A stretch of 64,000 nucleotides of DNA, taken from positions 6,944,001 through 7,008,000 of the forward strand of contig CP082844.1 in the NCBI GenBank assembly GCA_019930625.1. The letters are read 5' to 3'. Under the pieces are notes generated by a model. The model ran no database searches and had not been told where the DNA came from. It was given only the letters and a program-made list of their open reading frames with translations. Below, in pieces: positions 1 to 64,000 of this stretch. Numbering within the stretch: the first letter of the stretch is position 1; each line of letters starts with the position of its first letter. A program made the position numbers and the translations under genes. The DNA comes from Nocardia asteroides (lineage in GTDB: Bacteria > Actinomycetota > Actinomycetes > Mycobacteriales > Mycobacteriaceae).

Positions 1-178
1 CCTCCTCCTTGAGTACGTCGGCGGCGGCGGCCACGTCGCGGTCATCGGTGGGGTAGTACGCGCAGGCCACGACCAAGGTCGCGCCGGACACGCCGGCCAG
101 GGCGCCGGCCTTCTCGACGGCGACATACGACGAGTCCGAGCCATCGGTACCGACGACAATGGTCCGGTAGGCGGTCAT
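1..178 (-). CDS. Universal stress protein (UspA family), N-terminal fragment
   Basis: The visible 59 residues open with a beta strand ending in the V-G-T-D-G-S signature of UspA domains, followed by an alpha helix and a second strand, the start of the Rossmann-like Usp fold. These cytoplasmic proteins bind ATP or act as stress-induced dimers. The start is the ATG at 176-178, with a GGAGGAGA Shine-Dalgarno a few bases upstream. The gene leaves the window at position 1, so the ATP-binding G-x2-G-x9-G(S/T) motif cannot be checked. No neighbour on the left is visible. Confidence 0.85.
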   Translation of the reverse strand, partial: MTAYRTIVVGTDGSDSSYVAVEKAGALAGVSGATLVVACAYYPTDDRDVAAAADVLKEE

Positions 179-482
179 TCTCTCCTCCAACTATGCGGTG
201 GGTCGGGTGCTGCGCGCGGGTTCGTCCGGGCTTCCCGGGGCGTCGGCGCGGCGACTGGGCTCGACCATAGCGGCAAATGGTAGGGAAATTTCAGAAATCG
301 CAAGACATCACACTCGAGGTGTTCCGCCATTCCCGCCGGGTATTCGCCAGGGAATGCCGGAAAGACCAGACCAACCAGCGCAGACCCAATTCCCGAGACC
401 TGCCCCTGTGAGGTGCCACAACCGTATCGAACCATGATGCGACCGTGGGATATTCATCACAGAGCCAGGTCCGTCACACGGA

Positions 483-530
483 GATCGGCCCGCCCCGCCG
501 CGTGAATCACGCTCCCGGGACGGGCCGATC
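483..530 (-). terminator. Hairpin terminator behind the 19-residue ORF
   Basis: The arms at 483-497 and 516-530 pair over 15 bp with one mismatch around an 18-nt loop. The hairpin begins about 20 nt beyond the stop codon of the minus-strand microprotein ORF at 550-609 and no other gene ends here. That is the main reason for thinking the small ORF is a real transcription unit. No clear T-run follows. Confidence 0.5.
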
Positions 531-549
531 GAGTTGGTCCACCGCGCGG

Positions 550-609
550 CTACGGCCACTGCCGATAGTTCGCCCAGAATATGCCGAGAATCGCTCCGAT
601 GATGTCCAT
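550..609 (-). CDS. Candidate 19-residue hydrophobic microprotein
   Basis: I do not recognise this gene. The ATG at 607-609 is preceded by a purine-rich GAGGAAGAGGAAG ribosome-binding stretch and the frame encodes MDIIGAILGIFWANYRQWP before a TAG. The first 13 residues are strongly hydrophobic and could form a short membrane-associated helix; the tail is aromatic and carries one Arg. A long hairpin lies just behind the stop. It sits alone between usp and doxX. The strong Shine-Dalgarno plus adjacent terminator favour a genuine small gene, but an ORF this short could occur by chance and nothing in the window shows conservation. Confidence 0.4.
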   Translation of the reverse strand: MDIIGAILGIFWANYRQWP

Positions 610-676
610 GTCTTCCTCTTCCTCTTGTAAAAAGGACGCGCAATATTAGCGCGCGGAGCGGACTGCGCGGGCGAGA

Positions 677-1090
677 CTAGAGATCGAAAAGCGGCCTGGT
701 GACGGTCAATCCGAGTTCGTCGACGTGCGCGAAGAACGCGAACAGCATCAGTGCGGCGCCCGCGAGAGCGAGGTCCTTGGCGAACTGGGTCGTCTCGGCC
801 TGCTTGATCTGCGGGTCGGTCTCCTGCCAGAACCGGTGCATCACGACAGCGGTCGGCAGCAACGCGATCACGAGCAGCAGCGAGCCGAGATCGGCCCAGA
901 TACCCAGCAGCACGCTGAGACCGCCGAGGCCGAAGAGGACGCCCGAGCCGAGCACCGCGGCCTTCGCCATCGGAACGCCTTTGTTTCGCGCATACCCCGC
1001 CATCGCCTCGGTCTGGGTGAAATGCCCGACAGTGGAAGTCAGGAACAACACCGCGAACAGCACTCGTCCGATCAACACCACGACATCCAT
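677..1090 (-). CDS. DoxX family membrane protein
   Basis: A 137-residue integral membrane protein with four predicted hydrophobic segments (about 4-22, 44-65, 67-86 and 105-122). It opens with the DoxX-type R-x-L-F-A-V-L-F pattern and a conserved G-H-F-T in the first loop. DoxX-family proteins are small four-helix membrane proteins, some linked to thiol or redox homeostasis; the substrate of this one is not evident. It starts 28 nt behind the stop of the AraC-type regulator on the same strand, so the two are probably one operon. The length is normal for the family. Confidence 0.8.
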   Translation of the reverse strand: MDVVVLIGRVLFAVLFLTSTVGHFTQTEAMAGYARNKGVPMAKAAVLGSGVLFGLGGLSVLLGIWADLGSLLLVIALLPTAVVMHRFWQETDPQIKQAETTQFAKDLALAGAALMLFAFFAHVDELGLTVTRPLFDL

Positions 1091-1118
1091 GTCCAGCTCC
1101 TAGTCGACTCTCCGGCAA

Positions 1119-2021
1119 CTAAGCTCGCATCGGCATGACCTTGGCCGTGACCTCGTTGCGCAAACGCAGCGAATTCTTGGCGTATTCCAGAGGGGCCATA
1201 CCCACTTCCGCGGTGAACTCACGTGAGAAGTGGGCCTGGTCGAAATAACCCAGGTCCGCGGCCAACGCGGCGAGGTCTGCGGTGCGGCCCTTGGCGAGCA
1301 GATCGGCGCCGTCCTGCAACCGATAGCGCCGCAGGACCCATTTCGGTCCCGCACCTACGTACCGGCGGAACATGCGCTGCAATGTCCGGACGGGCACATC
1401 GAATCTCTCGGTGACCTGATCGACCCTGGTCAGCTCTTGATCACCGGCCATCGCGTCGACGATGCGCAGCACCAATCGGTAGGTCGGGTCCTCGACGGCG
1501 GGATGGTCGGCAAGGTACTCCTCGACAACGCACCGGCGCCGCTCGACGGTCGGCGCGTCGAGCACCCGCTCGGTCAAGCTCGCGGTATCGGGCAGCACGT
1601 CGGCGATGGGCACGGCGCGATCGCGCAACGAGCCGACATCGAGTCCGGTGAACGCGCCGAACCCGCCCGCGCGGAAGCGGATACCGAAGGTTTCCCCTAC
1701 CCCGCTGAGTTCACGGATGAACTTCGTGGTGGTCACGCCGGTGACGAATCCACCGGTGCGCATCTCGGACCGTTCGAAGGTGACGTTCACACTCGGATAG
1801 GACAGCACCTCCGCCTGGTACGGAGGCCGCCCACGCAGATCCCAGCGCACCGCCCAATGCCACTCGACGTAGCGACCCACCGGTGGGCTCGGCGGCAAGC
1901 GGACCAGCGAGCGATGCTTCGCCTGCTCGTGCGGATGCAGAATCCCCTTGGTGTCGGTGGGCGCCAGCGGATGGCGGGCAACCGGCGGCTCGTCGGCGGG
2001 CGGTTCGGCGCTACGCGGCAT
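1119..2021 (-). CDS. AraC family transcriptional regulator
   Basis: A 300-residue protein whose last 95 residues form the double helix-turn-helix of AraC regulators, including R-T-L-Q-R-M-F-R-R-Y (first reader region) and L-G-Y-F-D-Q-A-H-F-S-R-E-F-T (second HTH). The N-terminal 190 residues look like the effector domain seen in DUF6597-type AraC proteins and start with a Pro-rich, probably disordered stretch. It is divergent from the VOC gene with only 52 nt between starts and is followed by doxX, so it plausibly regulates either or both. The effector cannot be told from sequence. The exact start within the first 25 residues is uncertain. Confidence 0.85.
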   Translation of the reverse strand: MPRSAEPPADEPPVARHPLAPTDTKGILHPHEQAKHRSLVRLPPSPPVGRYVEWHWAVRWDLRGRPPYQAEVLSYPSVNVTFERSEMRTGGFVTGVTTTKFIRELSGVGETFGIRFRAGGFGAFTGLDVGSLRDRAVPIADVLPDTASLTERVLDAPTVERRRCVVEEYLADHPAVEDPTYRLVLRIVDAMAGDQELTRVDQVTERFDVPVRTLQRMFRRYVGAGPKWVLRRYRLQDGADLLAKGRTADLAALAADLGYFDQAHFSREFTAEVGMAPLEYAKNSLRLRNEVTAKVMPMRA

Positions 2022-2073
2022 GGTGTCGCGTTCTTACAAGACCCGACGACCAGCACCGGCGAGAGTTGTGGTC

Positions 2074-2544
2074 ATGACGAACACAGTGAATCCCATCGCC
2101 GACGGCTACCACTCGATCACTTGTTTTCTCGCGGTCGGTGACGGCAACAAAGCCATCGAGTTCTATCGCGCCGTATTCGGAGCCGAGGTGCTCAGTCGCA
2201 ACGACCTGCCCGACGGGCAGCCCGCGCACGCCGAACTGAAGATCGGCGACTCGACCCTGCAGATGGGGATGCCGATCCCGGACAACGGCGTGCTCGCCCC
2301 GAACGGCGAATGGGTGCACACCTCGATCGTGCACTACTGCCCGGATGTCGACGCGGTGATGCGGCGGGCCGTCGAACACGGCGCCCGCAGCGTCGAGGAG
2401 CCGCAAACCTTCGTGACCGGCGACCGGTTCGGCGTGGTCATCGACCCCTTCGGCCACCGCTGGGCGGTGCTCACCAAGGTCGAGGACGTCTCGCGCGAAG
2501 AGGCCGAACGCCGGGTGAACGAATGGATGGCCACCCAGGCCTGA
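2074..2544 (+). CDS. VOC family protein (glyoxalase/bleomycin-resistance fold, PhnB-like)
   Basis: A 156-residue single-module vicinal-oxygen-chelate protein with the PhnB-like features: an N-terminal strand reading S-I-T-C-F-L-A-V, an A-I-E-F-Y-R-A-V-F-G-A-E helix, a central H-A-E-L-K-I-G-D strand and a C-terminal D-P-F-G-H-R-W-A-V-L strand. The family includes metal-dependent isomerases, dioxygenases and binding proteins for antibiotics; the substrate is unknown. The chosen ATG is the first with homology, and upstream in-frame codons would overlap the divergent araC start. It converges on uvrB, with a hairpin between. Confidence 0.85.
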   Translation: MTNTVNPIADGYHSITCFLAVGDGNKAIEFYRAVFGAEVLSRNDLPDGQPAHAELKIGDSTLQMGMPIPDNGVLAPNGEWVHTSIVHYCPDVDAVMRRAVEHGARSVEEPQTFVTGDRFGVVIDPFGHRWAVLTKVEDVSREEAERRVNEWMATQA

Positions 2545-2551
2545 CGGCACG

Positions 2552-2593
2552 GCTGCCTCCGCGGCTGTTCGGCGAACGGCTCGCGGAGGCAGC
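2552..2593. terminator. Bidirectional hairpin between the VOC gene and uvrB
   Basis: Perfect 12-bp arms GCTGCCTCCGCG (2552-2563) and its complement (2582-2593) around an 18-nt loop, placed between two converging stop codons at 2544 and 2610. No T-run follows on either side, as is common in high-GC actinobacteria. Confidence 0.6.
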
Positions 2594-2609
2594 GCCGCTG
2601 CGGCGCGGC

Positions 2610-4793
2610 TCAACTCAATCCGGCGGCGTCCATGCCGCGCAATTCCTTCTTCAGATCCGCGATCTCGTCGCGTAACCGCCCGGCGAGCTCGAACTGCAAC
2701 TCCCGGGCCGCGTTCATCATCTGTGCGGTGAGTTCCTTCACGAGATCGGCCAGTTCGGCGCGCGGCATCGACTTGACGTCGCGGCCTTCGTACACCCCCG
2801 CGCTCACCGCGCGGCCCGGCTCGCCTTGCGCACGCCTGCCACGGCTGGCATTGCGTCCGGAACCGCCGACCTCCACCTCGTCGGCCTCCCGATACACCTG
2901 GTCGAGGATGTCGGCGATCTTCTTGCGCAGAGGCTTGGGATCGATGCCCATTTCCTCGTTGTAGGCGACCTGCTTCGCGCGACGGCGCTCGGTCTCGTCG
3001 ATGGCGTACTGCATCGAATCGGTGATCTTGTCCGCGTACATGTGCACTTCACCGGAGACGTTTCGCGCCGCGCGGCCGATCGTCTGGATCAGTGCGGTGG
3101 TGCTGCGCAGGAATCCCTCCTTGTCCGCGTCGAGGATCGCCACCAGCGACACCTCGGGCAGGTCGAGACCCTCGCGCAGCAGGTTGATGCCCACCAGTAC
3201 GTCGTATTCGCCGAGCCGCAGCTGCCGCAACAACTCGACGCGGCGCAGCGTGTCGATCTCGGAGTGCAGGTAGCGCACCCTGACCCCCAGCCCGAGCAAG
3301 TAGTCGGTGAGGTCCTCGGCCATCTTCTTCGTGAGCGTGGTGACCAGAACGCGCTCGTCGCGCTCGGTGCGCTGCCTGATCTCGTGGATCAGATCGTCGA
3401 TCTGCCCCTTCGTCGGCTTCACCACGACCTTGGGATCGACCAAGCCGGTCGGCCGGATGACCTGCTCGACCACTTCACCGCCGGTCTGCCCCAGCTCGTA
3501 CGGACCCGGAGTGGCCGACAGGTAGACCGTCTGCCCGATGCGATCGGCGAACTCCTCCCAGGTCAGCGGCCGGTTGTCCACCGCGGACGGCAACCGGAAG
3601 CCGTATTCCACCAGGTTGCGCTTGCGGGACATGTCGCCCTCGTACATACCGCCGATCTGGGGGACGGTGTTGTGCGACTCGTCGATGACGAGCAGGAAGT
3701 CCTCCGGGAAGTAGTCCAGCAGCGTCGCAGGCGCCGAACCGGCCGGACGGCCGTCGATGTGGCGCGAGTAGTTCTCGATGCCGGAGCAGAACCCGACCTG
3801 GCGGATCATCTCCAAGTCGTACTGGGTGCGCATGCGCAGCCGCTGCGCCTCGAGCAATTTCCCCTGGCGTTCCAGCTCGGCGAGCCGCTGCTCCAGCTCG
3901 GCCTCGATTTCGCGCACCGCGCGCTCCATCCGCTCCGGCCCCGCCACGTAGTGGGTGGCGGGGAAGATCCGCAGCATGTCCACCTGGCGGACCACGTCGC
4001 CGGTGAGCGGGTGCAGGTAGTACAGCGCCTCGATCTCGTCGCCGAAGAACTCGATACGGACGGCGAGTTCCTCATAGGACGGAATGATCTCCACGGTGTC
4101 GCCGCGCACCCGGAACGAGCCGCGGGTGAACGCCATGTCGTTGCGGGTGTACTGCACGTCCACCAGCAGCCGCAGCAGCGCGTCCCGATCGAGCTCGGTG
4201 CCGACCTGCAACTGCACCGACCGGTCGAGATACGACTGCGGCGTGCCGAGACCGTAGATGCACGACACGGAGGCGACCACCACCACGTCGCGCCGGGACA
4301 GCAGGCTGGAGGTCGCCGAATGGCGCAGCCGCTCGACATCGTCGTTGATCGAGCTGTCCTTCTCGATGTAGGTGTCGGTCTGCGCGATGTACGCCTCGGG
4401 TTGGTAGTAGTCGTAGTAGGAGACGAAGTACTCCACGGCGTTGTTCGGCAGCATCTCGCGCAGCTCGTTGGCCAGCTGGGCGGCGAGCGTCTTGTTCGGC
4501 GCCATCACCAGCGTCGGCCGCTGCAACCGCTCGATCAGCCAGGCCGTGGTGGCCGACTTTCCCGTACCGGTGGCGCCGAGCAGTACCACGTCGCGCTCTC
4601 CCGCTCTGATCCTGCGCTCGAGCTCGGCGATCGCGGCGGGCTGGTCGCCCGCGGGCTGGTGATCACTGACCACCTCGAACCGGCCGCCGACACGCTGGAT
4701 CTCGCCGACCGGGCGGAACTCCGAGTGCGCCAGCGGTTGCTCGGCGGCCCTGTCCTCGTAGCCCTCCGCCGGGATCTCGGTTGCGAATGCCAT
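2610..4793 (-). CDS. uvrB: UvrABC system protein B (excision nuclease helicase subunit)
   Basis: A 727-residue UvrB, the damage-verifying superfamily 2 helicase-like subunit of bacterial nucleotide excision repair, which is loaded by UvrA and recruits UvrC. Visible parts are the Walker A G-A-T-G-T-G-K-S, the beta-hairpin region ([10 protein letters not shown]), the D-E-S-H Walker B, the helicase motif [14 protein letters not shown] and the C-terminal UVR coiled coil that binds UvrC. The ATG at 4793 gives M-A-F-A-T, matching the usual mycobacterial start region; the frame stays open 34 codons further but that stretch is Arg-rich and unlike UvrB. No LexA-type SOS box was recognised upstream. 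Confidence 0.97.
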
Positions 4794-4995
4794 GCCCACC
4801 AGCGTAGGCCCACTCACCGACAGATTCCCGGGGCGGCGGGCGGCCACGAATCGACGAACTGCTCGCCGGACCGGTCGGCGCGGCAACAAACGCATCGGGC
4901 CTCCGAGCCGGCCACGGCGTCACGCTCACCTGATGTAGCTCGCGGATTACTGCGTCCGACTCGACGGGCCGGGGGCGACGGTAGATTCTTGAGGC

Positions 4996-5520
4996 ATGAC
5001 GCAGGCACCTATCGTCGACGTGCACCGGCCCAAAGTCGAGTACTTCAACATCGCGGACCTGACGAACACGGATCCGAAGGGATTCGTACGCACGGTCGAG
5101 AAGTACCGCGTCGAGCCGTGGGGCCTGTACATGGCGCGTACCTCGGACCATTCGCAGTTCCATTACATCGAGTCCTGGCTGCTGCCGAAGCTGCACCTGC
5201 GCGCGACCATCTTCCACTATCTCCCCGCCCACCGGCGCGACCAGGACTACTACCTCGACGTCGGTGACTTCAGGGTGGTCGCCCCGAAGAAGTGGATGGC
5301 CGTCGACCACTACCTCGACATCATCGTGCGCTCGTCGCGCGACACCCAGTTGCTGGACGTCGACGAACTGCTGGCCGCACACACCGCGGGACTGATCTCC
5401 CTCGCCGACGCCGAGGCGGCCGTGCAACACGCGACCGCCGCCATCGACGGCATCGCCGCCAACGGCCACACCTTCGAAGGATGGTTGGAGACGATGGACA
5501 TCACCCTCACCTGGCTGTAG
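4996..5520 (+). CDS. DUF402 domain-containing protein
   Basis: A 174-residue protein of the DUF402/FomD-like family. The core reads G-L-Y-M-A-R-T, then D-Y-Y-L-D-V-G, then a V-D-H-Y-L-D-I-I-V segment and an L-L-D-V-D-E-L helix, the pattern of this fold. Some relatives hydrolyse nucleoside diphosphates or cytidylylated intermediates with metal ions; whether this one does is not known. The start is the ATG at 4996. It is divergent from uvrB and convergent with coaE. In M. tuberculosis a small conserved gene also sits between coaE and uvrB (Rv1632c), but I have not established that they are orthologous. Confidence 0.8.
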   Translation: MTQAPIVDVHRPKVEYFNIADLTNTDPKGFVRTVEKYRVEPWGLYMARTSDHSQFHYIESWLLPKLHLRATIFHYLPAHRRDQDYYLDVGDFRVVAPKKWMAVDHYLDIIVRSSRDTQLLDVDELLAAHTAGLISLADAEAAVQHATAAIDGIAANGHTFEGWLETMDITLTWL

Positions 5521-5773
5521 CGCCAGTCGCCCGTAGGCCGTAGCCCACACACGCGGAGGCGGTCCAGTCATGAGCGATCGCGTTCCAGCACCGTCCGGGT
5601 CCTCGAAGTACCGCGCGAACTGATTCTCCACGCGCGGAACCGGCCCCGGGCAACACCCCGAACGAGCGGGCCGAGAGCTGTCTCGGTACAGCGCGAGCGG
5701 ATCGCGGTCGAGCCGCACGGACTCCGACGAAGGCCGAGAACGGCGGGGGGTGAACTCGACCGTCGCCGTAGTG

Positions 5774-6985
5774 CTAGCCCGCCGACGTCTCCCGCCAGGC
5801 CAGAGCCCGGGGATAGGCGGCGTCGAACCACGGTTCCTTGACGTCGAGGTAGGCCGCGGTCGCCTCCGCACCGGTCAGCCCCGCCGCCTTGGCCTCGCCC
5901 TCGCGCTTCAGGGCGAGATACTCCGCGCGCGCACCGGCGTCGGCGCGCAGCCAGTCCCGCAGCAGCAGCGCGTACTGCTGACCGGGCGAGCCTTCGGCCC
6001 GCACGTGCACGTTGGCCAACCGGCCGGGATCGGCATTCTGATGAAAACGCTTGGTCCACAGGCCGGTATCGATGCCGGCCGGGTCCCCCGGTGTCGGCTT
6101 GGGGTTGTCCTGGGTGACCTCCGGCCGAACCGGGAAGCCGGCGGCGCCGAGCGCGTCACGCAGGCCGTCGGCGGCGGCCAGGTCGGTGACCGTGATCTGC
6201 AGATCGATCACGTCCTTGGCGGGCAGTCCCGGCACCGAGGTGGAGCCGATGTGGTCGATGCGGGAGGCCGCGCTGCCGCAGGCGACCCACAATCGCGCGA
6301 TCAGCCGCTGCGCCTGGGCCGGCCACTCCGGATCGGCGGGCACGAGCCGGATGTCGCCGCGGCGCGCGGACACACCGGCACGCAGGTTGCGCTCGAACGG
6401 CACCAAACGCTCGGCCCACAGGCGGCGAAGCTCGACCTCGACCGCCCCGGGTGCGCCACTGTTATCCAGCAACACATCGGCAACGGCTCGGCGCTGTTCG
6501 TCGGTGGCCTGCGCCGAAATGCGCGCGCGGGCATCGGCTTCGCTGACGCCGCGGAATTCCACCAAACGGCGGATACGTGTTTCGGCATCCACGTCGACGA
6601 TCAGCACGAGATTCATCAACGGCGCGAGTCCGTTTTCCACAAGCAGCGGAATATCCTGCACGACAATGGCATCCGGAGCCGCGGCCGCGATCAATTCTGC
6701 GGTGCGCTTTCCGACGAGCGGGTGGGTGATCGCATTCAATTTTGCGCGCGCCGCGTCGTCCCCGAAGGCCCGCGCCGCCAGGGCCGGCCGGTCGAGGCTG
6801 CCGTCCGCGGCGAGGATGCCTGCGCCGAACGCTTCCACCAGGGCGGCCAATCCCTCGGTGCCCGGCTCGACGACCTCCCTGGCGATGAGATCGGAATCGA
6901 TGACCACGGCGCCGAGGTCGGCGAGCACCCGGGCGACCGTCGACTTCCCCGCTCCCATGCCTCCGGTGAGGCCGATTCGTAACAT
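5774..6985 (-). CDS. coaE: Dephospho-CoA kinase fused to a GrpB/UPF0157 domain
   Basis: A 403-residue two-domain protein. Residues 1 to about 200 are dephospho-CoA kinase, which phosphorylates the ribose 3'-OH of dephospho-CoA in the last step of CoA synthesis: the P-loop is G-G-M-G-A-G-K-S-T, and N-A-I-T-H-P and Q-D-I-P-L-L-V-E-N mark the CoaE core. Residues about 205-400 are a GrpB-like nucleotidyltransferase-fold domain with I-D-H-I-G-S-T-S-V-P-G-L and K-D-V-I-D-L-Q. The same fusion is established for mycobacterial CoaE. I chose the ATG at 6985 because the P-loop strand follows at once; the upstream open codons are not CoaE-like. Confidence 0.95.
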   Translation of the reverse strand: MLRIGLTGGMGAGKSTVARVLADLGAVVIDSDLIAREVVEPGTEGLAALVEAFGAGILAADGSLDRPALAARAFGDDAARAKLNAITHPLVGKRTAELIAAAAPDAIVVQDIPLLVENGLAPLMNLVLIVDVDAETRIRRLVEFRGVSEADARARISAQATDEQRRAVADVLLDNSGAPGAVEVELRRLWAERLVPFERNLRAGVSARRGDIRLVPADPEWPAQAQRLIARLWVACGSAASRIDHIGSTSVPGLPAKDVIDLQITVTDLAAADGLRDALGAAGFPVRPEVTQDNPKPTPGDPAGIDTGLWTKRFHQNADPGRLANVHVRAEGSPGQQYALLLRDWLRADAGARAEYLALKREGEAKAAGLTGAEATAAYLDVKEPWFDAAYPRALAWRETSAG

Positions 6986-7339
6986 TCGACCAGTCTCCCA
7001 TCCGGACGCGGCGCGAGCGTTCGCCGCCCCGATCACGGTCGGCGACACTCGGCCGATCGGCGGTCGACCGCGCTCGACATGCGATCTCCCGCCGAATCAC
7101 GAGCAATCCGCTCGATTACCCGAAGCACGCGCGCGTGCCACCACCTGCGGCACCATTTGCCCGATCCGTGACTGCGCCGAGACCGATTCGCAACAATTCC
7201 GGATGTTTACGGCTCGGCGGTGACACCTTTCCGACACGCCGAGGCAATTACTCGGGCAAAATACGCTGCCGAGCAGTTTCGTTCCGCTAATCTTCGCCGT
7301 GGCGATCCAGGCCGACACCAGCGATGCAAAGGAATACCA

Positions 7340-7552
7340 TTGGGCACCAGAATCAACCAGACGGGTCGCCACCGTTTGGGCATGGCGGGGCGAGTGCACT
7401 GCATTCAGATTCCCGCTGTCGCGGCGGCGCTCGCCGAGCACCGTCGCTCTTGGTTCACCGCGTTCATCAGTCCCGCGCGGCACAGTTTCGCTGCCATGCG
7501 GAACCGTCCGGCCGCACCCGCGGTCCGGTGGGTACCTGCTACCGCAAGCTGA
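7340..7552 (+). CDS. Candidate small protein upstream of a strong terminator (hypothetical)
   Basis: Unrecognised. A TTG at 7340 preceded by AAAGGA at a 6-nt spacing would give 70 residues; an in-frame ATG at 7382 gives 56. The product is basic (many Arg and His) with a possible amphipathic helix around P-A-V-A-A-A-L-A-E-H-R-R-S-W. Its stop is 13 nt before a textbook terminator, so something is transcribed rightwards here. The transcript could equally be a small RNA. There is no homology evidence and the codon pattern is not clearly coding. Confidence 0.25.
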   Translation: MGTRINQTGRHRLGMAGRVHCIQIPAVAAALAEHRRSWFTAFISPARHSFAAMRNRPAAPAVRWVPATAS

Positions 7553-7565
7553 ACCCGAGTTCGAA

Positions 7566-7602
7566 GTGGCCCAGCCTCTCGCCAAGGCTGGGCCACTCTT
7601 TT
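7566..7602 (+). terminator. Strong rho-independent terminator (plus strand)
   Basis: A perfect 11-bp stem, GTGGCCCAGCC at 7566-7576 with its complement at 7586-7596 around a 9-nt loop, followed directly by TCTTTT. It is intrinsic on the plus strand only. No recognised plus-strand gene ends here, which implies an unannotated transcript ending at about 7602. Confidence 0.85.
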
Positions 7603-8169
7603 GTGCGCCGAACGCGGCGCGGTGCGCGGCGGCGCAATCCGTGCGACTCACGGTCCGACCCTCGGCCGACCTGGTGTTCGCAGGAGTGAATGTAAGTACA
7701 GATGCAAGAACATTCACCCGGGACAGTCGGAATCCGCGGCCGGTATACCGCGTCTGGACCGAATTCATCGGCGGCATCTCATAAAACAGCATGTGCACTC
7801 GCCTTACGGAACTCGCGAAGGGTCCGGTACTCAGGCCGCCCAGCGGATATTTCTCAGGATTCTCCTGCATTTTCCGGCTTCATGCGGCGCAAGCCAAGTG
7901 AAAGAGCCATCGGCCTATCGGGCGCATTGATCCCGGAGGAATGCCGAGGAAGGCAGCCGGAAGCTCATCGTCCGACCCGAGCCGAAACGAGTGACGGCGA
8001 AGCCGACGGTGCGACGGGACGCCGAGATTCCGCATTCATAGGCGGCCGAGACATTACAAGTTTTCGAATTCGATGTTCTGCCAGCAATCTTTCGTCTTCG
8101 AGACCTTCGTCGCGGAACCCGGTGCCACGCTCTCCCGCGCGGTGCCCGCCACTCGCTGAGCCGACCCGC

Positions 8170-8880
8170 CTACAGGCCGAGAGACCGGACCAGGTCACGC
8201 ATCTCGGCGCGGAAGAGTTTCGCCGGGTCTCGGGATTGCGGGCGCAGGTGGCCGTACACCTCGAGCGCGATCAATCCGTGCATCCTGCCCCACATGCGCA
8301 GAGCCAGAGCCAGCGCGTCCGGAGGCAGCTCCGGGAAGTCGGAACGGACGTGCTCCGCCAAGGCCGCGTCGAAATCCGACCACGCGCAGTCCCCGGCAGT
8401 CTGCGTGGCCGCGGCCCGTGGCCATGCGGCACTCGCCAGACCGACCAGCCCGGTGCAGGCACGCAATTCGGCCGCTGCGGCGGGACCACCCGGCGGCGGC
8501 CTGTAACCGGGCACCGGGTCACCATAGATGAGCCGGAATTCGGCGGGCCGCTCAACGGCCCAAGCGCGCACGCCCTCGGCCCAGGCCATGATGCGCCCGG
8601 CCGGATCTTCGACCGGTACGGCGTCGCGTGCGGCTTCGAGGCGGTCGACCAAGGCGGTGTAGACGTCGGAGATGAGCGTGGAGATCAGGTCGTCGCGGGT
8701 GGCGTAGTAGCCGTATATCGCACCCGCCGTCATCCCCATCTCGCGGGCGATGGCACGCAACGAGATCGCGTCCGGACCTCCCTCCATGAGCAGCCGCATC
8801 GCGATCGCGGTGATGTCCTCCAGCGTCTGCGCGCGCAGGCGCTCCCGGCGACTTCTGACGACCTCGGCCACGGTTGACAC
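8170..8880 (-). CDS. TetR/AcrR family transcriptional regulator
   Basis: A 236-residue repressor. Residues 18-65 carry the TetR HTH, with I-S-L-R-A-I-A-R-E-M-G-M-T-A-G-A-I-Y-G-Y-Y as the recognition part. The C-terminal domain has the W-G-R-M-H-G-L motif seen in TetR proteins with a WHG-type ligand domain. It starts with GTG and is divergent from an NmrA/SDR-like oxidoreductase gene with about 75 nt between, which contains a dyad, so local and auto-regulation are likely. The ligand is unknown. Confidence 0.9.
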   Translation of the reverse strand: MSTVAEVVRSRRERLRAQTLEDITAIAMRLLMEGGPDAISLRAIAREMGMTAGAIYGYYATRDDLISTLISDVYTALVDRLEAARDAVPVEDPAGRIMAWAEGVRAWAVERPAEFRLIYGDPVPGYRPPPGGPAAAAELRACTGLVGLASAAWPRAAATQTAGDCAWSDFDAALAEHVRSDFPELPPDALALALRMWGRMHGLIALEVYGHLRPQSRDPAKLFRAEMRDLVRSLGL

Positions 8881-8909
8881 TCTACAGCGTTTGGCTACTA
8901 TCAGCCGTG

Positions 8910-8923
8910 CCGTTACTGAACGG
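8910..8923. promoter_or_regulatory. Candidate TetR operator (CCGTT-N4-AACGG)
   Basis: A perfect 5-bp inverted repeat with a 4-nt spacer in the divergent tetR/oxidoreductase promoter. A second, imperfect copy of the same half-sites follows at about 8919-8945 (AACGGCG and CGTCGTT). The location fits a TetR-type operator controlling both genes; assignment is by position only. Confidence 0.5.
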
Positions 8924-8956
8924 CGTGTAGTAAATGAACGTCGTTAAGGAGTAATG

Positions 8957-9634
8957 GTGGATATCGGAGTTTTCGGGGCTACCGGCGTCATCGGTTCGCG
9001 GGTCGTCGCCGAAGCCCTACAGCGCGGGCACCGGGTCACCGCCTTCACCCGCGACGCGGCCCGGTTCCCCGCTCGGCACGGGGACGAGACGTGGGCGGTG
9101 GCCGACTGGCTGAACGCCGAGAGCGTGGCGGCGGCGATCGCAGGCCTCGACGTGGTCGTGAGCGCGGTGAACGCGGGGCACGGCATCGCCGATACCATCG
9201 CCAACGCGCACGATTTCGTGGTTGGTGCGCGAGCGATGGTCGCCGCGCTGGATCGGCAGCCGCGCGTCCGGCTGATCGCGGTGGGCGGAGCGGGCAGCCT
9301 GGAGGTGGCGCCCGGCGTACAACTGCTCGACACCGGGGACGAGTTCATTCGCAATCTCACCGAAGTGCTCGACGTCCCGGCGGAGTATGTCGAGGTGGTG
9401 CGTGCGCTGCGCGACGCGTTGAACGTCTACCGGCTGTCCAACCGCAATTGGACCTATCTGAGCCCCTCCTCGGGGCGGATCAATCCCGGCGAGCGCACCG
9501 GCCGCTTCCGGATCGGCGGCGATCAGTTGCTCGTCGGCGGCGCGGATCTCTCCGCCGAAGACGTAGCGGTCGCGCTCCTCGACGAAGCCGAGCAACCCCG
9601 CTTCATCCAACGCCGGTTCACCGTCGGCTACTGA
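8957..9634 (+). CDS. NAD(P)-binding oxidoreductase (NmrA/atypical SDR type)
   Basis: A 225-residue Rossmann protein beginning I-G-V-F-G-A-T-G-V-I-G-S-R, the G-x-x-G-x-x-G dinucleotide motif of NmrA-like and atypical SDRs, followed by V-V-V-S-A-V-N-A-G-H-G and L-I-A-V-G-G-A-G-S-L. The fold is well supported; the reaction is not. An AAGGAG ribosome-binding site at 8946-8951 lies only 2 nt before the ATG at 8954 but 5 nt before the GTG at 8957, so the GTG is the more likely start. It is divergently paired with the TetR gene and probably repressed by it. Confidence 0.82.
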   Translation: MDIGVFGATGVIGSRVVAEALQRGHRVTAFTRDAARFPARHGDETWAVADWLNAESVAAAIAGLDVVVSAVNAGHGIADTIANAHDFVVGARAMVAALDRQPRVRLIAVGGAGSLEVAPGVQLLDTGDEFIRNLTEVLDVPAEYVEVVRALRDALNVYRLSNRNWTYLSPSSGRINPGERTGRFRIGGDQLLVGGADLSAEDVAVALLDEAEQPRFIQRRFTVGY

Positions 9635-9749
9635 GCGCGTACGAATCCACGGACCCCGTTTGTGTCGGACCCCTCCGGCACAATGAACATCGTCGGACGT
9701 CGAACGAGTTGCCGCCCAATGTAATCCGCAACCCGACCGAGGAGAGTCC

Positions 9750-10328
9750 ATGCCTGAAGTCCACGCTTCGACGCCCGACCCACGTGACCCGGCGACCATC
9801 GACATCGATCGCGCGATCGAGTCGGCGGTCGAGATCGAGCGGCACCGGTATCTGCTGCACCGCGCGGTGGAGGACTACCGGTTGCGGGTCAGGCGGCGGT
9901 TCGAGCATTTGGACCCGCCGGAGCTGGAACTGCGCCTGCGTCAAGCGGAGCAGTTCATCGAGGCGCTGATGATCGACCCGATCAGGCACGGTGCGCTGGA
10001 CTTGGTCGCCTACCGGGCAATTCGGGACGGTGCACCGGTCGTGTTCGATGCCGAGCGCCGGACGTATGTCCTGCGTCGGCACGGGCAGGCTCCATTGCCT
10101 ATCCGCCCTGGCTTGCCGGAGCATCGGCTGGGTGTGATCGCCCGGCTGGCGGGGATCGGCCTGCGTTTGGAGGAGATCCAGGTGGTGGCGCTCACGACGG
10201 CGCAGACAGTCGCTCCGCACGAAGCGGCCGAGCGACCCGAGGAGGTGCCCGAGGTGCAGCGCGGAACGACGAAGCCTTCACGGGGGATTCGCAGGCCGCA
10301 TCGCCGAAAGCGCCCTGCGGGGCGTTGA
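9750..10328 (+). CDS. Hypothetical protein, charged and helical
   Basis: A 192-residue soluble protein with no family I recognise. Residues 18-75 look like a long charged helical or coiled-coil segment (I-E-S-A-V-E-I-E-R-H-R-Y-L, then Q-A-E-Q-F-I-E-A-L). The middle contains short strands (V-F-D-A-E-R-R-T-Y-V-L-R), and the C-terminal 30 residues are Arg/Lys/Pro-rich and probably disordered. The start ATG has a GAGGAG site 7 nt upstream. It stands alone on the plus strand and converges with rpsA across a very strong hairpin. Confidence 0.7.
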   Translation: MPEVHASTPDPRDPATIDIDRAIESAVEIERHRYLLHRAVEDYRLRVRRRFEHLDPPELELRLRQAEQFIEALMIDPIRHGALDLVAYRAIRDGAPVVFDAERRTYVLRRHGQAPLPIRPGLPEHRLGVIARLAGIGLRLEEIQVVALTTAQTVAPHEAAERPEEVPEVQRGTTKPSRGIRRPHRRKRPAGR

Positions 10329-10341
10329 TCAGAACCACAAA

Positions 10342-10380
10342 CGACTGCACCCCAACCGGAAACCGGTTGGGGTGCAGTCG
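10342..10380 (-). terminator. Very stable hairpin terminator behind rpsA
   Basis: A perfect 18-bp stem (10342-10359 with 10363-10380) closed by a 3-nt AAA loop, lying between the converging stops of the hypothetical gene (10328) and rpsA (10404). On the minus strand it is followed by the T-rich TTTGTGGTTCT, so it should terminate rpsA; it can also serve the plus-strand gene. Confidence 0.85.
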
Positions 10381-10403
10381 CGAATCAGCTCAGCAGATGC
10401 CGA

Positions 10404-11870
10404 TCAGGCGTTGCCGGACAGCTTCTCACGCAGAGCCGCCAGCTGAGCGTCGCTGGCCAGCGAACCGCCGGCGGGCTCGGCCTGGCTGGCGGAGGACTGC
10501 GAACCGCTCTCGGAGGAGTAGTTCGACGCGCCGCCGCCGTTCGCGGCCTCGGCCGCGGCGTCGGCCGCCATCTTCTCCATCTGCGCGGTGTGCATCTTGT
10601 GGCGACGCTCCGCCTCGGCGTAGCGGCCTTCCCACTCCTCGCGCTGCTTGTCGAAGCCCTCGAGCCACTCGTTGGTGTCGGGGTCGAAGCCCTCGGGGAA
10701 GATGTAGTTGCCCTGCTCGTCGTAGCTGTCGGCCATGCCGTACTTCGACGGGTCGAACTCGGCGTGGTAGTCCTCGTTGGCCTGCTTGAGGCTCAGCGAG
10801 ATCCGGCGACGCTCCAGGTCGATGTCGATGACCTTGACCATCGCGTCGTCGCCGACGGCCACGACCTGGTCGGGAACCTCCACGTGGCGCTCGGCCAGCT
10901 CGGAGATGTGCACCAAGCCCTCGATGCCCTCCTCGACGCGGACGAACGCGCCGAACGGAACGAGCTTGGTGACCTTGCCCGGCACGATCTGGCCGATCGC
11001 GTGGGTGCGGGCGAACTGACGCCACGGGTCTTCCTGGGTCGCCTTGAGCGACAGCGAGACGCGCTCGCGATCCAGATCGACGTCGAGCACCTCGACAGTG
11101 ACCTCGTTGCCGACCTCGACGACCTCGGACGGGTGGTCGATGTGCTTCCAGGACAGCTCGGAGACGTGCACCAGACCGTCCACGCCGCCCAGGTCGACGA
11201 AGGCGCCGAAGTTGACGATCGAGGAGACCACACCCTTGCGGACCTGGCCCTTCTGCAGCTGGTGCAGGAACTCGCTGCGCACCTCGGACTGGGTCTGCTC
11301 CAGCCACGCGCGGCGGGAGAGCACGACGTTGTTGCGGTTCTTGTCCAGCTCGATGATCTTGGCTTCGATCTCCTTGCCGACGTACGGCTGGAGGTCACGG
11401 ACCCGCCGCATCTCGACGAGCGACGCGGGCAGGAAGCCGCGCAGGCCGATGTCGAGGATCAGGCCGCCCTTGACGACCTCGATGACGGTGCCCTTGACGG
11501 CCTCGTCCTTCTCCTTGAGCTCCTCGATGGTGCCCCACGCACGCTCGTACTGCGCCCGCTTCTTCGACAGGATCAGGCGGCCTTCCTTGTCCTCCTTGGT
11601 GAGAACAAGGGCCTCGACCTCATCGCCCACGGAAACGACCTCGTTGGGGTCGACGTCGTGCTTGATGGAGAGTTCACGAGAGGGGATGACGCCTTCGGTT
11701 TTATAACCGATGTCGAGCAGGACCTCGTCGCGATCGACCTTGACGATGGTTCCTTCGACGATGTCGCCGTCGTTGAAGTACTTGATCGTGGCGTCGATGG
11801 CGGCGAGGAAATCCTCGGCGGAGCCGATGTCGTTGACGGCTACCTGCGGCGAGGTGACGGTGGTGGGCAT
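10404..11870 (-). CDS. rpsA: 30S ribosomal protein S1
   Basis: A 488-residue S1 with four visible S1/OB RNA-binding repeats (from G-D-I-V-E-G-T, A-V-K-G-T-V-I-E-V, G-Q-V-R-K-G-V-V and G-Q-I-V-P-G-K-V), the four-domain form typical of Actinobacteria, and an Ala/Ser/Glu-rich disordered C-terminal tail. S1 binds mRNA at the 30S platform and helps initiation and trans-translation. The ATG at 11870 gives M-P-T-T-V-T and the usual length; the frame extends 14 codons upstream without homology. The long hairpin at 10342-10380 ends the transcript. Confidence 0.96.
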   Translation of the reverse strand: MPTTVTSPQVAVNDIGSAEDFLAAIDATIKYFNDGDIVEGTIVKVDRDEVLLDIGYKTEGVIPSRELSIKHDVDPNEVVSVGDEVEALVLTKEDKEGRLILSKKRAQYERAWGTIEELKEKDEAVKGTVIEVVKGGLILDIGLRGFLPASLVEMRRVRDLQPYVGKEIEAKIIELDKNRNNVVLSRRAWLEQTQSEVRSEFLHQLQKGQVRKGVVSSIVNFGAFVDLGGVDGLVHVSELSWKHIDHPSEVVEVGNEVTVEVLDVDLDRERVSLSLKATQEDPWRQFARTHAIGQIVPGKVTKLVPFGAFVRVEEGIEGLVHISELAERHVEVPDQVVAVGDDAMVKVIDIDLERRRISLSLKQANEDYHAEFDPSKYGMADSYDEQGNYIFPEGFDPDTNEWLEGFDKQREEWEGRYAEAERRHKMHTAQMEKMAADAAAEAANGGGASNYSSESGSQSSASQAEPAGGSLASDAQLAALREKLSGNA

Positions 11871-12111
11871 ATGTCGGTTTGCTCCGGACGGATTGTGGTC
11901 GGTTGCGGACATTGGAACTTTCGGTACGCTGCGATCTCACCGCGAGGTGTGAAGACGGACACTTAGGAACGTACCGCACGCGACGCGCGTGAAACTCAGC
12001 ACGGGTTGAACTCCGGTACGGCTGTACGGAAGACACTCGCGCGTTCAGCGTACGCGACCTCGGTCCGGGCGGGCAAACCGGTCGGGTCGCCACGCCGATA
12101 GTCTGATCGGC

Positions 12112-12957
12112 GTGTCGGAAGATCGCCATGCGCAAGCAAACGCACTGCTCGGAACGGCGGGAATAGCGCGAACCCGGATCGGATCGGCGGCCAGCAGGCT
12201 GGCCAGCCGACGATGGTGGGACGCCGATGCCGCCCAGTACCACGAGACGCACGCGGAGTTCCTCGGCGTGGAGTCGCCCGGCGGCGAGTTCGTCTGGTGC
12301 CCGGAGGGCATGCACGAGGGCGACATGCGCTTCCTCGGCGACGTCACCGGCAAGCGGGTGCTGGAGATCGGTTGCGGCTCGGCTCCGTGCGCGCGCTGGC
12401 TGGCCGGGCAGGGTGCGCGGCCGGTCGGGCTCGACCTGTCGCGCGGCATGCTCGAACGGGGGCTGGCGGTCATGGCGCGCGGCGGGCCGCGGGTGCCGCT
12501 GGTGCAGGCGGACGCGGAGGCTCTTCCGTTCGCCGACGCCTCGTTCGATCTGGCCTGCTCGGCGTTCGGCGCCGTGCCGTTCGTCGCCGATTCCGCGCTG
12601 GTGATGCGCGAGGTGGCGCGGGTGCTGCGGCCGGGCGGGCGCTGGGTCTTCTCGGTGAACCACCCGTTGCGCTGGATCTTCCCGGACGATCCCGGTCCGG
12701 CGGGGCTGACCGCCACCATCCCGTACTTCGACCGCACCCCTTATGTCGAGGTGGACGGCGACGACGTGCCCACCTACGTCGAGCACCACCGGACCATCGG
12801 CGACCGCGTGCGCGAGATCGTCGCGGCGGGATTGGTCCTGGAGGACATCGTCGAACCGGAATGGCCGGAATGGCTCGATCGCGAATGGGGACAGTGGAGC
12901 CCGATGCGCGGCGAACTCTTCCCCGGCACGGCGATCTTCGTCACGAGGAAGCCGTGA
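12112..12957 (+). CDS. Class I SAM-dependent methyltransferase
   Basis: A 281-residue methyltransferase of the Methyltransf_11 type: motif I is V-L-E-I-G-C-G-S-A-P, the acidic residue of motif II is in V-G-L-D-L-S, motif IV is F-D-L-A-C-S-A-F-G-A, and L-R-P-G-G-R-W-V-F-S is the post-motif strand. The substrate is not apparent; the W-W-D-A-D-A-A-Q-Y-H-E-T-H N-terminus is common in uncharacterised actinobacterial members. The start is a GTG. Its last 17 nt overlap the 3' end of the convergent gene at 12941-13249. Confidence 0.9.
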   Translation: MSEDRHAQANALLGTAGIARTRIGSAASRLASRRWWDADAAQYHETHAEFLGVESPGGEFVWCPEGMHEGDMRFLGDVTGKRVLEIGCGSAPCARWLAGQGARPVGLDLSRGMLERGLAVMARGGPRVPLVQADAEALPFADASFDLACSAFGAVPFVADSALVMREVARVLRPGGRWVFSVNHPLRWIFPDDPGPAGLTATIPYFDRTPYVEVDGDDVPTYVEHHRTIGDRVREIVAAGLVLEDIVEPEWPEWLDREWGQWSPMRGELFPGTAIFVTRKP

Positions 12958-13249
12958 GCTTCGGATGATGCTCGTCGGCCAGCTCGAGGATCGAGACCTC
13001 GTGCGTGACCAGCATCTCCTGCGACCGCGGCTGACCGGCGATCTCGCGCAGCCGCTCCCGGAACGCCTCGGCCGCGGCCATGCTGTCGAAGTCCACGTCG
13101 ACGAGCACCCGATTGGGATAGTGCGTGAATCGCTGCACCCGGCAGTTGCGAGCCCCCGCCTCGGCGAGGAAATTGTCGAAGGCGTCGAACATCGGTTTCC
13201 ACGTCTCGTAATCGCGCACGACGTGGTCGATGTGCACTGTCGCGGCCAT
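12941..13249 (-). CDS. Small dimeric alpha/beta-barrel protein (ABM/cyclase-like)
   Basis: A 102-residue protein with the beta-alpha-beta-beta-alpha-beta pattern of ferredoxin-like dimeric barrels: V-H-I-D-H-V-V-R-D-Y-E-T-W, then R-V-L-V-D-V-D-F-D-S and a C-terminal helix plus strand. Relatives are annotated as cyclases or antibiotic biosynthesis monooxygenases, but no catalytic residue is identifiable, so this is a fold call. It overlaps the 3' end of the convergent methyltransferase gene by 17 nt. The ATG at 13249 follows a GGAAAGGGGAC-like site. Confidence 0.7.
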   Translation of the reverse strand: MAATVHIDHVVRDYETWKPMFDAFDNFLAEAGARNCRVQRFTHYPNRVLVDVDFDSMAAAEAFRERLREIAGQPRSQEMLVTHEVSILELADEHHPKLTASS

Positions 13250-13348
13250 CTGTGTCCCCTTTCCGTGGGTACGGCCGAAGTTGCCGACACTTAGCAGTCT
13301 TCGCGCCGATCGGGCGGGGCACCATCTCTGATCGGTCTCGGAGTCGCG

Positions 13349-13507
13349 TCACTGCGACTTCGGTTTGCGCCCGGCCTGATCCAGCGCCAGGCGCAGCGCG
13401 TACTCGATCTGGGCGTTGATACTGCGCAGGTCGTCGGCCGCCCACTTCGCGATGGCGTCGTGGACGGCCGGGTCCAGGCGTAGCAGCAGTCTCTTGCGCT
13501 CAGCCAC
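13349..13507 (-). CDS. Small ribbon-helix-helix DNA-binding protein
   Basis: A 52-residue protein with the Arc/MetJ-type layout: a short basic strand K-R-L-L-L-R-L-D-P, a helix V-H-D-A-I-A-K-W-A, a turn and a second helix S-I-N-A-Q-I-E-Y-A-L-R-L-A-L. Homologues are often named antitoxin-like or HicB-like, but no toxin gene is adjacent. The GTG start (13505-13507) lies 12 nt behind the stop of the SPFH gene with GGCGGGCGG as ribosome-binding site, so the two are almost certainly cotranscribed. It may autoregulate through the repeats upstream of the SPFH gene. Confidence 0.78.
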   Translation of the reverse strand: MAERKRLLLRLDPAVHDAIAKWAADDLRSINAQIEYALRLALDQAGRKPKSQ

Positions 13508-13519
13508 GGGCCGCCCGCC

Positions 13520-14404
13520 TCATGAGTAGAGCGAACCGGCGTTGACGACAGGCTGAGTCGGACGGTCACCGCACAGCACGACGAGCAGGTTCGACACCAT
13601 CGCCGCTTTGCGCTCCTCGTCCAGCTCCACCATGCCTTCCTGCGCAAGCCGCTCCAGAGCCAGGCCGACCATGCCGACCGCGCCCTCCACGATCCGGGTT
13701 CGCGCGGCGACCACCTGGGCCGCCTGCTGCCGAACCAGCATGGCCTGGGCGATCTCGGGCGCGTAGGCGAGGTGGGTGATCCGCGCCTCCAGCACCTCGA
13801 TGCCCGCCATCTCGGTGCGGTCACGCAATTCCACGGTCAGCTCCTCGGCGACCTCGGCGCCGTCACGCAGGCTGGTGCGGCCCGCCTCGTGCGCGTCGTA
13901 GGGATGCGTCGTGGCCAAGTGCCGCACGGCCGCCTCGGACTGGGTCTCGACGTACTCCTCGTAGTCGTCGACGGCGAAGGCGGCCTTGAAGCTGTCCACC
14001 ACCCGGTAGACGACCACCGCGGCGATCTCGACCGGGTTGCCGTCGGCGTCGTTGACCTTGAGTTTCTGGGTTTCGAAATTCCGCACGCGCAGCGAGATGC
14101 TCTTGCGGTCGGTCAGCGGGAGCACCGAGAAGAAGCCCGGTTCGCTCACCGAGCCGACGTAGCGGCCGAAGAACTGCACCACCTTGGCTTCGTTGGGGTT
14201 CACCACGGTCAGGCCGGTCGCGAGCAACAGCAAGACGACCACCATCACCGTCGCGGCCACCGCGCCGGCCACGGCGAGGCCGTTGCCGTGGCGGGCTCCC
14301 GCGACGAAACCGAACGCCGCGGCGGCGCCGAACAGGAGCGTGAGCACGAACCATCCCAGCAGCACCAGAAAGCCGTTCAGGCGGAACGCGGATCGAAACT
14401 GCAT
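13520..14404 (-). CDS. SPFH/Band 7 (stomatin-flotillin type) membrane protein
   Basis: A 294-residue protein with two N-terminal transmembrane helices (about 8-32 and 42-64) and an SPFH domain that starts at [19 protein letters not shown], followed by a helical region with an [17 protein letters not shown] segment. Such proteins scaffold membrane microdomains; this short clade is common in Actinobacteria. The small ribbon-helix-helix gene follows 12 nt downstream. A palindromic repeat region overlaps the promoter and ribosome-binding area (GGGAGG just before the ATG). Confidence 0.88.
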
Positions 14405-14416
14405 GACATCCTCCCA

Positions 14417-14434
14417 ATATCAGAGTGATATCAC
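14417..14434. promoter_or_regulatory. TGATAT repeat/palindrome in the SPFH-RHH promoter
   Basis: On the minus strand two direct TGATAT hexamers lie 11 bp apart, about one helical turn, and together they also form GTGATATCAC (14425-14434) and ATATCA-gag-TGATAT (14417-14431). The element sits 12 to 30 nt upstream of the SPFH start codon, against the ribosome-binding site. Ribbon-helix-helix dimers often bind short tandem or inverted repeats, so autoregulation by the downstream RHH protein is a reasonable inference. Confidence 0.5.
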
Positions 14435-14484
14435 GAAGATAGCATGCTGCCGCCGCGCCCCACCAGGCAGCGGCGGCGGCGAAC

Positions 14485-15840
14485 TCACCGGGCGTCCGGC
14501 CGGATGTTGCGGTTGAAGCGGAACAGGTTGCGCGGATCGTGCTGCGCTTTGAGCGCCGCCAGCCGGGCGTAGGTGTCGGGCCGAAAGCCTGCGCGGGTCT
14601 GCGCCTCGTCCGCCTCGGCGCCCGCCCCGTAGAGGAAGTTGAGGCTGTGCCCGAGAGTCCACGGCGCCAGCGCGGCACGGATATCGGCTCGGGTCGCGGC
14701 AGCCTCGGGGCCGGTGATGATCCGGACGACATAGGAGGCCTCACGATGGTCCACCGCGATTCCGGCGTCGCCCGGGCGGGCCGACGCGCCACCGAGATGA
14801 CGGATGTCGACCACCGCCCCCGCGCCGGATTCCGGCCCAGCGGCAGCCAGCAAGGCCGCGGCGGCGTCCTCGGTGAACTCACTCAGCAGCGCGTTGGTGG
14901 CAGCGTAAGCGTGCGGGTGATCGGGGTCGCTGTGAATGGTGTGCGACTCGGTGTACGGCATCGTGCGCAGGTCGTCGGTCAGCCGTTCGCCGACCGCACG
15001 CAGCGGTGCGATCAGCCGTTCGGCTTGCTCGGCAGGCCCGTTGTACGCGATCCGGATCGAGGCGACGTACCGTCCGCGCAGTTGCGCGGGCACCGGCGGG
15101 ATATCCGGGAATGCGAGCATGGCGACCGTCGAGGTGAGTTCCTCCGGCACGGTCGCGGTCCATTGCCGCCACGCGTCCAACGCCCGCTCCACCAGCGGCG
15201 TGTCGAACACCAACTGCCCGCCGTACACCGTGGTGACCGGGACCAGACCGACCTCGAGGCCGGTCACGACACCGAAGTTGCCTCCGCTGCCGAGCACGGC
15301 GCCGAACAGTTCGTCGCCCGGCGACAGCGTGCGCACCCTGCCGTCGGCGGTGACCAGCTCGATCGCCCGCACGTGCTCGGCGGCGTACCCGAACTGACGC
15401 GCGAGCAGTCCGACGCCGCCACCGAGCAGATAGCCCACCATCCCCACCGACTGGGACGAGCCGTTCAGCGGCGCCAATCCGTGCTCGGCCGCCGCGTCGA
15501 CCAGCGCGCCCGCGCGGACCCCGGCGCCGATGTGGGCGGTCCCGCGGACGGGATCGATGCGGATGCCAGCCAACCGGCGCGTGCTGATCAGCACTCCCCC
15601 GTCGGCCGCGACCGACAGCCCGTGGCCGGTCGCCTGTACCGCGATCGGCAACTCGTGCCGCGCCGCGTACTCCACGGCAGCGCGCACGTCCTCGGCGTGC
15701 GCAGCGCCGACGATCAGGGCGGGGCGATGCGTGTAGGCGGTCTGGAAACCGGCGGTCTCCGCGTCGTAGCCCGCGTCGCCGGGACGGAAGATCGGGCCGG
15801 TGAAGGCGTCGAGGTCGATGGTCTCTGCTATGTGTCCCAT
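14485..15840 (-). CDS. FAD-binding oxidoreductase (PCMH/BBE family)
   Basis: A 451-residue flavoprotein of the berberine-bridge-enzyme-like family: the N-terminal PCMH FAD domain (about 35-205) with Q-A-T-G-H-G-L-S, whose His is in the usual covalent-FAD position, then V-G-M-V-G-Y-L-L-G-G-G-V-G-L-L, and a C-terminal BBE segment with N-F-L-Y-G and P-R-N-L-F-R-F-N-R-N-I. The second FAD-linking Cys of bicovalent members is absent; that loop reads N-G-S-S-Q-S-V-G, so attachment is probably by His only. It is divergent from a LysR gene with about 70 nt between starts. The substrate is unknown. Confidence 0.88.
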   Translation of the reverse strand: MGHIAETIDLDAFTGPIFRPGDAGYDAETAGFQTAYTHRPALIVGAAHAEDVRAAVEYAARHELPIAVQATGHGLSVAADGGVLISTRRLAGIRIDPVRGTAHIGAGVRAGALVDAAAEHGLAPLNGSSQSVGMVGYLLGGGVGLLARQFGYAAEHVRAIELVTADGRVRTLSPGDELFGAVLGSGGNFGVVTGLEVGLVPVTTVYGGQLVFDTPLVERALDAWRQWTATVPEELTSTVAMLAFPDIPPVPAQLRGRYVASIRIAYNGPAEQAERLIAPLRAVGERLTDDLRTMPYTESHTIHSDPDHPHAYAATNALLSEFTEDAAAALLAAAGPESGAGAVVDIRHLGGASARPGDAGIAVDHREASYVVRIITGPEAAATRADIRAALAPWTLGHSLNFLYGAGAEADEAQTRAGFRPDTYARLAALKAQHDPRNLFRFNRNIRPDAR

Positions 15841-15898
15841 GGCTTCGACGATTCCCTGACGAGTTCAATAAGTAAAACAGCCAGCTTTTCTACTTCCT

Positions 15899-15913
15899 AT
15901 AATTGCTAGTTAT
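15899..15913. promoter_or_regulatory. Possible LysR box overlapping the lysR start
   Basis: ATAA-N7-TTAT, containing a T-N11-A core, spans the lysR start codon region in an AT-rich divergent promoter. LysR-type regulators classically bind T-N11-A boxes in such intergenic regions. The arms are short and the site overlaps the ATG, so the call is tentative. Confidence 0.3.
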
Positions 15914-16808
15914 GGAATTGCGGCAGCTTCGCTACTTCGTCACGGTGGCCGAGGAGGCGAACTTCACCCGCGCGGCGGCGCGGCTGCATCTGACCCAGCC
16001 CGGGCTCAGCGCCCAGATCCGTCAGTTGGAGCGCGAGCTCGGCCTGCCACTGCTCGACCGTGGCGGGCGTACGGTCACACCGACCGAGGTGGGCGCGGCC
16101 GTGCTGCCGCACGCGCGGGCGGCGCTGGCCGCCGCCGAGCGGATCACCCACATGGCGGACGAGTTCACCGGGTTGCTCCGCGGACAAGTTCGGCTCGGGC
16201 TCATCTCGGGGGCGGCGGTCGAGGAATTCGACGTCGCCGCTGTGCTCGCCGATTTCCACCGAGACCACCCGCAAGTCGGCATCAGCTTGACCGAGGACAC
16301 TTCGGAGCGGATGCTCGCCGCCCTCGACCGGGGCGAACTCGATGTGGCTCTGATCGGAATGACCGGCGCGGACGTCGGTCCCGGCATCGGTATCGAGGTG
16401 CTGCTGGAGACCGCGGTGGTGGCGGTCGCGGCGAGGGACCTCGGTGACGGCGCCGAGATCCCGGTCAGGACGCTGCGCGATCGTCCGCTGATCTGTCTGA
16501 CGCCGGGCACCGGCATCCGCGCCGTCTTCGAGCGAGCCTGCGCGGCGGCGGGTTTCGAACCCGCCGTCGCTTACGAGGCGGCGGCGCCCGCACTCTTGCT
16601 GCGGTTGGCGGCACGCGGTCTCGGCGTGGCCGTGGTGCCCGATCTCACCGCCGAGGAGGCCGAGGCTTTCGGAGTGCGGACCATGCGCATCGTGGAACCG
16701 GAAGTGCGCGGGCGTCTCGCGCTGGCCTGGCGCACCGACCGTCCCGCGAGCCCAGCCGCCGAAGTGCTGCTCGGTCAGCTGCGAATCGCCCTGCGCGTCG
16801 ACGAATGA
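15912..16808 (+). CDS. LysR family transcriptional regulator
   Basis: A 298-residue LTTR starting M-E-L-R-Q-L-R-Y-F-V-T-V-A-E-E. The winged HTH covers about residues 1-60 (F-T-R-A-A-A-R-L-H-L-T-Q-P-G-L-S as HTH) and the periplasmic-binding-like effector domain about 88-290. The ATG at 15912 is chosen over the upstream TTG because it gives the canonical LTTR N-terminus. It is divergent from the FAD oxidoreductase gene, which it probably controls. The inducer is unknown. Confidence 0.92.
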   Translation: MELRQLRYFVTVAEEANFTRAAARLHLTQPGLSAQIRQLERELGLPLLDRGGRTVTPTEVGAAVLPHARAALAAAERITHMADEFTGLLRGQVRLGLISGAAVEEFDVAAVLADFHRDHPQVGISLTEDTSERMLAALDRGELDVALIGMTGADVGPGIGIEVLLETAVVAVAARDLGDGAEIPVRTLRDRPLICLTPGTGIRAVFERACAAAGFEPAVAYEAAAPALLLRLAARGLGVAVVPDLTAEEAEAFGVRTMRIVEPEVRGRLALAWRTDRPASPAAEVLLGQLRIALRVDE

Positions 16809-16975
16809 ACCGACCGGCCCGCCGGAGTGGCAAGCGCCCGCCGCGACCAGGGCCGTCTCCGGCCGCCGTGCGGGACGAAACAGCGCGGACAACGTGGTCG
16901 ACCCGATCGCGAGTGTGCGGCGGTGGTGGGGCGTCGTCGGTGGAGTGAGCGGTGGATCTCCGCGGCGTCGAGTTC

Positions 16976-17821
16976 TCAGACGCTGGCGATGGTCTCTATG
17001 AGGCTTGCGAAGCTGTCTCTGCCGTGGCCGGCTTCGATGCCTCTGTGTGTAAGCGATCTGATGAGTTGGGGCAATTCGGTGTTGATGCCGCGCTGTCGGG
17101 CGGCGTGGATGAGGTGGTCCATGAGGGGCGCGTCGAGCTCGAGCCATTCCTCGTCGCCGGGGTACCGGCCGTTGTCTATCTGCTGGGCGTAGTCGGCGAT
17201 GACCGACGCGATCGTGGTCGACATCCAGTGATTCAGCAGCGGGGCCGTCGATGCCGCACGAACCTCGGCCGTGCGCAGCAATGCCGCGCTGTACAGGTAT
17301 CCGACGAGGGTGGCCCACGCGAAGTTCAGCATCGCGACGTCGTAGAGCGCTGCCGTGCCCGGGTTCGGTCCCAGATACGTCGCGCTACCCAGCTGCCCGA
17401 GCAGTGGTTCGTGACGGGCGAACAATTCTTCCGAACCGCTGTACACGAGGACCGTCTCGGGCTTGCCGACATGTTCGGGGTGCGCCATCAGCGCACCGTC
17501 GAGGTACCGGCCGCCACGTTCGGCCACCCAGGCGGCCAGTCGCCGGGCCTGCGCATCGGTGCCCGAGGTCACGTTCACCAGATCGCGGGATGTGATGTGC
17601 TGTTCGGCCCGTCCGAGGATCCCGGCGGCAGCGTCGTAGTCATCGACGCACACGACGACCAGGGCCGCGGCGTCGAGAGCCGCGTGCAGTGAATTCGCTT
17701 GCGCGTCGTCGTGCTCGTCCCAGAACGTGACCGCGTTGTGCATCGTTAGAGCTTCGGCCAGCGCCGCTGCTCGGACGCCGCGTCCGAGCACGGTCACGGA
17801 TGTCCCCGTAGGTGTACGCAT
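16976..17821 (-). CDS. NADPH-dependent imine-reductase-like (6PGDH-type) oxidoreductase
   Basis: A 281-residue protein of the beta-hydroxyacid dehydrogenase/imine reductase group: an N-terminal Rossmann domain with a degenerate glycine motif (V-L-G-R-G-V-R-A), the conserved N-V-T-S-G-T-D-A-Q-A segment, D-G-A-L-M-A-H-P and a helical C-terminal dimerisation domain. The group reduces imines or acts on hydroxyacids; activity here is inferred from family only. The ATG at 17821 has GGAGAG about 9 nt upstream, unlike the ATG 18 nt earlier. It is divergent from a MerR gene across a MerR-type promoter. Codon choice is less GC3-biased than in flanking core genes, hinting at later acquisition. Confidence 0.82.
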   Translation of the reverse strand: MRTPTGTSVTVLGRGVRAAALAEALTMHNAVTFWDEHDDAQANSLHAALDAAALVVVCVDDYDAAAGILGRAEQHITSRDLVNVTSGTDAQARRLAAWVAERGGRYLDGALMAHPEHVGKPETVLVYSGSEELFARHEPLLGQLGSATYLGPNPGTAALYDVAMLNFAWATLVGYLYSAALLRTAEVRAASTAPLLNHWMSTTIASVIADYAQQIDNGRYPGDEEWLELDAPLMDHLIHAARQRGINTELPQLIRSLTHRGIEAGHGRDSFASLIETIASV

Positions 17822-17880
17822 CAGATCTTCTCTCCGCATTGCTTGCCCACCGGGACGTGGGCGAAGGGCTTGGTGCGGCT

Positions 17881-17912
17881 ACGCTAATCCTTCACATGGA
17901 TGTGAGAGTCAA
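17881..17912 (-). promoter_or_regulatory. MerR-type promoter/operator for the imine-reductase-like gene
   Basis: On the minus strand TTGACT (17912-17907) and TAGCGT (17886-17881) are separated by 20 bp, the long spacer typical of MerR-activated promoters. The spacer holds the perfect dyad CACAT-GG-ATGTG (17893-17904). It lies about 60 nt upstream of the oxidoreductase start and about 15 nt upstream of the divergent merR start. Confidence 0.65.
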
Positions 17913-17926
17913 GTCGGAGAACCGTG

Positions 17927-18280
17927 ATGCGCATCGGTGAACTGTCGGAACGAACGAGCGTCAGCCAACGGCTGCTGCGCTACTACGAGGAACAGGGCCT
18001 CTTGGCCCCTCTCCGTGAGCCGAGCGGTTACCGAAGCTATCGCGACAGCGATATCGAGCGGGTCCATCGCATCCGCACTCTGCTGGCCGCGGGCCTCAGC
18101 ACTGCCACCATCGCTCATGTCCTGCCCTGCATCCTCGACACCGGCGACGGGCTGGCCGCGGCCTGTCCGGACCTGCTCGCCGATCTGCACCGGGAACGCG
18201 ACAGGATCTCCGCCGCCATCGGTGAGCTCACCAGCGCACAGCACGCTTTGGACTCCATCATCCACGCCACGAAGCGATGA
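17927..18280 (+). CDS. MerR family transcriptional regulator
   Basis: A 117-residue regulator with the MerR winged HTH at residues 1-70 (M-R-I-G-E-L-S-E-R-T, L-L-R-Y-Y-E-E-Q-G-L-L, S-G-Y-R-S-Y) and a short C-terminal coiled coil for dimerisation. There is no extended effector domain; a single Cys pair, in L-P-C-I-L and A-A-C-P, lies near the linker. It resembles small MerR proteins that control a divergent oxidoreductase gene, and the intergenic dyad with a 20-bp spacer supports this. The ATG at 17927 has CGGAGA 7 nt upstream. Confidence 0.9.
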   Translation: MRIGELSERTSVSQRLLRYYEEQGLLAPLREPSGYRSYRDSDIERVHRIRTLLAAGLSTATIAHVLPCILDTGDGLAAACPDLLADLHRERDRISAAIGELTSAQHALDSIIHATKR

Positions 18281-18381
18281 ATCGCCGGTACCGCCGCGCC
18301 GCTCGGAGTCCGAAGGCGGGAAAGCCGCGGCAGGCAGATGCGCGGCGATGATTTTCTTCAGCTCGACCCGTCTGAAGTTGT

Positions 18382-19134
18382 ATGAGTTTGATTGGTAAGA
18401 ACGCGGTGGTGTACGGAGCGGCAGGCAGTATGGGCGGGGCAGTGGCGCGGGCGTACGCCGGCGCAGGGGCACAGGTCTATCTGGTCGGGCGCACTCGGGC
18501 GACGCTGGAAATCGTGGCCGAGGAGATCACGGCATCCGGTGGTCGCGCGAAGGTCGCAGAGGTCGACGTGTTCGATCGAACGGCTGTAGAGGCTCACGCA
18601 GACGAGATGATCGAAGAAGCCGGCTCGCTCGATATCTCCTTCAACGCGGTAGGTATGAAGGCAATCCAGGACGTGCCGCTGGTCGATATGGACCTCCAGG
18701 ACTTCATGATCCCGATCATCGAGGCCGCGCGTTCACACTTCATCACCACGACCGCGGCGGCACGCCGGATGACTGCGCGGGGTAGCGGGGTCATCGTCCT
18801 GCTATCCGCTACCGCAGCCGCTGAATATCGGTACCGCATGGGTGGATTCAACATCGCTTGCGCCGGCATCGAGGCCCTCAACCGCAGCCTCGCTGGCGAA
18901 GTCGGCCGGTACGGGGTGCGCGTCGTATGCATTCGCTCCAACTTCGCCCCGGAGACCGTCCCCGGCCTGTCCGAGAACGACCCCTCCCTGCAGACCTTGA
19001 TAGGCGATACCCGACTCGGGCGACTTCCCCGCCTCGCCGAGGTGGCCGACGCGGCGGTATTCGCCGCGTCCGACATGGCAGGCGCCATGACCGGCGCGGT
19101 CCTCAACCTTTCGTGTGGCGCCCTCGTCGACTGA
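18382..19134 (+). CDS. SDR family protein lacking the YxxxK catalytic pair
   Basis: A 250-residue short-chain dehydrogenase/reductase fold: cofactor motif G-A-A-G-S-M-G-G near residue 12, V-D-V-F-D adenine contact, F-N-A-V-G in place of N-A-G, and V-L-L-S as the catalytic Ser strand. At the position of Tyr-x-x-x-Lys the sequence reads F-N-I-A-C, so both the proton-donor Tyr and the Lys appear replaced. It may therefore be a binding protein or use other chemistry. It follows merR by 100 nt on the same strand with only a weak ribosome-binding site. Confidence 0.85.
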   Translation: MSLIGKNAVVYGAAGSMGGAVARAYAGAGAQVYLVGRTRATLEIVAEEITASGGRAKVAEVDVFDRTAVEAHADEMIEEAGSLDISFNAVGMKAIQDVPLVDMDLQDFMIPIIEAARSHFITTTAAARRMTARGSGVIVLLSATAAAEYRYRMGGFNIACAGIEALNRSLAGEVGRYGVRVVCIRSNFAPETVPGLSENDPSLQTLIGDTRLGRLPRLAEVADAAVFAASDMAGAMTGAVLNLSCGALVD

Positions 19135-19196
19135 CTTCGAGACCGGGAGGCCTTCGGGGACCTGGTGCCGGATACCGCCCTCGTCGGTGACGGAAA

Positions 19197-19985
19197 TCAA
19201 AGCAGTCGTGAAAGGAAGGCCTTCGTGCGCTGCTGGCGTGGATCGGCCAGCAGCTGCCGAGGCGGTCCCGCCTCCACGACCACGCCGCCGTCCATGAACG
19301 CCAGTTGATCGGCCACCTCGCGGGCGAATCCCATCTCATGGGTCACGACGACCATCGTCATGCCCGAGCGAGCGAGTTCGCGCATGACCGTGAGGACTTC
19401 GCCGACCAGTTCGGGATCCAGCGCGGAGGTCGGCTCGTCGAACAGCATGAGTTTGGGGTCCATGGCCAGCGCGCGGGCGATCGCCACGCGCTGCTGCTGA
19501 CCGCCCGACAGTTGCGCCGGGTAGGCGTTCGCTTTGTCCGCCAGGCCGACCCGGTCCAGCAATTCCCGCGCCCTGGTCACCGCGTCGGCCTTGCGGACCT
19601 TCTTGACCTGGGTCGGCGCCTCGATGATGTTCTCCAGCGCGGTCCGATGCGGGAACAGGTTGAAGTGCTGGAACACCATGCCGATCTCGCGGCGCTGCTT
19701 GGCCGCGTCGCGCGGGTGCATCTCGTGCAGCTTGCCGTTCTTCTCCCGGTAGCCGACGATCTCGCCGTCGACGTAGAGCCGGCCCGCGTTCACCTGTTCC
19801 AAGTGGTTGATGCAGCGCAGGAAGGTGGACTTTCCCGAGCCGGACGGCCCGATGAGGCACAGCACCTCACCGCGGCCCACCTCGAGCGAAACGCCCTTGA
19901 GCACCTGCAGCGCCCCGAAGTTCTTGCAGACCCGGTCCGCCACGATCATCGGAGGGGAGGTGGTCTTCTCGACGTCCACGCTCAT
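19197..19985 (-). CDS. Polar amino-acid ABC transporter ATP-binding protein
   Basis: A 262-residue ATPase of the PAAT (GlnQ/GltL-like) group: Walker [11 protein letters not shown]-loop [12 protein letters not shown], signature L-S-G-G-Q-Q-Q-R, Walker [14 protein letters not shown] and H-loop V-V-T-H-E-M-G-F. It energises uptake through the permease and lipoprotein encoded just upstream. Its start overlaps the permease stop by 4 nt, so the three genes form an operon ordered binding protein, permease, ATPase. Confidence 0.93.
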
Positions 19986-20941
19986 TTCGCCTTCTCCACC
20001 TGCTGGGCGTCGGCGAGTTCCTGCAGCTGCTTGGCGGTCAGCCTGCGGGAGACGCCGCGCGAGTAATAGCGCTCCAAGTAGTACTGCCCGACCATGAGCA
20101 CGCTCGTGATCGCCAAGTACCAGGTGGCAGCGACCAACAGCAGCGGAATCGGCTGGAAGTTCACGCCGTAGATATCGCGTGCCCGGCCGAAGAGGTCGGT
20201 GCTCAGCGGGATGCCGGTGACCAGCGAGGTGGTCTTCAGCATGCCGATGAGCTCATTGCCGGTCGGCGGGATGATCACGCGCATAGCTTGCGGCAGCACC
20301 GTGCGGCGCATGGTCTGATTCCAGGACATGCCGAGCGCGAACGACGCCTCCCGCTGCCCCTCGCCGACGGAGTTGATCCCGGCCCGGACGATCTCGGCCA
20401 TGTAGGCGGCTTCGTTGAGGCCGAGGCCGAGCACCGCGAAGGTGAACGCGGCCTGCAGTTGCTGCACGTCGAGTTGGAAGAACTGCGGCCCGAACGGAAC
20501 GCCCAACTGGATCTGGCTGTAGAGCGAGGGGACCAACCCCCAGAACACCAGCTGCACGAACACCGGGGTGCCGCGGAAGATCCAGAGGTACACCCACGCC
20601 GTGGCGCGCAATACCGGGTTCGGTGACAGCCGCATCACGGCCAGCATCGTCCCGAGCGCGACCGCGATCGCCATCGCGCACACCGTCAGTTCCAGCGTCA
20701 CGATGGCGCCCGCGGTGATCCGGCTGTCGAACAGATACTTCCAGTAGGTGTCCCAGCGATAGGCCGGGTTCGTCGCGGCGCCGTAGACGAACAGCGCCAC
20801 CAGGACGAGGATGACCGCCGCCGCTATCCAGCGCCCCGGCCTGCGCAGCGGAACCGCTTTGATCGGCTCCGGCTCCCGCGTCGAATCCACTCCGCCGGGC
20901 CCGGGATCACCGGGCGCAGGCCGAGTGTCGTTGTCCGCCAT
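19982..20941 (-). CDS. Polar amino-acid ABC transporter permease (HisM/GlnP type)
   Basis: A 319-residue inner-membrane permease with a Pro/Gly-rich cytoplasmic N-terminus, a first helix near residues 35-55 and the BPD_transp_1 core: [20 protein letters not shown] and an EAA loop reading [15 protein letters not shown]. It would form a homodimeric channel with the ATPase downstream. The long N-terminal extension before helix 1 is common in actinobacterial members. It is translationally coupled to the ATPase gene. Confidence 0.92.
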
Positions 20942-20944
20942 CGA

Positions 20945-21853
20945 TCAGCTCACGGCGCCGTTGATGACGGACGTGGTGATGGCGCCTTCCTGGACACCCC
21001 AGTTCTTCGTGATCTCGAGGTACTTGCCGTTGTCGATCAGGTGCTGGACGGCCTTTTGCAGCACGGCGGCCAGCGGCGCGCCCTTGGGCACCGCCCAGCC
21101 GTAGGGTGCGGAGTCGAACACCGGCCCCGCGGTCTCGATCTTGCCGCCGCTCTGCTTGATCGCGTACGCGGTCACCGGGGAGTCGGCCGACATGGCGTCG
21201 ACCTGGCCGAGAACCAGCGCGTTGGTCGCGGCGCTCTGCTCGTCGAACGGCTTGATATCAATCGCGGGCTTGCCCTCCGCGACGCACTTGGCGCTCTTGG
21301 CGGGCACCTCTTCGGTGTGCTCCACGGTCGTGGCCTGGACGGCGACCTTCTTGCCGCAGGCGTTCTCCGGGTCGACCGGCTTGCCCTTCTGCTGGGCCCA
21401 CTGGACACCCGCGTTGAAGTAGGTGGTGAAGTCGACCTGCTGCTCGCGTTCCTTGGAGTCGGTGATCGACGACATGCCCACGTCGTAGGTACCGGCCTGG
21501 ATCGCGGGAATGATCTTCTCGAAGGCCGACTCGACGTATTCGGCCTTCACGCCGAGCACGGAGGCGACCGCGTCCATCAGGTCCACGTCGAAGCCGACGA
21601 TCCGGCCGCTGGCGTCCCTGTACTCGTTCGGCTGATAGGGGACGTTCACGCCGACCACGAGTTTGCCGGACTGCTTGATCTTGTCGGGCAGCTGCGCGGC
21701 GATCTCTTCGACCTTGTCCACCTGCACCTTGGCCACCGAGGGTCCGGTTTCCTCGGTGTTGGTGGTACATCCGGTCAACACGAGCGCGCCCGCGGCGAGC
21801 GCGCCCGTGGCGGCTCGCAGGACGCGCCTGCCGAGAAACGATCGATCAGACAC
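20945..21853 (-). CDS. Amino-acid ABC transporter substrate-binding lipoprotein
   Basis: A 302-residue family-3 solute-binding protein. The GTG at 21853 is preferred because GGAGG lies 6 nt upstream and yields a compact lipoprotein signal with L-T-G-C (Cys29). Core motifs include G-F-D-V-D-L-M-D-A-V-A and Y-D-V-G-M-S-S-I-T-D. It is probably anchored to the outer face of the plasma membrane and delivers a polar amino acid to the downstream permease; the exact substrate is not readable. It is first gene of the three-gene operon, with about 235 nt of promoter region upstream. Confidence 0.92.
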   Translation of the reverse strand: MSDRSFLGRRVLRAATGALAAGALVLTGCTTNTEETGPSVAKVQVDKVEEIAAQLPDKIKQSGKLVVGVNVPYQPNEYRDASGRIVGFDVDLMDAVASVLGVKAEYVESAFEKIIPAIQAGTYDVGMSSITDSKEREQQVDFTTYFNAGVQWAQQKGKPVDPENACGKKVAVQATTVEHTEEVPAKSAKCVAEGKPAIDIKPFDEQSAATNALVLGQVDAMSADSPVTAYAIKQSGGKIETAGPVFDSAPYGWAVPKGAPLAAVLQKAVQHLIDNGKYLEITKNWGVQEGAITTSVINGAVS

Positions 21854-22089
21854 AGCAGTCCTCCACATTTTTGCTCCACGCAACCCGGGCGTCACCACCC
21901 GTTTGGCAATCTAAGCGACCGGGACGCTCCGCGCTGGACAGTAATGCAACAGCAACACGAAACCGTCGCCGGTCCCGTGCCGCCGCACCGGCCCGACACC
22001 CTACCCCGTCGCCAGCTGACCTGCGGGTTCGGGTTGTCGGGCGCGCCACCGGTGTGGATCCGCGTTCGGTCCCGGCACACCCGCTCGGG

Positions 22090-23184
22090 CTACCAGCGAT
22101 GCACCCTGGCGCACACCTGTTCGGTGAACTCGCTGGTCGATGCCAGTCCCCCCAGGTCGGCGGTGGCGATGCCCGCCTCGAAGGTCGCGGCGACCGCCCG
22201 CTCGATCCGCTCACCCGCCCGCGCCAGGGTCACCTCCGCGTCCCGGGTCGCCAACCAGCGCAACAGCATCGCCGACGACAGCTGCAACGCTGCCGGGTTC
22301 GCGCGGTTGTGCCCGGCCAGCGACGGCGCGGCCCCGTGCACCGCCTGGGCCATCGCCGTGGTGGCCGAGCAGTTGAGCGACGCGGCCAGGCCGAGCGACC
22401 CGCTCAGTTCCCCGGCCAGGTCGGACAGGATGTCACCGAACAGATTCTCGGTGACCAGGACGTCGTAGTCGGCGGCGGCGCGGACGAGATGCGCCGCCGC
22501 CGCGTCGACATGTTCGTCGTCCACCTCGACGCCCGGGTACGCGAGTCCGACCTCCCGGCAGACGTCGCGGAACAGTCCCATCGTCAACGGCAGGACATTG
22601 GCCTTGTGCACGATCGTCACCCGCTTGCGTCGTGTCGTGGCCAGCCGGAACGCCTGATGCGCGATCCGCTCACAGGCGGCACGGGTCACCAGCCCGACCG
22701 ACATCGCGATATCGGGCGTGGGCCCGAACTCGCCCACTCCGGCGAACATGTTCCGGTCGGCGTAGAAACCTTCGCTGTTCTCCCGGACGATCACCAGGTC
22801 GATGCCCGGCGCCGCCGCGTGCACACCGGCGAACGCCCGCGCGGGACGGATGTTGGCGTAGAGGTCGAAACGCTTGCGGATCACGCCGCCCGGCGCGATG
22901 CGGTGTTCGGCGGGATACGACGCGTTGTCGTGCGGGCCGAGAATCCACGCGTCCACCCCGGCGAGCTGCTCGAGTGTCTGCTCCGGCAGCGGGGCGCCGA
23001 ATTCGGCGATGGCAGCGTGGCCCATGGCCAGCGGCACCCAGTCGACCGGCGCGGCGCCCACCGCCGACAACGCCTCGTCGACCACCTGCCTGGCGGCTCG
23101 CACCACCTCGGGGCCGATGCCGTCGCCGTCGATCAGGCCGAGCCGCAGTGCCCGCCCCTCCCGGGGTTGATTCACGTCGTTCAC
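22090..23184 (-). CDS. Isocitrate/isopropylmalate-family dehydrogenase
   Basis: A 364-residue beta-decarboxylating dehydrogenase: G-D-G-I-G-P-E near the N-terminus, F-D-L-Y-A-N-I-R-P, V-R-E-N-S-E-G-F-Y, the catalytic Lys in V-H-K-A-N-V, and T-E-N-L-F-G-D-I-L-S-D for Mg2+ and cofactor. The set suits isopropylmalate, homoisocitrate or tartrate/malate substrates. No leucine operon gene is adjacent, so it may be a paralogue with its own substrate. The start is a GTG with GGGAGG 8 nt upstream; open codons further upstream are antisense to the RNA-ligase-like gene. Confidence 0.88.
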   Translation of the reverse strand: MNDVNQPREGRALRLGLIDGDGIGPEVVRAARQVVDEALSAVGAAPVDWVPLAMGHAAIAEFGAPLPEQTLEQLAGVDAWILGPHDNASYPAEHRIAPGGVIRKRFDLYANIRPARAFAGVHAAAPGIDLVIVRENSEGFYADRNMFAGVGEFGPTPDIAMSVGLVTRAACERIAHQAFRLATTRRKRVTIVHKANVLPLTMGLFRDVCREVGLAYPGVEVDDEHVDAAAAHLVRAAADYDVLVTENLFGDILSDLAGELSGSLGLAASLNCSATTAMAQAVHGAAPSLAGHNRANPAALQLSSAMLLRWLATRDAEVTLARAGERIERAVAATFEAGIATADLGGLASTSEFTEQVCARVHRW

Positions 23185-23263
23185 CGGGACATCCTCCCGC
23201 CGACATGCCCCGGGTGCCGGAACCGGCCCGCGGCAACGCCGGATGCGGTTACCTTCGGGGACC

Positions 23264-23794
23264 ATGGTGCAGTCGGTCGAACTACTCCTCGACGAGGCCG
23301 CCGACACCGAGATCCGCCGCCAGTGGCAGATGCTCGCGGAGGCCGGTGTGGCGAGCCTGGCCGCGCGCACCGACGAGTCCAACCGTCCGCACATCACCGC
23401 CGCGGTGGCCAGGCAGATCTGGCCGCGCATCGAGCAGGCCCTGGACGAGCTGGCCTTCGCGCCGATCCCCGTGCGGCTCGGCGGACTGGTGGTCTTCGGT
23501 GCGCGCCGTCCGATCCTGGTGCGACTGGTGGTGCCGTCCGAGGCGCTGCTCGCGTTGCACCGGCGGATCTTCCACACGATCTCCCCGTGTCCCGGCGTTC
23601 CGGCCAATGTGCACCCGGACGCGTGGACGCCGCACATCACCCTGGCCAGGCGGGTGCCCCCGCACCTGCTCGGCGAGGCGATCCACGCCGTGGCCGGTGA
23701 CCGGGATTTTCCGGCGACGGTGCTGGGTATCCGTCGGTGGGACGGGGATCAGCGGCGCGAATGGCCGGTCGGCCGGATCCGCCGTGGAAGATAA
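23264..23794 (+). CDS. 2'-5' RNA ligase family protein (2H phosphoesterase superfamily)
   Basis: A 176-residue protein with the two H-x-T motifs that define the 2H superfamily: R-P-H-I-T-A-A-V at about residue 43 and T-P-H-I-T-L-A-R at about 130. These catalyse cyclic phosphodiester or RNA 2'-5' linkage chemistry in the cytoplasm. Both motifs are intact, so activity is likely. It may start at the ATG at 23264 or the GTG directly after it. It is divergent from the dehydrogenase gene and 47 nt ahead of thioredoxin. Confidence 0.85.
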   Translation: MVQSVELLLDEAADTEIRRQWQMLAEAGVASLAARTDESNRPHITAAVARQIWPRIEQALDELAFAPIPVRLGGLVVFGARRPILVRLVVPSEALLALHRRIFHTISPCPGVPANVHPDAWTPHITLARRVPPHLLGEAIHAVAGDRDFPATVLGIRRWDGDQRREWPVGRIRRGR

Positions 23795-23841
23795 CCGAGG
23801 AAGCCCGCGTTGTAGCAGGCATACCGAGACGAGAGGATGTC

Positions 23842-24228
23842 ATGGCCACCCAGACGCTGACCCAGCACAATTTCGATGAGGTAGTCACCGGAAACGACGT
23901 GGTACTCGTCGATTTCTGGGCCGATTGGTGCGGTCCGTGCAAGAGTTTCGCACCGACTTTCGAGGCCTCCTCCGACAAGCACCCCGACGTGGTGCACGGA
24001 AAGGTCGACACCGAATCCGAGCAGGGCCTGGCGGCGGCTGCCAACATCCGCTCGATCCCGACCATCATGGCCTTCCGGGAGGGCGTGCTGGTGTTCGCGC
24101 AGCCCGGCGCATTGCCGCCCGCCGCGCTCGAGGATCTGGTGACCCAGGTCAAGGCGCTGGATATGGACGAGGTGCGCAAGCAGCTCGCCGAGCAGCAGGC
24201 GGCTGCCGAGAACCAAGCCGGACAGTGA
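23842..24228 (+). CDS. Thioredoxin
   Basis: A 128-residue thioredoxin with the active site W-C-G-P-C (Cys30, Cys33), V-D-F-W-A-D ahead of it and the cis-Pro in R-S-I-P-T-I-M. The C-terminal 20 residues are a Glu/Gln/Ala-rich helical extension beyond the usual ~108-residue domain. It reduces cytoplasmic disulfides with electrons from thioredoxin reductase, not encoded here. The ATG has GAGAGG 6 nt upstream. A GC-rich hairpin at 24272-24318 ends the unit. The similar M. tuberculosis TrxB/TrxC family is the obvious comparison. Confidence 0.95.
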   Translation: MATQTLTQHNFDEVVTGNDVVLVDFWADWCGPCKSFAPTFEASSDKHPDVVHGKVDTESEQGLAAAANIRSIPTIMAFREGVLVFAQPGALPPAALEDLVTQVKALDMDEVRKQLAEQQAAAENQAGQ

Positions 24229-24271
24229 TCGGCGCGGCGCGGTGAAACACTGCGCCGCAACGATATTCACT

Positions 24272-24318
24272 CGGGCCCGGGGACGGACGCGCGGGAGCGA
24301 AGTCCGCGTCCGGGCCCG
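24272..24318 (+). terminator. GC-rich hairpin behind thioredoxin
   Basis: CGGGCCCGG-gg-ACG pairs with CGTCCGGGCCCG (24307-24318), 12 bp with a 2-nt bulge and a 22-nt loop. It lies 43 nt beyond the thioredoxin stop and before the converging LeuA-domain gene. There is no T-run. Confidence 0.55.
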
Positions 24319-24385
24319 CTCGGCGTCTGGACCCCCACAGTGACGGGGGGGCGGCAGGCTGCCTCCCCGCGGTCCGTGCGTGATC

Positions 24386-24823
24386 TCAGGACACGCCGAG
24401 CAAGTTGACGCCCGCGATCATGGCGCGAACCGTCGATTCCGCGCCGTCATCGGCGATCGCCGCGCCCCAGCCGCGCCTGCCGTTGCATTCGCACCGCACG
24501 AAGGTGGCGGTGCCGTCGGCGGTGCGCCGCTGGTGGAATTGCAGAATCTCCACGGGGTAGCCCTCCTCGTAGAGAGCCGAGGTCATCGCGGCGACCGGGC
24601 TGCCGGTGGCCACGACGGTCCGCAGATGGTCGGCGAACTCCAGCGTGGCGGTGAACTCCGCGGTGCGCGCGCCCGCGGGAGACCACTCACCGAGGCGGAT
24701 CGGACCGCCGTCCGCGCAGTAGCGGCTGTGGAACTCCGCCGAAGTCAGCCCGGCGGCTTCGGCGCGTAAGCCCTTGGGAGCGGCGGCGTGGAACATGTCT
24801 GTATCAAGAGTAAGGATGGTCAT
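24386..24823 (-). CDS. Stand-alone LeuA regulatory (allosteric) domain protein
   Basis: A 145-residue protein whose second half matches the C-terminal allosteric domain of alpha-isopropylmalate synthase: P-V-E-I-L-Q-F-H-Q-R, A-T-F-V-R-C-E-C-N-G-R-R-G-W-G-A and T-V-R-A-M-I-A-G-V-N-L-L. In LeuA this domain binds leucine and mediates feedback inhibition. Here the catalytic TIM barrel is missing, so it could be a leucine sensor or a partner of a separate LeuA. The gene is preceded by a short Val/Leu leader ORF and hairpin (24920-24973), the arrangement of a branched-chain amino-acid attenuator. The family call is by recognised pattern and moderately sure. Confidence 0.7.
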   Translation of the reverse strand: MTILTLDTDMFHAAAPKGLRAEAAGLTSAEFHSRYCADGGPIRLGEWSPAGARTAEFTATLEFADHLRTVVATGSPVAAMTSALYEEGYPVEILQFHQRRTADGTATFVRCECNGRRGWGAAIADDGAESTVRAMIAGVNLLGVS

Positions 24824-24887
24824 TGAAAGTAGGTCTTCCCGGAGAATGTCGTGGTTCAGTTGACAGAGGGGACCAGCACTAACAAGT

Positions 24888-24941
24888 GGAAAAGCCCGCA
24901 GCGAGGGGGCCGGCCCGAATCAGACCCCGCTACGGCGGGGT
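24888..24941 (-). promoter_or_regulatory. Attenuator RNA region upstream of the LeuA-domain gene
   Basis: A 7-bp hairpin ACCCCGC-N4-GCGGGGT (24924-24941) begins at the last Val codon and overlaps the end of the leader ORF. Its 3' arm, AGCGGGG, could alternatively pair with the CCCC..CGCT tract around 24900. A GC stretch ending in GCGGGCTTTTCC (T-run at 24890-24893) follows and could act as terminator. Stalling at the V-L-V-V codons would block the first hairpin, the classical attenuation geometry. Confidence 0.5.
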
Positions 24942-24973
24942 ACTACGAGGACTCGGGGGCGCGGCGCCACCAT
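24920..24973 (-). CDS. Leader peptide of a branched-chain amino-acid attenuator
   Basis: The short ORF encodes MVAPRPRVLVVPRRSGV with four consecutive Val/Leu codons (GTC CTC GTA GTA, 24952-24941) directly in front of a hairpin. It starts with ATG (or the GTG that follows) and ends 96 nt upstream of the LeuA-domain gene. No strong Shine-Dalgarno is seen, so translation may be leaderless. The frame is open further upstream to 25168 and could be read as an 82-residue ORF, but only the distal part has the leader-like logic. Confidence 0.6.
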   Translation of the reverse strand: MVAPRPRVLVVPRRSGV

Positions 24974-25249
24974 CGCGGTGAGCGGAAGTAGCTCGGCGCG
25001 AACCTCGGGCTCGAAGGCGGTAGCCTGCGTCACCACGGAGGGCCCGATGAGCGACGCCGAAAGCAGAGCGCTGTCGCGGTCTGCGACGGTGAGCGCTGCG
25101 CTGCGGCGGTCGGCGGGATTCGGCACGGCATCGAGAATAGGGACATCGCGACGCAATAGCAACCACATTCGATGCCCGATTTGTCTACTGACGAGTACCG
25201 TTCGTGCAGTTCAGGCCGCTGCGGGCGGAACGAGGGTAGCGTCGGTGAC

Positions 25250-25579
25250 ATGGGTCTCCTCGTCGCGATGACCATTCCGGGTCTGGCCGTCCTGCTCATC
25301 CTGTTCGCCTTCGCCGAAGTCGCCTGGAACAAGCTCACCGGTAGCCGCGCGCTGCCCTGGACCCGCAAGCGGTCCGGCCGCCCGGTGGCGGCCGCGGGCT
25401 TCGAAGAAGTCACGGCGGTTTTCCAAGGCGGCAAACACCACGAGTTCGAGCAGCGGCTGACGACACTGATGCACCGCGAGGACAAGTCCGACGGCGCGCC
25501 GCCCCGCGACGAGGTAGATCTCGCCCACGGTTCGGCCCGCCTGGTCGGGCAGCGGCCTTCGGGAAGCCGGACTTCGTGA
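25250..25579 (+). CDS. DUF6191-like small membrane-anchored protein
   Basis: A 109-residue protein with one N-terminal transmembrane helix (about 3-24, P-G-L-A-V-L-L-I-L-F-A-F-A), an A-L-P-W-T-R-K-R linker and a soluble part with A-A-G-F-E-E-V-T-A-V-F-Q-G-G-K and G-A-P-P-R-D-E-V-D-L. This pattern matches actinobacterial proteins annotated DUF6191; the function is unknown. The ATG at 25250 places the helix at the N-terminus. It is divergent from the attenuator leader and converges with the carbonic anhydrase gene. Confidence 0.65.
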   Translation: MGLLVAMTIPGLAVLLILFAFAEVAWNKLTGSRALPWTRKRSGRPVAAAGFEEVTAVFQGGKHHEFEQRLTTLMHREDKSDGAPPRDEVDLAHGSARLVGQRPSGSRTS

Positions 25580-25646
25580 ACATGGTCGGTCGTAGGGAGA
25601 TCCGGGCGCCGTCTTCCGGATCGCACTGTGCGGGCGGATTCGCCCC

Positions 25647-26141
25647 CTAGCGGGGAAGAACCTCGTTCAGCTTGCCGGTGGCGACATCGAAGACGAACCC
25701 GCGGATCGAATCCTTGTGCGGCACGAACGGGCTGGCGACGATGCGCGCGATCGATTGACGCACATCGGTTTCCAGGTCCGAGAACGCCTCCGCCGCCCAC
25801 TCGGGCTTGATCCCGGTCTCCTCCTGGATGCTCGCCTTGAAGTCGTCGTCGGTGAAGGTGAGCATGCCGCAATCGGTGTGGTGGATCAGAATGATCTCCC
25901 TCGTGCCGAGCAGCCGCTGGCTGATGGCCAGCGAGCGGATCTCGTCGGGAGTGACGACGCCGCCCGCATTGCGGATGACGTGCGCCTCGCCTTCGGCGAG
26001 GCCGAGCGCGCCGTAGACGTTGAGCCGCGCGTCCATGCAGGCGACCACGGCCACGCCCTTGGCGGGCGGCAGCGGCAGCGGGCCTCGGAAGGTGCTCGAA
26101 TAGGCGGCGTTGTTCTCCAGGTACTCGTCGGTGACAGTCAT
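25647..26141 (-). CDS. Beta-class carbonic anhydrase
   Basis: A 164-residue beta-carbonic anhydrase interconverting CO2 and bicarbonate. Zinc ligands are Cys35 (A-C-M-D-A-R, with the Asp37/Arg39 dyad), His88 and Cys91 (H-H-T-D-C-G-M), and V-I-R-N-A-G-G lines the active site. The length and motifs match the small mycobacterial group that includes Rv1284. The ATG at 26141 follows a GGGGATGG-type site; the longer open frame upstream has no matching sequence. It is a single-gene unit downstream of the polA terminator. Confidence 0.93.
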   Translation of the reverse strand: MTVTDEYLENNAAYSSTFRGPLPLPPAKGVAVVACMDARLNVYGALGLAEGEAHVIRNAGGVVTPDEIRSLAISQRLLGTREIILIHHTDCGMLTFTDDDFKASIQEETGIKPEWAAEAFSDLETDVRQSIARIVASPFVPHKDSIRGFVFDVATGKLNEVLPR

Positions 26142-26286
26142 GGGCCATCCCCTGCGCTCGGTATGCGTGAATCCCTCTGTGTGATCAGCCCAACGGTAGG
26201 TGGCCGCGCAGTATGGGACAGCGGTCCCGTTCACCGTGATTCATTCACTTGCACGCGGCGGCCCGATGATAGCTCGCCGATTGCCC

Positions 26287-26318
26287 CATGCCGGGCCCGT
26301 GCGGTCGGACCCGGCATG
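26287..26318 (-). terminator. Hairpin behind polA
   Basis: Perfect 9-bp arms CATGCCGGG (26287-26295) and CCCGGCATG (26310-26318), 24 nt beyond the polA stop. No T-run. Confidence 0.55.
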
Positions 26319-26341
26319 TCCGGTGCGGTGCGCGGAGCCGG

Positions 26342-29086
26342 TCAGTGCGCGGCGGAGTCCCAGCTGTGGCCGACGCCGACCGAGACCTCCAGCGGCACCG
26401 AGAGGGCGATGGCGGAGGACATCTGTTCGCGTGCCAGCGCCTCGAGCACCTCCCGCTCGCCGTCGGCTACCTCGAACAACAGTTCGTCGTGGATCTGCAA
26501 CAGCATCCGCGAGCGCAAACCGGCCTCGTTCATGGCCCGGTGCACGTTGATCATCGCCACCTTGATGATGTCGGCCGCGGTGCCCTGGATCGGGGCGTTG
26601 AGCGCCATCCGTTCCGCCGATTCCCGGCGCTGCCGGTTGCTGGAGTCCAGGTCGGGCAGGTAGCGGCGGCGGCCGAACAGCGTCTCGGTGTAGCCGACCT
26701 TGCGCGCCTGCTCCACCACCTCGTACAGGTAGTCGCGGATGCGGCCGAAGCGGGCGAAGTAGACCTCCATCTGCTCCTTCGCCTCGGTGGTGCTGATCTT
26801 CAACTGCGCGGACAGACCGTAGGAACTCAATCCGTAGGCCAAGCCGTAGGACATCGCCTTGATCCGGCGGCGCAGTTCCGGACCGACCTCGGAGATCGGG
26901 ATGTCGAACGCTTTCGACGCCACGAAAGTGTGCAGGTCCTCACCGGAGTTGAACGCCTCGATCAGCCCCTCGTCCCCGGACAGGTGCGCCATGATCCGCA
27001 TCTCGATCTGGCTGTAGTCCGCGGTCATCAGCGACTGGTAGCCGGAGCCGACCACGAATGTGTCGCGGATCTGCCTGCCGGTGTCGGTGCGGATGGGAAT
27101 GTTCTGCAGGTTCGGTTCGGTCGAGGACAGCCGACCGGTGGCCGCGATCGTCTGGTTGAACGTGGTGTGGATGCGACCGTCCTCGGCGACGCACTTGAGC
27201 AGGCCGTCGACGGTGACCTTCAGGCGGGTGGCGTCGCGATGCGCGAGCAGATGCTCCAGGAACGGGTGCTGGGTCTTCTCGTAGAGCGACTCCAGCGCGT
27301 CCGCGTCGGTGGTGTAGCCGGTCTTGGTGCGCTTGGTCTTCGGCATGTCCAGCTCGTCGAACAGCACCACCTGCAACTGCTTGGGCGAGCCCAGGTTGAT
27401 CTGCTTGCCGATCACCTCGTAGGCCGCCTCGGCCGCCTCTGCCACCCGGTCGGCGAACTGCCGCTGCAGCGTCGCGAGCTGGTCGGTGTCCACCGCGATG
27501 CCCGCCTCCTCCAAAGCGGACAGCACACCCAGCAGCGGCAGCTCCATGTCCGCCAGCAGCGGGATGGATTCGATCTTCGCCAGTTCCTCGTCGAGCGCGT
27601 CGGCCAGGTCGGCGACGGCACGCGCGCGCAACATCTGCGCCCGCGCCAACTCGGCGTCGACGGCGTCCTCCTCGTCGAGCAGTGACAGCTGCGCGGTCTC
27701 GCCGGCCTCGGCGCGCAGCTCTCGGTGCAGGTAGCGCAACGACAGGTCATCGAGGTTGAAGGTGCGCTGACCGGGGCGGACCAGATACGCCGCCAGCGCG
27801 GTGTCGCTGGTCAGCCCGCCGAGAGTCCAGCCGCGACCGCGCAGCGCGTGCAGGGCGGCCTTGGCCTCGTGCAGTGCCTTCGGCACGGCCGGGTCGGCGA
27901 GCCAAGCGCCCAGCGCGGCTTCGTCTTCCGGGGTGAGCACCGTGACGTCGATATAGCCGCTTTCGCCGTCACCCGCCGCGATGGCCAGCGCTCGGACGTC
28001 ACCACCGGCCGGAGAGCCCGTGCCGACGATCGATACACCATGGCGCGCACCGGCTTTCGCATGCTCGGCCAGCCAGCCCGCGACCGCGCCGATCTCCAGC
28101 GCGCCGCCGCTGATCTCGAATCCCGACTCCGCCTCCGGCTCCGGCGGCGCCAGCGTCTCGAACAGCCGGTCGCGCAGCACGCGGAACTCGAGATCGTCGA
28201 ACAACTGATGGATCTTCTCGCGATCCCACGGCCCCTGCGCCAGCTGATCGGGGGTGTAGGGCAGCGGCACGTCCCGCATCAGCTCGGTGAGCTGCCGGTT
28301 GAGCACCACGCTGCTCAGATTCGCCCGCAGCGCGTCGCCGACCTTGCCTTTCACCTGGTCGACCTTCTCCACCAGGACGTTGAGGTCACCGTACTCACGA
28401 ATCCACTTGGCGGCGGTCTTCTCCCCCACGCCGGGAATGCCGGGCAGGTTGTCGCTGGGGTCGCCGCGCAGCGCCGCGTAGTCGGGGTACTGGTTCGGCG
28501 TGAGGCCGTATTTGGCCATCACCTCTTCCGGAGTGAACCGGGTCAGGTCCGATACGCCTTTGCGCGGGTACAAGACGGTGACGTTCTCGTCCACCAGCTG
28601 GATGGCGTCCCGGTCACCGGTGACGATGAACACGCGGAAACCCGCGGCCGTCGCCTGCGTGGTGAGCGTGGCGATGATGTCGTCGGCCTCGAAGCCCTCG
28701 ATGGCCATCACCGGGATGCCCAACGCCCCGAGCACGTCCTTGGTGAGCTCGACCTGGCCGCGGAACTCGTCCGGCGTGGTGGTGCGATTGGCCTTGTACT
28801 CCGGGTACGCCTCGGCGCGGAAGGTCTGGCGCGAGACGTCGAACGCCGCGGCAACGTGTGTCGGCTTCTCGTCGCGCAGCAGGTTGATCAGCATCGCGGT
28901 GAAGCCGTAGACCGCGTTCGTGGTCTGCCCGGTGACCGTCTTGAAGTTTTCCGCCGGTAGCGCGAAGAACGCGCGATAGGCGATCGAATGCCCATCCAGC
29001 AACAGCAGCGTCGGCCGGTCCCCCGAACCGGGATCGATGGAGCCGGACGCGGGGGCAGGACGCGGAGCGGTCGTGGGTGAACTCAC
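26342..29086 (-). CDS. polA: DNA polymerase I
   Basis: A 914-residue family A polymerase for Okazaki fragment processing and repair. The N-terminal 5'-3' exonuclease (about 25-315) has L-L-L-D-G-H-S-I-A-Y-R and D-Y-A-A-L-R-G-D-P-S-D-N-L-P-G. The central 3'-5' exonuclease-like part lacks the usual carboxylate motifs, as in mycobacterial PolA, so proofreading is unlikely. The polymerase domain carries motif A D-Y-S-Q-I-E-M-R-I, motif B with K-A-M-S-Y-G-L-A-Y-G and motif C Q-I-H-D-E-L. The GTG at 29086 gives V-S-S-P-T-T and the family length. A hairpin follows the stop. Confidence 0.97.
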   Translation of the reverse strand: MSSPTTAPRPAPASGSIDPGSGDRPTLLLLDGHSIAYRAFFALPAENFKTVTGQTTNAVYGFTAMLINLLRDEKPTHVAAAFDVSRQTFRAEAYPEYKANRTTTPDEFRGQVELTKDVLGALGIPVMAIEGFEADDIIATLTTQATAAGFRVFIVTGDRDAIQLVDENVTVLYPRKGVSDLTRFTPEEVMAKYGLTPNQYPDYAALRGDPSDNLPGIPGVGEKTAAKWIREYGDLNVLVEKVDQVKGKVGDALRANLSSVVLNRQLTELMRDVPLPYTPDQLAQGPWDREKIHQLFDDLEFRVLRDRLFETLAPPEPEAESGFEISGGALEIGAVAGWLAEHAKAGARHGVSIVGTGSPAGGDVRALAIAAGDGESGYIDVTVLTPEDEAALGAWLADPAVPKALHEAKAALHALRGRGWTLGGLTSDTALAAYLVRPGQRTFNLDDLSLRYLHRELRAEAGETAQLSLLDEEDAVDAELARAQMLRARAVADLADALDEELAKIESIPLLADMELPLLGVLSALEEAGIAVDTDQLATLQRQFADRVAEAAEAAYEVIGKQINLGSPKQLQVVLFDELDMPKTKRTKTGYTTDADALESLYEKTQHPFLEHLLAHRDATRLKVTVDGLLKCVAEDGRIHTTFNQTIAATGRLSSTEPNLQNIPIRTDTGRQIRDTFVVGSGYQSLMTADYSQIEMRIMAHLSGDEGLIEAFNSGEDLHTFVASKAFDIPISEVGPELRRRIKAMSYGLAYGLSSYGLSAQLKISTTEAKEQMEVYFARFGRIRDYLYEVVEQARKVGYTETLFGRRRYLPDLDSSNRQRRESAERMALNAPIQGTAADIIKVAMINVHRAMNEAGLRSRMLLQIHDELLFEVADGEREVLEALAREQMSSAIALSVPLEVSVGVGHSWDSAAH

Positions 29087-29260
29087 GCCCCAGAGTCTAG
29101 GGACCGGCACCGACAAGGCCATACGCCGACACCCGGCTGACCGACGGTCGGCGGCGCGCCGATCCCACCTGCGGCCCGGTCGGTACGCGGACCGCTCATT
29201 CACCCCTCGCCGTGCGGGTTGAAATGCGATGATAGAGACAGACTTCCATAAGGAGCCGCC

Positions 29261-29425
29261 ATGAAATCGCCCGCCGAGATTCCCCCGGTTTCCGCTCCGG
29301 CATCCGCGCTCGACCTGGCCCTGGAGCGATTGCACGCTCCGCGAGCCGCGGACTGCGCGGCCTACGCCCACAGTTCGAACGGGCGCGCGGTCACCGCCGT
29401 CCGCGCCCCACGACAAGACCGGTAA
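29261..29425 (+). CDS. Probable RiPP precursor peptide for the adjacent radical SAM maturase
   Basis: A 54-residue ORF not previously named to my knowledge, with AAGGAG 6 nt before the ATG. The N-terminal two thirds look like a leader with an amphipathic segment A-L-D-L-A-L-E-R-L-H; the distal part C-A-A-Y-A-H-S-S-N-G-R holds a Cys, a Tyr, a His and Ser/Asn residues suited to side-chain crosslinking, and a basic tail follows. The maturase gene begins 13 nt after the stop, which implies cotranscription. FxsB systems normally have precursors ending F-x-S-x-x; this one does not, so it would be a divergent core. Assignment is by position, size and composition. Confidence 0.6.
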   Translation: MKSPAEIPPVSAPASALDLALERLHAPRAADCAAYAHSSNGRAVTAVRAPRQDR

Positions 29426-29438
29426 TCCGGATACAGAG

Positions 29439-30665
29439 ATGTCGGCGGATCTGCCGTGGCCGGGCTTCTCCTCGGCTCCGGCGCGGCCGACCGGCGGATT
29501 CCGTCCGTTACGCGAGTTCGTTCTCAAGGTTCAGTCCCGGTGCAATCTGGACTGCGACTACTGCTACGTCTATCACTTGGCGGATCAGTCGTGGCGCAAC
29601 CAACCGCGCGGTATGGCGCCGGAAATCGTCGCCGCTGTCGGCGACCGCATCGCCGAGCACGCCCGTACACACGATCTGGACAGTGTGACCGTCCGGCTGC
29701 ACGGTGGAGAACCTCTGCTCGCAGGCCCTGACTACCTTGTGCGGATCGTCGACGAGCTGCGCCACCGACTGGCGCCCACCCGTGTCGTCGCTTCGGTTCA
29801 GACCAACGGCGTGCGGCTGGACGCGGTGGCCGCCGACCGCCTGATCGCAGCCGATATCGGCATCGGGATCAGCCTGGACGGAGACCGGAAGGCCAACGAC
29901 CTCCACCGGCGTTTCCGTAACGGCAGGTCCAGCTACGACACCGTCGTGGCGGCGATCGAGCTCATGCGTGAGCCGGAGCGGAGCGCGTATTTCAGCGGCG
30001 TCCTCTGCACCATCCAACTCGAGGCCGATCCGCTCGACGTCTGGCGGGCTTTGCGGGATAGGAATCTGCCCGCGGTCGATTTCCTGCTCCCGCACGGCAC
30101 GTGGGAGAACCCGCCGCCCGGTCTGGTTCCCGGCGACGGTCGTACTCCGTACGCCGACTGGCTGATACCCATCTTCGATGAGTGGTTCGATGCGGCCGAA
30201 TGTCCCTGCGGGGTACGTATATTCGAGGATTTGGTGCATCTGGTGCTCGGTGGTACCGAAAGCTATGAATCGTTCGGGCTGGATCCGGTGGCGCTCGTGG
30301 TCATCGAGACCGATGGTTCATACGAACAGGTGGACAGCATGAAAGCCGTGCACGACGGCGCAGCGGCCACCGGCCTGCATGTCCTGCGGCACGCACTCGA
30401 CGACGTGCTGCGACTACCGTCCTTCGTAGCCAGACAGCAGGGAATCGACGCGCTGTCGCCCATCTGTCGCTCCTGCGCACACCACCGGATCTGCGGTGGC
30501 GGCCTCTACCCCCATCGGTATCGGCCGGAGAACGGGTTCGGCAATCCGTCCGTCTATTGCGCCGACCTGTTCGCCTTGATCACTCATATAGAGCAGCGGG
30601 TTGCCGACGGCTTGGCGCGGCGCGGGACCTCACTCGCCGCAATCCGCGCCACCCGCAGGAGGTAG
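29439..30665 (+). CDS. fxsB: FxsB-type radical SAM/SPASM peptide maturase
   Basis: A 408-residue radical SAM enzyme: the C-x3-C-x2-C cluster is C35-N-L-D-C39-D-Y-C42, followed by V-R-L-H-G-G-E-P-L-L (SAM binding) and V-Q-T-N-G. The C-terminal SPASM region has Cys343, Cys346, Cys352 and Cys374 in an arrangement (C-x2-C-x5-C-G-G-G, N-P-S-V-Y-C-A-D-L) characteristic of FxsB maturases, which install carbon-carbon cyclophane links in small precursor peptides. It follows the 54-residue precursor-like gene by 13 nt and ends 5 nt from a convergent NB-ARC/TPR gene of the type seen in FxsB loci. Confidence 0.88.
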   Translation: MSADLPWPGFSSAPARPTGGFRPLREFVLKVQSRCNLDCDYCYVYHLADQSWRNQPRGMAPEIVAAVGDRIAEHARTHDLDSVTVRLHGGEPLLAGPDYLVRIVDELRHRLAPTRVVASVQTNGVRLDAVAADRLIAADIGIGISLDGDRKANDLHRRFRNGRSSYDTVVAAIELMREPERSAYFSGVLCTIQLEADPLDVWRALRDRNLPAVDFLLPHGTWENPPPGLVPGDGRTPYADWLIPIFDEWFDAAECPCGVRIFEDLVHLVLGGTESYESFGLDPVALVVIETDGSYEQVDSMKAVHDGAAATGLHVLRHALDDVLRLPSFVARQQGIDALSPICRSCAHHRICGGGLYPHRYRPENGFGNPSVYCADLFALITHIEQRVADGLARRGTSLAAIRATRRR

Positions 30666-30670
30666 CAGCC

Positions 30671-33205
30671 CTAGCTCCCGTGCCCATCCTCCGAATCGAC
30701 CCCCAGTTCGCGCAGGCGCGCACGCACCTCGTCGGCACGGGGTGAACCCGATTCCACGTAAACGGCCAATGCTTGGAGCAGCGCGCTCTGCGCGCCCACC
30801 TGGTCGCCGAGCAACCGCCGGGTCTCCCCGAGGGCGTAAAGGGTTTCCGCCTCCCCGAAACGGTCGCCGCTCATCCTCCGCACCGCCAGCGCCTCTTCGT
30901 AAGTATCCGCTGCCTCCCCGTACCGGAGCATGGCCTGCAGGGTGGTACCCAGGTCGTGCAGTACGTTGCCCTCGGTGTGCGAGTCGATGCCATGACAAGC
31001 CGCGAGGGCATCCCGGTAGAGCCGTTCCGCCGCCGGGTAGTCACCGTGATCGAAGCGCGCACCGGCGAGGACATCTCGCAGCACAATGGCTTCGTTGCGC
31101 CGATCGCCGATCGCGCGCCAGATCGCGAGGGCCTGTTCGCCCAGCTCGCTGGCATAGTCGGGGCGGTCGAGCTCGCGCGCGGCCTCCCCGAGGTTTCCCA
31201 GCGCCATGCCCTCGCCGATCCGGTCGCCGATCTGCCGGTTGATCCGCAGCGACTGCTCGTACGCCGACCGCGCCTCTTCGAAACGGCCGACCTCGACCAA
31301 CGCGCCACCCAGACTGGTCAGGCACCACTGCTCGGCGAAGGCGTCTCCCGCCTCCCGCGCCGCGGTCACGGCGAGTTCACTGGTCGTCAGCCAATCGTCG
31401 TGGTGACGGCGGATCTTGTAGAAAGTCACCGCGGCCAGCGCCAGCCGCCATGCGACGTCCGGCATACCGTCCGTACCGGCGGCCCGTATCGCCGCGACCA
31501 GGTTGGCTCTCTCGCTGTCACACCACTTCAGAGCATTGTCGTAGTCGCCGAACTCGGTGGTCGGAGTGCCGGGGCCGGGCGGCTCGAGCGGCACATGCCG
31601 ACGCAGCGGCGCCAGCAATCGGTCGGCGGCGTCCACGGTATGCGCGTACCAGTCGAGTTCCCGAGCCAGCGCAGCGTGACGCGCTCCGTCGGGCTCGTCT
31701 TCCGCGGCTCGCTCTGCCGCGTACTCCCGCAACAGGTCCAGCAATCGGTAACGATTGCGGGACAGGCGCTCCAGCACACTGAATGCCACGAGGGAGTCCA
31801 GGATTCGGCGGGCTCGATCCGCCGGAACACCCAGCAGCGCCGCCGCGGCCGTGGTGCTGAATTCATCGCCCGGATGCAAACCGAGAAGCCGGAATGCACG
31901 GCGGAGATCATGGGGCAGATTCCGGTAAGACCAGGAGAACACCATCCGTACCTCCGATGTCGGGTCACCGTCCACACCGGCCAGTGCGTCCAGCCGGTTC
32001 CGTTCGTTCGACAGCTCGGCCGCGAGCTCACCCAAGGTCATGCCGGACACGGCGGCGTGCTCCGCAGCGAGCTTCAGCGTCAGCGGCAGATGCCCGCACA
32101 TCCGTGCGACCTTCGCCGCCGCGGCGCTGTCCTGCGAGCCGGTCGCGGTCCTCAGCAACGTCTCGGCGTGGGCCGGCATCAGTGGCCGTAACACCAGCCT
32201 GCTCGCATCGTCCCGTACCACCAGCCCGGACAACGGGCTTCGTGACGTGATCACGGTCGCGCAGCAAGGCGGCGGCAGCAGCGGCCGCACTTGTTCCGGA
32301 GTCAAGGCATTGTCGATGACCACCAGCACGCGCCGCCCATCGAGCAGCGCGCGGTAGCGCTGCGCCAGCCGTTCCACGTCCAGCTCCGGGTCCCCCTGCG
32401 CGGTGTCGTCGAGGGTCCGCACGAAACGATCCAGGGCCTCGTAGGCCGTCGATGCCGGCATCGCGCTGTACCCGTGCAGATCCAGATACAGTTGCCCGTC
32501 CGGGAACTCCGCGCACAGCGCGTGCGCCACCCGGACCGCCAGCGTCGACTTTCCGACACCGGGCGGACCGCTGATGATGCCGATCGAGCGCGCGCACGTT
32601 CCGTCACCGCGCAGTAGTGCGGTCAGCCAGGCGCTGTCCTCGGCGCGATCGGTGAAACCCGATGCAGCGGCCGGTAATTGACGTGGGCGAGGTCTCGAAG
32701 CCGGCGCCACGACAGGGCCGCGCATCGCGTCGTCGAGCATCAGCTGGGCGATGGCTTGCGTCAGCGCGGCGTCCAGCTCACCCGGGTCGGCGACGCGGGC
32801 GATCGTCAGCCCGGAATCGAGCAGCCGAGCGTGGAACGCGAGCTGGCGGGCGTCGGCCGGCCTGGGTGAATCGTCCGCGACCAAGAACACCAGTCTGCGT
32901 TTGCCCGCCGCTGTGGCGGTGTCGAACTCGAGTTCGGTGTAAGAGCGTGACGGGTCATCGGGCACCGGCGAGCCGTAGTTGCTCCCGATGATCCCGACGT
33001 ACAGATCGGCGAGACCGACCAGCTCCGCGCACACCTGGGCAGGTGGCCGGCCATCGGCGGCGAAGTACTTCATGTCCACCGGCGCATGCCGGAACCTTTT
33101 CACCGCTTCCTCGGCCGAGGTGATCCAGGAACGTCCACTCGGCTTGGACCGGAGATCACGAGTGTGACTCAAGAACACCCGCCACGGCCGTCCGACCGCT
33201 GTCAC
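30671..33205 (-). CDS. DUF4062 / NB-ARC / TPR protein (FxsT-like)
   Basis: An 844-residue STAND-type protein. Residues 1-160 match DUF4062 (W-R-V-F-L-S-H-T-R-D-L-R; Y-V-G-I-I-G-S-N-Y-G-S-P; S-Y-T-E-L-E-F). An NB-ARC NTPase follows with P-loop G-P-P-G-V-G-K-S-T and sensor T-S-R-S-P-L-S-G-L, then a winged helix and about six C-terminal tetratricopeptide repeats (E-A-R-S-A-Y-E-Q-S-L-R-I and similar). Such proteins act as nucleotide-gated sensors or scaffolds and recur beside FxsB-type maturases. It starts with GTG and converges tail to tail with the maturase gene. Its role in processing or in response to the peptide is not known. Confidence 0.88.
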   Translation of the reverse strand: MTAVGRPWRVFLSHTRDLRSKPSGRSWITSAEEAVKRFRHAPVDMKYFAADGRPPAQVCAELVGLADLYVGIIGSNYGSPVPDDPSRSYTELEFDTATAAGKRRLVFLVADDSPRPADARQLAFHARLLDSGLTIARVADPGELDAALTQAIAQLMLDDAMRGPVVAPASRPRPRQLPAAASGFTDRAEDSAWLTALLRGDGTCARSIGIISGPPGVGKSTLAVRVAHALCAEFPDGQLYLDLHGYSAMPASTAYEALDRFVRTLDDTAQGDPELDVERLAQRYRALLDGRRVLVVIDNALTPEQVRPLLPPPCCATVITSRSPLSGLVVRDDASRLVLRPLMPAHAETLLRTATGSQDSAAAAKVARMCGHLPLTLKLAAEHAAVSGMTLGELAAELSNERNRLDALAGVDGDPTSEVRMVFSWSYRNLPHDLRRAFRLLGLHPGDEFSTTAAAALLGVPADRARRILDSLVAFSVLERLSRNRYRLLDLLREYAAERAAEDEPDGARHAALARELDWYAHTVDAADRLLAPLRRHVPLEPPGPGTPTTEFGDYDNALKWCDSERANLVAAIRAAGTDGMPDVAWRLALAAVTFYKIRRHHDDWLTTSELAVTAAREAGDAFAEQWCLTSLGGALVEVGRFEEARSAYEQSLRINRQIGDRIGEGMALGNLGEAARELDRPDYASELGEQALAIWRAIGDRRNEAIVLRDVLAGARFDHGDYPAAERLYRDALAACHGIDSHTEGNVLHDLGTTLQAMLRYGEAADTYEEALAVRRMSGDRFGEAETLYALGETRRLLGDQVGAQSALLQALAVYVESGSPRADEVRARLRELGVDSEDGHGS

Positions 33206-33264
33206 CTGTCAACGGTAACCCGCGGGACGCGGTCATCGCCCGGAAAAAGCTTCAGCGGACCGAA

Positions 33265-33301
33265 GCGGCCTGTGCTCCCGGGCATCGGGAGCACAGGCCG
33301 C
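33265..33301 (-). terminator. Strong terminator of the branched-chain amino-acid transport operon
   Basis: A perfect 16-bp stem (33265-33280 with 33286-33301) and 5-nt loop, 14 nt beyond the stop of the fused ATPase gene, with CTTTTT about 15 nt further on the minus strand. Confidence 0.85.
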
Positions 33302-33315
33302 GCTGGTGAAGACGC

Positions 33316-35133
33316 CTATCCCACGCCCAGATACGCCGACTTCACCGCGGGGTCGGTGAGCAATTCCGCGCCGCGGCCGGACTTGGTGACCTCACCGGTC
33401 TCCATGATGTAAGCGCGGTCGCTGCGGGCCAGCGCCTGCTGGGCGTTCTGCTCCACCAGCAGCACCGTGGTGCCCTGCTGGTTGATCTCGCCGATGATCC
33501 GGAAGATCTGCTGGATCACCATGGGCGCCAAACCCATCGACGGCTCGTCGAGCAACAGCAGCCGCGGACGCGCCATCAGTGCGCGGGCGATGGCCAGCAT
33601 CTGCTGCTCACCGCCGGAGAGCGTGCCGCCGACCTGTTTGCGCCGCTCGAGCAATCGCGGGAAGAGCTCGAACACCCATTCCAGCGTCCGGTCGTACTCG
33701 CCCTTCCGCTTGAAACCTCGTCCGTAGCAGCCCATGTCGAGGTTCTCCTGCACCGTCATGCCGGGGAAGACACCCCGGCCCTCCGGAGCCTGGATCAACC
33801 CGTGCTTCACCCGCTCGTGCGCCTTCATCCGAGTGATGTCGCGGCCCTCGAACAGGATTCGGCCGCGGGTCAGCGGCAGCAGCCCGGACATCGCGCGCAT
33901 GGTGGTCGTCTTGCCCGCGCCGTTGGCGCCGAGCAGGGTGACCAGCTCGCCCTCGGCGACGGTCAGCGAGATCCCGTGCAGCGCTCGGATCCTGCCGTAG
34001 TTGACGACCATGCCCTCCACTTCGAGCAGCGGAGCACCCGCGGCAGGAGGCTTGTCCGGCGCCTCGGTCACCGGTGGAGTGACCGCCGTCTCGGCGCGCG
34101 GCGCCGCCGCCGGTTCCGGACCCGACGGCGCGCTTTCGCCGCTCTCGCTGCCCTCCGGCACGGCGGGGTCGAATTCGCTCACCTCGGTATCCGGCACGCC
34201 GAGGTAGGCCGCGATCACCGCCGGGTTGTCGCGGATGTCCGCGGGCAATCCGTCGGCGATCTTGCGGCCGAACTCCAGCACCACGATCCGGTCGGTCACG
34301 CCCATGACCAGCCGCATGTCGTGCTCGATCAGCAGCACCGTGAACCCGTCGTCGCGGATCTTGCGAATCAGGTCCATGAGCGCGGACTTCTCGCTCGGAT
34401 TGAATCCCGCCGCCGGCTCGTCCAGGCACAGCAGCTTCGGCTCCGTGGCCAGCGCGCGGGCGATCTCCAGGCGACGCTGGTCGCCGTAGGACAGGTTGCG
34501 TGCCTTCTCCACCGCGCGCGGAGCGATGCCGACGAACTCCAGCAGCGCCATGCCGCGCTCGATGGCGTCGCGTTCCTCGCGTCGATGCCGCGGCGTGCGG
34601 AACACCGCGCCGGGCACCGAGGTCTTGTGCCGTGCGTCGGTGCCCACCACGACGTTCTCCAGCGCCGTCATCTCGCCGAAGAGCCGCACGTTCTGGAACG
34701 TGCGCGCGATGCCGAGCCGGGTGATCGCGTTGCGTTTGGTCTTGGTCAGCGGCTTGCCGTCGAAGTACACCAGTCCGGAGGCGGGCTGGTAGATACCGGT
34801 GATCGCGTTGAAGCAGGTGGTCTTGCCCGCGCCGTTGGGGCCGATGGGACCGAGGATCTCGCCGCGGCGGATCTCGAAGCTCACCTGGTCCAGCGCGGTG
34901 AGACCGCCGAACTTCACCGTCAGGCCGTCGGTGCGCAGCAGCGGCTCACCCACCGCGGTCTCGATATCGCGGCGCGGCGCGACGACTTCCGCAACCGTCT
35001 CGGCGTCGGCGAGGTCCGGTATCACCTGGGTGACGTCGACCGTCCCCGCGGACTCGGCCTGCGGCTCGGCCGCGTAACCCGCGGCCATGTCCTCGTTGTC
35101 GAACAGCGCGTCACCCGCGCCCGGCCCGGTCAT
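33316..35133 (-). CDS. Fused LivG-LivF ATPase of a branched-chain amino-acid importer
   Basis: A 605-residue protein carrying both ATPases that are usually separate. After a 60-residue acidic N-terminus, residues about 65-315 are LivG-like (G-P-N-G-A-G-K-T-T, A-R-T-F-Q-N-V-R-L-F, L-S-Y-G-D-Q-R-R, L-C-L-D-E-P-A-A-G). An Ala/Pro/Glu-rich linker of about 55 residues follows, then LivF-like residues about 370-605 (G-A-N-G-A-G-K-T-T, Q-A-P-E-G-R-G-V-F, L-S-G-G-E-Q-Q, L-L-L-D-E-P-S-M-G). One Pro (G-P-I-G-P) replaces the usual Leu before the first P-loop. Its start overlaps livM by 4 nt; a strong terminator follows. Confidence 0.93.
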   Translation of the reverse strand: MTGPGAGDALFDNEDMAAGYAAEPQAESAGTVDVTQVIPDLADAETVAEVVAPRRDIETAVGEPLLRTDGLTVKFGGLTALDQVSFEIRRGEILGPIGPNGAGKTTCFNAITGIYQPASGLVYFDGKPLTKTKRNAITRLGIARTFQNVRLFGEMTALENVVVGTDARHKTSVPGAVFRTPRHRREERDAIERGMALLEFVGIAPRAVEKARNLSYGDQRRLEIARALATEPKLLCLDEPAAGFNPSEKSALMDLIRKIRDDGFTVLLIEHDMRLVMGVTDRIVVLEFGRKIADGLPADIRDNPAVIAAYLGVPDTEVSEFDPAVPEGSESGESAPSGPEPAAAPRAETAVTPPVTEAPDKPPAAGAPLLEVEGMVVNYGRIRALHGISLTVAEGELVTLLGANGAGKTTTMRAMSGLLPLTRGRILFEGRDITRMKAHERVKHGLIQAPEGRGVFPGMTVQENLDMGCYGRGFKRKGEYDRTLEWVFELFPRLLERRKQVGGTLSGGEQQMLAIARALMARPRLLLLDEPSMGLAPMVIQQIFRIIGEINQQGTTVLLVEQNAQQALARSDRAYIMETGEVTKSGRGAELLTDPAVKSAYLGVG

Positions 35134-36545
35134 CGGCCCGCTCCGATCGGCTCGACCGCGGCCGGTCTGCGCACGGCCAGAACCACTTGCCTGCCGTAGG
35201 TGAGCAGTTTCTGCCGCACCGGGAACAGACCCTGCGGACGCAGAATCATCATCACCACCAACGCGATACCGAAGTACAGATATTTGAGGTCACCCAGCGA
35301 CTGCGCGCCGCCCTTGCGGAACAGCAGCACGCTGCCGAGCAGCAGCAGCGCCAGCACGCCGGTCGTGACCATGCCGGTGATCACGCCGCGCCGCTGCCAG
35401 GTGCCCAACCGACCGGCCCACAGCCGCCAGAAGACGATCAGCGCGACGAACACCGCCACGTCGATCGCCAGCAGCACGTACCCGGTCGTCTCGTTGCTCA
35501 CCAGGTTCACCGACTGCAACCGCGCGGGCAGATAGGCGATGACGAACGCGCCGAAGATCACTCCGAGCTTGTTGCCCTGACCGCCGATGACCACCGCGCA
35601 CAGGAACAGCATCGAGTTGATGATGTTGAAGCCGGTGGGGTTGATGAACTGCACCTGCCCGGCGTAGATCGCGCCGGACATGCCGCCCACCGCGGCCCCG
35701 ATCATGAACGCCCACAGCTTGAACTTGAACGTCGGCACGCCCATGATCTCGGCCGCGTCCTCATCCTCGCGGATGGCCACCCAGGCGCGGCCGACCCGGC
35801 TGCGCTCCAGGTTGCCGACCATCAGCAGCACGATGACCACCAGCACCATGCCGAACCAGTACCAGTAGGTGCCGTAGCTGGCGCGGTCGAGCAGGTTCGC
35901 GCTGTCGGGGTCGCCGCTGTTGCCGCCGGAGAAGACGCCCTCCGGCTTGCTCTCGGATTCGCCCACGTGCGGGTAGGCCACACCCGACAGGCCGAGGCTG
36001 CCGTTGGTGATCTCGGTGAGGTTCTCCGCGAGGAGCCGGACGATCTCACCGAATCCGAGTGTCACGATCGCCAGGTAGTCGCCGCGCAGACGCAGTGTGG
36101 GTGAACCGAGGATCAGGCCGGAGACCGCGGTCACCGCGACGGCGATCGGCAGACAGGCCAGCCACGCCCACTCCGGATCCAACCAGCCGCCGTCGGTCTG
36201 GTTCCACGGACTGTTCGGGCTGGTGAGCAGTCCGACGGTGTAGGCGCCGACCGCGTAGAAACCGACGTAGCCGAGGTCGAGCAGACCCGCCTGCCCGACC
36301 ACCACGTTGAGGCCGATGGCCAGCAGCGCGTACATCGCCACCTGCGCCATCACCAGGCCGAAGTTGTAGGAGGGCGTGTTCAGCAGTGGCGGAGGAAACA
36401 GCGGCAGCAACGCCAGCAGGATGAGGATCGGGACGCCGACGCCCCACTGCGCGGGCCTGCTCAGACCGTCCCACCAGGTGCGGATCGCATCGCCGAGGCC
36501 GCGGCGCGCGGTGTCCGGCGACGCCGTCTTGGTCGTGTCGGTCAT
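35130..36545 (-). CDS. livM: Branched-chain amino-acid ABC permease LivM
   Basis: A 471-residue permease of the LivM type with about ten membrane helices. Signatures are G-L-N-V-V-V-G-Q-A-G-L-L-D-L-G-Y-V-G-F-Y-A-V-G-A-Y, L-G-F-G-E-I-V-R-L-L and the cytoplasmic coupling loop R-V-G-R-A-W-V-A-I-R-E-D-E-D-A-A. It pairs with LivH to form the channel. A 30-residue polar loop with glycine- and acid-rich sequence follows S-G-V-A-Y-P, longer than in E. coli LivM. It overlaps livH and the ATPase gene by 4 nt each, so the operon is translationally coupled. Confidence 0.95.
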   Translation of the reverse strand: MTDTTKTASPDTARRGLGDAIRTWWDGLSRPAQWGVGVPILILLALLPLFPPPLLNTPSYNFGLVMAQVAMYALLAIGLNVVVGQAGLLDLGYVGFYAVGAYTVGLLTSPNSPWNQTDGGWLDPEWAWLACLPIAVAVTAVSGLILGSPTLRLRGDYLAIVTLGFGEIVRLLAENLTEITNGSLGLSGVAYPHVGESESKPEGVFSGGNSGDPDSANLLDRASYGTYWYWFGMVLVVIVLLMVGNLERSRVGRAWVAIREDEDAAEIMGVPTFKFKLWAFMIGAAVGGMSGAIYAGQVQFINPTGFNIINSMLFLCAVVIGGQGNKLGVIFGAFVIAYLPARLQSVNLVSNETTGYVLLAIDVAVFVALIVFWRLWAGRLGTWQRRGVITGMVTTGVLALLLLGSVLLFRKGGAQSLGDLKYLYFGIALVVMMILRPQGLFPVRQKLLTYGRQVVLAVRRPAAVEPIGAGR

Positions 36546-37579
36546 GCGCGCGCCCTTCCGAGACTCTCGCCGAGGATGCCGGTCGGGCGAACCATCAGCA
36601 CAAGAACCAGCACCACGAACGCGACCACATCACGCCACTCGGTGCCGAACAGGATCTGGCCGTACTGCTCCACCACGCCGAGCAGCAGGCCGCCGAGCAG
36701 CGCGCCCCGCAGATTGCCGATGCCGCCGAGTACCGCGGCGCTGAACGCCTTGATACCGAGGACGAATCCGCCGGAGTAGATGATCCCGTTGGGAATCTTC
36801 AGCGTGAACAGCATCGCCGCCGCGCCCGCGAGCACACCGCCGATGAGGAAGGTCAGCATGATGACCCGCTCGCGTGACACGCCCATCAGCGTCGCGGTGT
36901 CGGGGTCCTGGGCCACCGCGCGGATGCCACGGCCGAATTTGGTCCGGTTGATCAGCACCTCGGTGGCGATCGCCAGCACCACCGCCGCCGACACGATCAG
37001 CAGCATGATGTTGGTGACGTCCGCGCCGCCGAAGCTGAACTGCACGGTGGGCTCGACCAGGCGGATCGGCTGCTGCGCGTTGGTGCCACCGAGATCGGGG
37101 CGGATCTTCGGCAGCACGAAGTGCACCAATTCCTGCAGCACGAACGACATGCCGATCGCCGTGATCAGGAAGGCCAGCGGTTTCGCGCCCCGTTTGCGCA
37201 GGGGTCGGTAGGCCACCCGCTCCAATCCGACAGCCGCGCCACCGGATACCGCCATGCCCACGACCATCGCCAAACCCAGATAGACGACGGTGAGCACCAC
37301 GCCCTGGGTGTACACATCCGCGCTGGCGACGAATCCGAAGATCATCAACCCGATCAATTGCCCGAACAACCCGAGCATGAAGATTTCCGAATGGGCGAAA
37401 TTGATCAGCCGCAATACGCCGTAGACCAAGGTGTAGCCCACCGCGACCAAAGCATAGATGGCGCCGTAGGTCACGCCGTCGACGGTCAGTCGCCAGAAAC
37501 TATCGACCAACCCCTCGTAGTTGAAGTCGATCGAACCGGCCGTGAGTTGTATCCCACCGGCCAATAACGTTTGTTTCAT
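36542..37579 (-). CDS. livH: Branched-chain amino-acid ABC permease LivH
   Basis: A 345-residue LivH-type permease with about eight hydrophobic helices. Typical sequences are A-L-V-A-V-G-Y-T-L-V-Y-G-V-L-R-L-I-N-F-A-H-S and the coupling loop T-K-F-G-R-G-I-R-A-V-A-Q-D-P-D-T-A. It forms the membrane channel with LivM. It is separated from the upstream binding-protein gene by 93 nt that hold a 15-bp hairpin, so its expression is probably lower than that of the binding protein. Confidence 0.95.
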   Translation of the reverse strand: MKQTLLAGGIQLTAGSIDFNYEGLVDSFWRLTVDGVTYGAIYALVAVGYTLVYGVLRLINFAHSEIFMLGLFGQLIGLMIFGFVASADVYTQGVVLTVVYLGLAMVVGMAVSGGAAVGLERVAYRPLRKRGAKPLAFLITAIGMSFVLQELVHFVLPKIRPDLGGTNAQQPIRLVEPTVQFSFGGADVTNIMLLIVSAAVVLAIATEVLINRTKFGRGIRAVAQDPDTATLMGVSRERVIMLTFLIGGVLAGAAAMLFTLKIPNGIIYSGGFVLGIKAFSAAVLGGIGNLRGALLGGLLLGVVEQYGQILFGTEWRDVVAFVVLVLVLMVRPTGILGESLGRARA

Positions 37580-37614
37580 TTATTTCTGCCCTCATCCTTT
37601 CGCCCACCGAACAA

Positions 37615-37654
37615 CGGCACGTATGGGGATCCGGCCGAATCCCCATACGTGCCG
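37615..37654 (-). terminator. Intercistronic hairpin between the binding-protein gene and livH
   Basis: A perfect 15-bp stem (37615-37629 with 37640-37654), 10-nt loop, followed by TTGTT on the minus strand, in the 93-nt gap between the solute-binding gene and livH. It probably acts as a partial terminator or 3' stabiliser. Confidence 0.8.
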
Positions 37655-37672
37655 TGCGCCCGGAATCCGGAG

Positions 37673-38914
37673 CTACTTGACCTCGTACACCCAGATCAGC
37701 GCGTTCGACAGCTCACCGTTGGGATCCCACTTGTACTGACGCGCGAGGCCGGCACCGTCGTACGTCCGTACATGGTCGAGCAGATCCGGGCGGGTCACCT
37801 TGCCGCCGTCGATGCCCTTGGCCAGGATCGTGGTGAGGTCGTACGCCTCGACCGAGTAGACACCGGGCGCCTGACCGTTGAGCGCCTCGTAGTCCTTGGC
37901 GAACTGCTCCGGGGCGGGACCGCACGGGCACGACAGCTTCGCGCCCTTGGCGGCGCTGCCCGCCTGGGTGACGAACTGCGGGTCGTTGGTGCCGTCGGCG
38001 GAGACGAAGACCGCGTTCACGCCACCGGACTTCAACTGCTGGGCCAGCGGCGCGCCCTCGGAGTAGTAGCCGGAGTAGAAGATGGCGTCCGGATTCGCGG
38101 CCGCCACCTTGGTGACCGTCGCGGAGAAGTCCTTGTCGCCCTTCTTGATGCTGGCCGCGCACGCCGGGTCCGCGGCGGCGCCGAGACCGTCGGTGATCGA
38201 CTTCGCCAGACCCGTGCCGTAGTCGGTGTTGTCCTGGATGACGCAGACCTTCTTGTAGCCCGCGGTGTTGACCAGGTACTTCGCAACCGACGGGCCCTGC
38301 ACGTCGTCGTTGGCCAGACCGCGGAAGAAGGTGGTCCAGCCGTTCTGGGTCAGCGTCGCGTTGGTCGCCGAAGAGGTGACCGAGACCAGCCCGGCGTCGC
38401 TGAGGATTTTGCCGGTCGCCTTCGTCTCCCCGGAGAACGCGGGACCGACCAGGCCGATGATCGACCGATCGTTGACGATCTGCGGGATCACCTGGGTGGC
38501 CTTCTGGGGGTCACCCTCGGTGTCGAACTGCTTGAGCTCGATCTTGCAACCGGGGTTGGCCTTGTTGTGCTTGTCGAGCGCGAGCTTGACGCCGTTGACG
38601 ATGTTGATGCCCAGCGCGGCGTCCGGACCGGTCAGCGCGCCCGCCATCGCGATGGCCGTGCCCGGCGCGCAGGTCGCCTTGCCGTCGCCCGCGGGATCGG
38701 CCGCCGCGGACGCGTCCGCCTTCGGCACCTCCTTGCCCTGCTGGTCGACCTGCAAGACCGGCTGGATGGACAAGCCGCCCGCGCCGTTGGTGCCCGAGGA
38801 ATCCGAACCGCTGCTGGTGGATTTGTCGCTACAACCGGTCAGCACCAGCGCGGCGGCGGCGCCGACGGCCAGGACACCGAGCGTCGAGCGACTGCGCCAT
38901 GTCGAACTAAGCAC
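37673..38914 (-). CDS. Branched-chain amino-acid ABC substrate-binding lipoprotein
   Basis: A 413-residue Leu/Ile/Val-binding-type periplasmic receptor (Peripla_BP_6). The signal peptide ends in L-T-G-C (Cys28), so the protein is lipid-anchored, followed by a Ser/Gly-rich spacer. The body contains I-A-M-A-G-A-L-T-G-P-D-A-A-L-G, I-I-G-L-V-G-P-A-F-S-G-E-T and S-V-E-A-Y-D-L-T-T-I. It is first gene of the operon with livH, livM and the fused ATPase. The ligand could be branched-chain amino acids or a related amide; sequence alone does not decide. Confidence 0.93.
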   Translation of the reverse strand: MLSSTWRSRSTLGVLAVGAAAALVLTGCSDKSTSSGSDSSGTNGAGGLSIQPVLQVDQQGKEVPKADASAAADPAGDGKATCAPGTAIAMAGALTGPDAALGINIVNGVKLALDKHNKANPGCKIELKQFDTEGDPQKATQVIPQIVNDRSIIGLVGPAFSGETKATGKILSDAGLVSVTSSATNATLTQNGWTTFFRGLANDDVQGPSVAKYLVNTAGYKKVCVIQDNTDYGTGLAKSITDGLGAAADPACAASIKKGDKDFSATVTKVAAANPDAIFYSGYYSEGAPLAQQLKSGGVNAVFVSADGTNDPQFVTQAGSAAKGAKLSCPCGPAPEQFAKDYEALNGQAPGVYSVEAYDLTTILAKGIDGGKVTRPDLLDHVRTYDGAGLARQYKWDPNGELSNALIWVYEVK

Positions 38915-39096
38915 GTTTCACCTCATCTAAGTTCTGTGCTCCCCCGGGTTCACCGAGGAGGCCGACCATGTCAGCCCGGTCAGAACATAGCGTCGGTACG
39001 TTAGTTCCGCATCACATTCGGATCATGCGCGCGACATCGTTTCGAATTCTTGTTCACGATCACGTTTCGTCTGCGTAAATTTTCGCGCGGGCCCCG

Positions 39097-39714
39097 TCAC
39101 TTCGGCGTCAGGTTCTCCAACACGACCTCCGCGACCGCCTTCATCGTCGTGCGACGATCCATTGCGGTGCGTTGAATCCACTTGAACGCCTGCGGCTCCG
39201 AAAGGCCCTGCGTCTGCATCAGAACACCCTTGGCGCGCTCGACCAGCTTGCGCGTCTCCAGCCGGTCGGCCAGATTCGCGACCTCGCTCTCCAGCGCGGT
39301 GATCTCGTGGAAACGGCTGGCCGCCAATTCGATGGCGGGCACCAGATCCGATTTCGTGAACGGCTTCACCAGGTAGGCCATCGCCCCCGCGTCACGCGCC
39401 CGCTCCACCAGATCGCGCTGGCTGAACGCGGTCAGGATAACCACGGGTGCAACACGTTTCGAGGCGATCTCGGCCGCCGCGTCGATCCCGTCGCGGCGCG
39501 GCATCTTCACGTCCATGATCACCAGATCCGGCCGGTGCTCGACCGCGAGATCCACTGCCTGCTGGCCGTCACCCGCCTCACCCACCACCTGATAGCCCTC
39601 TTCGGTCAGCATCTCGACCAGATCCATGCGAATGAGCGCTTCGTCTTCGGCGACGACGACCCGCTTCGCCCCGGCGTCCCGCTTGGTGCCGGCGCCCCCA
39701 GCTGCTGTGCTCAT
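39097..39714 (-). CDS. pdtaR: ANTAR-domain response regulator (Rv1626/PdtaR orthologue)
   Basis: A 205-residue two-domain regulator: receiver domain at about 18-135 with the acidic pair Asp24/Glu25 area, phospho-acceptor Asp68 (I-M-D-V-K-M-P) and L-T-A-F-S plus Lys in V-K-P-F, then an ANTAR RNA-binding domain at about 145-203 (L-V-E-R-A-K-G-V-L-M-Q, A-F-K-W-I-Q-R-T-A-M). ANTAR proteins bind paired hexaloop hairpins in mRNA and antiterminate. The ATG at 39714 gives the mycobacterial-type N-terminus. The PdtaS kinase is not next to it, as in M. tuberculosis. Confidence 0.95.
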   Translation of the reverse strand: MSTAAGGAGTKRDAGAKRVVVAEDEALIRMDLVEMLTEEGYQVVGEAGDGQQAVDLAVEHRPDLVIMDVKMPRRDGIDAAAEIASKRVAPVVILTAFSQRDLVERARDAGAMAYLVKPFTKSDLVPAIELAASRFHEITALESEVANLADRLETRKLVERAKGVLMQTQGLSEPQAFKWIQRTAMDRRTTMKAVAEVVLENLTPK

Positions 39715-39937
39715 AGGTAGACCCCTCTGGTTCCGATGCCCTGTCCCGACCGAACCGAAAGAAAGCCGGGATCGCACGGGGCGACCTTCGGCCTCATCGG
39801 GGCTGTCGAGTGATGTAAAGAGTACCTTTCACTTCGGCATAGAACGCATATACCCTGCGCAAACCGTGTGGTCGCGCCGCAGAGACCAACCCATTCGCGT
39901 TCCAGCCACCTGACCCGCTATAGTTGCCACCCGGTGC

Positions 39938-40021
39938 GCCGGGTTGGCGGAACTGGCAGACGCGACGGTCTCAAAAACCGTTGTCCGAAAGGACGTGTGG
40001 GTTCGAGTCCCACACTCGGCA
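39938..40021 (+). tRNA. tRNA-Leu (anticodon CAA)
   Basis: An 84-nt class II tRNA. The acceptor stem GCCGGGT pairs with ACTCGGC (40014-40020) with one G-U, and A40021 is the discriminator. The anticodon arm ACGGT-CTCAAAA-ACCGT shows anticodon CAA. A variable arm (TGTCC-GAAA-GGACG) precedes the T arm with GGTTCGAGTCC. CCA is not encoded. Confidence 0.96.
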
Positions 40022-40048
40022 CTCGCTTCTGGGCGTCCCCTGCTCGCG

Positions 40049-40228
40049 GAGAGCGCTTGCGGGGGGCGCTCGTCATTTCTTCTGGGGGTGCAACCCCCAG
40101 GCCCCGCTCGGCGGGGCTTCGCCCCCGAACCCCTGAGGTGTGTGGTTGCGTTGCGGGGAGAGCGCTTACGTGGGGCGCTCATCGCTTCTTCTGTGGGCAA
40201 CCGTGAGGACCCCTCGGAGGGGCTTCGC
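40049..40228. repeat. Two degenerate tandem copies of an intergenic repeat
   Basis: Two related units of about 70 nt begin with GAGAGCGCTT (40049 and 40158) and share GGGGCGCTC, a CTTCTTCTG-like tract and an ending GGGGCTTCGC. Unit 1 contains two hairpins, TGGGGGT-gca-ACCCCCA (40083-40099) and GCCCCG-N5-CGGGGC (40101-40117). They lie directly behind the tRNA. They look like a dispersed non-coding element; whether they recur elsewhere in the genome cannot be seen here. Confidence 0.65.
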
Positions 40229-40813
40229 GGCGTTGGCAGGGGAACGTGGCGTTTGGTAGTTGAGGCGCTGCCTCTGCCTCTCTGGTGTAGTCCCCCCGGC
40301 TTCGGAGCGGAAGCCCACCTTCAGTGCCGACTGATGGGGGGCGCCGGTTGGGAATGGTGGCGTTCGGGATGAGCACTCGCGAAGTGTCCCGTCTTCCCCT
40401 TCTGTGCTGGCGGATGGTGCTCGTGGCCGGTCGAGAGGTGATGTCGGGGTATGAGGGGTGGGTTACCCGTGACGGCATCGCTGACATGGTCTCGGCGGTC
40501 GGCGTGTACGGTTCGCGTCCGGCGTCGCCTCGCGGTCACCGGCTCTGCACCGCGATCGCATCCAGGGCAGAGCCGGCGAGGGTCCAGCCCCGCGTTCGCG
40601 AATCCCCTTACCGAAGCGGCGAATACGAGGCGGGTGCGCATCGCCGTCATATTACGAAGCAATCACAAGGCAGCGTTTGAATGCGTGCGGTCAGGGGTAA
40701 AGGCTTGAGGGGAGTCGAACCGTTGCACCTCCCGCAGTGACGTACGTCGCAGGCGGGGAGGCAAAAGCGGTGTGCTTCGTGTACGGCGCGCTACGAGCAG
40801 ATGAATATGTTGT
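40229..40813. other. Gene-less interval behind the tRNA-Leu repeat
   Basis: No convincing coding sequence, with composition lower in GC3 bias and short open frames on both strands lacking ribosome-binding sites or homology. It may hold promoter signals for the phosphatase gene. No integrase or IS remnant and no second copy of the tRNA 3' end was found, so an integrated element is not supported. Confidence 0.5.
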
Positions 40814-40827
40814 TCCCACATGTGGGA
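40814..40827. promoter_or_regulatory. Perfect 14-bp palindrome upstream of the phosphatase gene
   Basis: TCCCACATGTGGGA is a perfect 14-bp palindrome 51 nt upstream of the phosphatase start codon, in an AT-richer stretch. It is suited to a homodimeric repressor, but which one is unknown. Confidence 0.4.
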
Positions 40828-40878
40828 CTAACGACTCGAGCCCTTCTGGTAGCCTTCGCGCCGTTTATCGTGGTCTGT

Positions 40879-41499
40879 ATGCACGTCTTGTTCGTCTGCA
40901 ACGGCAACGTTTGTCGTTCGGTGATCGCCGAGCGGCTCACGCGCGCCCTCGCGGTCGAATACGACCTTCCCTACCTCACCGCCGAGAGCGCGGGAACGCG
41001 TGCGCTCGTGGGATTTCCGGTCGAGCCGCTGGCCGCGCAAACCATCGCCGGGCTCGGCGCCGATCCCGGCAGCTTCCGGGCACGGCGCCTGAAGCCCGAG
41101 ATGATCGACAAGGCCGACCTGGTGCTCACGATGACCGAGCAGATCCGCGACCAAGTCGTCGACATGGCGTTCGGCGCCGGGTCACGCACCTTCACCCTGC
41201 TGGAAGCCCACCGGATCGCCCGCGTCACCGGCGCGCGCACGGTCGCAGAATTGCACCGGGCACGCAACGACCTGTCGCTGGTCGGCCGAGAGAACATCGC
41301 CGACCCAGTCGGGCTGTCCGCTCAGGCGTTCTGCGAGGTCGGCGACCGTATCGCCGAGGCGCTCGTGCCGCTGCTGCTGGCGCTCGCCCCGCACGAACAG
41401 CCGCGCTGGCCGCACGACGAACGCCGTGGACTGGTGATCCGCCCCGGCGGCGCGCCCGCACCGCTGGCGACCTTCCTCGCCGCCCAACGCACCCAGTGA
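40879..41499 (+). CDS. Low-molecular-weight protein-tyrosine-phosphatase-like protein
   Basis: A 206-residue LMW-PTP/arsenate-reductase-fold protein. The phosphate loop is C7-N-G-N-V-C-R13-S, matching C-x5-R, and the general acid lies in I-A-D-P-V-G. The chain is longer than the usual 150-165 residues because of a C-terminal extension rich in Arg, Pro and Ala. It may dephosphorylate tyrosine residues or belong to Wzb-like phosphatases; no kinase or capsule gene is adjacent. The ATG at 40879 puts the P-loop strand at the N-terminus. The palindrome at 40814 precedes it. Confidence 0.85.
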   Translation: MHVLFVCNGNVCRSVIAERLTRALAVEYDLPYLTAESAGTRALVGFPVEPLAAQTIAGLGADPGSFRARRLKPEMIDKADLVLTMTEQIRDQVVDMAFGAGSRTFTLLEAHRIARVTGARTVAELHRARNDLSLVGRENIADPVGLSAQAFCEVGDRIAEALVPLLLALAPHEQPRWPHDERRGLVIRPGGAPAPLATFLAAQRTQ

Positions 41500-41650
41500 T
41501 CACCGGAGCCGACCGCGCGCGGTAGGGCGGGGATCGCCGCGTATCAACCTGTTATCACCCGGCTGTGTCCTTTTCCGCACCGAACGCATTAAACTCCCGC
41601 CGGACAACACTCTCCGCCGTTGCTGGTTCGACACAGGACAGGAAGAAGAC

Positions 41651-42076
41651 ATGCCGAAACGCATTTCGGATGTTTCGCTCCATGTTTATGTGACACCGGA
41701 AACCCTCGAACGCGTCGTCGACACCGTGCGTGCGGTGGTCGACGACCACCTCACCGACCGTGACGTGTTCGCCTGGCGTTTCACCTTGCCGGTCGACATC
41801 GATGACCCCGCCCACACGGCGCTCGCAGGCCGCTGCCCCGCGGCTGTGCCCGGCGCACTCGTGGACGACCGCGGCACCTACGAGATCGCGCTCAGCTTGG
41901 TCGGCGCACCCGACCAGCTGACCGGCGACCACATGGCCGCGCTGGAACGGCAATTGCTGCATGCGATCTCGGGGCTCGCGCGAACCGAGCCGGGAGACGA
42001 GATCCCGGTCTCGATCCGCGCATCGCAGCGCACCGACGTCGATCTCGACATCGATCGCGACCTCGAACTGCTGTAA
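41651..42076 (+). CDS. Hypothetical protein, acidic
   Basis: A 141-residue acidic cytoplasmic protein without a family I recognise. It has an alternating strand/helix pattern: S-L-H-V-Y-V-T-P-E-T-L-E-R-V, then F-A-W-R-F-T-L-P-V-D, and an Asp-rich end D-V-D-L-D-I-D-R-D-L-E-L-L. AGGAAGAAG precedes the ATG. Its stop codon lies 2 nt from the convergent tesB stop. It is likely a conserved Nocardia hypothetical. Confidence 0.7.
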   Translation: MPKRISDVSLHVYVTPETLERVVDTVRAVVDDHLTDRDVFAWRFTLPVDIDDPAHTALAGRCPAAVPGALVDDRGTYEIALSLVGAPDQLTGDHMAALERQLLHAISGLARTEPGDEIPVSIRASQRTDVDLDIDRDLELL

Positions 42077-42078
42077 CC

Positions 42079-42987
42079 CTAACGCCGCGAGGGGAAGTGG
42101 CGGATGAGTCCCTCTTGCACCGTGGTGGCGAGCAGATCGCCGCTGCGGGAGTAGAAGCGCCCGGTCGCCAGCCCACGGGATCCCGCGGCCACCGGTGACT
42201 CGGTGCAGTACAGTGCCCACTCGTCGAAACGGAACGGGCGGTGGAACCAGATCGAGTGGTTGACCGTGGCCGCGATGATGCGGTCCAGACCCCACGACAG
42301 CCCGTGGGTGGTGATGATCGAGTCCAGCACCGTGGTGTCGGACGAATAACCCAGCGTCGCCACGTGGATCAGCGGATCGTCGGGCAGCTTGCCGTCCGCG
42401 CGCATCCACACGCGGTTGTGGTTGAGCCGCTCCCCGGTGCCCTTCAGGATCCACGCCGGGTCGTTGGTGTAGCGCATGTCGATCGGATGCGGCGCCTTGA
42501 CGAACATCTCCAGCTTGTCCTCCAAGCCTTCGAAGCTCTCCTCCACCCGCGGCAGCGTCTCCGGGTCCGGTACCTCCGGCTGGGCGTGCGCGTGCTCGAG
42601 TCCCGTGCCCCAATCCTGGAACGCGGCGAGCATGACGAACAGCTCCTGGCCGTCCTGGCTGGCGGTGACCGTGCGATTGGCGAAGGCGCGGCCGTCGCGA
42701 TGGCGGTCCACCCGGTACTCGATCGGCTTCTTCACGTCGCCGCCGCGCACGAAATGCGCGTTGACGGCGTGCACCGGGCGGTCACCGACCGTGCGGCCCG
42801 CCGCAATGATCGCCTGCGAGACGAGCTGACCGCCGAAGGTCCGGCTCCACACCTTCTCCGGGTGCTGGCCGACGAACACGTCCTCGTCCATCTGTTCGAG
42901 ATCGAGCAGACCCAGCAGCACATCCAGGTCGGAGCGCGGCGCGTGCGGGTCCGCGATGTCGACGGGGCTGCTCAGGGAAGCACTCAC
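42079..42987 (-). CDS. tesB: Acyl-CoA thioesterase II
   Basis: A 302-residue double-hotdog thioesterase. Key parts are R-T-F-G-G-Q-L-V-S-Q-A-I-I-A-A, V-H-A-V-N-A-H-F-V-R-G-G, S-I-W-F-H-R-P-F-R-F-D-E-W and S-R-G-L-A-T-G-R-F-Y-S-R-S-G-D-L. It hydrolyses acyl-CoA to free acid plus CoA in the cytoplasm. It matches mycobacterial TesB1, also next to pyk. The GTG start shares one nucleotide with the pyk stop (TAGTG), so the genes are translationally coupled. Confidence 0.94.
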   Translation of the reverse strand: MSASLSSPVDIADPHAPRSDLDVLLGLLDLEQMDEDVFVGQHPEKVWSRTFGGQLVSQAIIAAGRTVGDRPVHAVNAHFVRGGDVKKPIEYRVDRHRDGRAFANRTVTASQDGQELFVMLAAFQDWGTGLEHAHAQPEVPDPETLPRVEESFEGLEDKLEMFVKAPHPIDMRYTNDPAWILKGTGERLNHNRVWMRADGKLPDDPLIHVATLGYSSDTTVLDSIITTHGLSWGLDRIIAATVNHSIWFHRPFRFDEWALYCTESPVAAGSRGLATGRFYSRSGDLLATTVQEGLIRHFPSRR

Positions 42988-44402
42988 TAATGGTCCTCCT
43001 CACCGATTCGGTGAACGTGGATCAGGTTGGTGGACCCGACGGTACCGGGCGGCGACCCGGCCACGATGACAACCAGGTCCCCCTTCTGGTATCGCTCCAT
43101 CGACAGAAGTGCTACATCCACCTGGTGGATCATCGCGTCGGTGCTGTCGACGGTCGGCACGATGAAGGTCTCGGTGCCCCAGGTCAGCGCCAGCTGGCTG
43201 CGCACCTCCGGCAGCGGCGTGAACGCCAGCAGCGGCAGCGGAGTGTGCAGCCGCGCCAGGCGGCGCACCGTGTCGCCCGACTGGGTGAACGCGACCAGCG
43301 CCTTGGCGTTGAGCCGCTCGCCGATATCGCGGGCCGCGTAAGAGATCACACCCCGCTTGGTGCGCGGCACGTGGGTCAGCGGCGGCACCCGGGTCGACTC
43401 GGTCTCCACCGCGTGCACGATGCGCGCCATCGTGCGCACCGTTTCGATCGGGTACTTGCCCACCGAGGTCTCGCCCGACAGCATCACCGCGTCGGCGCCG
43501 TCGAGCACCGCGTTCGCCACGTCCGATGCCTCGGCGCGGGTGGGGCGGGAGTTTTCGATCATCGATTCCAGCATCTGCGTGGCGACGATGACCGGCTTGG
43601 CGTTTTCGCGCGCCATCTGGATGGCGCGCTTCTGCACGATCGGCACCTGCTCGAGCGGCAGCTCGACACCGAGGTCGCCGCGCGCGACCATCACCGCGTC
43701 GAAGGCCAGGACCACGGCCTCCAGGTTGTCGATCGCCTCCGGCTTCTCCAGCTTGCCGATCACCGGCACCCGGCGGCCCACCCGGTCCATCACATCGTGC
43801 ACCAGCTCGACATCGGACGGGGACCGCACGAACGACAGCGCGATGAAGTCCACGCCTAGCTTCAGCGCGAATTCCAGGTCCTCGATGTCCTTCTCGGACA
43901 GCGCGGGCACCGACACGTCCATGCCCGGCAGCGAGACGCCCTTGTTGTTGGAGACCGGACCGCCCTCGGTGACCCGGCAGACCACGTCGTTGCCCTCGAC
44001 GCGAGTGACGATGAGGCCGACCTTGCCGTCGTCGACCAGCAGGCGATCGCCTGCCTTGGCGTCCTGCGCCAGTTCCTTGTAGGTGGTGGACACGCGATCG
44101 TGGGTCCCGTCGATGTCGTCGACGGTGATGCGGACCTCTTCACCCGTCGCCCAGACGGTTCTGCCTTCCAGGAAGCGGCCGAGGCGGATCTTGGGACCCT
44201 GCAGGTCGGCCAGAATGCCGACCGCCCGGCCGAGGTGGTCGGAGGCCTGACGCACCTTCTTGTAGTTCTCGGCATGGTCGGAGTGCTCACCGTGGCTGAA
44301 GTTCAGCCGAGCTACGTCCATACCGCTCTCGACGAGTTCGCGGATACGGTCCTCGGTGGCAGTGGCCGGTCCGAGCGTGCACACAATCTTCGTCCGTCGC
44401 AT
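42987..44402 (-). CDS. pyk: Pyruvate kinase
   Basis: A 471-residue pyruvate kinase, converting phosphoenolpyruvate and ADP to pyruvate and ATP. Seen are the N-terminal R-R-T-K-I-V-C-T-L-G-P-A, M-D-V-A-R-L-N-F-S-H-G, the catalytic region V-M-V-A-R-G-D-L-G-V-E, the signature V-I-G-K-L-E-K-P-E-A and T-Q-M-L-E-S-M. The length is normal. The ATG at 44402 or the GTG just upstream could be the start; neither has a strong ribosome-binding site. It overlaps tesB by one base. Confidence 0.96.
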   Translation of the reverse strand: MRRTKIVCTLGPATATEDRIRELVESGMDVARLNFSHGEHSDHAENYKKVRQASDHLGRAVGILADLQGPKIRLGRFLEGRTVWATGEEVRITVDDIDGTHDRVSTTYKELAQDAKAGDRLLVDDGKVGLIVTRVEGNDVVCRVTEGGPVSNNKGVSLPGMDVSVPALSEKDIEDLEFALKLGVDFIALSFVRSPSDVELVHDVMDRVGRRVPVIGKLEKPEAIDNLEAVVLAFDAVMVARGDLGVELPLEQVPIVQKRAIQMARENAKPVIVATQMLESMIENSRPTRAEASDVANAVLDGADAVMLSGETSVGKYPIETVRTMARIVHAVETESTRVPPLTHVPRTKRGVISYAARDIGERLNAKALVAFTQSGDTVRRLARLHTPLPLLAFTPLPEVRSQLALTWGTETFIVPTVDSTDAMIHQVDVALLSMERYQKGDLVVIVAGSPPGTVGSTNLIHVHRIGEEDH

Positions 44403-44507
44403 CACGGGTAGAGCCTAGTCCCGCTCGGTGCACAGGTCCCGCCCTGGCCACGGTGAAACCTTGGTGAAAAATATGAACTACGCCTCGTAGCCGGCACAAA
44501 CGGATAC

Positions 44508-45176
44508 TCATCGTGCGACATGGCGCGCCAGCCGGGTCTCCAGCCGAGTCTGCCCGAACCCGAGGATCAGGCAGATCACCCAGTAGTACATCGCCGCGAC
44601 CCCGTAGAGCGCGAAGAAATCGAAGGTGGGCGCGGCCGCGAGCTGGGCGACGCGCAGCAACTCGGTCACCAGGATGGTCGAGGCCAGCGAGGTGTCCTTC
44701 ACCAGGGAGATCAGCGTATTGGACAACGGCGGCACGGCGATCCGCGCGGCCTGCGGCAGGATGATCAGCCGCAGCATCATCGGATACGACATGCCGAGCG
44801 CCTGCGCCGCCTCCCACTGACCCGCCGCGACGCTGAGAATGGCAGCGCGCACCACTTCGGCCGCGTAGCCGCCGACGTTGAGGCTGAACGCGATCACGGC
44901 GGCGGGAAACGGGTCGATCACGATCTCGAACTGCGGCAGCGCGTAGAACACGATGAACAACTGCACCAGCAGCGGGGTGCCGCGAATGATCGAGATGTAG
45001 CAGCGGGCCGCCGCCGACAGCGGCCACACCGGCGACATCCTGGCCAGCGCGACGAACAGCGCGATCACCAGGCCGATGGCGAAACTGATCGCCGTGAGCG
45101 GCAGCGTCTTGGTGACGGTGGCCTGCAGCATCGGCCACAGGTTGTGCCAGATGAGATCCCGGGTGGCGGCGTCCAT
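44508..45176 (-). CDS. Amino-acid ABC transporter permease
   Basis: A 222-residue HisM/GlnP-type permease with about five helices: V-T-K-T-L-P-L-T-A-I-S near the first helix, S-I-I-R-G-T-P-L-L-V-Q-L-F and EAA-type loop N-V-G-G-Y-A-A-E-V-V-R-A-A-I. It follows the binding-protein gene by 12 nt. No ATPase gene is linked; it may use an ATPase encoded elsewhere, such as the PAAT ATPase at 19197-19985 in this window. Confidence 0.92.
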   Translation of the reverse strand: MDAATRDLIWHNLWPMLQATVTKTLPLTAISFAIGLVIALFVALARMSPVWPLSAAARCYISIIRGTPLLVQLFIVFYALPQFEIVIDPFPAAVIAFSLNVGGYAAEVVRAAILSVAAGQWEAAQALGMSYPMMLRLIILPQAARIAVPPLSNTLISLVKDTSLASTILVTELLRVAQLAAAPTFDFFALYGVAAMYYWVICLILGFGQTRLETRLARHVAR

Positions 45177-45188
45177 GAAGGTGGTCGG

Positions 45189-45941
45189 CTACTGGCTGAC
45201 GTCGGTCCCGAAGTACTTCTCGGAGATCTTCGCCAGGGTGCCGTCGGCGCGCAGCTGGTTCAGCGCGTTGTCCACGTCGGTGATCAGCGCGTCGCCTTTA
45301 CGCGCGGCGAAGGCCTGCTTGCTCACCGACCCGGTCCGGCCCGCGACCTTCACGCTCGTGTCACCGGTCTTCTTGGTGTATTCCGCGACGGCGAGGTTGT
45401 CGTTGACGGTCGCGTCCACGCGGCCGTTCTTCAACAGCTGGACGGCCTGCACGAAGCCCTCCACGGCCTCGACCTTCGCGCCCGCCTCGGTGGCGACCTT
45501 GCTCCAATTGCTGGTGGCCGACTGCGCGCAGGTCTTGCCGTCGAGATCGGCGAGTGCGGTGATGGTGTTGTCACCGGCTCGGGTGACGATCACGCCCGCC
45601 GATGTGGTGTACGGCGCCGACAACGCGTACTTGCCCGTGCGCTCGTCGTTCACGGTCACCTGATTGGCCACCAAGTCGAAACGCTTGGACTCCAGGCCCG
45701 CGAAGATGGCGTCCCACGGCGTCTGCACGAACTCGACTTTCTTGCCGAGCTTGTCGCCGACCGCCTGGATAACCTCCACGTCGTAGCCGGTGAGCTTGCC
45801 GTCGGAACCCTGGAAGCTGAACGGCGAGTAGGTGCCCTCAGTGCCGACCTTCAGCACATTCGGGTCACTGCCGCCGCACGCGGTCAGTCCGGTGGCGGCG
45901 ACGACGGCGAGCATGGCGGCGGCGAACAGCTTACGGCGCAC
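45189..45941 (-). CDS. Amino-acid ABC transporter substrate-binding lipoprotein
   Basis: A 250-residue family-3 solute-binding protein with lipobox L-T-A-C (Cys22) and the core Y-S-P-F-S-F-Q-G-S-D-G-K-L-T-G-Y-D-V-E and W-D-A-I-F-A-G-L-E-S-K-R-F-D. The L-T-G-Y-D-V and K-R-F-D-L-V segments are typical of cystine/glutamate-type receptors, but the ligand is not certain. The GTG at 45941 with GAGAGG 6 nt upstream gives a normal signal peptide. It is in an operon with the following permease. Confidence 0.92.
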   Translation of the reverse strand: MRRKLFAAAMLAVVAATGLTACGGSDPNVLKVGTEGTYSPFSFQGSDGKLTGYDVEVIQAVGDKLGKKVEFVQTPWDAIFAGLESKRFDLVANQVTVNDERTGKYALSAPYTTSAGVIVTRAGDNTITALADLDGKTCAQSATSNWSKVATEAGAKVEAVEGFVQAVQLLKNGRVDATVNDNLAVAEYTKKTGDTSVKVAGRTGSVSKQAFAARKGDALITDVDNALNQLRADGTLAKISEKYFGTDVSQ

Positions 45942-46135
45942 GGGATCCCTCTCTTCGGTGCGTGGAGCTCCACACACGGCACGCGAATCCGAGCCATGCT
46001 ACGCCCGGAGCTACGCGAGCGACAGTATCGCGATCGTCGTGCGCGAAAGAGTTGCGCTCCGTGGTCCCGGCCCGGTGCCCGCCGGCAGAAGAACGCGTCG
46101 CGCCCTTCTGTCGGCCGGCATCGATACCGTCGCCG

Positions 46136-46630
46136 TCAGTCGCGCAGCGGGCGGCCTTGCGAATCCGGCACCTTGCCGACCAAGATCATGATGCCGTCGA
46201 TGAGGCCCCAGATACTGCCGAGGCCGCAGGTCACGATGGTGACCGCCAGCTGGGCGACGCCCAGGCCGGTGTAGCCGAGGTAGAAGCGGCCGACGCCGAA
46301 ACCGCCGAGGAAGATCTGCAGCAGACCCGCGATCAGCTTCTGCTTGTCCGACAGCGGTACGCCGAACGGGTCGCGGCCCCAGGGCGCTTCCGGGTCGTTC
46401 GGGTTGTAGCCCTGCGGACCACCCGGGTACGGGGCCGGTGGGTAGCCACCCGGCTGCTGACCATAGGGGTCAACGGGCTGGCCGTACTGGGGCTGACCGT
46501 ACGGGTCCGACGGCGGGTTGTACTGCGGCTGACTCTGCGCCTCGAGCGGCTTGGTCAGATCCGGGCCGGTGCCGGGCGGGCCGTACTGCGGGCCCCCGGA
46601 ACCCGGATTCTGCTGGTAAGGGTCGGTCAC
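46136..46630 (-). CDS. TM2 domain-containing membrane protein
   Basis: A 164-residue protein with an N-terminal 95-residue Pro/Gly/Tyr/Gln-rich low-complexity region (repeated D-P-Y-G-Q-P-like units), then a TM2 domain: L-S-D-K-Q-K-L-I-A-G-L-L-Q-I-F-L-G-G-F-G-V-type first helix and Q-L-A-V-T-I-V-T-C-G-L-G second helix, with I-D-G-I-M-I-L at the end. The function of bacterial TM2 proteins is not settled. It lies between lgt and the amino-acid transporter, where M. tuberculosis has small membrane genes (Rv1615 area). Confidence 0.88.
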   Translation of the reverse strand: MTDPYQQNPGSGGPQYGPPGTGPDLTKPLEAQSQPQYNPPSDPYGQPQYGQPVDPYGQQPGGYPPAPYPGGPQGYNPNDPEAPWGRDPFGVPLSDKQKLIAGLLQIFLGGFGVGRFYLGYTGLGVAQLAVTIVTCGLGSIWGLIDGIMILVGKVPDSQGRPLRD

Positions 46631-46860
46631 TCATGTCCTCCTCATTAGTGCGGGCACCCTCTTGTCGGCCCCCGGCCTTGCTGGATCGCCGAACTGCCGC
46701 TCGCGACGATCACGAGTCATTGTCACCGGGATCGACCGGGTTGTCGCCCCGGGATGGTTCGGTCCCGCGAATAGTTATCGCGGCGGGTCGCCTGATCGTT
46801 GCCGCGAACGAGAATTCGCTGTCGGCGGCGACGGATCCGACCCAGGCACGCACCGAACGA

Positions 46861-48084
46861 TCAGCTGTTGTCCGAGGCCGACTTCTCCGAGGCCGACTTC
46901 TCCGAGGCCGACTTCTCCGAGGCCGACTTCTCCGAATCCACCTTCTTCGGCGCGGTTTCGGTGGACTCGGTTCCGGCCCCGGCAGCCTCTGCCTCGGATT
47001 GCCCGCCCGATTCGGTCGCGCCGGACTCGGCATCGGACACCGGGCGCTCGGACGCGGCGGCATCGGTCTCGGACGCGGCAGCATCGGTCTCGAACGCGGC
47101 AGCGTCCGGGGACTTCTCGGCCGACGCCGCTCCCGCGGCACGCAGCGCACGGATCTGCCACGGCCACGGACGCGGGCTCGCGCCGGGCTGCAACTGCTCG
47201 GGCGTCTCTCGGCCCTTCGTCGCGAAGACGAAGTAGGCGATCGCGCCCAGGAACACGACGGCGGAGGTGAACGAGTTGATCCGGATACCCGCGATCTTCG
47301 TCGCCTCGTCGGCGCGCATCAGCTCGATGAAGAACCGGCCGAAGCAGTAACCCGCGACATACAGCGCGAACAGCCGCCCGTGGCCGATCCGGAAACGCTT
47401 GTCCACCAACACCAGCAGCACGACGACGAGCACGTTCCACAGCAGCTCGTACAGGAAGGTGGGGTGCACGATCTTCTCGACCACGCCGGTGGAGACGCCG
47501 TTCATCATGTCGAGCCGGCCGTCGTCGCCCACCCGCCGGTAGATCTCCAGGCCCCACGGCAGGTCGGTCTCGCGTCCGTAGAGTTCTTGGTTGAAGTAGT
47601 TGCCGAGCCTGCCGATGGCCTGCGCCAGCAGGATCGGCGGGGCGACCGCGTCGCCCAAGGCGGGCAACGGGATCCGGTACACCCGGCAGCCGATCCAGGC
47701 GCCGACGCCACCCAGCAGCACCGCGCCCCAGATACCGAGCCCGCCTTGGTAGATCTTCAGCGCGTCGACCGGATTCCCGTCCGCGCCGAAGTACTTCTGC
47801 CAGTCGGTGGCCACGTGGTAGAGCCTGCCGCCGACCAGACCGAACGGCACCGCGAACATCGCGACGTCCAGGATCGCACCGGGCTGCCCGCCGCGAGCGC
47901 GCCAACGCCGTTCGCCCCACCAGATCGCGACGACGATGCCGAGGATGATGCACAGGGCGTACGCCCGCAGCGGGAACGGCCCGATCTGCCACACGCCCTG
48001 CGCGGGGCTGGGGAGGTAGGCCAGCACGGCGCCGCTGACGCCGCCGTCGGCCAGGACACTGTCTGCGAGGACTCGTAACGTCAC
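46861..48084 (-). CDS. lgt: Prolipoprotein diacylglyceryl transferase with long acidic tail
   Basis: A 407-residue seven-helix membrane enzyme that transfers diacylglycerol from phosphatidylglycerol to the lipobox Cys of prelipoproteins. Core motifs are V-G-G-R-L-Y-H-V, the Lgt signature around R-L-G-N-Y-F-N-Q-E-L-Y-G and H-P-T-F-L-Y-E-L-L-W-N. The catalytic body ends near residue 290; about 115 residues of Ala/Ser/Glu-rich tail follow, ending in four S-E-K-S-A repeats encoded by perfect 15-bp DNA repeats. The start is a GTG; it follows trpA by about 255 nt. Many lipoproteins in this window would be its substrates. Confidence 0.95.
   Translation of the reverse strand: MTLRVLADSVLADGGVSGAVLAYLPSPAQGVWQIGPFPLRAYALCIILGIVVAIWWGERRWRARGGQPGAILDVAMFAVPFGLVGGRLYHVATDWQKYFGADGNPVDALKIYQGGLGIWGAVLLGGVGAWIGCRVYRIPLPALGDAVAPPILLAQAIGRLGNYFNQELYGRETDLPWGLEIYRRVGDDGRLDMMNGVSTGVVEKIVHPTFLYELLWNVLVVVLLVLVDKRFRIGHGRLFALYVAGYCFGRFFIELMRADEATKIAGIRINSFTSAVVFLGAIAYFVFATKGRETPEQLQPGASPRPWPWQIRALRAAGAASAEKSPDAAAFETDAAASETDAAASERPVSDAESGATESGGQSEAEAAGAGTESTETAPKKVDSEKSASEKSASEKSASEKSASDNS
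46871..46930. repeat. Four perfect 15-bp tandem repeats in the lgt 3' end
   Basis: The unit TCCGAGGCCGACTTC occurs four times without mismatch, with a partial fifth copy, encoding S-E-K-S-A on the minus strand. Just upstream in the gene is a second imperfect ~21-nt repeat family coding for S-E-T-D-A-A-A. In-frame units allow length change by slippage without breaking the protein. Confidence 0.95.
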
Positions 48085-48339
48085 GGGGCAACCGTAGCGG
48101 AGAGTCTCAGCCGACTCGCCACCAACGCACCGCCCCCGCCGTGGCCGGGCACGCCCATGCCGCGCGCGACGCTCCCACCGCCGTGAGAGCTATCGCCTTC
48201 TCGGGTCATCGGGGGGCCAAGGGCGCGCGGTGCAGCACACGACGAGGCCACTCACGCATAGCGGCAGACGGTCCGGGAGCGGTACGCGAGTTCGTTCGTC
48301 CGCCGTCGCGGAGGACGCGGTTCCGCCACCGGCGGGTGG

Positions 48340-49140
48340 CTACGACGCGACGGTCGCCGACCGCACGCCTCGAGCCAGTTCCGCGGTGAGTGCCCGCACC
48401 GCGTCCAGTCCGCGGCCCGCCGCACTCACCAACGCCGAACCGACGATGACACCGTCGGCGTAGGAGGCGATCTCGGCGGCCTGCTCGCCCGAGCGAACAC
48501 CGAGGCCGACGCCGATCGGGATGTCGGAGTGGGACCGGATGCGGGCGCACAGCGCGGGCGCTGCCGAGGACACCGCGTCGCGCGCGCCGGTGACGCCCAT
48601 GGTCGAGGCCGCGTACACGAAACCGCGGCTGGCCTCGAGCGTCTTCACCAGGCGCTCCTCGGTGGACGACGGCGCGACCAGGAAGATGCGGTCCAGGTTG
48701 TGCGTGGACGAGGCGACGAACCAGTCGTCGGCCTCCTCCGGGATCAGGTTCGGGGTGATGATGCCCGCGCCGCCCGCGGCGGCCAGATCCCGCGCGAAGC
48801 TGTCGACGCCGTACTTGAGTACGGGATTCCAGTAGCTCATCACGACGGCCTTGCCGCCCGCGCCGGTGATCGCCTCGACCACGGTGAACACGTCGCGCAC
48901 CCGCACGCCGCCGCGCAACGCCTGCTCGGCCGCGGCCTGGATGGTCGGGCCGTCCATCACCGGATCGGAGTAGGCGACGCCGACCTCGATGATGTCGCAT
49001 CCGGCCTCGACCATCGTGCGCACGACCTCGATGGAGCCGGCCAGGTCCGGGTAGCCCGCGGGCAGGTAACCGATCAGCGCCGCCCTGCCCTCGGCGCGGC
49101 AGGCGGCGAAGGTGTTGGCCAGGCGGGATTGCTGGCTCAC
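48340..49140 (-). CDS. trpA: Tryptophan synthase alpha subunit
   Basis: A 266-residue TIM-barrel subunit that cleaves indole-3-glycerol phosphate to indole. The catalytic Glu and Asp lie in [24 protein letters not shown] and G-V-G-L-G-V-R-S-G are typical phosphate-side loops. The GTG start overlaps the trpB stop (GTGA), coupling the two subunits. It is last gene of the trp set; lgt follows after 255 nt. Confidence 0.96.
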
Positions 49141-50408
49141 CGGTCGGCCTCCTGCGGCTCGTTCTCGGCGCCGAACAGCCCGAACCACCGCGCTGCCGTA
49201 TCCATGTCCTTGTCGCCCCGGCCCGAGAGGTTCACCAGGATGACCGCGCCCGGGCCGAGTTCCTTGCCCAGTTGCAGCGCGCCCGCCACCGCGTGCGCCG
49301 ACTCGATCGCGGGGATGATGCCCTCGCTGCGGCTGAGCAGCAGCAGCGCGTCCATCGCCTCGCTGTCGGTGACCGGCCGGTACTCGGCACGGCCGATGTC
49401 CTTGAGATAGGCGTGCTCGGGGCCGACGCCCGGGTAGTCCAGGCCCGCCGAGATCGAATGCGACTCGATGGTCTGGCCGTCCTCGTCCTGCAGCAGGTAG
49501 GAGTAGGCGCCCTGGAACGCGCCCGGCGTCCCGCCGGTGAACGTGGCCGCGTGCCGCCCGGTGTCGACGCCGTCACCGGCCGCCTCGTAGCCGATCAGCC
49601 GCACGTCGGCGTCGTCGAGAAACGCGTGGAAGATGCCGATGGCGTTGGAACCGCCGCCGACACAGGCGACGACCGCGTCGGGCAACCCGCCGGTCGAGGC
49701 CTGGACCTGGGCGCGGGCCTCCATGCCGACGATGCGCTGGAAATCGCGCACCAGCATCGGGAACGGATGCGGACCCGCCGCGGTGCCGAAGCAGTAGTAG
49801 GTGTCGTCGGCGTTGGTCACCCAGTCGCGCAGCGCCTCGTTGATGGCGTCCTTGAGAGTCTGCGAACCCGACGTCACCGAGATCACCTCCGCGCCGAGCA
49901 GGCGCATGCGCGCCACGTTCAGCGCCTGGCGCGCCGTGTCGACCGCGCCCATGTAGACGACGCAGTCCAGCCCGAGCAGGGCGCAGGCGGTCGCTGTCGC
50001 GACGCCGTGCTGGCCCGCGCCGGTCTCGGCGATCACCCTGGTCTTGCCCATCCGCTTGGCGAGCAATGCCTGACCGAGCACGTTGTTGATCTTGTGCGAT
50101 CCGGTGTGGTTCAAGTCTTCGCGCTTGAGCAGGATGCGGGCGCCGCCCGCGTGCTCCGACAGCCGCGTGCACTCGAACACCGGCGACGGACGGCCGGTGT
50201 AGTCGCGCTGGAGCCGGTCGAGCTCGTTGAGGAAGGACTCGTCGAGCCGTGACTTCTCGTACTCGGCGGTGACCTCCTCGATCACGGCCATCAGCGCCTC
50301 GGGGACGTGCCTGCCGCCGTAGACGCCGAAGTGCCCGCCCGCGTCCGGCTCGTGGCCGCTGCGCTGGGCGATGCCGTCACTGGCCCGGGGTAGTGCCGTC
50401 ACGCCCAT
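49137..50408 (-). CDS. trpB: Tryptophan synthase beta subunit
   Basis: A 423-residue PLP enzyme that condenses indole and serine. The Schiff-base Lys is in H-T-G-S-H-K-I-N-N, the phosphate-binding loop is G-G-G-S-N-A, and [13 protein letters not shown] is conserved. The ATG at 50408 sits in a TGATG overlap with the trpC stop; a GTG one codon earlier is the alternative. It forms the alpha2-beta2 complex with TrpA. Confidence 0.96.
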
Positions 50409-51226
50409 CACCGGCCCCGCCGCGCGGGCTTCGGGCAGGACGGGTGGGTACCCGCGGTCACCAGCTCCGAGACCGCCGCACGGGGGTCGCCACTGGTCAC
50501 AAGTCCCTCGCCGACGAGGACGGCGTCCGCGCCCGCACCCGCGTAGGCCAGCAGGTCTGCGGTGCCGCGGATGCCCGACTCGGCGATCCGGATGACCTCG
50601 GTGGGCAGTCCGGGCGCGATCCGAGCGAAGACGTCGCGGTCGACCTCGAGCGTCTTGAGGTTGCGGGCGTTCACGCCGATCACCGACGCGCCCGCCTCCA
50701 GCGCGCGGTCGGCCTCCTCCTCGGTGTGCACCTCGACCAGCGCGGTCATTCCCAGCGACTCGGTGCGATCGATGAGGGAGGACAGGACGTCCTGTTCCAG
50801 CGCCGCGACGATCAGCAGGATGACGTCCGCGCCGTGCGCGCGCGCCTCGTGGATCTGGTACGGGCCGACGACGAAGTCCTTGCGCAGGATCGGGATGTTC
50901 ACCGTGGCGCGGACCGCGTCCAGGTCGTCCAGCGACCCGTTGAAGCGGCGGCCCTCGGTGAGCACGCTGATGATCCGGGCTCCGCCGTCCTCGTAGGCCT
51001 TGGCCAGGCTCGCGGGGTCCGGGATGTCCGCCAGCTCGCCCTTGGACGGACTTGCCCGCTTGACCTCGGCGATCACGCCGATGCCGTCCTCGAGCAGCGC
51101 GGCGCGGGCGTCCAGCGGCGCGGGCGCCGCCGCGGCGGCCGCCTTGACCGCCTGGAAGTCGAGAAGGGCTTCCCGAGCGGCCACATCCGCGCGGACCCCG
51201 TCGAGAATCGAGTCGAGTACCGTCAT
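50408..51226 (-). CDS. trpC: Indole-3-glycerol phosphate synthase
   Basis: A 272-residue TIM-barrel [17 protein letters not shown] with the catalytic Lys/Glu pair, [18 protein letters not shown] and E-S-G-I. It is not fused to TrpF, which fits use of PriA for the isomerisation. It overlaps trpB at a TGATG. About 180 nt separate it from the upstream membrane-protein gene. Confidence 0.95.
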
Positions 51227-51409
51227 CTGGCTCGAATCCTTTCTGGGGAGACGGACTTGCTACCTGAGAATCCCCCCAGGCGCTGTCTCACCGATGCTGA
51301 CAAAGAATAAATGGACCTACCGGGCGCGTACGCGCCGGGGCTCGGGTTGAACCACGCGGAAGGGCTCGGCGCAAGGTGGCAGCCGCCACACCCGGCGCGC
51401 GGGGACAGC

Positions 51410-52240
51410 TCAGCGGCCACGTCGGCCCACCTCTCCGTGGTCCGGATTCTCCGGAGGCGGCTGCCCGCCGGAAGGTTCCTCGGTCGGGTCGGTGCCCGCG
51501 TCCAGCGCGTCCCACAGCACGCGCTCGGACAGCTGCGCTGAGGGTCGCTCGTCCGGGGACTGCGTGCGCCGCTGCGTGACCTCCGCCGTCGCGGCGGCGC
51601 GCCGGAAGACCGGGTTGTCGTACTTGCCGGACAGCCGTGCCGCCTCGGCGGGCATACGCGCCAACAGCGCGCCCGCGCCGAACGCGGCGATCGCGCCGAG
51701 CAGCGCCAGCACGGCCGGAAACGCCGACGTGGTCGCCTCCTCCACCTGTGCCCGTGCCGGGAGCTCGGCGAGTTTCGCGGCCCGCTCGGCGAGCTTGCCG
51801 GAGTCGGTCAGCAGCGCGAACGCGGGCACCGCGGCCACCGCCGCGACCAACGCGATCAACACGCCGACCACCCGGCGTAGCCAGCCCCTGGTGGCCAGCA
51901 CGGCCGCGATCGATGCGAGCAGTACCAGCGCCAGCGGCGTGAGCGCGCCGAACCACACCCCGCCGTCGAGCTGATCGGTGCGGGGTTGGGTGAGACCGTC
52001 GGAAGAGGTGACCGTCACCCAGGTCATCCGGGACGACGCCCACAGTGCCGCGGCGGCGGCAGCGAGCAAGACGATCGGGCCCACCGGGTATTTCCGGCGC
52101 GAATCGTCGCCGGCGCCGGGCGATCCGGTGGGCGGGGCGGATCCTTCGGCCGAAGGCAGGGATTCCCGTGTCGTGGCGCTCGTATCCGGGGCGGGCTCCC
52201 GCGCCCGGCCCGGTTCGTCTTCGGGACGAGCAGCCGTCAT
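51410..52240 (-). CDS. Trp-biosynthesis-associated membrane protein (TIGR02234/Trp_oprn_chp)
   Basis: A 276-residue protein with a disordered 50-residue N-terminus, four transmembrane helices (about 53-70, 98-115, 120-140, 170-195) and a charged C-terminal tail. Homologues sit between trpE and trpC in many Actinobacteria (Rv1610 in M. tuberculosis). The [13 protein letters not shown] loop and the position support the call. Its role in tryptophan metabolism is unproven. The start overlaps the trpE stop by 4 nt. Confidence 0.88.
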
Positions 52241-53796
52241 CGCGGTCCGCCGTCCGCCGTATCCGGCTGCGTGCCGTACGCCCGCACCGTCCGGGCCGCC
52301 GCGACCGCCTTCAGCACCGCCATCGCCTTGTTGCGCGCTTCCACGTCCTCGTACTCCGGATCCGAGTCCGCGACGACTCCCGCGCCCGCCTGCACGTAGG
52401 CCGTGCCGTCCTTCAGCAGCGCGGTGCGGATGGCGATGGCGGTGTCGGCGTCACCGGCGAAGTCCAGATATCCGACGACGCCGCCGTAGACGCCGCGCCG
52501 GGTCGGTTCGAGTTCCTCGATCAGCTCCATCGCGCGCACCTTGGGCGCACCGGACAAGGTGCCCGCCGGGAAGCACGCCCGCACCGCGTCCAGCGCGATA
52601 CGCCCGGGCGCCAACCGGCCCGAGACCGTCGAGACCAGGTGCATGACATGGCTGTAGCGCTCGATGTGCCGGTACTCGGTGACCCGCACGGTGCCCGGCT
52701 CGCACACCCGGCCCAGGTCGTTGCGGCCGAGGTCGACGAGCATGAGGTGCTCGGCGTTCTCCTTCTCGTCGGCGAGCAGGCCCTTCTCCAGCAGGAGGTC
52801 CTCCTCCTCGGTGGCCCCCCGCCAGCGGGTGCCCGCGATCGGATGGGTCGTCGCCACGCCGTCTTTCACGGTCACCAGCGATTCCGGACTGGAGCCGACG
52901 ATGGAGAACGCGGTGCCGCCCTCGCCGTCCGGGATGTGCAGCAGGTACATGTAGGGGCTGGGATTGGAAGCGCGCAGCATCCGGTACAGGTCGATCGGCG
53001 CCCCGTCGTAGTCCATCTCGAAACGCTGCGACAGCACCACCTGGAACGCCTCGCCCGCCTCGATCTCCTTGACCAGGCGACGCACACCCGCACCGAACTC
53101 CTCGGTGGTGCGCCTGCGCCGGTATTCGGGCTCGGGCCGGTCGAACACCGACACGGTGGAATCGGCGGGCTCGCCGAGCGCGGCGGTCATCCGGTCCAGC
53201 CGGGCCACCGCGTCGTCGTAGGCCTCGTCGACGCGTTCGGCGGTGCCGTTCCAGTTGACCGCGTTGGCGATCAGCGTGATCGCGCCCTCGTGGTGGTCGA
53301 ACGCGGCCAGATCGGTAGCCAGCAACAAGACCATCTCGGGCAACCGCAAGTCGTCCATGGCCAGCTCGGGTAGTCGCTCTATGCGGCGCACCGCGTCGTA
53401 GCCGAGATACCCGACCATGCCGCCGGTCAGCGGCGGCAAGCCGGGCAAACGTTCGGTGCGCAGCAACTCCAGCGTCTCACGCAACGCGACCAGCGGATCG
53501 CCGCCGGAGGGGGCGTCCACCGGGATATGGCCGAGCCAGGCCGCCTCGCCGTCGACGACGGTCAGTGCCGAAGGGCTTCCCGCGCCGATGAACGACCAGC
53601 GCGACCACGACCGGCCGTTCTCCGCGGACTCGAACAGGAACGTGCCCGCCCGGTCACCGGCGAGCTTGCGGTAGGCCGAGAGTGGAGTCTCCGAGTCCGC
53701 CAGCACCTTTCGGGTCACGGGGACGACCCGGTGCTCCGCGGCCAGCTGATGGAACTGCTCGCGGGTCGTGGTGGTGGGAGTGGACGCGCCTGGCAT
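52237..53796 (-). CDS. trpE: Anthranilate synthase component I
   Basis: A 519-residue chorismate-utilising enzyme that makes anthranilate with the TrpG glutaminase, not encoded here. Core motifs are P-S-P-Y-M-Y-L-L (feedback region), [36 protein letters not shown] and [10 protein letters not shown]. The first ATG is at 53796. It is first gene of the trp unit. I saw no Trp-rich leader peptide upstream. Confidence 0.96.
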
Positions 53797-53984
53797 GTAC
53801 TCATCATCCCAGGCCGGGCCGACCGACCGGTGAGCGGTGCCGGTGACACGGCGAAGGACGCGACAAACCCGACAAATCAGGTCGACCGTCCGGTTCCCAC
53901 GCGGCCGCGGCAGGTGTGGCCGGGCTCACTACACTCGCGGCGTTCCACGTCGCATGCGGTATCCATCTCGAGAGGAAACAACTG

Positions 53985-54296
53985 ATGTACCCCTCGCAAT
54001 CGGTAGCGCCCGAGGGCCCTCGGCACGTCGCGGGCCGCCACGTCCCGCGCCTCGACACCCCGCGGTCGGCGGGCACCGGTCAACCTGCCCACCCCCACGG
54101 CGTTCCGAGCAACGCGCTCGCGTCCTTCGTCACCTACGTCAAAGCACTGGAGTCCCTGGACAAGAACCGATTTCCCGACGAGTACGCCGTCCACAGCCAT
54201 CGCATCAAGGAGCTGAAGCCGTTCCTGCGGGCCCACGGCATCCTCGACGTGATGGCGATCAAGAACCCTGAGGTCGCAGCGCTCATCGGCGCGTAA
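53985..54296 (+). CDS. Small hypothetical protein
   Basis: A 103-residue basic protein without a recognised family. The first 45 residues are Pro/His/Arg-rich and probably disordered; the second half is helical and conserved-looking (F-V-T-Y-V-K-A-L-E-S-L-D-K-N-R-F, H-S-H-R-I-K-E-L-K-P-F-L). The ATG at 53985 follows GAGAGGAAAC, a good ribosome-binding site. It is divergent from trpE and ahead of bcpB on the same strand, but 138 nt apart. Confidence 0.65.
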   Translation: MYPSQSVAPEGPRHVAGRHVPRLDTPRSAGTGQPAHPHGVPSNALASFVTYVKALESLDKNRFPDEYAVHSHRIKELKPFLRAHGILDVMAIKNPEVAALIGA

Positions 54297-54434
54297 CCGC
54301 ACCGCGCCCCCGGCTCGTGCCCGGCCACCGACGCGGCGATCCGATCGCAGGCGGCGTATCGACGGGCACGAGCAACAGGTCCGCCGCCCGCGCGCCTACC
54401 CGATTCAACCAAGCGCCCGGTAGTGTGCCCGGGT

Positions 54435-54890
54435 ATGCAGCAAGGACAGCTCGCCCCTGATTTCGAGCTTCCCGATCAGTCCGGCACCCCTCGCTCGCTC
54501 GACGCGTTGCTGGCGAACGGCCCCTTGGTCCTGTTCTTCTATCCCGCGGCGAATACGCCCGTGTGCACGGCCGAGGCCTGTCATTTTCGCGACCTCGCCG
54601 CAGAATTCGCCGCTGTCGGCGCAAGCTGCGTCGGCATCAGCACCGACGGCGTGGCCACCCAGGCGGGATTCGCCGAGAAGCAGCGTCTGGGCTATCCGTT
54701 GCTCTCCGACGCCGACGGCGCCGTGGCCGCGCGGTTCGGCGTGAAGCGCGGCCTCCTGGGCAAACTCGCGCCCGTGAAGCGGCAAACGTTCGTCATCGAC
54801 ACCGACCGCACCATCCGCAAGATCATCACCGGCGAGTTGCGCGCCGCGGTGCACGCCGACGAAGCACTGAACTACCTGCGCACCAGGTAG
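54435..54890 (+). CDS. bcpB: Peroxiredoxin (BcpB type)
   Basis: A 151-residue AhpC/TSA-family peroxiredoxin. The peroxidatic Cys44 and resolving Cys49 are in T-P-V-C-T-A-E-A-C, as in BCP peroxiredoxins with an intrahelix disulfide. F-Y-P-A-A-N precedes it. It reduces peroxides using thioredoxin. The position between trpE and the his genes matches BcpB (Rv1608c) of M. tuberculosis. The ATG at 54435 is the first with homology. Confidence 0.93.
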   Translation: MQQGQLAPDFELPDQSGTPRSLDALLANGPLVLFFYPAANTPVCTAEACHFRDLAAEFAAVGASCVGISTDGVATQAGFAEKQRLGYPLLSDADGAVAARFGVKRGLLGKLAPVKRQTFVIDTDRTIRKIITGELRAAVHADEALNYLRTR

Positions 54891-54953
54891 AAGGCACGGC
54901 GCGCCGGGTCCGCGCAGCCGCTGCCGAGCAGTGGTGCGGCCTAGGCTGGATCC

Positions 54954-55508
54954 ATGACTTCGACCGACGTTCAGCCGGGCGGACGCAAACCCGTGGCAGC
55001 CGTCTGGCGCACCCGGATCATCGGTGGCGCCGCGGTCGTCGCCGTCCTCGTCATCCTCTACTTCATCCTGTCCGCGTTCATCCCACGCTGGTGGGCGCAG
55101 CGGGTCGGGTCGACGGTGCAGGGAAGCTTCGCCAAGGGCATCGGCTGGGGTCTGTTCTACGGCGGGTTCTGTACCGTCGTCACGCTTTTCCTGCTGCTGT
55201 TCGCCGTGCTGATGTGGCGGCGCAAGGCGGGTAAATTCCTCGCGGGCGCGGCCGCGGTCGTCGCGATCCTGTTCGCGATTCCCAACCTGATGACGCTGAC
55301 CATCGTGCTGGGCAACAGCAGCGCCGCCCACGCGGGTGAGCGTGTTCTGGATGTCGACGCTCCCGCCTTCCGCGGCGCCGCGCTCACCGGGGCCCTCATC
55401 GCGACGCTGCTGTTTCTCCTCGCGGTCGCGCTGTTGCTGCTGCGCAGGTGGCGCCGCACGCACCCGCGGACGCCGAAAGCCGAGGACACGCCCCCACCCG
55501 CCGTGTGA
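54954..55508 (+). CDS. Hypothetical four-helix membrane protein
   Basis: A 184-residue integral membrane protein with hydrophobic segments at about 22-43, 64-85, 93-116 and 138-162 and an Arg-rich cytoplasmic end (R-R-W-R-R-T-H). No catalytic motif is visible. The W-W-A-Q-R-V-G and G-L-F-Y-G-G-F-C-T segments recur in uncharacterised actinobacterial permease-like proteins. It follows bcpB by 63 nt on the same strand. Confidence 0.75.
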   Translation: MTSTDVQPGGRKPVAAVWRTRIIGGAAVVAVLVILYFILSAFIPRWWAQRVGSTVQGSFAKGIGWGLFYGGFCTVVTLFLLLFAVLMWRRKAGKFLAGAAAVVAILFAIPNLMTLTIVLGNSSAAHAGERVLDVDAPAFRGAALTGALIATLLFLLAVALLLLRRWRRTHPRTPKAEDTPPPAV

Positions 55509-55652
55509 GTGAACTCACGTCATGCAGCATCTTTATGACGGTCGAGCGAAGTCGTGGCAAACTCGATGTCGCGGGTGACTGTGCACAATTTTCTCGACAA
55601 TCACTAGGACTACGGACAAAACCACGTCACTTGGCTTGAAAGAAGGCACACA

Positions 55653-56162
55653 GTGACGAAGTGGCTCGACCCGGTCGAACAACGAGCTTGGCGCGCAATC
55701 GTTGCGCTGATGACGCGGCTGCCAGGAGCCTTGGACACCCAGCTCCAGCGCGAGTCCGGCGTGACGCATTTCGAGTACTGGGTACTGACCCTGCTGTCGG
55801 AGGAACCGGGGCACCGACTGCAGATGAGTGAGCTTGCCCACAAGGCAAATGCATCGCTATCGCGGCTGTCGCATGTGGTGTCCAAGCTGGAGCGCATGGG
55901 CTGGGCGCAGCGCTCGGCGACCGCCGGGCGGCGCGGCGTGCAAGCCGTCCTCACCGACGAGGGGTATCTCAAGGTCGTCGAAGCCGCGCCCGGATATCTG
56001 GACGCCGTGCGGCACTTGGTCTTCGACGGCCTGGACACCGCGCAGAAGGCCCAGGTCGCCGAGCTGGGCCAGCTGCTGGCCGAGCGGCTCGCCGACGTGC
56101 TCGACCAGCCCGGCGGACTCGCCGCGCCGAGCCGGGACGACCACCGCCCGAACGGCGCCTAG
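55653..56162 (+). CDS. MarR family transcriptional regulator
   Basis: A 169-residue MarR protein with the winged HTH in the middle: [21 protein letters not shown] as HTH and [13 protein letters not shown] as the wing. The N- and C-terminal helices form the dimer interface. It starts with GTG at 55653. No divergent target is beside it. Its TAG stop shares a CTAG with the hisI stop on the other strand. Confidence 0.9.
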
Positions 56163-56521
56163 CCGGGCGCGTTCACCGATCGCGCGGGCAAGAGCACGTC
56201 CGAGTCGAAACAGGTATGCGTGCCGGTGTGACAGGCCGCGCCCGCTTGATCGACGACCAGCAGGATCGTGTCACCGTCGCAGTCGAGCCGCACTTCGTGC
56301 ACGTACTGGGTGTGGCCGGAGGTCTCCCCTTTGACCCAGTACTGCTGCCGGGAGCGCGAATAGTACGTCGCCTTGCGGGTTTCCAGCGTGCGCGCCAACG
56401 CTTCGTCGTCCATCCACGCGACCATCAGCACGTCACCGGTGGCGCGTTCCTGCGCTACGGCCGACACCAGCCCGGCGTCGTTGCGCTTGAGACGGGCGGC
56501 GATAGCGGGATCGAGACTCAT
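56159..56521 (-). CDS. hisI: Phosphoribosyl-AMP cyclohydrolase
   Basis: A 120-residue HisI catalysing the third step of histidine synthesis. Metal-binding residues are in R-L-D-C-D-G-D-T and [11 protein letters not shown]. Also seen is [13 protein letters not shown]. There is no fused HisE domain. It ends overlapping the MarR gene. In M. tuberculosis hisI directly follows hisF; here an oxidoreductase gene is inserted between them. Confidence 0.96.
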
Positions 56522-56572
56522 AGCACCGTTATAACAGGGGCCTGCGGGGGCCGGATCGCCCGGAGTGCGCGG

Positions 56573-57517
56573 TCAGCGCGCACGGGAGCGCTGGAGTTCG
56601 CCGAGCGCCTCCCAGGTCCGCCGCTGGTCCTGCGGGGTGGTCAGATCGGTTTGCGAGAAGACGACCTCCGTCGCCCCCGCCGCGAAGTACTCCTCGACGC
56701 GCGCCGCGATGGCTTCCTCGTCTCCGATCACCACGAGCTCCGCCGCACGCGACGCGCCGGACAGCTCGATCATCCGGGCATAGGAGGGGATGTCGTCGTA
56801 GAACGCCGTCTGGGTCGCGGCCGCCGCACGGGCGGCGTCGATGTCCGCGGTGACCACGCCGGGGACGAGGGCGGTGATCCGCGGCCGCGGCCTGCCCGCG
56901 CGCTCGGCCGCCGCGGTGAGCGGCGCGACGATGTGTTCGGCCAGCGCCTTGGGGCCGACGAGGAAGGGCAGGGTGCCGTCGGCCAGTTCACCGGTGACGC
57001 GCAACGCCTGCGGTCCCATGGCGGCCACCAAGATGGGCACTGGTGGGCGCGCCCCGGCCACCGCGGCGGGCATCGGGGCGGCCGCGGTGAGCGTCTCCCC
57101 GTGGAAATCGACCGCACCGGTGTGCACCACGGTGCGCAGCGCGGTGAGGAACTCGCGCAACCGGGTGATGGGCCGGTCGAAGGAGCCGCCGAACACCGGT
57201 TCGGCGAACGATCTCGCGCCGAGTCCGAGACCGAGACTGAACCGGCCGCCGGTGGCCGCCTGCGCGGTCTGCGCCTGAGCGGAGGTCAGCAGCGGATGAC
57301 GCGCGGTGATCGGCACCGCGGACGTGCCGACCGCGAGTTCGGGCACCGCCCGGCCGACGATCCCGGCCAGCGCGATGGCATCGCTGCTGAAGGTCTGGCC
57401 GAACCACAGCGAGGCCAAACCGGCGGCGGCCGCCGACACACCCAGCGACACCGCCGCGTCCACGGCGTTGTCGGTGGCGTCGAGGGAGAAGGGGGACAAC
57501 GCGATACCGATGCTCAT
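56573..57517 (-). CDS. LLM class F420-dependent-type oxidoreductase
   Basis: A 314-residue bacterial-luciferase-fold protein: L-A-S-L-W-F-G-Q-T near the first strands, A-V-G-T-S-A-V-P-I, G-G-R-F-S-L-G-L-G-L-G-A and V-P-I-L-V-A-A-M-G-P-Q-A-L-R. F420 or FMN is the expected cofactor; F420 is likely in this taxon. The ATG at 57517 gives the usual N-terminus; the long open frame upstream is antisense to hisF sequence. It sits between hisF (59 nt) and hisI (51 nt) on the same strand and is not a histidine gene. Confidence 0.88.
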   Translation of the reverse strand: MSIGIALSPFSLDATDNAVDAAVSLGVSAAAAGLASLWFGQTFSSDAIALAGIVGRAVPELAVGTSAVPITARHPLLTSAQAQTAQAATGGRFSLGLGLGARSFAEPVFGGSFDRPITRLREFLTALRTVVHTGAVDFHGETLTAAAPMPAAVAGARPPVPILVAAMGPQALRVTGELADGTLPFLVGPKALAEHIVAPLTAAAERAGRPRPRITALVPGVVTADIDAARAAAATQTAFYDDIPSYARMIELSGASRAAELVVIGDEEAIAARVEEYFAAGATEVVFSQTDLTTPQDQRRTWEALGELQRSRAR

Positions 57518-57576
57518 GCCCGAAGCAACCGCGATACCGCGACCCGCCTTCCTACTCGGCCGATTCCCGCCAATCG

Positions 57577-58350
57577 CTACCGGATGACGATCTTCTCCGC
57601 CCGCATCGACTCCTTGACCTGGCCGATGGTGAGGTCGCCGAAGTGGAACACGCTGGCCGCCAGCACCGCGTCGGCGCCCGCGTGCACGGCCGGGGCGAAG
57701 TGCTCGACCGCGCCCGCGCCCCCGCTGGCGATCACCGGCACCGTGACGGCCGCCCGCACGGCACGAATCATCGGCAGGTCGAAACCGGCCTTGGTGCCGT
57801 CGGCGTCCATCGAATTGAGCAGGATCTCGCCGACACCGAGTTCGGCGCCGCGCACGGCCCATTCGACGGCGTCGATGCCGGTGCCCCGTTTGCCGCCGTG
57901 CGTCGTCACCTCCCACCCGGAGGGGGTTTCCGGCTGCCCCTCCGGCACGGTGCGCGCGTCCACCGACAGCACGATGCATTGGGAGCCGAATCGCTCGGAC
58001 ATCTCGCGCAGCACCTCCGGCCGCGCGATCGCGGCGGTGTTCACCGAGACCTTGTCCGCGCCGGCGCGCAGCAGACGGTCCACATCCTCGACGGTGCGCA
58101 CCCCGCCGCCGACGGTGAGCGGGATGAAGATCTGCTCGGCGGTGCGGGTCACCACGTCGATCATGGTGCCGCGGTCGCCGGTGGAGGCGGTGACGTCGAG
58201 AAAGGTCAGCTCGTCGGCGCCCTGCGCGTCGTAGAGCGCGGCCAGTTCGACCGGATCACCCGCGTCACGCAGGTTCTCGAAGTTGACGCCCTTGACCACC
58301 CGTCCCGCGTCGACGTCCAGACACGGGATCACCCGTACGGCCAACGTCAT
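57577..58350 (-). CDS. hisF: Imidazole glycerol phosphate synthase cyclase subunit
   Basis: A 257-residue TIM barrel. Catalytic Asp12 lies in V-I-P-C-L-D-V and the second Asp in L-S-V-D-A-R; S-V-N-T-A-A and G-G-A-G-A-V-E-H-F are phosphate-binding strands. With HisH it converts PRFAR plus ammonia to IGP and AICAR. It begins 4 nt after the impA stop, so the two are coupled. Confidence 0.97.
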
Positions 58351-58354
58351 TGCC

Positions 58355-59170
58355 TCACCCTTCCTCCGCGGCCGCCGGGTCGGCGACCGTGCAGATCATG
58401 TCGAGCAGTTCCTCGTGCACTCCGGGCGCGGCCGCGAGCACGGAACCGGAGGTGATGGTCCACGGACGGCCCACCAGGTCGGTGACCACACCGCCCGCCG
58501 CACGCACCAGGGCGACGCCCGCCGCGTTGTCCCAGGGATGGTGGCCGAACACGATCGCGCCGCCGAGCACGCCGGAGGCGGTGAACGCCAGATCGATGCC
58601 GGTCGAGCCGTGCATGCGCACCCGGGAGGACAGCCTGCTCAGCGGGCCGAGCAGGTCGAAGCGGAACTGTCCGGGGATGCGGCCGTCGGAGTCGACGTTG
58701 AACGCGCCGAAACCGATCATGGCCTCGGCCAGCTTGCCGCGCGGCAGCGGGGGCAACGGCCGCCCGTCCAGCAGCACCGGACCTCCCGCCATGGCCGCGT
58801 AGCGGCGGCCGAGCAGCGGCAGCCAGGTCAGTCCCAGCACCGGCTCCCCGTCGCGGACCAGTGCGAGCAACATGCCCGAGAGCGGGTGCCCGGAAGAGTA
58901 GTTGAAGGTGCCGTCGATCGGGTCGAGCACCCACGCCGTGCCGGAGGTCAGCTGCGGGCCGCCGAACTCCTCGCCGTGCACCTCGATCCCGGTGCGCCGC
59001 AGCAGCTCGGCGGAGACGGTGCGCTCCAACTCCAGGTCGAGTTCGGTGGCGAAGTCGTTGCGGCCCTTGTCGACCGCGCTCGGCGCGCCGATACCCTCGA
59101 CGAACCGCGAGCGCACCGAGTCGAGAACCTCGCTCGCCTCCGCGAGCAGTGCCGACAGCTCCTGGGTCAT
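58355..59170 (-). CDS. impA: Inositol monophosphatase family protein
   Basis: A 271-residue Mg2+-dependent phosphatase. The metal motif is D-P-I-D-G-T-F-N-Y and the C-terminal one is [17 protein letters not shown]. The position between hisA and hisF is that of ImpA (Rv1604). In Actinobacteria family members can be inositol phosphatases or histidinol-phosphatases, so a role as the missing HisN-type enzyme is possible. It overlaps hisA by 4 nt. Confidence 0.9.
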
Positions 59171-59898
59171 CTCACCGCGGCCAGCGCCTCGGGCAGGGTG
59201 AAACGTCCCGCGTACAGCGCCTTGCCGACGATCGAGCCCTCGACGCCGTCGGGCACCAGTTCGGCGATCGCGACCAGGTCCGCGATGGTGGAGACGCCGC
59301 CGGAGGCGATGACCGGGGCGTCGGTGGCCGCGCAGACCTCACGCAGCAGATCCAGGTTCGGGCCGGTGAGCGTGCCGTCCTTGGTCACGTCGGTCACCAC
59401 GTACCGCGAGCAGCCGTCCCGTTCCAGGCGCTCGAGCACCTCCCACAGGTCGCCGCCGTCGCTGACCCAGCCGCGGCCGCGCAGCCGATGCTCGCCGTCG
59501 ACGATGCGCACGTCCAGGCCGACGGCGATGCGCTCACCGTGCCGGGCGATGGCCTTCGCGCACCACACCGGGTCCTCCAGCGCGGCGGTGCCGAGGTTGA
59601 CCCGGGCACAGCCGGTGGCCAAGGCGGCCTCGAGACTCTCGTCGTCGCGGATGCCGCCGGACAGTTCCACTTTCACGTCGAGTTCCCCGACCACGCCCGC
59701 GAGCAGCTCACGATTCGAGCCGCGCCCGAAGGCTGCGTCCAAGTCGACCAGATGCACCCATTCCGCGCCGGCTTCCTGCCACGCCAGCGCCGCCTCGCGA
59801 GGCGAGCCGTAGCTGGTTTCGCTTCCGGCCTCTCCTTGCACGAGGCGCACGGCCTCTCCGTTGGCGACATCGACGGCGGGTAGCAGCACAAGACTCAC
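59167..59898 (-). CDS. priA: PriA, bifunctional HisA/TrpF isomerase
   Basis: A 243-residue TIM barrel. The catalytic Asp residues are at L-P-A-V-D10 and in [12 protein letters not shown]. The R-G-R-G-W segment in the loop that reshapes for the two substrates is characteristic of actinobacterial PriA, which isomerises both ProFAR (histidine) and PRA (tryptophan). No separate trpF is seen in the window, in keeping with the dual role. It follows the MarR gene by 77 nt and is coupled to impA. Confidence 0.93.
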
Positions 59899-59975
59899 GA
59901 GAGCAGCCTAGTGGTTACCCGGCCGCGGACGAGCGCAGGGCCTGGGCGGATGGGACCTCGATCACCCGGTGCGGG

Positions 59976-60425
59976 TCAGCCGCTATGGGCGTCGAGGATG
60001 CGGGTGAGCAGCGTGACCAGGGTGCGCCGATCCCTCTCCGTGAAGCCGGCGAGCAACTCGTCCTGGGCGAGGGCCAGCCGCTCGTGGAGCTCCTCGAGGT
60101 GGCGGGCGCCCGCGGCGGTGAGGGTCACGATGTTGCGGCGGCGGTCGGCGGGATCGGGGCTGCGCTCGACGAAGCCGCGCGCGGCGAGATCGTTCACCGC
60201 GGCGACCACGTCGCTGCGGTCGATGCGGGTGCGCCTGCCCAGTTCGGCCTGGCTGTCGGGGCCGAACTCGCCGAGCGTGGCCAGCAGCGCGTAGTGGTGA
60301 CGGCGGGAGCCGGTCGGTTCCAGGGCGCGCTCCGTCGCCCGATTCGCCACCAGGGCCACCTGATTGACCAGCCTGGTGGGCAGGACCCGGAGCCGTCTCG
60401 CGGCGCCCTCGTGCGCGATGTGCAT
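59976..60425 (-). CDS. MarR family transcriptional regulator
   Basis: A 149-residue MarR protein: HTH S-Q-A-E-L-G-R-R-T-R-I-D-R-S-D-V-V-A-A-V and wing R-S-P-D-P-A-D-R-R-R-N-I-V-T-L-T. It is divergent from a secreted SnoaL-like lipoprotein gene. The roughly 100-nt gap between the two starts is packed with CCAACGTTGG-like palindromes, so strong self-regulation and control of the divergent gene are likely. It lies upstream of priA on the same strand and may drive some read-through into it. Confidence 0.93.
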   Translation of the reverse strand: MHIAHEGAARRLRVLPTRLVNQVALVANRATERALEPTGSRRHHYALLATLGEFGPDSQAELGRRTRIDRSDVVAAVNDLAARGFVERSPDPADRRRNIVTLTAAGARHLEELHERLALAQDELLAGFTERDRRTLVTLLTRILDAHSG

Positions 60426-60437
60426 GCGGCCACTGTA

Positions 60438-60504
60438 CCAACACTTGTTGGCGTCACCCACAATCTGATACGTTGGCACACCCAACGTTGGAACAACCAA
60501 CGTT
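60438..60504. promoter_or_regulatory. Cluster of MarR-type operators
   Basis: Perfect CCAACA-ct-TGTTGG (60438-60451), ACGTTGG-N5-CCAACGT (60470-60488) overlapping a perfect CCAACGTTGG (60482-60491), and a further half-site CCAACGTT (60497-60504). All share the ACGTTGG/CCAACGT core and fill the divergent promoter between marR and the lipoprotein gene. Confidence 0.75.
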
Positions 60505-60524
60505 ATTTCCGAAAGGTCACTGCG

Positions 60525-61040
60525 ATGCGCAAGATCCGCCTGGCTCTCCCCTTGCTCGCCGTTCCCCTGGCTGCCCTGACGGCCGCCTGCACTTCCGCCG
60601 CCGACCCCACGCCGGAGGTACGCGAAATGCTCGACCGTCAGCAGATCACCGCTCTGGTCGACCGGCTCGGCCGCGCCTTGGACGAGGGCCGCTTCGACGA
60701 TCTGCGGGCGATCTACACCCCCGACGCGACCGCGAAGACGCCCGGCGGCACGGCCGAGGGCCGCGAAGCGCTGATCGCCCAGGCCAGTCGCAATCACACC
60801 GGCGACAAACGCATCCAGCACGTCATCGGCAATGTGCTGATCGACTTGCGCGGCGACGCGGCTGACGTCCGGGCGAACTTGATCGCCACCTTCGCGCCCG
60901 CTTCCCCGGGCGGGACGATCCCGCAGCCGCAGTACACCCTCGGTGAGATCTACCGTTTCGACGCGGTGCGCACCGGGGAAGGCTGGCGCCTGTCCCGGGT
61001 GCAGACCACTCCGATCTGGTCCACCGGCACCCGGCCGTGA
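60525..61040 (+). CDS. SnoaL-like (NTF2 fold) secreted lipoprotein
   Basis: A 171-residue protein with a lipoprotein signal (L-T-A-A-C, Cys22) and a SnoaL-like domain: R-Q-Q-I-T-A-L-V-D-R-L-G-R-A-L-D-E-G-R-F-D-D-L-R, Y-T-P-D-A-T and R-I-Q-H-V-I-G-N-V. The fold covers isomerases, hydrolases and binding proteins; the activity is unknown. The ATG at 60525 has GAAAGG upstream. It is probably repressed by the divergent MarR. Its stop abuts the convergent membrane gene (TGATCA). Confidence 0.85.
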   Translation: MRKIRLALPLLAVPLAALTAACTSAADPTPEVREMLDRQQITALVDRLGRALDEGRFDDLRAIYTPDATAKTPGGTAEGREALIAQASRNHTGDKRIQHVIGNVLIDLRGDAADVRANLIATFAPASPGGTIPQPQYTLGEIYRFDAVRTGEGWRLSRVQTTPIWSTGTRP

Positions 61041-61544
61041 TCAGCCGGTGGCGAGCACACGTGCGCGATAGCAAGCCAGGGCGGCGAGCACCGCGCACAG
61101 TGCCGTCACCGCGGCGGCCGCGGTCCGCAGGCCGTGGCCGACCTGGAACTCCGTCGCCGCGCGTTCGATCTCGGCGAGCGTGTGGGAGTGCCGGTCGTCG
61201 AACAGGATCGACGCCCGCGGCCACAGGTAGAGGATCGACAGCAGGAACTGCCCGCTGAGCAGAGCTACCAGCGAGAGACCGAGCCATCGGCGTCCGATCC
61301 GGTAGATCAGCGACACCGCGCCCGCGACCGACGCGCACAGCGTCAGCACCGCGCCGAGCGGGCGCATGATGTCACCGACGGCGACGACACTCATGAATTG
61401 CTCGGTGAGCTCCAGCGATTCGGGAACGTCGCGAAAGATGTTGGGATACAGCAGCAGTGTTTCCGCGGCGGTCGTCGCGAACGCGAAGCTCGCGATCACC
61501 GCGTAACCGGTGAGCACCGTCAGCGGGACGATGACGCTCTTCAG
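61041..61544 (-). CDS. Four-helix membrane protein (DUF1772-like?), possible CTG start
   Basis: An integral membrane protein of about 167 residues with helices near 4-27, 53-75, 82-105 and 142-162. The conserved-looking parts are A-A-E-T-L-L-L-Y-P-N-I-F and G-Q-F-L-L-S-I-L-Y-L-W-P-R. It may belong to DUF1772-type proteins, with low certainty. No ATG/GTG/TTG lies close to the first helix in this frame; CTG at 61544 has GAGGAG 6 nt upstream, so a CTG start is suggested. The next in-frame GTG is about 35 codons upstream without a ribosome-binding site. Confidence 0.65.
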   Translation of the reverse strand: MKSVIVPLTVLTGYAVIASFAFATTAAETLLLYPNIFRDVPESLELTEQFMSVVAVGDIMRPLGAVLTLCASVAGAVSLIYRIGRRWLGLSLVALLSGQFLLSILYLWPRASILFDDRHSHTLAEIERAATEFQVGHGLRTAAAAVTALCAVLAALACYRARVLATG

Positions 61545-61896
61545 AGCGGCCTCCTCGCATCGAAGGTAGATCCGAAGCGGCCGTCCGCGGATCCGGAGCG
61601 AGCCCCCATGGACGGGTCGACCGGATCGGGGTCTACCCCGAGTCACGTGCTCCCTGATCGGCCGTCGGCTCGAGGCGAGCACCGGCTCCCGGACGCACGC
61701 CGTGATCGGTGGACGGCTGGCCAGGAGCGCGATGGCGCCCGACAGCGCGCCGGGAGGAACGAGAAACATCCGGCGGCGGCGGGTGCCGAAGGCCGATGTC
61801 GCCGCGAGATCGACGCGGCCCGTGGGGCGCGGCCGGTATCGTCTCCGCTCGGCGACCACCCCCGGCCGCCGCTTCCACCTCGCACAGAGGAAGTGC

Positions 61897-62358
61897 ATGT
61901 CACGATCGAAACTCCCCGCCGCCCTGTCGCTTTCGGCAGCCGTCTGCTGCGCGGCGCTCGCCGCGGCGCCCACCGCCATGGCCGCCCCGCCCGAGGAGGC
62001 GCGCCTCGCCGGATGCGAGTTCGGCTCCGCCGCGGCAACCTACGACTACGCGCGGTTCGGCGACCACGCCCGCCGGATGCTCGACCTCAGCACCGGAGAG
62101 TTCCGGGCGGAGTTCGAGAACTTTCGCGCCAACATCCAGTCCAGCGCTGAGGCCGCGCACACCCGGGCCGAGGCCGAGTCCGCCGACTGCCGCATCGTCT
62201 CCGGCGACGACTACCGGGCCGAGGTGGACGTCGACGTGGTGCGGACAGTGACCAGCGACGAAACCGACGGTCTTCCCCAGACCGGCCGCATCTCGATGAC
62301 CGTGACGGTGGACAACGTCGACGGGCGCTGGTTGGTCAGCAAAGTCCGGTCGCACTGA
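61897..62358 (+). CDS. Secreted Mce-associated-like protein (NTF2-like fold)
   Basis: A 153-residue protein with a cleavable signal peptide (about 1-30, A-A-P-T-A-M-A-A). The mature part matches Mce-associated proteins: an initial helix with a Tyr/Arg-rich segment, L-D-L-S-T-G-E-F-R-A-E-F-E, then V-D-V-D-V-V-R-T-V-T and G-R-W-L-V-S-K-V at the end. Cys40 and Cys99 could pair. No mce genes are adjacent. AGAGGAAG precedes the ATG. It lies in the segment that splits the his operon. Confidence 0.75.
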   Translation: MSRSKLPAALSLSAAVCCAALAAAPTAMAAPPEEARLAGCEFGSAAATYDYARFGDHARRMLDLSTGEFRAEFENFRANIQSSAEAAHTRAEAESADCRIVSGDDYRAEVDVDVVRTVTSDETDGLPQTGRISMTVTVDNVDGRWLVSKVRSH

Positions 62359-62368
62359 CCCGGCGGGC

Positions 62369-62397
62369 GGGTCCCGCGCTTTCGGTGCGCGGGATCC
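62369..62397. terminator. Hairpin between the Mce-like gene and hisH
   Basis: About 11 bp with one mismatch (GGGTCCCGCGC with GCGCGGGATCC) around a 7-nt loop, between converging stops at 62358 and 62401. It would end both transcripts and supports hisH being the last gene of its unit. Confidence 0.6.
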
Positions 62398-62400
62398 GCC

Positions 62401-63036
62401 CTACAGCGAGTTCACCCAGTTGCGCAGCAGGTGCGCGCCCGCGTCACCGGACTTCTCCGGGTGGAACTGGGTGGCCGAGAGCGCACCGTTCTCCACCGCC
62501 GCCAGGAACGGCACCCCGTGCTCGGCCCAGGTCAGCTTGGGGGCGGCGAAGTGCTCGCTGGACGGCAGATCCCAGGTCTGCGCGGCGTAGGAGTGCACGA
62601 AGTAGAAGCGGGTGTCGACGTCGAGACCCGCGAACAGGACGCTGTCGGCCGGGGCGGAGACGGTGTTCCATCCCATGTGCGGCAGCACCGGCGCGGACAG
62701 CCGGTCGACCGTGCCGGGCCATTCGGCGCACCCGTCGGTCTCCTCGCCGAACTCGACGCCACGCTCGAACAGGATCTGCATGCCCACGCAGATGCCGAGC
62801 ACCGGACGCCCGCCTGCCAGCCGCTGACCGATCAGGCGCTCGCCGCGCACCCCGCGCAGCCCCGCCATGCACGCGGCGAAAGCCCCGACGCCGGGCACCA
62901 CCAGACCGTCGGCGGCCAGCACGACCTGCGGGTCCGCGGTCACCTCGACGTGCGCGCCCGCCCTGGCCAGCGCCCGTTCGGCCGAGTGCAGGTTGCCCGA
63001 GCCGTAGTCGAGCAGGGCCACGGATTTCGCGCTCAC
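62401..63036 (-). CDS. hisH: Imidazole glycerol phosphate synthase glutaminase subunit
   Basis: A 211-residue class I glutamine amidotransferase. The nucleophile Cys83 is in G-I-C-V-G-M-Q, and His192/Glu194 in F-H-P-E-K-S complete the triad. It feeds ammonia to HisF, which in this genome lies 4 kb away across an insertion. It overlaps hisB by 4 nt and is followed by a terminator hairpin rather than by hisA. Confidence 0.97.
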
Positions 63037-63653
63037 AGCGCTCCCTTCGTCGACGGGACCCCGCTCACCCGCAGGTCGGGTTCCACCGCGGCGCGCAGCG
63101 CGCGCGCCACCGCCTTGAACTCGGCCTCGGTGACATGGTGCTGGTCGCGGCCGTAGAGCACCCGGACGTGCAGGGCGATGCGCGCGTTCGACGCGATCGA
63201 CTCGAACACGTGGCGATTGAGCACGGTGGAGTACGGCGCGCCGGGACCGGACCCGGGAATCACCGCGTGCAGCAGATGATCCGGCTCACCGGTGTGCACG
63301 CAGTAGGGGCGGCCGGACACGTCGACCGCGGCGTGCGCCAGCGTCTCGTCCATCGGGATGTAGGCGTCACCGAAGCGACGGATACCCGCTTTGTCCCCCA
63401 GCGCCTTGCCGAGCGCCTGACCGAATACGATCGCGGTGTCCTCGACCGTGTGATGCGCCTCGATCTCGATGTCGCCCTCCGCGCGCACGGTCAGATCGAA
63501 ACTCGCGTGCGCGCCGAGCGCGGTGAGCATGTGGTCGTAGAACGGGACGCCGGTGGCGATCTCGGTCTTGCCGGTGCCGTCCAGATCCAGTTCCACGACG
63601 ATGCTGGATTCCTTGGTGACCCGCTCCACCCGGGCGGTCCTACTCATGCTCAT
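63033..63653 (-). CDS. hisB: Imidazoleglycerol-phosphate dehydratase
   Basis: A 206-residue HisB with the metal-binding H-x3-H/E pairs: [15 protein letters not shown] and [12 protein letters not shown]. It is the short monofunctional type without HisN. Starts at 63653 or 63647 (ATGs) or a TTG at 63659 are possible; none has a strong ribosome-binding site. It lies 40 nt behind hisC. Confidence 0.95.
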
Positions 63654-63692
63654 GTCCAATCGGGTTGTCGCCGAGGGCTTCCCGGCGCTGGT

Positions 63693-64000
<308 letters not shown>

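Follow-up and report, generated by a model that had tools for sequence, protein, structure and literature searches.

A small-peptide gene with a conserved Tyr-x-His-x-Ser/Thr core beside an FxsB-family maturase and a DUF4062-NB-ARC-TPR gene in Nocardia asteroides

The window analysed here is a stretch of 64,000 nucleotides from Nocardia asteroides (contig CP082844.1). The locus under study consists of a small precursor gene, a maturase gene and a convergent partner gene, with the following features.

29221-29235, plus strand: GAAATGCGATGATAG block; GAAATGYGATGAT is conserved ahead of the precursor in all 4 Nocardia loci.
29250-29255, plus strand: AAGGAG ribosome-binding site of the precursor; all 4 Nocardia have AGGAG at this position.
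29261-29425, plus strand: precursor peptide gene, 54 aa (ORF, conservation and core substitution pattern).
29306-29329, plus strand: leader motif ALDLALER, residues 16-23; A16, L17, A20, L21 and R23 are invariant in 11 aligned rows.
29360-29380, plus strand: core A-Y-A-H-S-S-N, residues 34-40; Tyr35, His37 and Ser39 are the putative crosslink residues.
29402-29422, plus strand: basic tail, residues 48-54; the relatives retain an Arg-rich stretch.
29439-30665, plus strand: FxsB-family radical SAM/SPASM maturase, 408 aa (profile matches, tree and alignment).
30671-33205, minus strand: DUF4062-NB-ARC-TPR protein, 844 aa, of STAND/NLR-like architecture (Pfam matches).
32546-32569, minus strand: Walker A motif GPPGVGKS of the NB-ARC ATPase, residues 213-220.
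32915-33181, minus strand: DUF4062 (TIR-like) domain, residues 9-97, with SYTELEF at 88-94 and a candidate catalytic Glu.

A first-pass annotation of this DNA had described a 54-residue ORF with a good ribosome-binding site lying 13 nt before the maturase, and a convergent DUF4062/NB-ARC/TPR gene 5 nt from the maturase. The ORF list, the coordinates and the Pfam domains agree with both: the precursor stop is followed by a gap of 13 nt and the maturase ATG at 29439, and 5 nt lie between the ends of the maturase and the 844-aa ORF. The segment C-A-A-Y-A-H-S-S-N-G-R and the basic tail, also pointed out there, are present in the sequence. The GAAATGCGATGATAG/GAAATGYGATGAT block is possibly a core promoter or a regulator site; a sigma-70-type match was looked for in its region and none was found, and the GAAATGCGATGATAG block was not seen in the six Frankiaceae upstream stretches. 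A search of 28900-33500 for structured RNA gave no Rfam match, and known defence models returned just viperin-like radical SAM, TPR and weak ATPase matches at the locus.

The maturase scores 478 bits against the FxsB model TIGR04269 (curated cut-off 370), which bears out its original assignment as FxsB-type. The YhhB model comes second at 356 bits, below its cut-off of 445, and the solved radical SAM domain of ChlB (9gm3) matches at 257 bits. The radical SAM motif C35/C39/C42 and the cysteines C343/C346/C352/C374 are invariant in an alignment of 42 sequences. A genus search over 148 genomes returned three close maturases (79, 75 and 71%) besides the window's own; the remaining FxsB-family matches were at most 51%, save for a partial one of 54% and one of 64% over 33 residues. 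Each of the three close Nocardia maturases has an in-frame small ORF directly upstream, and these are 76, 51 and 51% identical to that of the window. A scan of named genomes (70 loci) gave N. pneumoniae, N. aurantia and N. rhizosphaerihabitans as well as Frankia nepalensis, Parafrankia soli and two Pseudofrankia. A class sample of 394 genomes added two more loci, whose peptides are identical to those of Pseudofrankia sp. DC12 and P. inefficax. The small ORF lies directly upstream of the maturase in all ten clade loci (4 Nocardia and 6 Frankiaceae), and in N. aurantia its stop codon runs into a GTG at which the maturase may start.

All ten rows found by position have the core A-Y-[A/V]-H-x-[S/T]. 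Invariance of Y-x-H-x-S had been set beforehand as a check, and the motif is kept as Tyr-x-His-x-[Ser/Thr] in 10 of the 10 loci. Our precursor alignment has 11 rows, the eleventh being a second Actinomadura small ORF (L056) that reads Q-Y-V-H-G-S (QYVHGS); this row was noticed by its leader and then by motif search, and is thus no independent test of the motif. Tyr35 and His37 are invariant in the 11 rows, with Ser or Thr at position 39 in each. Past the Arg-rich tail, five of the six Frankiaceae precursors extend further. Whole-ORF dN/dS is 0.25 for the window against N. pneumoniae and 0.25 to 0.70 over the 15 within-group pairs computed, of 21 possible. For the same 15 pairs the 8-codon core has pN of 0 to 0.16 against pS of 0.17 to 0.75; between groups, core pN is 0.22 to 0.46 (3 pairs), near saturation. 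Leader and tail evolve fast: one leader pair gives a dN/dS of 1.4, and one tail pair, over 9 codons, a dN/dS of 3.5. The small ORF is a genuine gene, since it stands upstream of the maturase and keeps the core at every clade locus, and since amino-acid changes in that core are few. The pair had been called RiPP-type with a precursor other than FxSxx, and this stands: the window precursor ends in PRQDR, not in F-x-S-x-x, and tracks the maturase in 10 of 10 loci. It has no match in NCBIfam, Pfam or PADLOC, and NCBIfam gave none for three further clade precursors (L033, L036, L039) or the second Actinomadura precursor.

The ten Y-x-H-x-S rows group together in a 91-maturase tree (support 97/79, just short of the mark for starred nodes), and their sister consists of Lentzea, Actinoallomurus and Actinomadura (99/91). 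The 13 rows together make up a clade with 100/100 support, separate from YhhB and from the Nocardia enzymes of FxS type; tree row L063 bears a YhhA label in error, no small ORF having been seen at its locus. Tyr-x-His is absent from the maturase-adjacent precursor in the three sister loci. The Lentzea precursor, whose C-terminus is HTDHTNTHSSNPW, has H-x-D, H-x-N and H-x-S, no Tyr, and an H-S-S core, and those of Actinoallomurus and Actinomadura contain YECTSWSSG with a W-S-S core. Given these sister cores, all 13 clade rows share Ar-x-[S/T]. Because relatives in other soil bacteria keep the Tyr-x-His-x-Ser core, the locus looks, from sequence comparison, like a new branch of a known modified-peptide family.

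The precursor is rare. A profile of the 11 precursors matched in 8 of the 394 class genomes (at most 4 and at most 16 candidates per genome scored), seven of which are exactly those with a maturase of at least 63%; the next best maturase is at 55%. The eighth match (G208) is weak, with E 8.6e-4, and lies inside a 412-aa frame. An earlier four-row profile matched 3 of 198 relatives, all clade genomes. Among the upstream small ORFs of the 90 loci other than the window, Y/F-x-H-x-[S/T] with the leader motif occurs in 9 clade loci only, and dropping the leader requirement adds one further locus (L053). A loose F-x-[S/T] near the C-terminus occurs at 42 of these 90 loci, including clade locus L040, and SYDRMHHRH at 10 of them. 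The 2022 work of Sugiyama reportedly comprised 3940 precursors. Among 5.8 billion protein sequences our search brought up 13 precursors, a rarity that limits the claim. Seven of the 13 were listed, six with Y-x-H-x-[S/T] and one, from a 597-base contig, with F-A-H-N-S; this last suggests that position 35 may be aromatic and not strictly Tyr. All 19 plasmid-borne records related to the maturase are below 60% identity, as are all 28 related to the partner, none of which covers 80% of it. Searching an open-access literature collection for the motif and the core strings brought up no paper, which does not imply absence from print.

We then turn to the partner. Its Pfam matches are DUF4062 (53.9 bits, cut-off 24.7), NB-ARC (26.4 bits, cut-off 23.5) and TPR. 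The ATPase/TPR part resembles AfsR, the AfsR match beginning at profile position 229, and a SARP-type domain was absent among the 25 of 33 Pfam families listed. A 2026 preprint (PMC13174449), in the sections consulted, reports DUF4062 as a TIR-like NADase with a catalytic Glu. All 7 distinct partners keep the motif SYTE[L/M]EF, which probably contains that Glu, and by analogy the partner probably destroys NAD through its DUF4062 domain. Its earlier label as a sensor-type 'NB-ARC' partner was right in that the protein is receptor-like, but too unspecific in view of that reported activity.

In 7 of the 10 clade genomes the convergent neighbour of the maturase is a partner homologue of at least 58%; in one clade genome (G005) it is broken by a contig end, with the N-terminal part on another contig. 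Of the 394 class genomes, four have a partner homologue, all from the clade, and none of the 387 non-clade genomes does (2 candidates per genome scored, at E 1e-90 or better). The next-best relative there is at 44%, with DUF4062 not covered. At the other three clade loci, all Frankiaceae, a DUF885 gene with HE-x-x-PGH occupies the partner slot (assigned by Pfam for two loci and by tblastn for the third), and a DUF885 search of the three partner-bearing Frankiaceae loci gave no match. One and the same gene adjoins the slot on its downstream side in four Frankiaceae loci, of which two carry the partner and two DUF885; it was not found in the two others. The three loci without the partner keep an intact precursor core, so the peptide cannot need the partner everywhere. 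Upstream of the locus, polA is found in N. pneumoniae (95%) and N. rhizosphaerihabitans (88%). In the 13-kb locus of N. aurantia polA was not found, yet precursor, maturase and partner remain side by side: the trio seems to be relocated or retained together.

Several known systems resemble the locus in part. In the sections consulted, Kaur et al. (PMC7159879) describe FxSxx peptides and a SPASM maturase coupled to TIR/AP-ATPase/TPR proteins, and propose the peptide as a toxin or signal. Our locus has the corresponding set of traits, namely a SPASM maturase, a small precursor and an AP-ATPase with TPR. It is a variant of that coupling, with another peptide and another TIR-like domain, and the coupling itself is already in print there. 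Shared with FxSxx-COOH/FxsB (TIGR04268, TIGR04269) are the maturase family, the small precursor directly upstream, Ar-x-Ser in the core and, going by PMC7159879, a partner with TIR-like, NB-ARC and TPR parts. However, the core here is internal, with His and Tyr and no F-x-S-x-x end, the TIR-like part is a DUF4062 fused to the ATPase, and zincin peptidase and vWA/MoxR genes were not seen among the scanned Nocardia neighbours. Among those neighbours (4 in the window, 6 in L034, 4 in L035), Pfam scanning showed no zincin metallopeptidase, peptidase or hydroxylase. FxsC (TIGR04276) has no match in the four Nocardia genomes (G000, G005, G091, G127); it is above cut-off in 4 of the 16 genomes searched, including clade member G287, where it lies elsewhere in the genome. 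The FxSxx TPR protein model NF040586 gives the partner 88 bits, below its cut-off of 300.

YhhA/YhhB (NF041705, NF041707) are alike in having Tyr and His in crosslinked triceptides, and in that YhhB is the second-best maturase model. However, the YhhA core is SYDRMHHRHNRS with Arg acceptors, and the enzymes form a separate clade. The YhhA model matched none of four clade precursors (window, L033, L036, L039), with the control L060 matching at 59.6 bits. HaaA/HaaB/HaaT share a His-based triceptide (described in the consulted part of PMC11002830) and an NB-ARC/TPR partner, whereas the HaaB acceptor is Ala and the core here has Ser/Thr; the HaaT model gives the partner 257 bits, below the cut-off of 1125. 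Among solved structures, ChlB (9gm3, 9gmc) comes nearest to the maturase, matching residues 25-389. The protein that supplies the ChlB radical SAM domain is a fusion with an HExxH hydroxylase, as stated in the part of PMC12636437 consulted, a portion that the 408-aa maturase lacks. The Swarozyc and other DUF4062 TIR-like NADases (PMC13174449, same sections) share a DUF4062 domain with a conserved Glu, but in our locus the domain is joined to NB-ARC and TPR and stands beside a RiPP maturase.

As far as the consulted part of PMC11002830 goes, the bond made by 3-CyFE enzymes runs from an aromatic residue i to the beta-carbon of residue i+2, and YxdB, HaaB and YhhB accept Tyr and His as ring residues. 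In the proposed mechanism, the leader AL-x-x-AL-x-R of the 54-residue precursor would be bound by the maturase, which would abstract H from a beta-carbon of the Y-x-H-x-S/T core and bond it to the aromatic ring two residues earlier. The maturase very probably closes the Tyr-x-His-x-Ser core into a ring. With Ar-x-[S/T] shared by all 13 rows, the pair His37-Ser39 is likely the counterpart of Phe-Ser. Tyr35, invariant in the aligned precursors, points to a further ring with His37, and with two rings one His would serve both: a His-Ser/Thr ring would replace the Phe-Ser ring of FxSxx and a Tyr-His ring would be fused via the same His. His would then take the place of Phe and a Tyr-x-His step be added, perhaps giving a fused bicycle. 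We rank two rings as the likeliest product, yet at clearly less than an even chance. In the portions of the literature consulted we found no precedent for a His as both beta-carbon acceptor and aromatic donor, and the crosslink may be of a new kind. An FxSxx-like ring of His37 and Ser39 only, with Tyr35 kept for recognition or activity, agrees with the element common to the whole clade and with the H-x-D, H-x-N and H-x-S of the Tyr-free Lentzea precursor. It seems rather unlikely, given that Tyr35 is unchanged in 11 of 11 rows (one found by motif) and that its sole replacement seen is aromatic. Unlikely, too, is a single ring from Tyr35 to the His37 beta-carbon with Ser39 incidental. Tyr donors are known for YxdB and YhhB, and Tyr35 and His37 are the invariant core residues, but position 39 is Ser or Thr throughout and the sister loci keep Ar-x-Ser without Tyr-x-His. 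Of the initial suggestion of a Tyr-, His- or Cys-based crosslink, the Cys option does not survive: in 7 of 10 rows the position of Cys32 holds His, Asn or Ser instead, and the precursor of N. aurantia (L034) lacks Cys altogether, which makes a Cys crosslink unlikely.

An F-x-S-x-x precursor elsewhere in the genome had been named as a finding that would speak against the pairing of small ORF and maturase. There is an FNSFI-type precursor-like stretch 1.45 Mb away (G000:C1:5518423-5518512, minus strand, E 1e-6), but it has a stop within the leader frame, and the only FxsB gene above cut-off in the genome is the window's, with one other match of 30.7 bits. We read the stretch as a remnant of another FxS system. 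Two custom profiles were used for this search: the FxSxx model TIGR04268 gave nothing above cut-off in 7 genomes, and because it missed the precursors of the FxS carriers among them (G134, G126, G014) its result says little. That the maturase acts on a different FxSxx precursor, with the small ORF as a bystander, could appeal to the FNSFI-type stretch. This is barely credible in view of the leader-frame stop, the lack of a second FxsB gene above cut-off, the absence of an FNSFI-type match in the three sister Nocardia genomes (150 of 205 to 223 first-look candidates scored), the association of FNSFI-type precursors with another maturase clade, and a small ORF that follows the maturase at all ten loci. 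We hold it evenly balanced whether we have here a self-contained RiPP locus from a distinct FxsB subclade, with a peptide that works with the convergent DUF4062-NB-ARC-TPR protein. The mature peptide would then be a ligand or amplifier for the receptor-like ATPase, NAD would be destroyed by the TIR-like domain at the N-terminus of that protein, and the locus possibly serves cell defence or signalling. The genes, their conservation and co-occurrence, the clade and the domains are observed; crosslinks, NADase activity and contact of peptide and receptor are predictions. Weighing against this reading are the three loci that lack the partner, the failure to see a peptidase or hydroxylase among the scanned Nocardia neighbours, the sister precursors without Tyr-x-His, the want of a precedent for such a His in the literature consulted, and the quickly changing leader and tail. 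The replacement of the partner by DUF885 with HE-x-x-PGH in the same slot of 3 of 10 loci fits a peptide that is an exported toxin or signal of its own, with the DUF4062-NB-ARC-TPR gene a mere neighbour. We find this somewhat improbable: the partner was found in clade genomes only (394 class genomes, 2 candidates each scored), it stays with the pair at another place in N. aurantia, and a related coupling is reported in the consulted part of PMC7159879. The most specific form of the joint reading is decidedly doubtful, namely that a fused bicyclic cyclophane on a single His (Tyr ring to His beta-carbon, His ring to Ser/Thr beta-carbon) is the specific ligand of an NLR-like receptor with an NAD-destroying DUF4062, that is, a RiPP-gated bacterial immune receptor.

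The precursor family is without a model in the NCBIfam and Pfam searches made, and its conserved Ar-x-His-x-Ser/Thr core predicts a testable, possibly unprecedented fused ring. Through this locus a small modified peptide is linked with a receptor-like ATPase that carries DUF4062, which makes the role of FxSxx-type peptides testable on a minimal three-gene system. In the Frankiaceae loci, AAA and VWA_CoxE genes lie upstream, beside malate synthase (L143); we take them as ordinary chromosomal neighbours.

In the three Frankiaceae genomes of the clade in which the DUF4062 partner is missing, the maturase is followed immediately by a DUF885 gene, the product of which is possibly a peptidase. The corresponding loci are:

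L144:8291-10114, DUF885 protein with HE-x-x-PGH
L145:8801-10516, DUF885 protein with HE-x-x-PGH
L146, about 8566-10281, DUF885 protein with HE-x-x-PGH

The genome of the window (G000) has only one FxsB gene that exceeds the cut-off, the one in the window. An FxS precursor-like stretch of FNSFI type is present in this genome (L170:8424-8513, corresponding to G000:C1:5518423-5518512, minus strand). Its leader frame is interrupted by a stop, and the stretch is probably the remnant of a different FxS system. In five FxsB-type loci of Streptomyces (L043, L044, L046, L047 and L049), precursors lie 5' of the maturase and have an NSALGHVLRRL-like leader and cores of F-E-S type close to the C-terminus.

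The block GAAATGYGATGAT (window 29221-29235) is conserved 5' of the precursor in all four Nocardia loci. As for the sister loci, the multi-His precursor of the Lentzea locus (L041:9362-11816) has HTDHTNTHSSNPW as its C-terminal end, and two additional radical SAM genes are located 3' of the maturase. Actinomadura sp. HBU206391 has a second precursor-like ORF (L056:3365-3475, NALELALIRR...QYVHGSF), which adjoins an NB-ARC/TPR-type gene (L056:3556-5679, minus strand).
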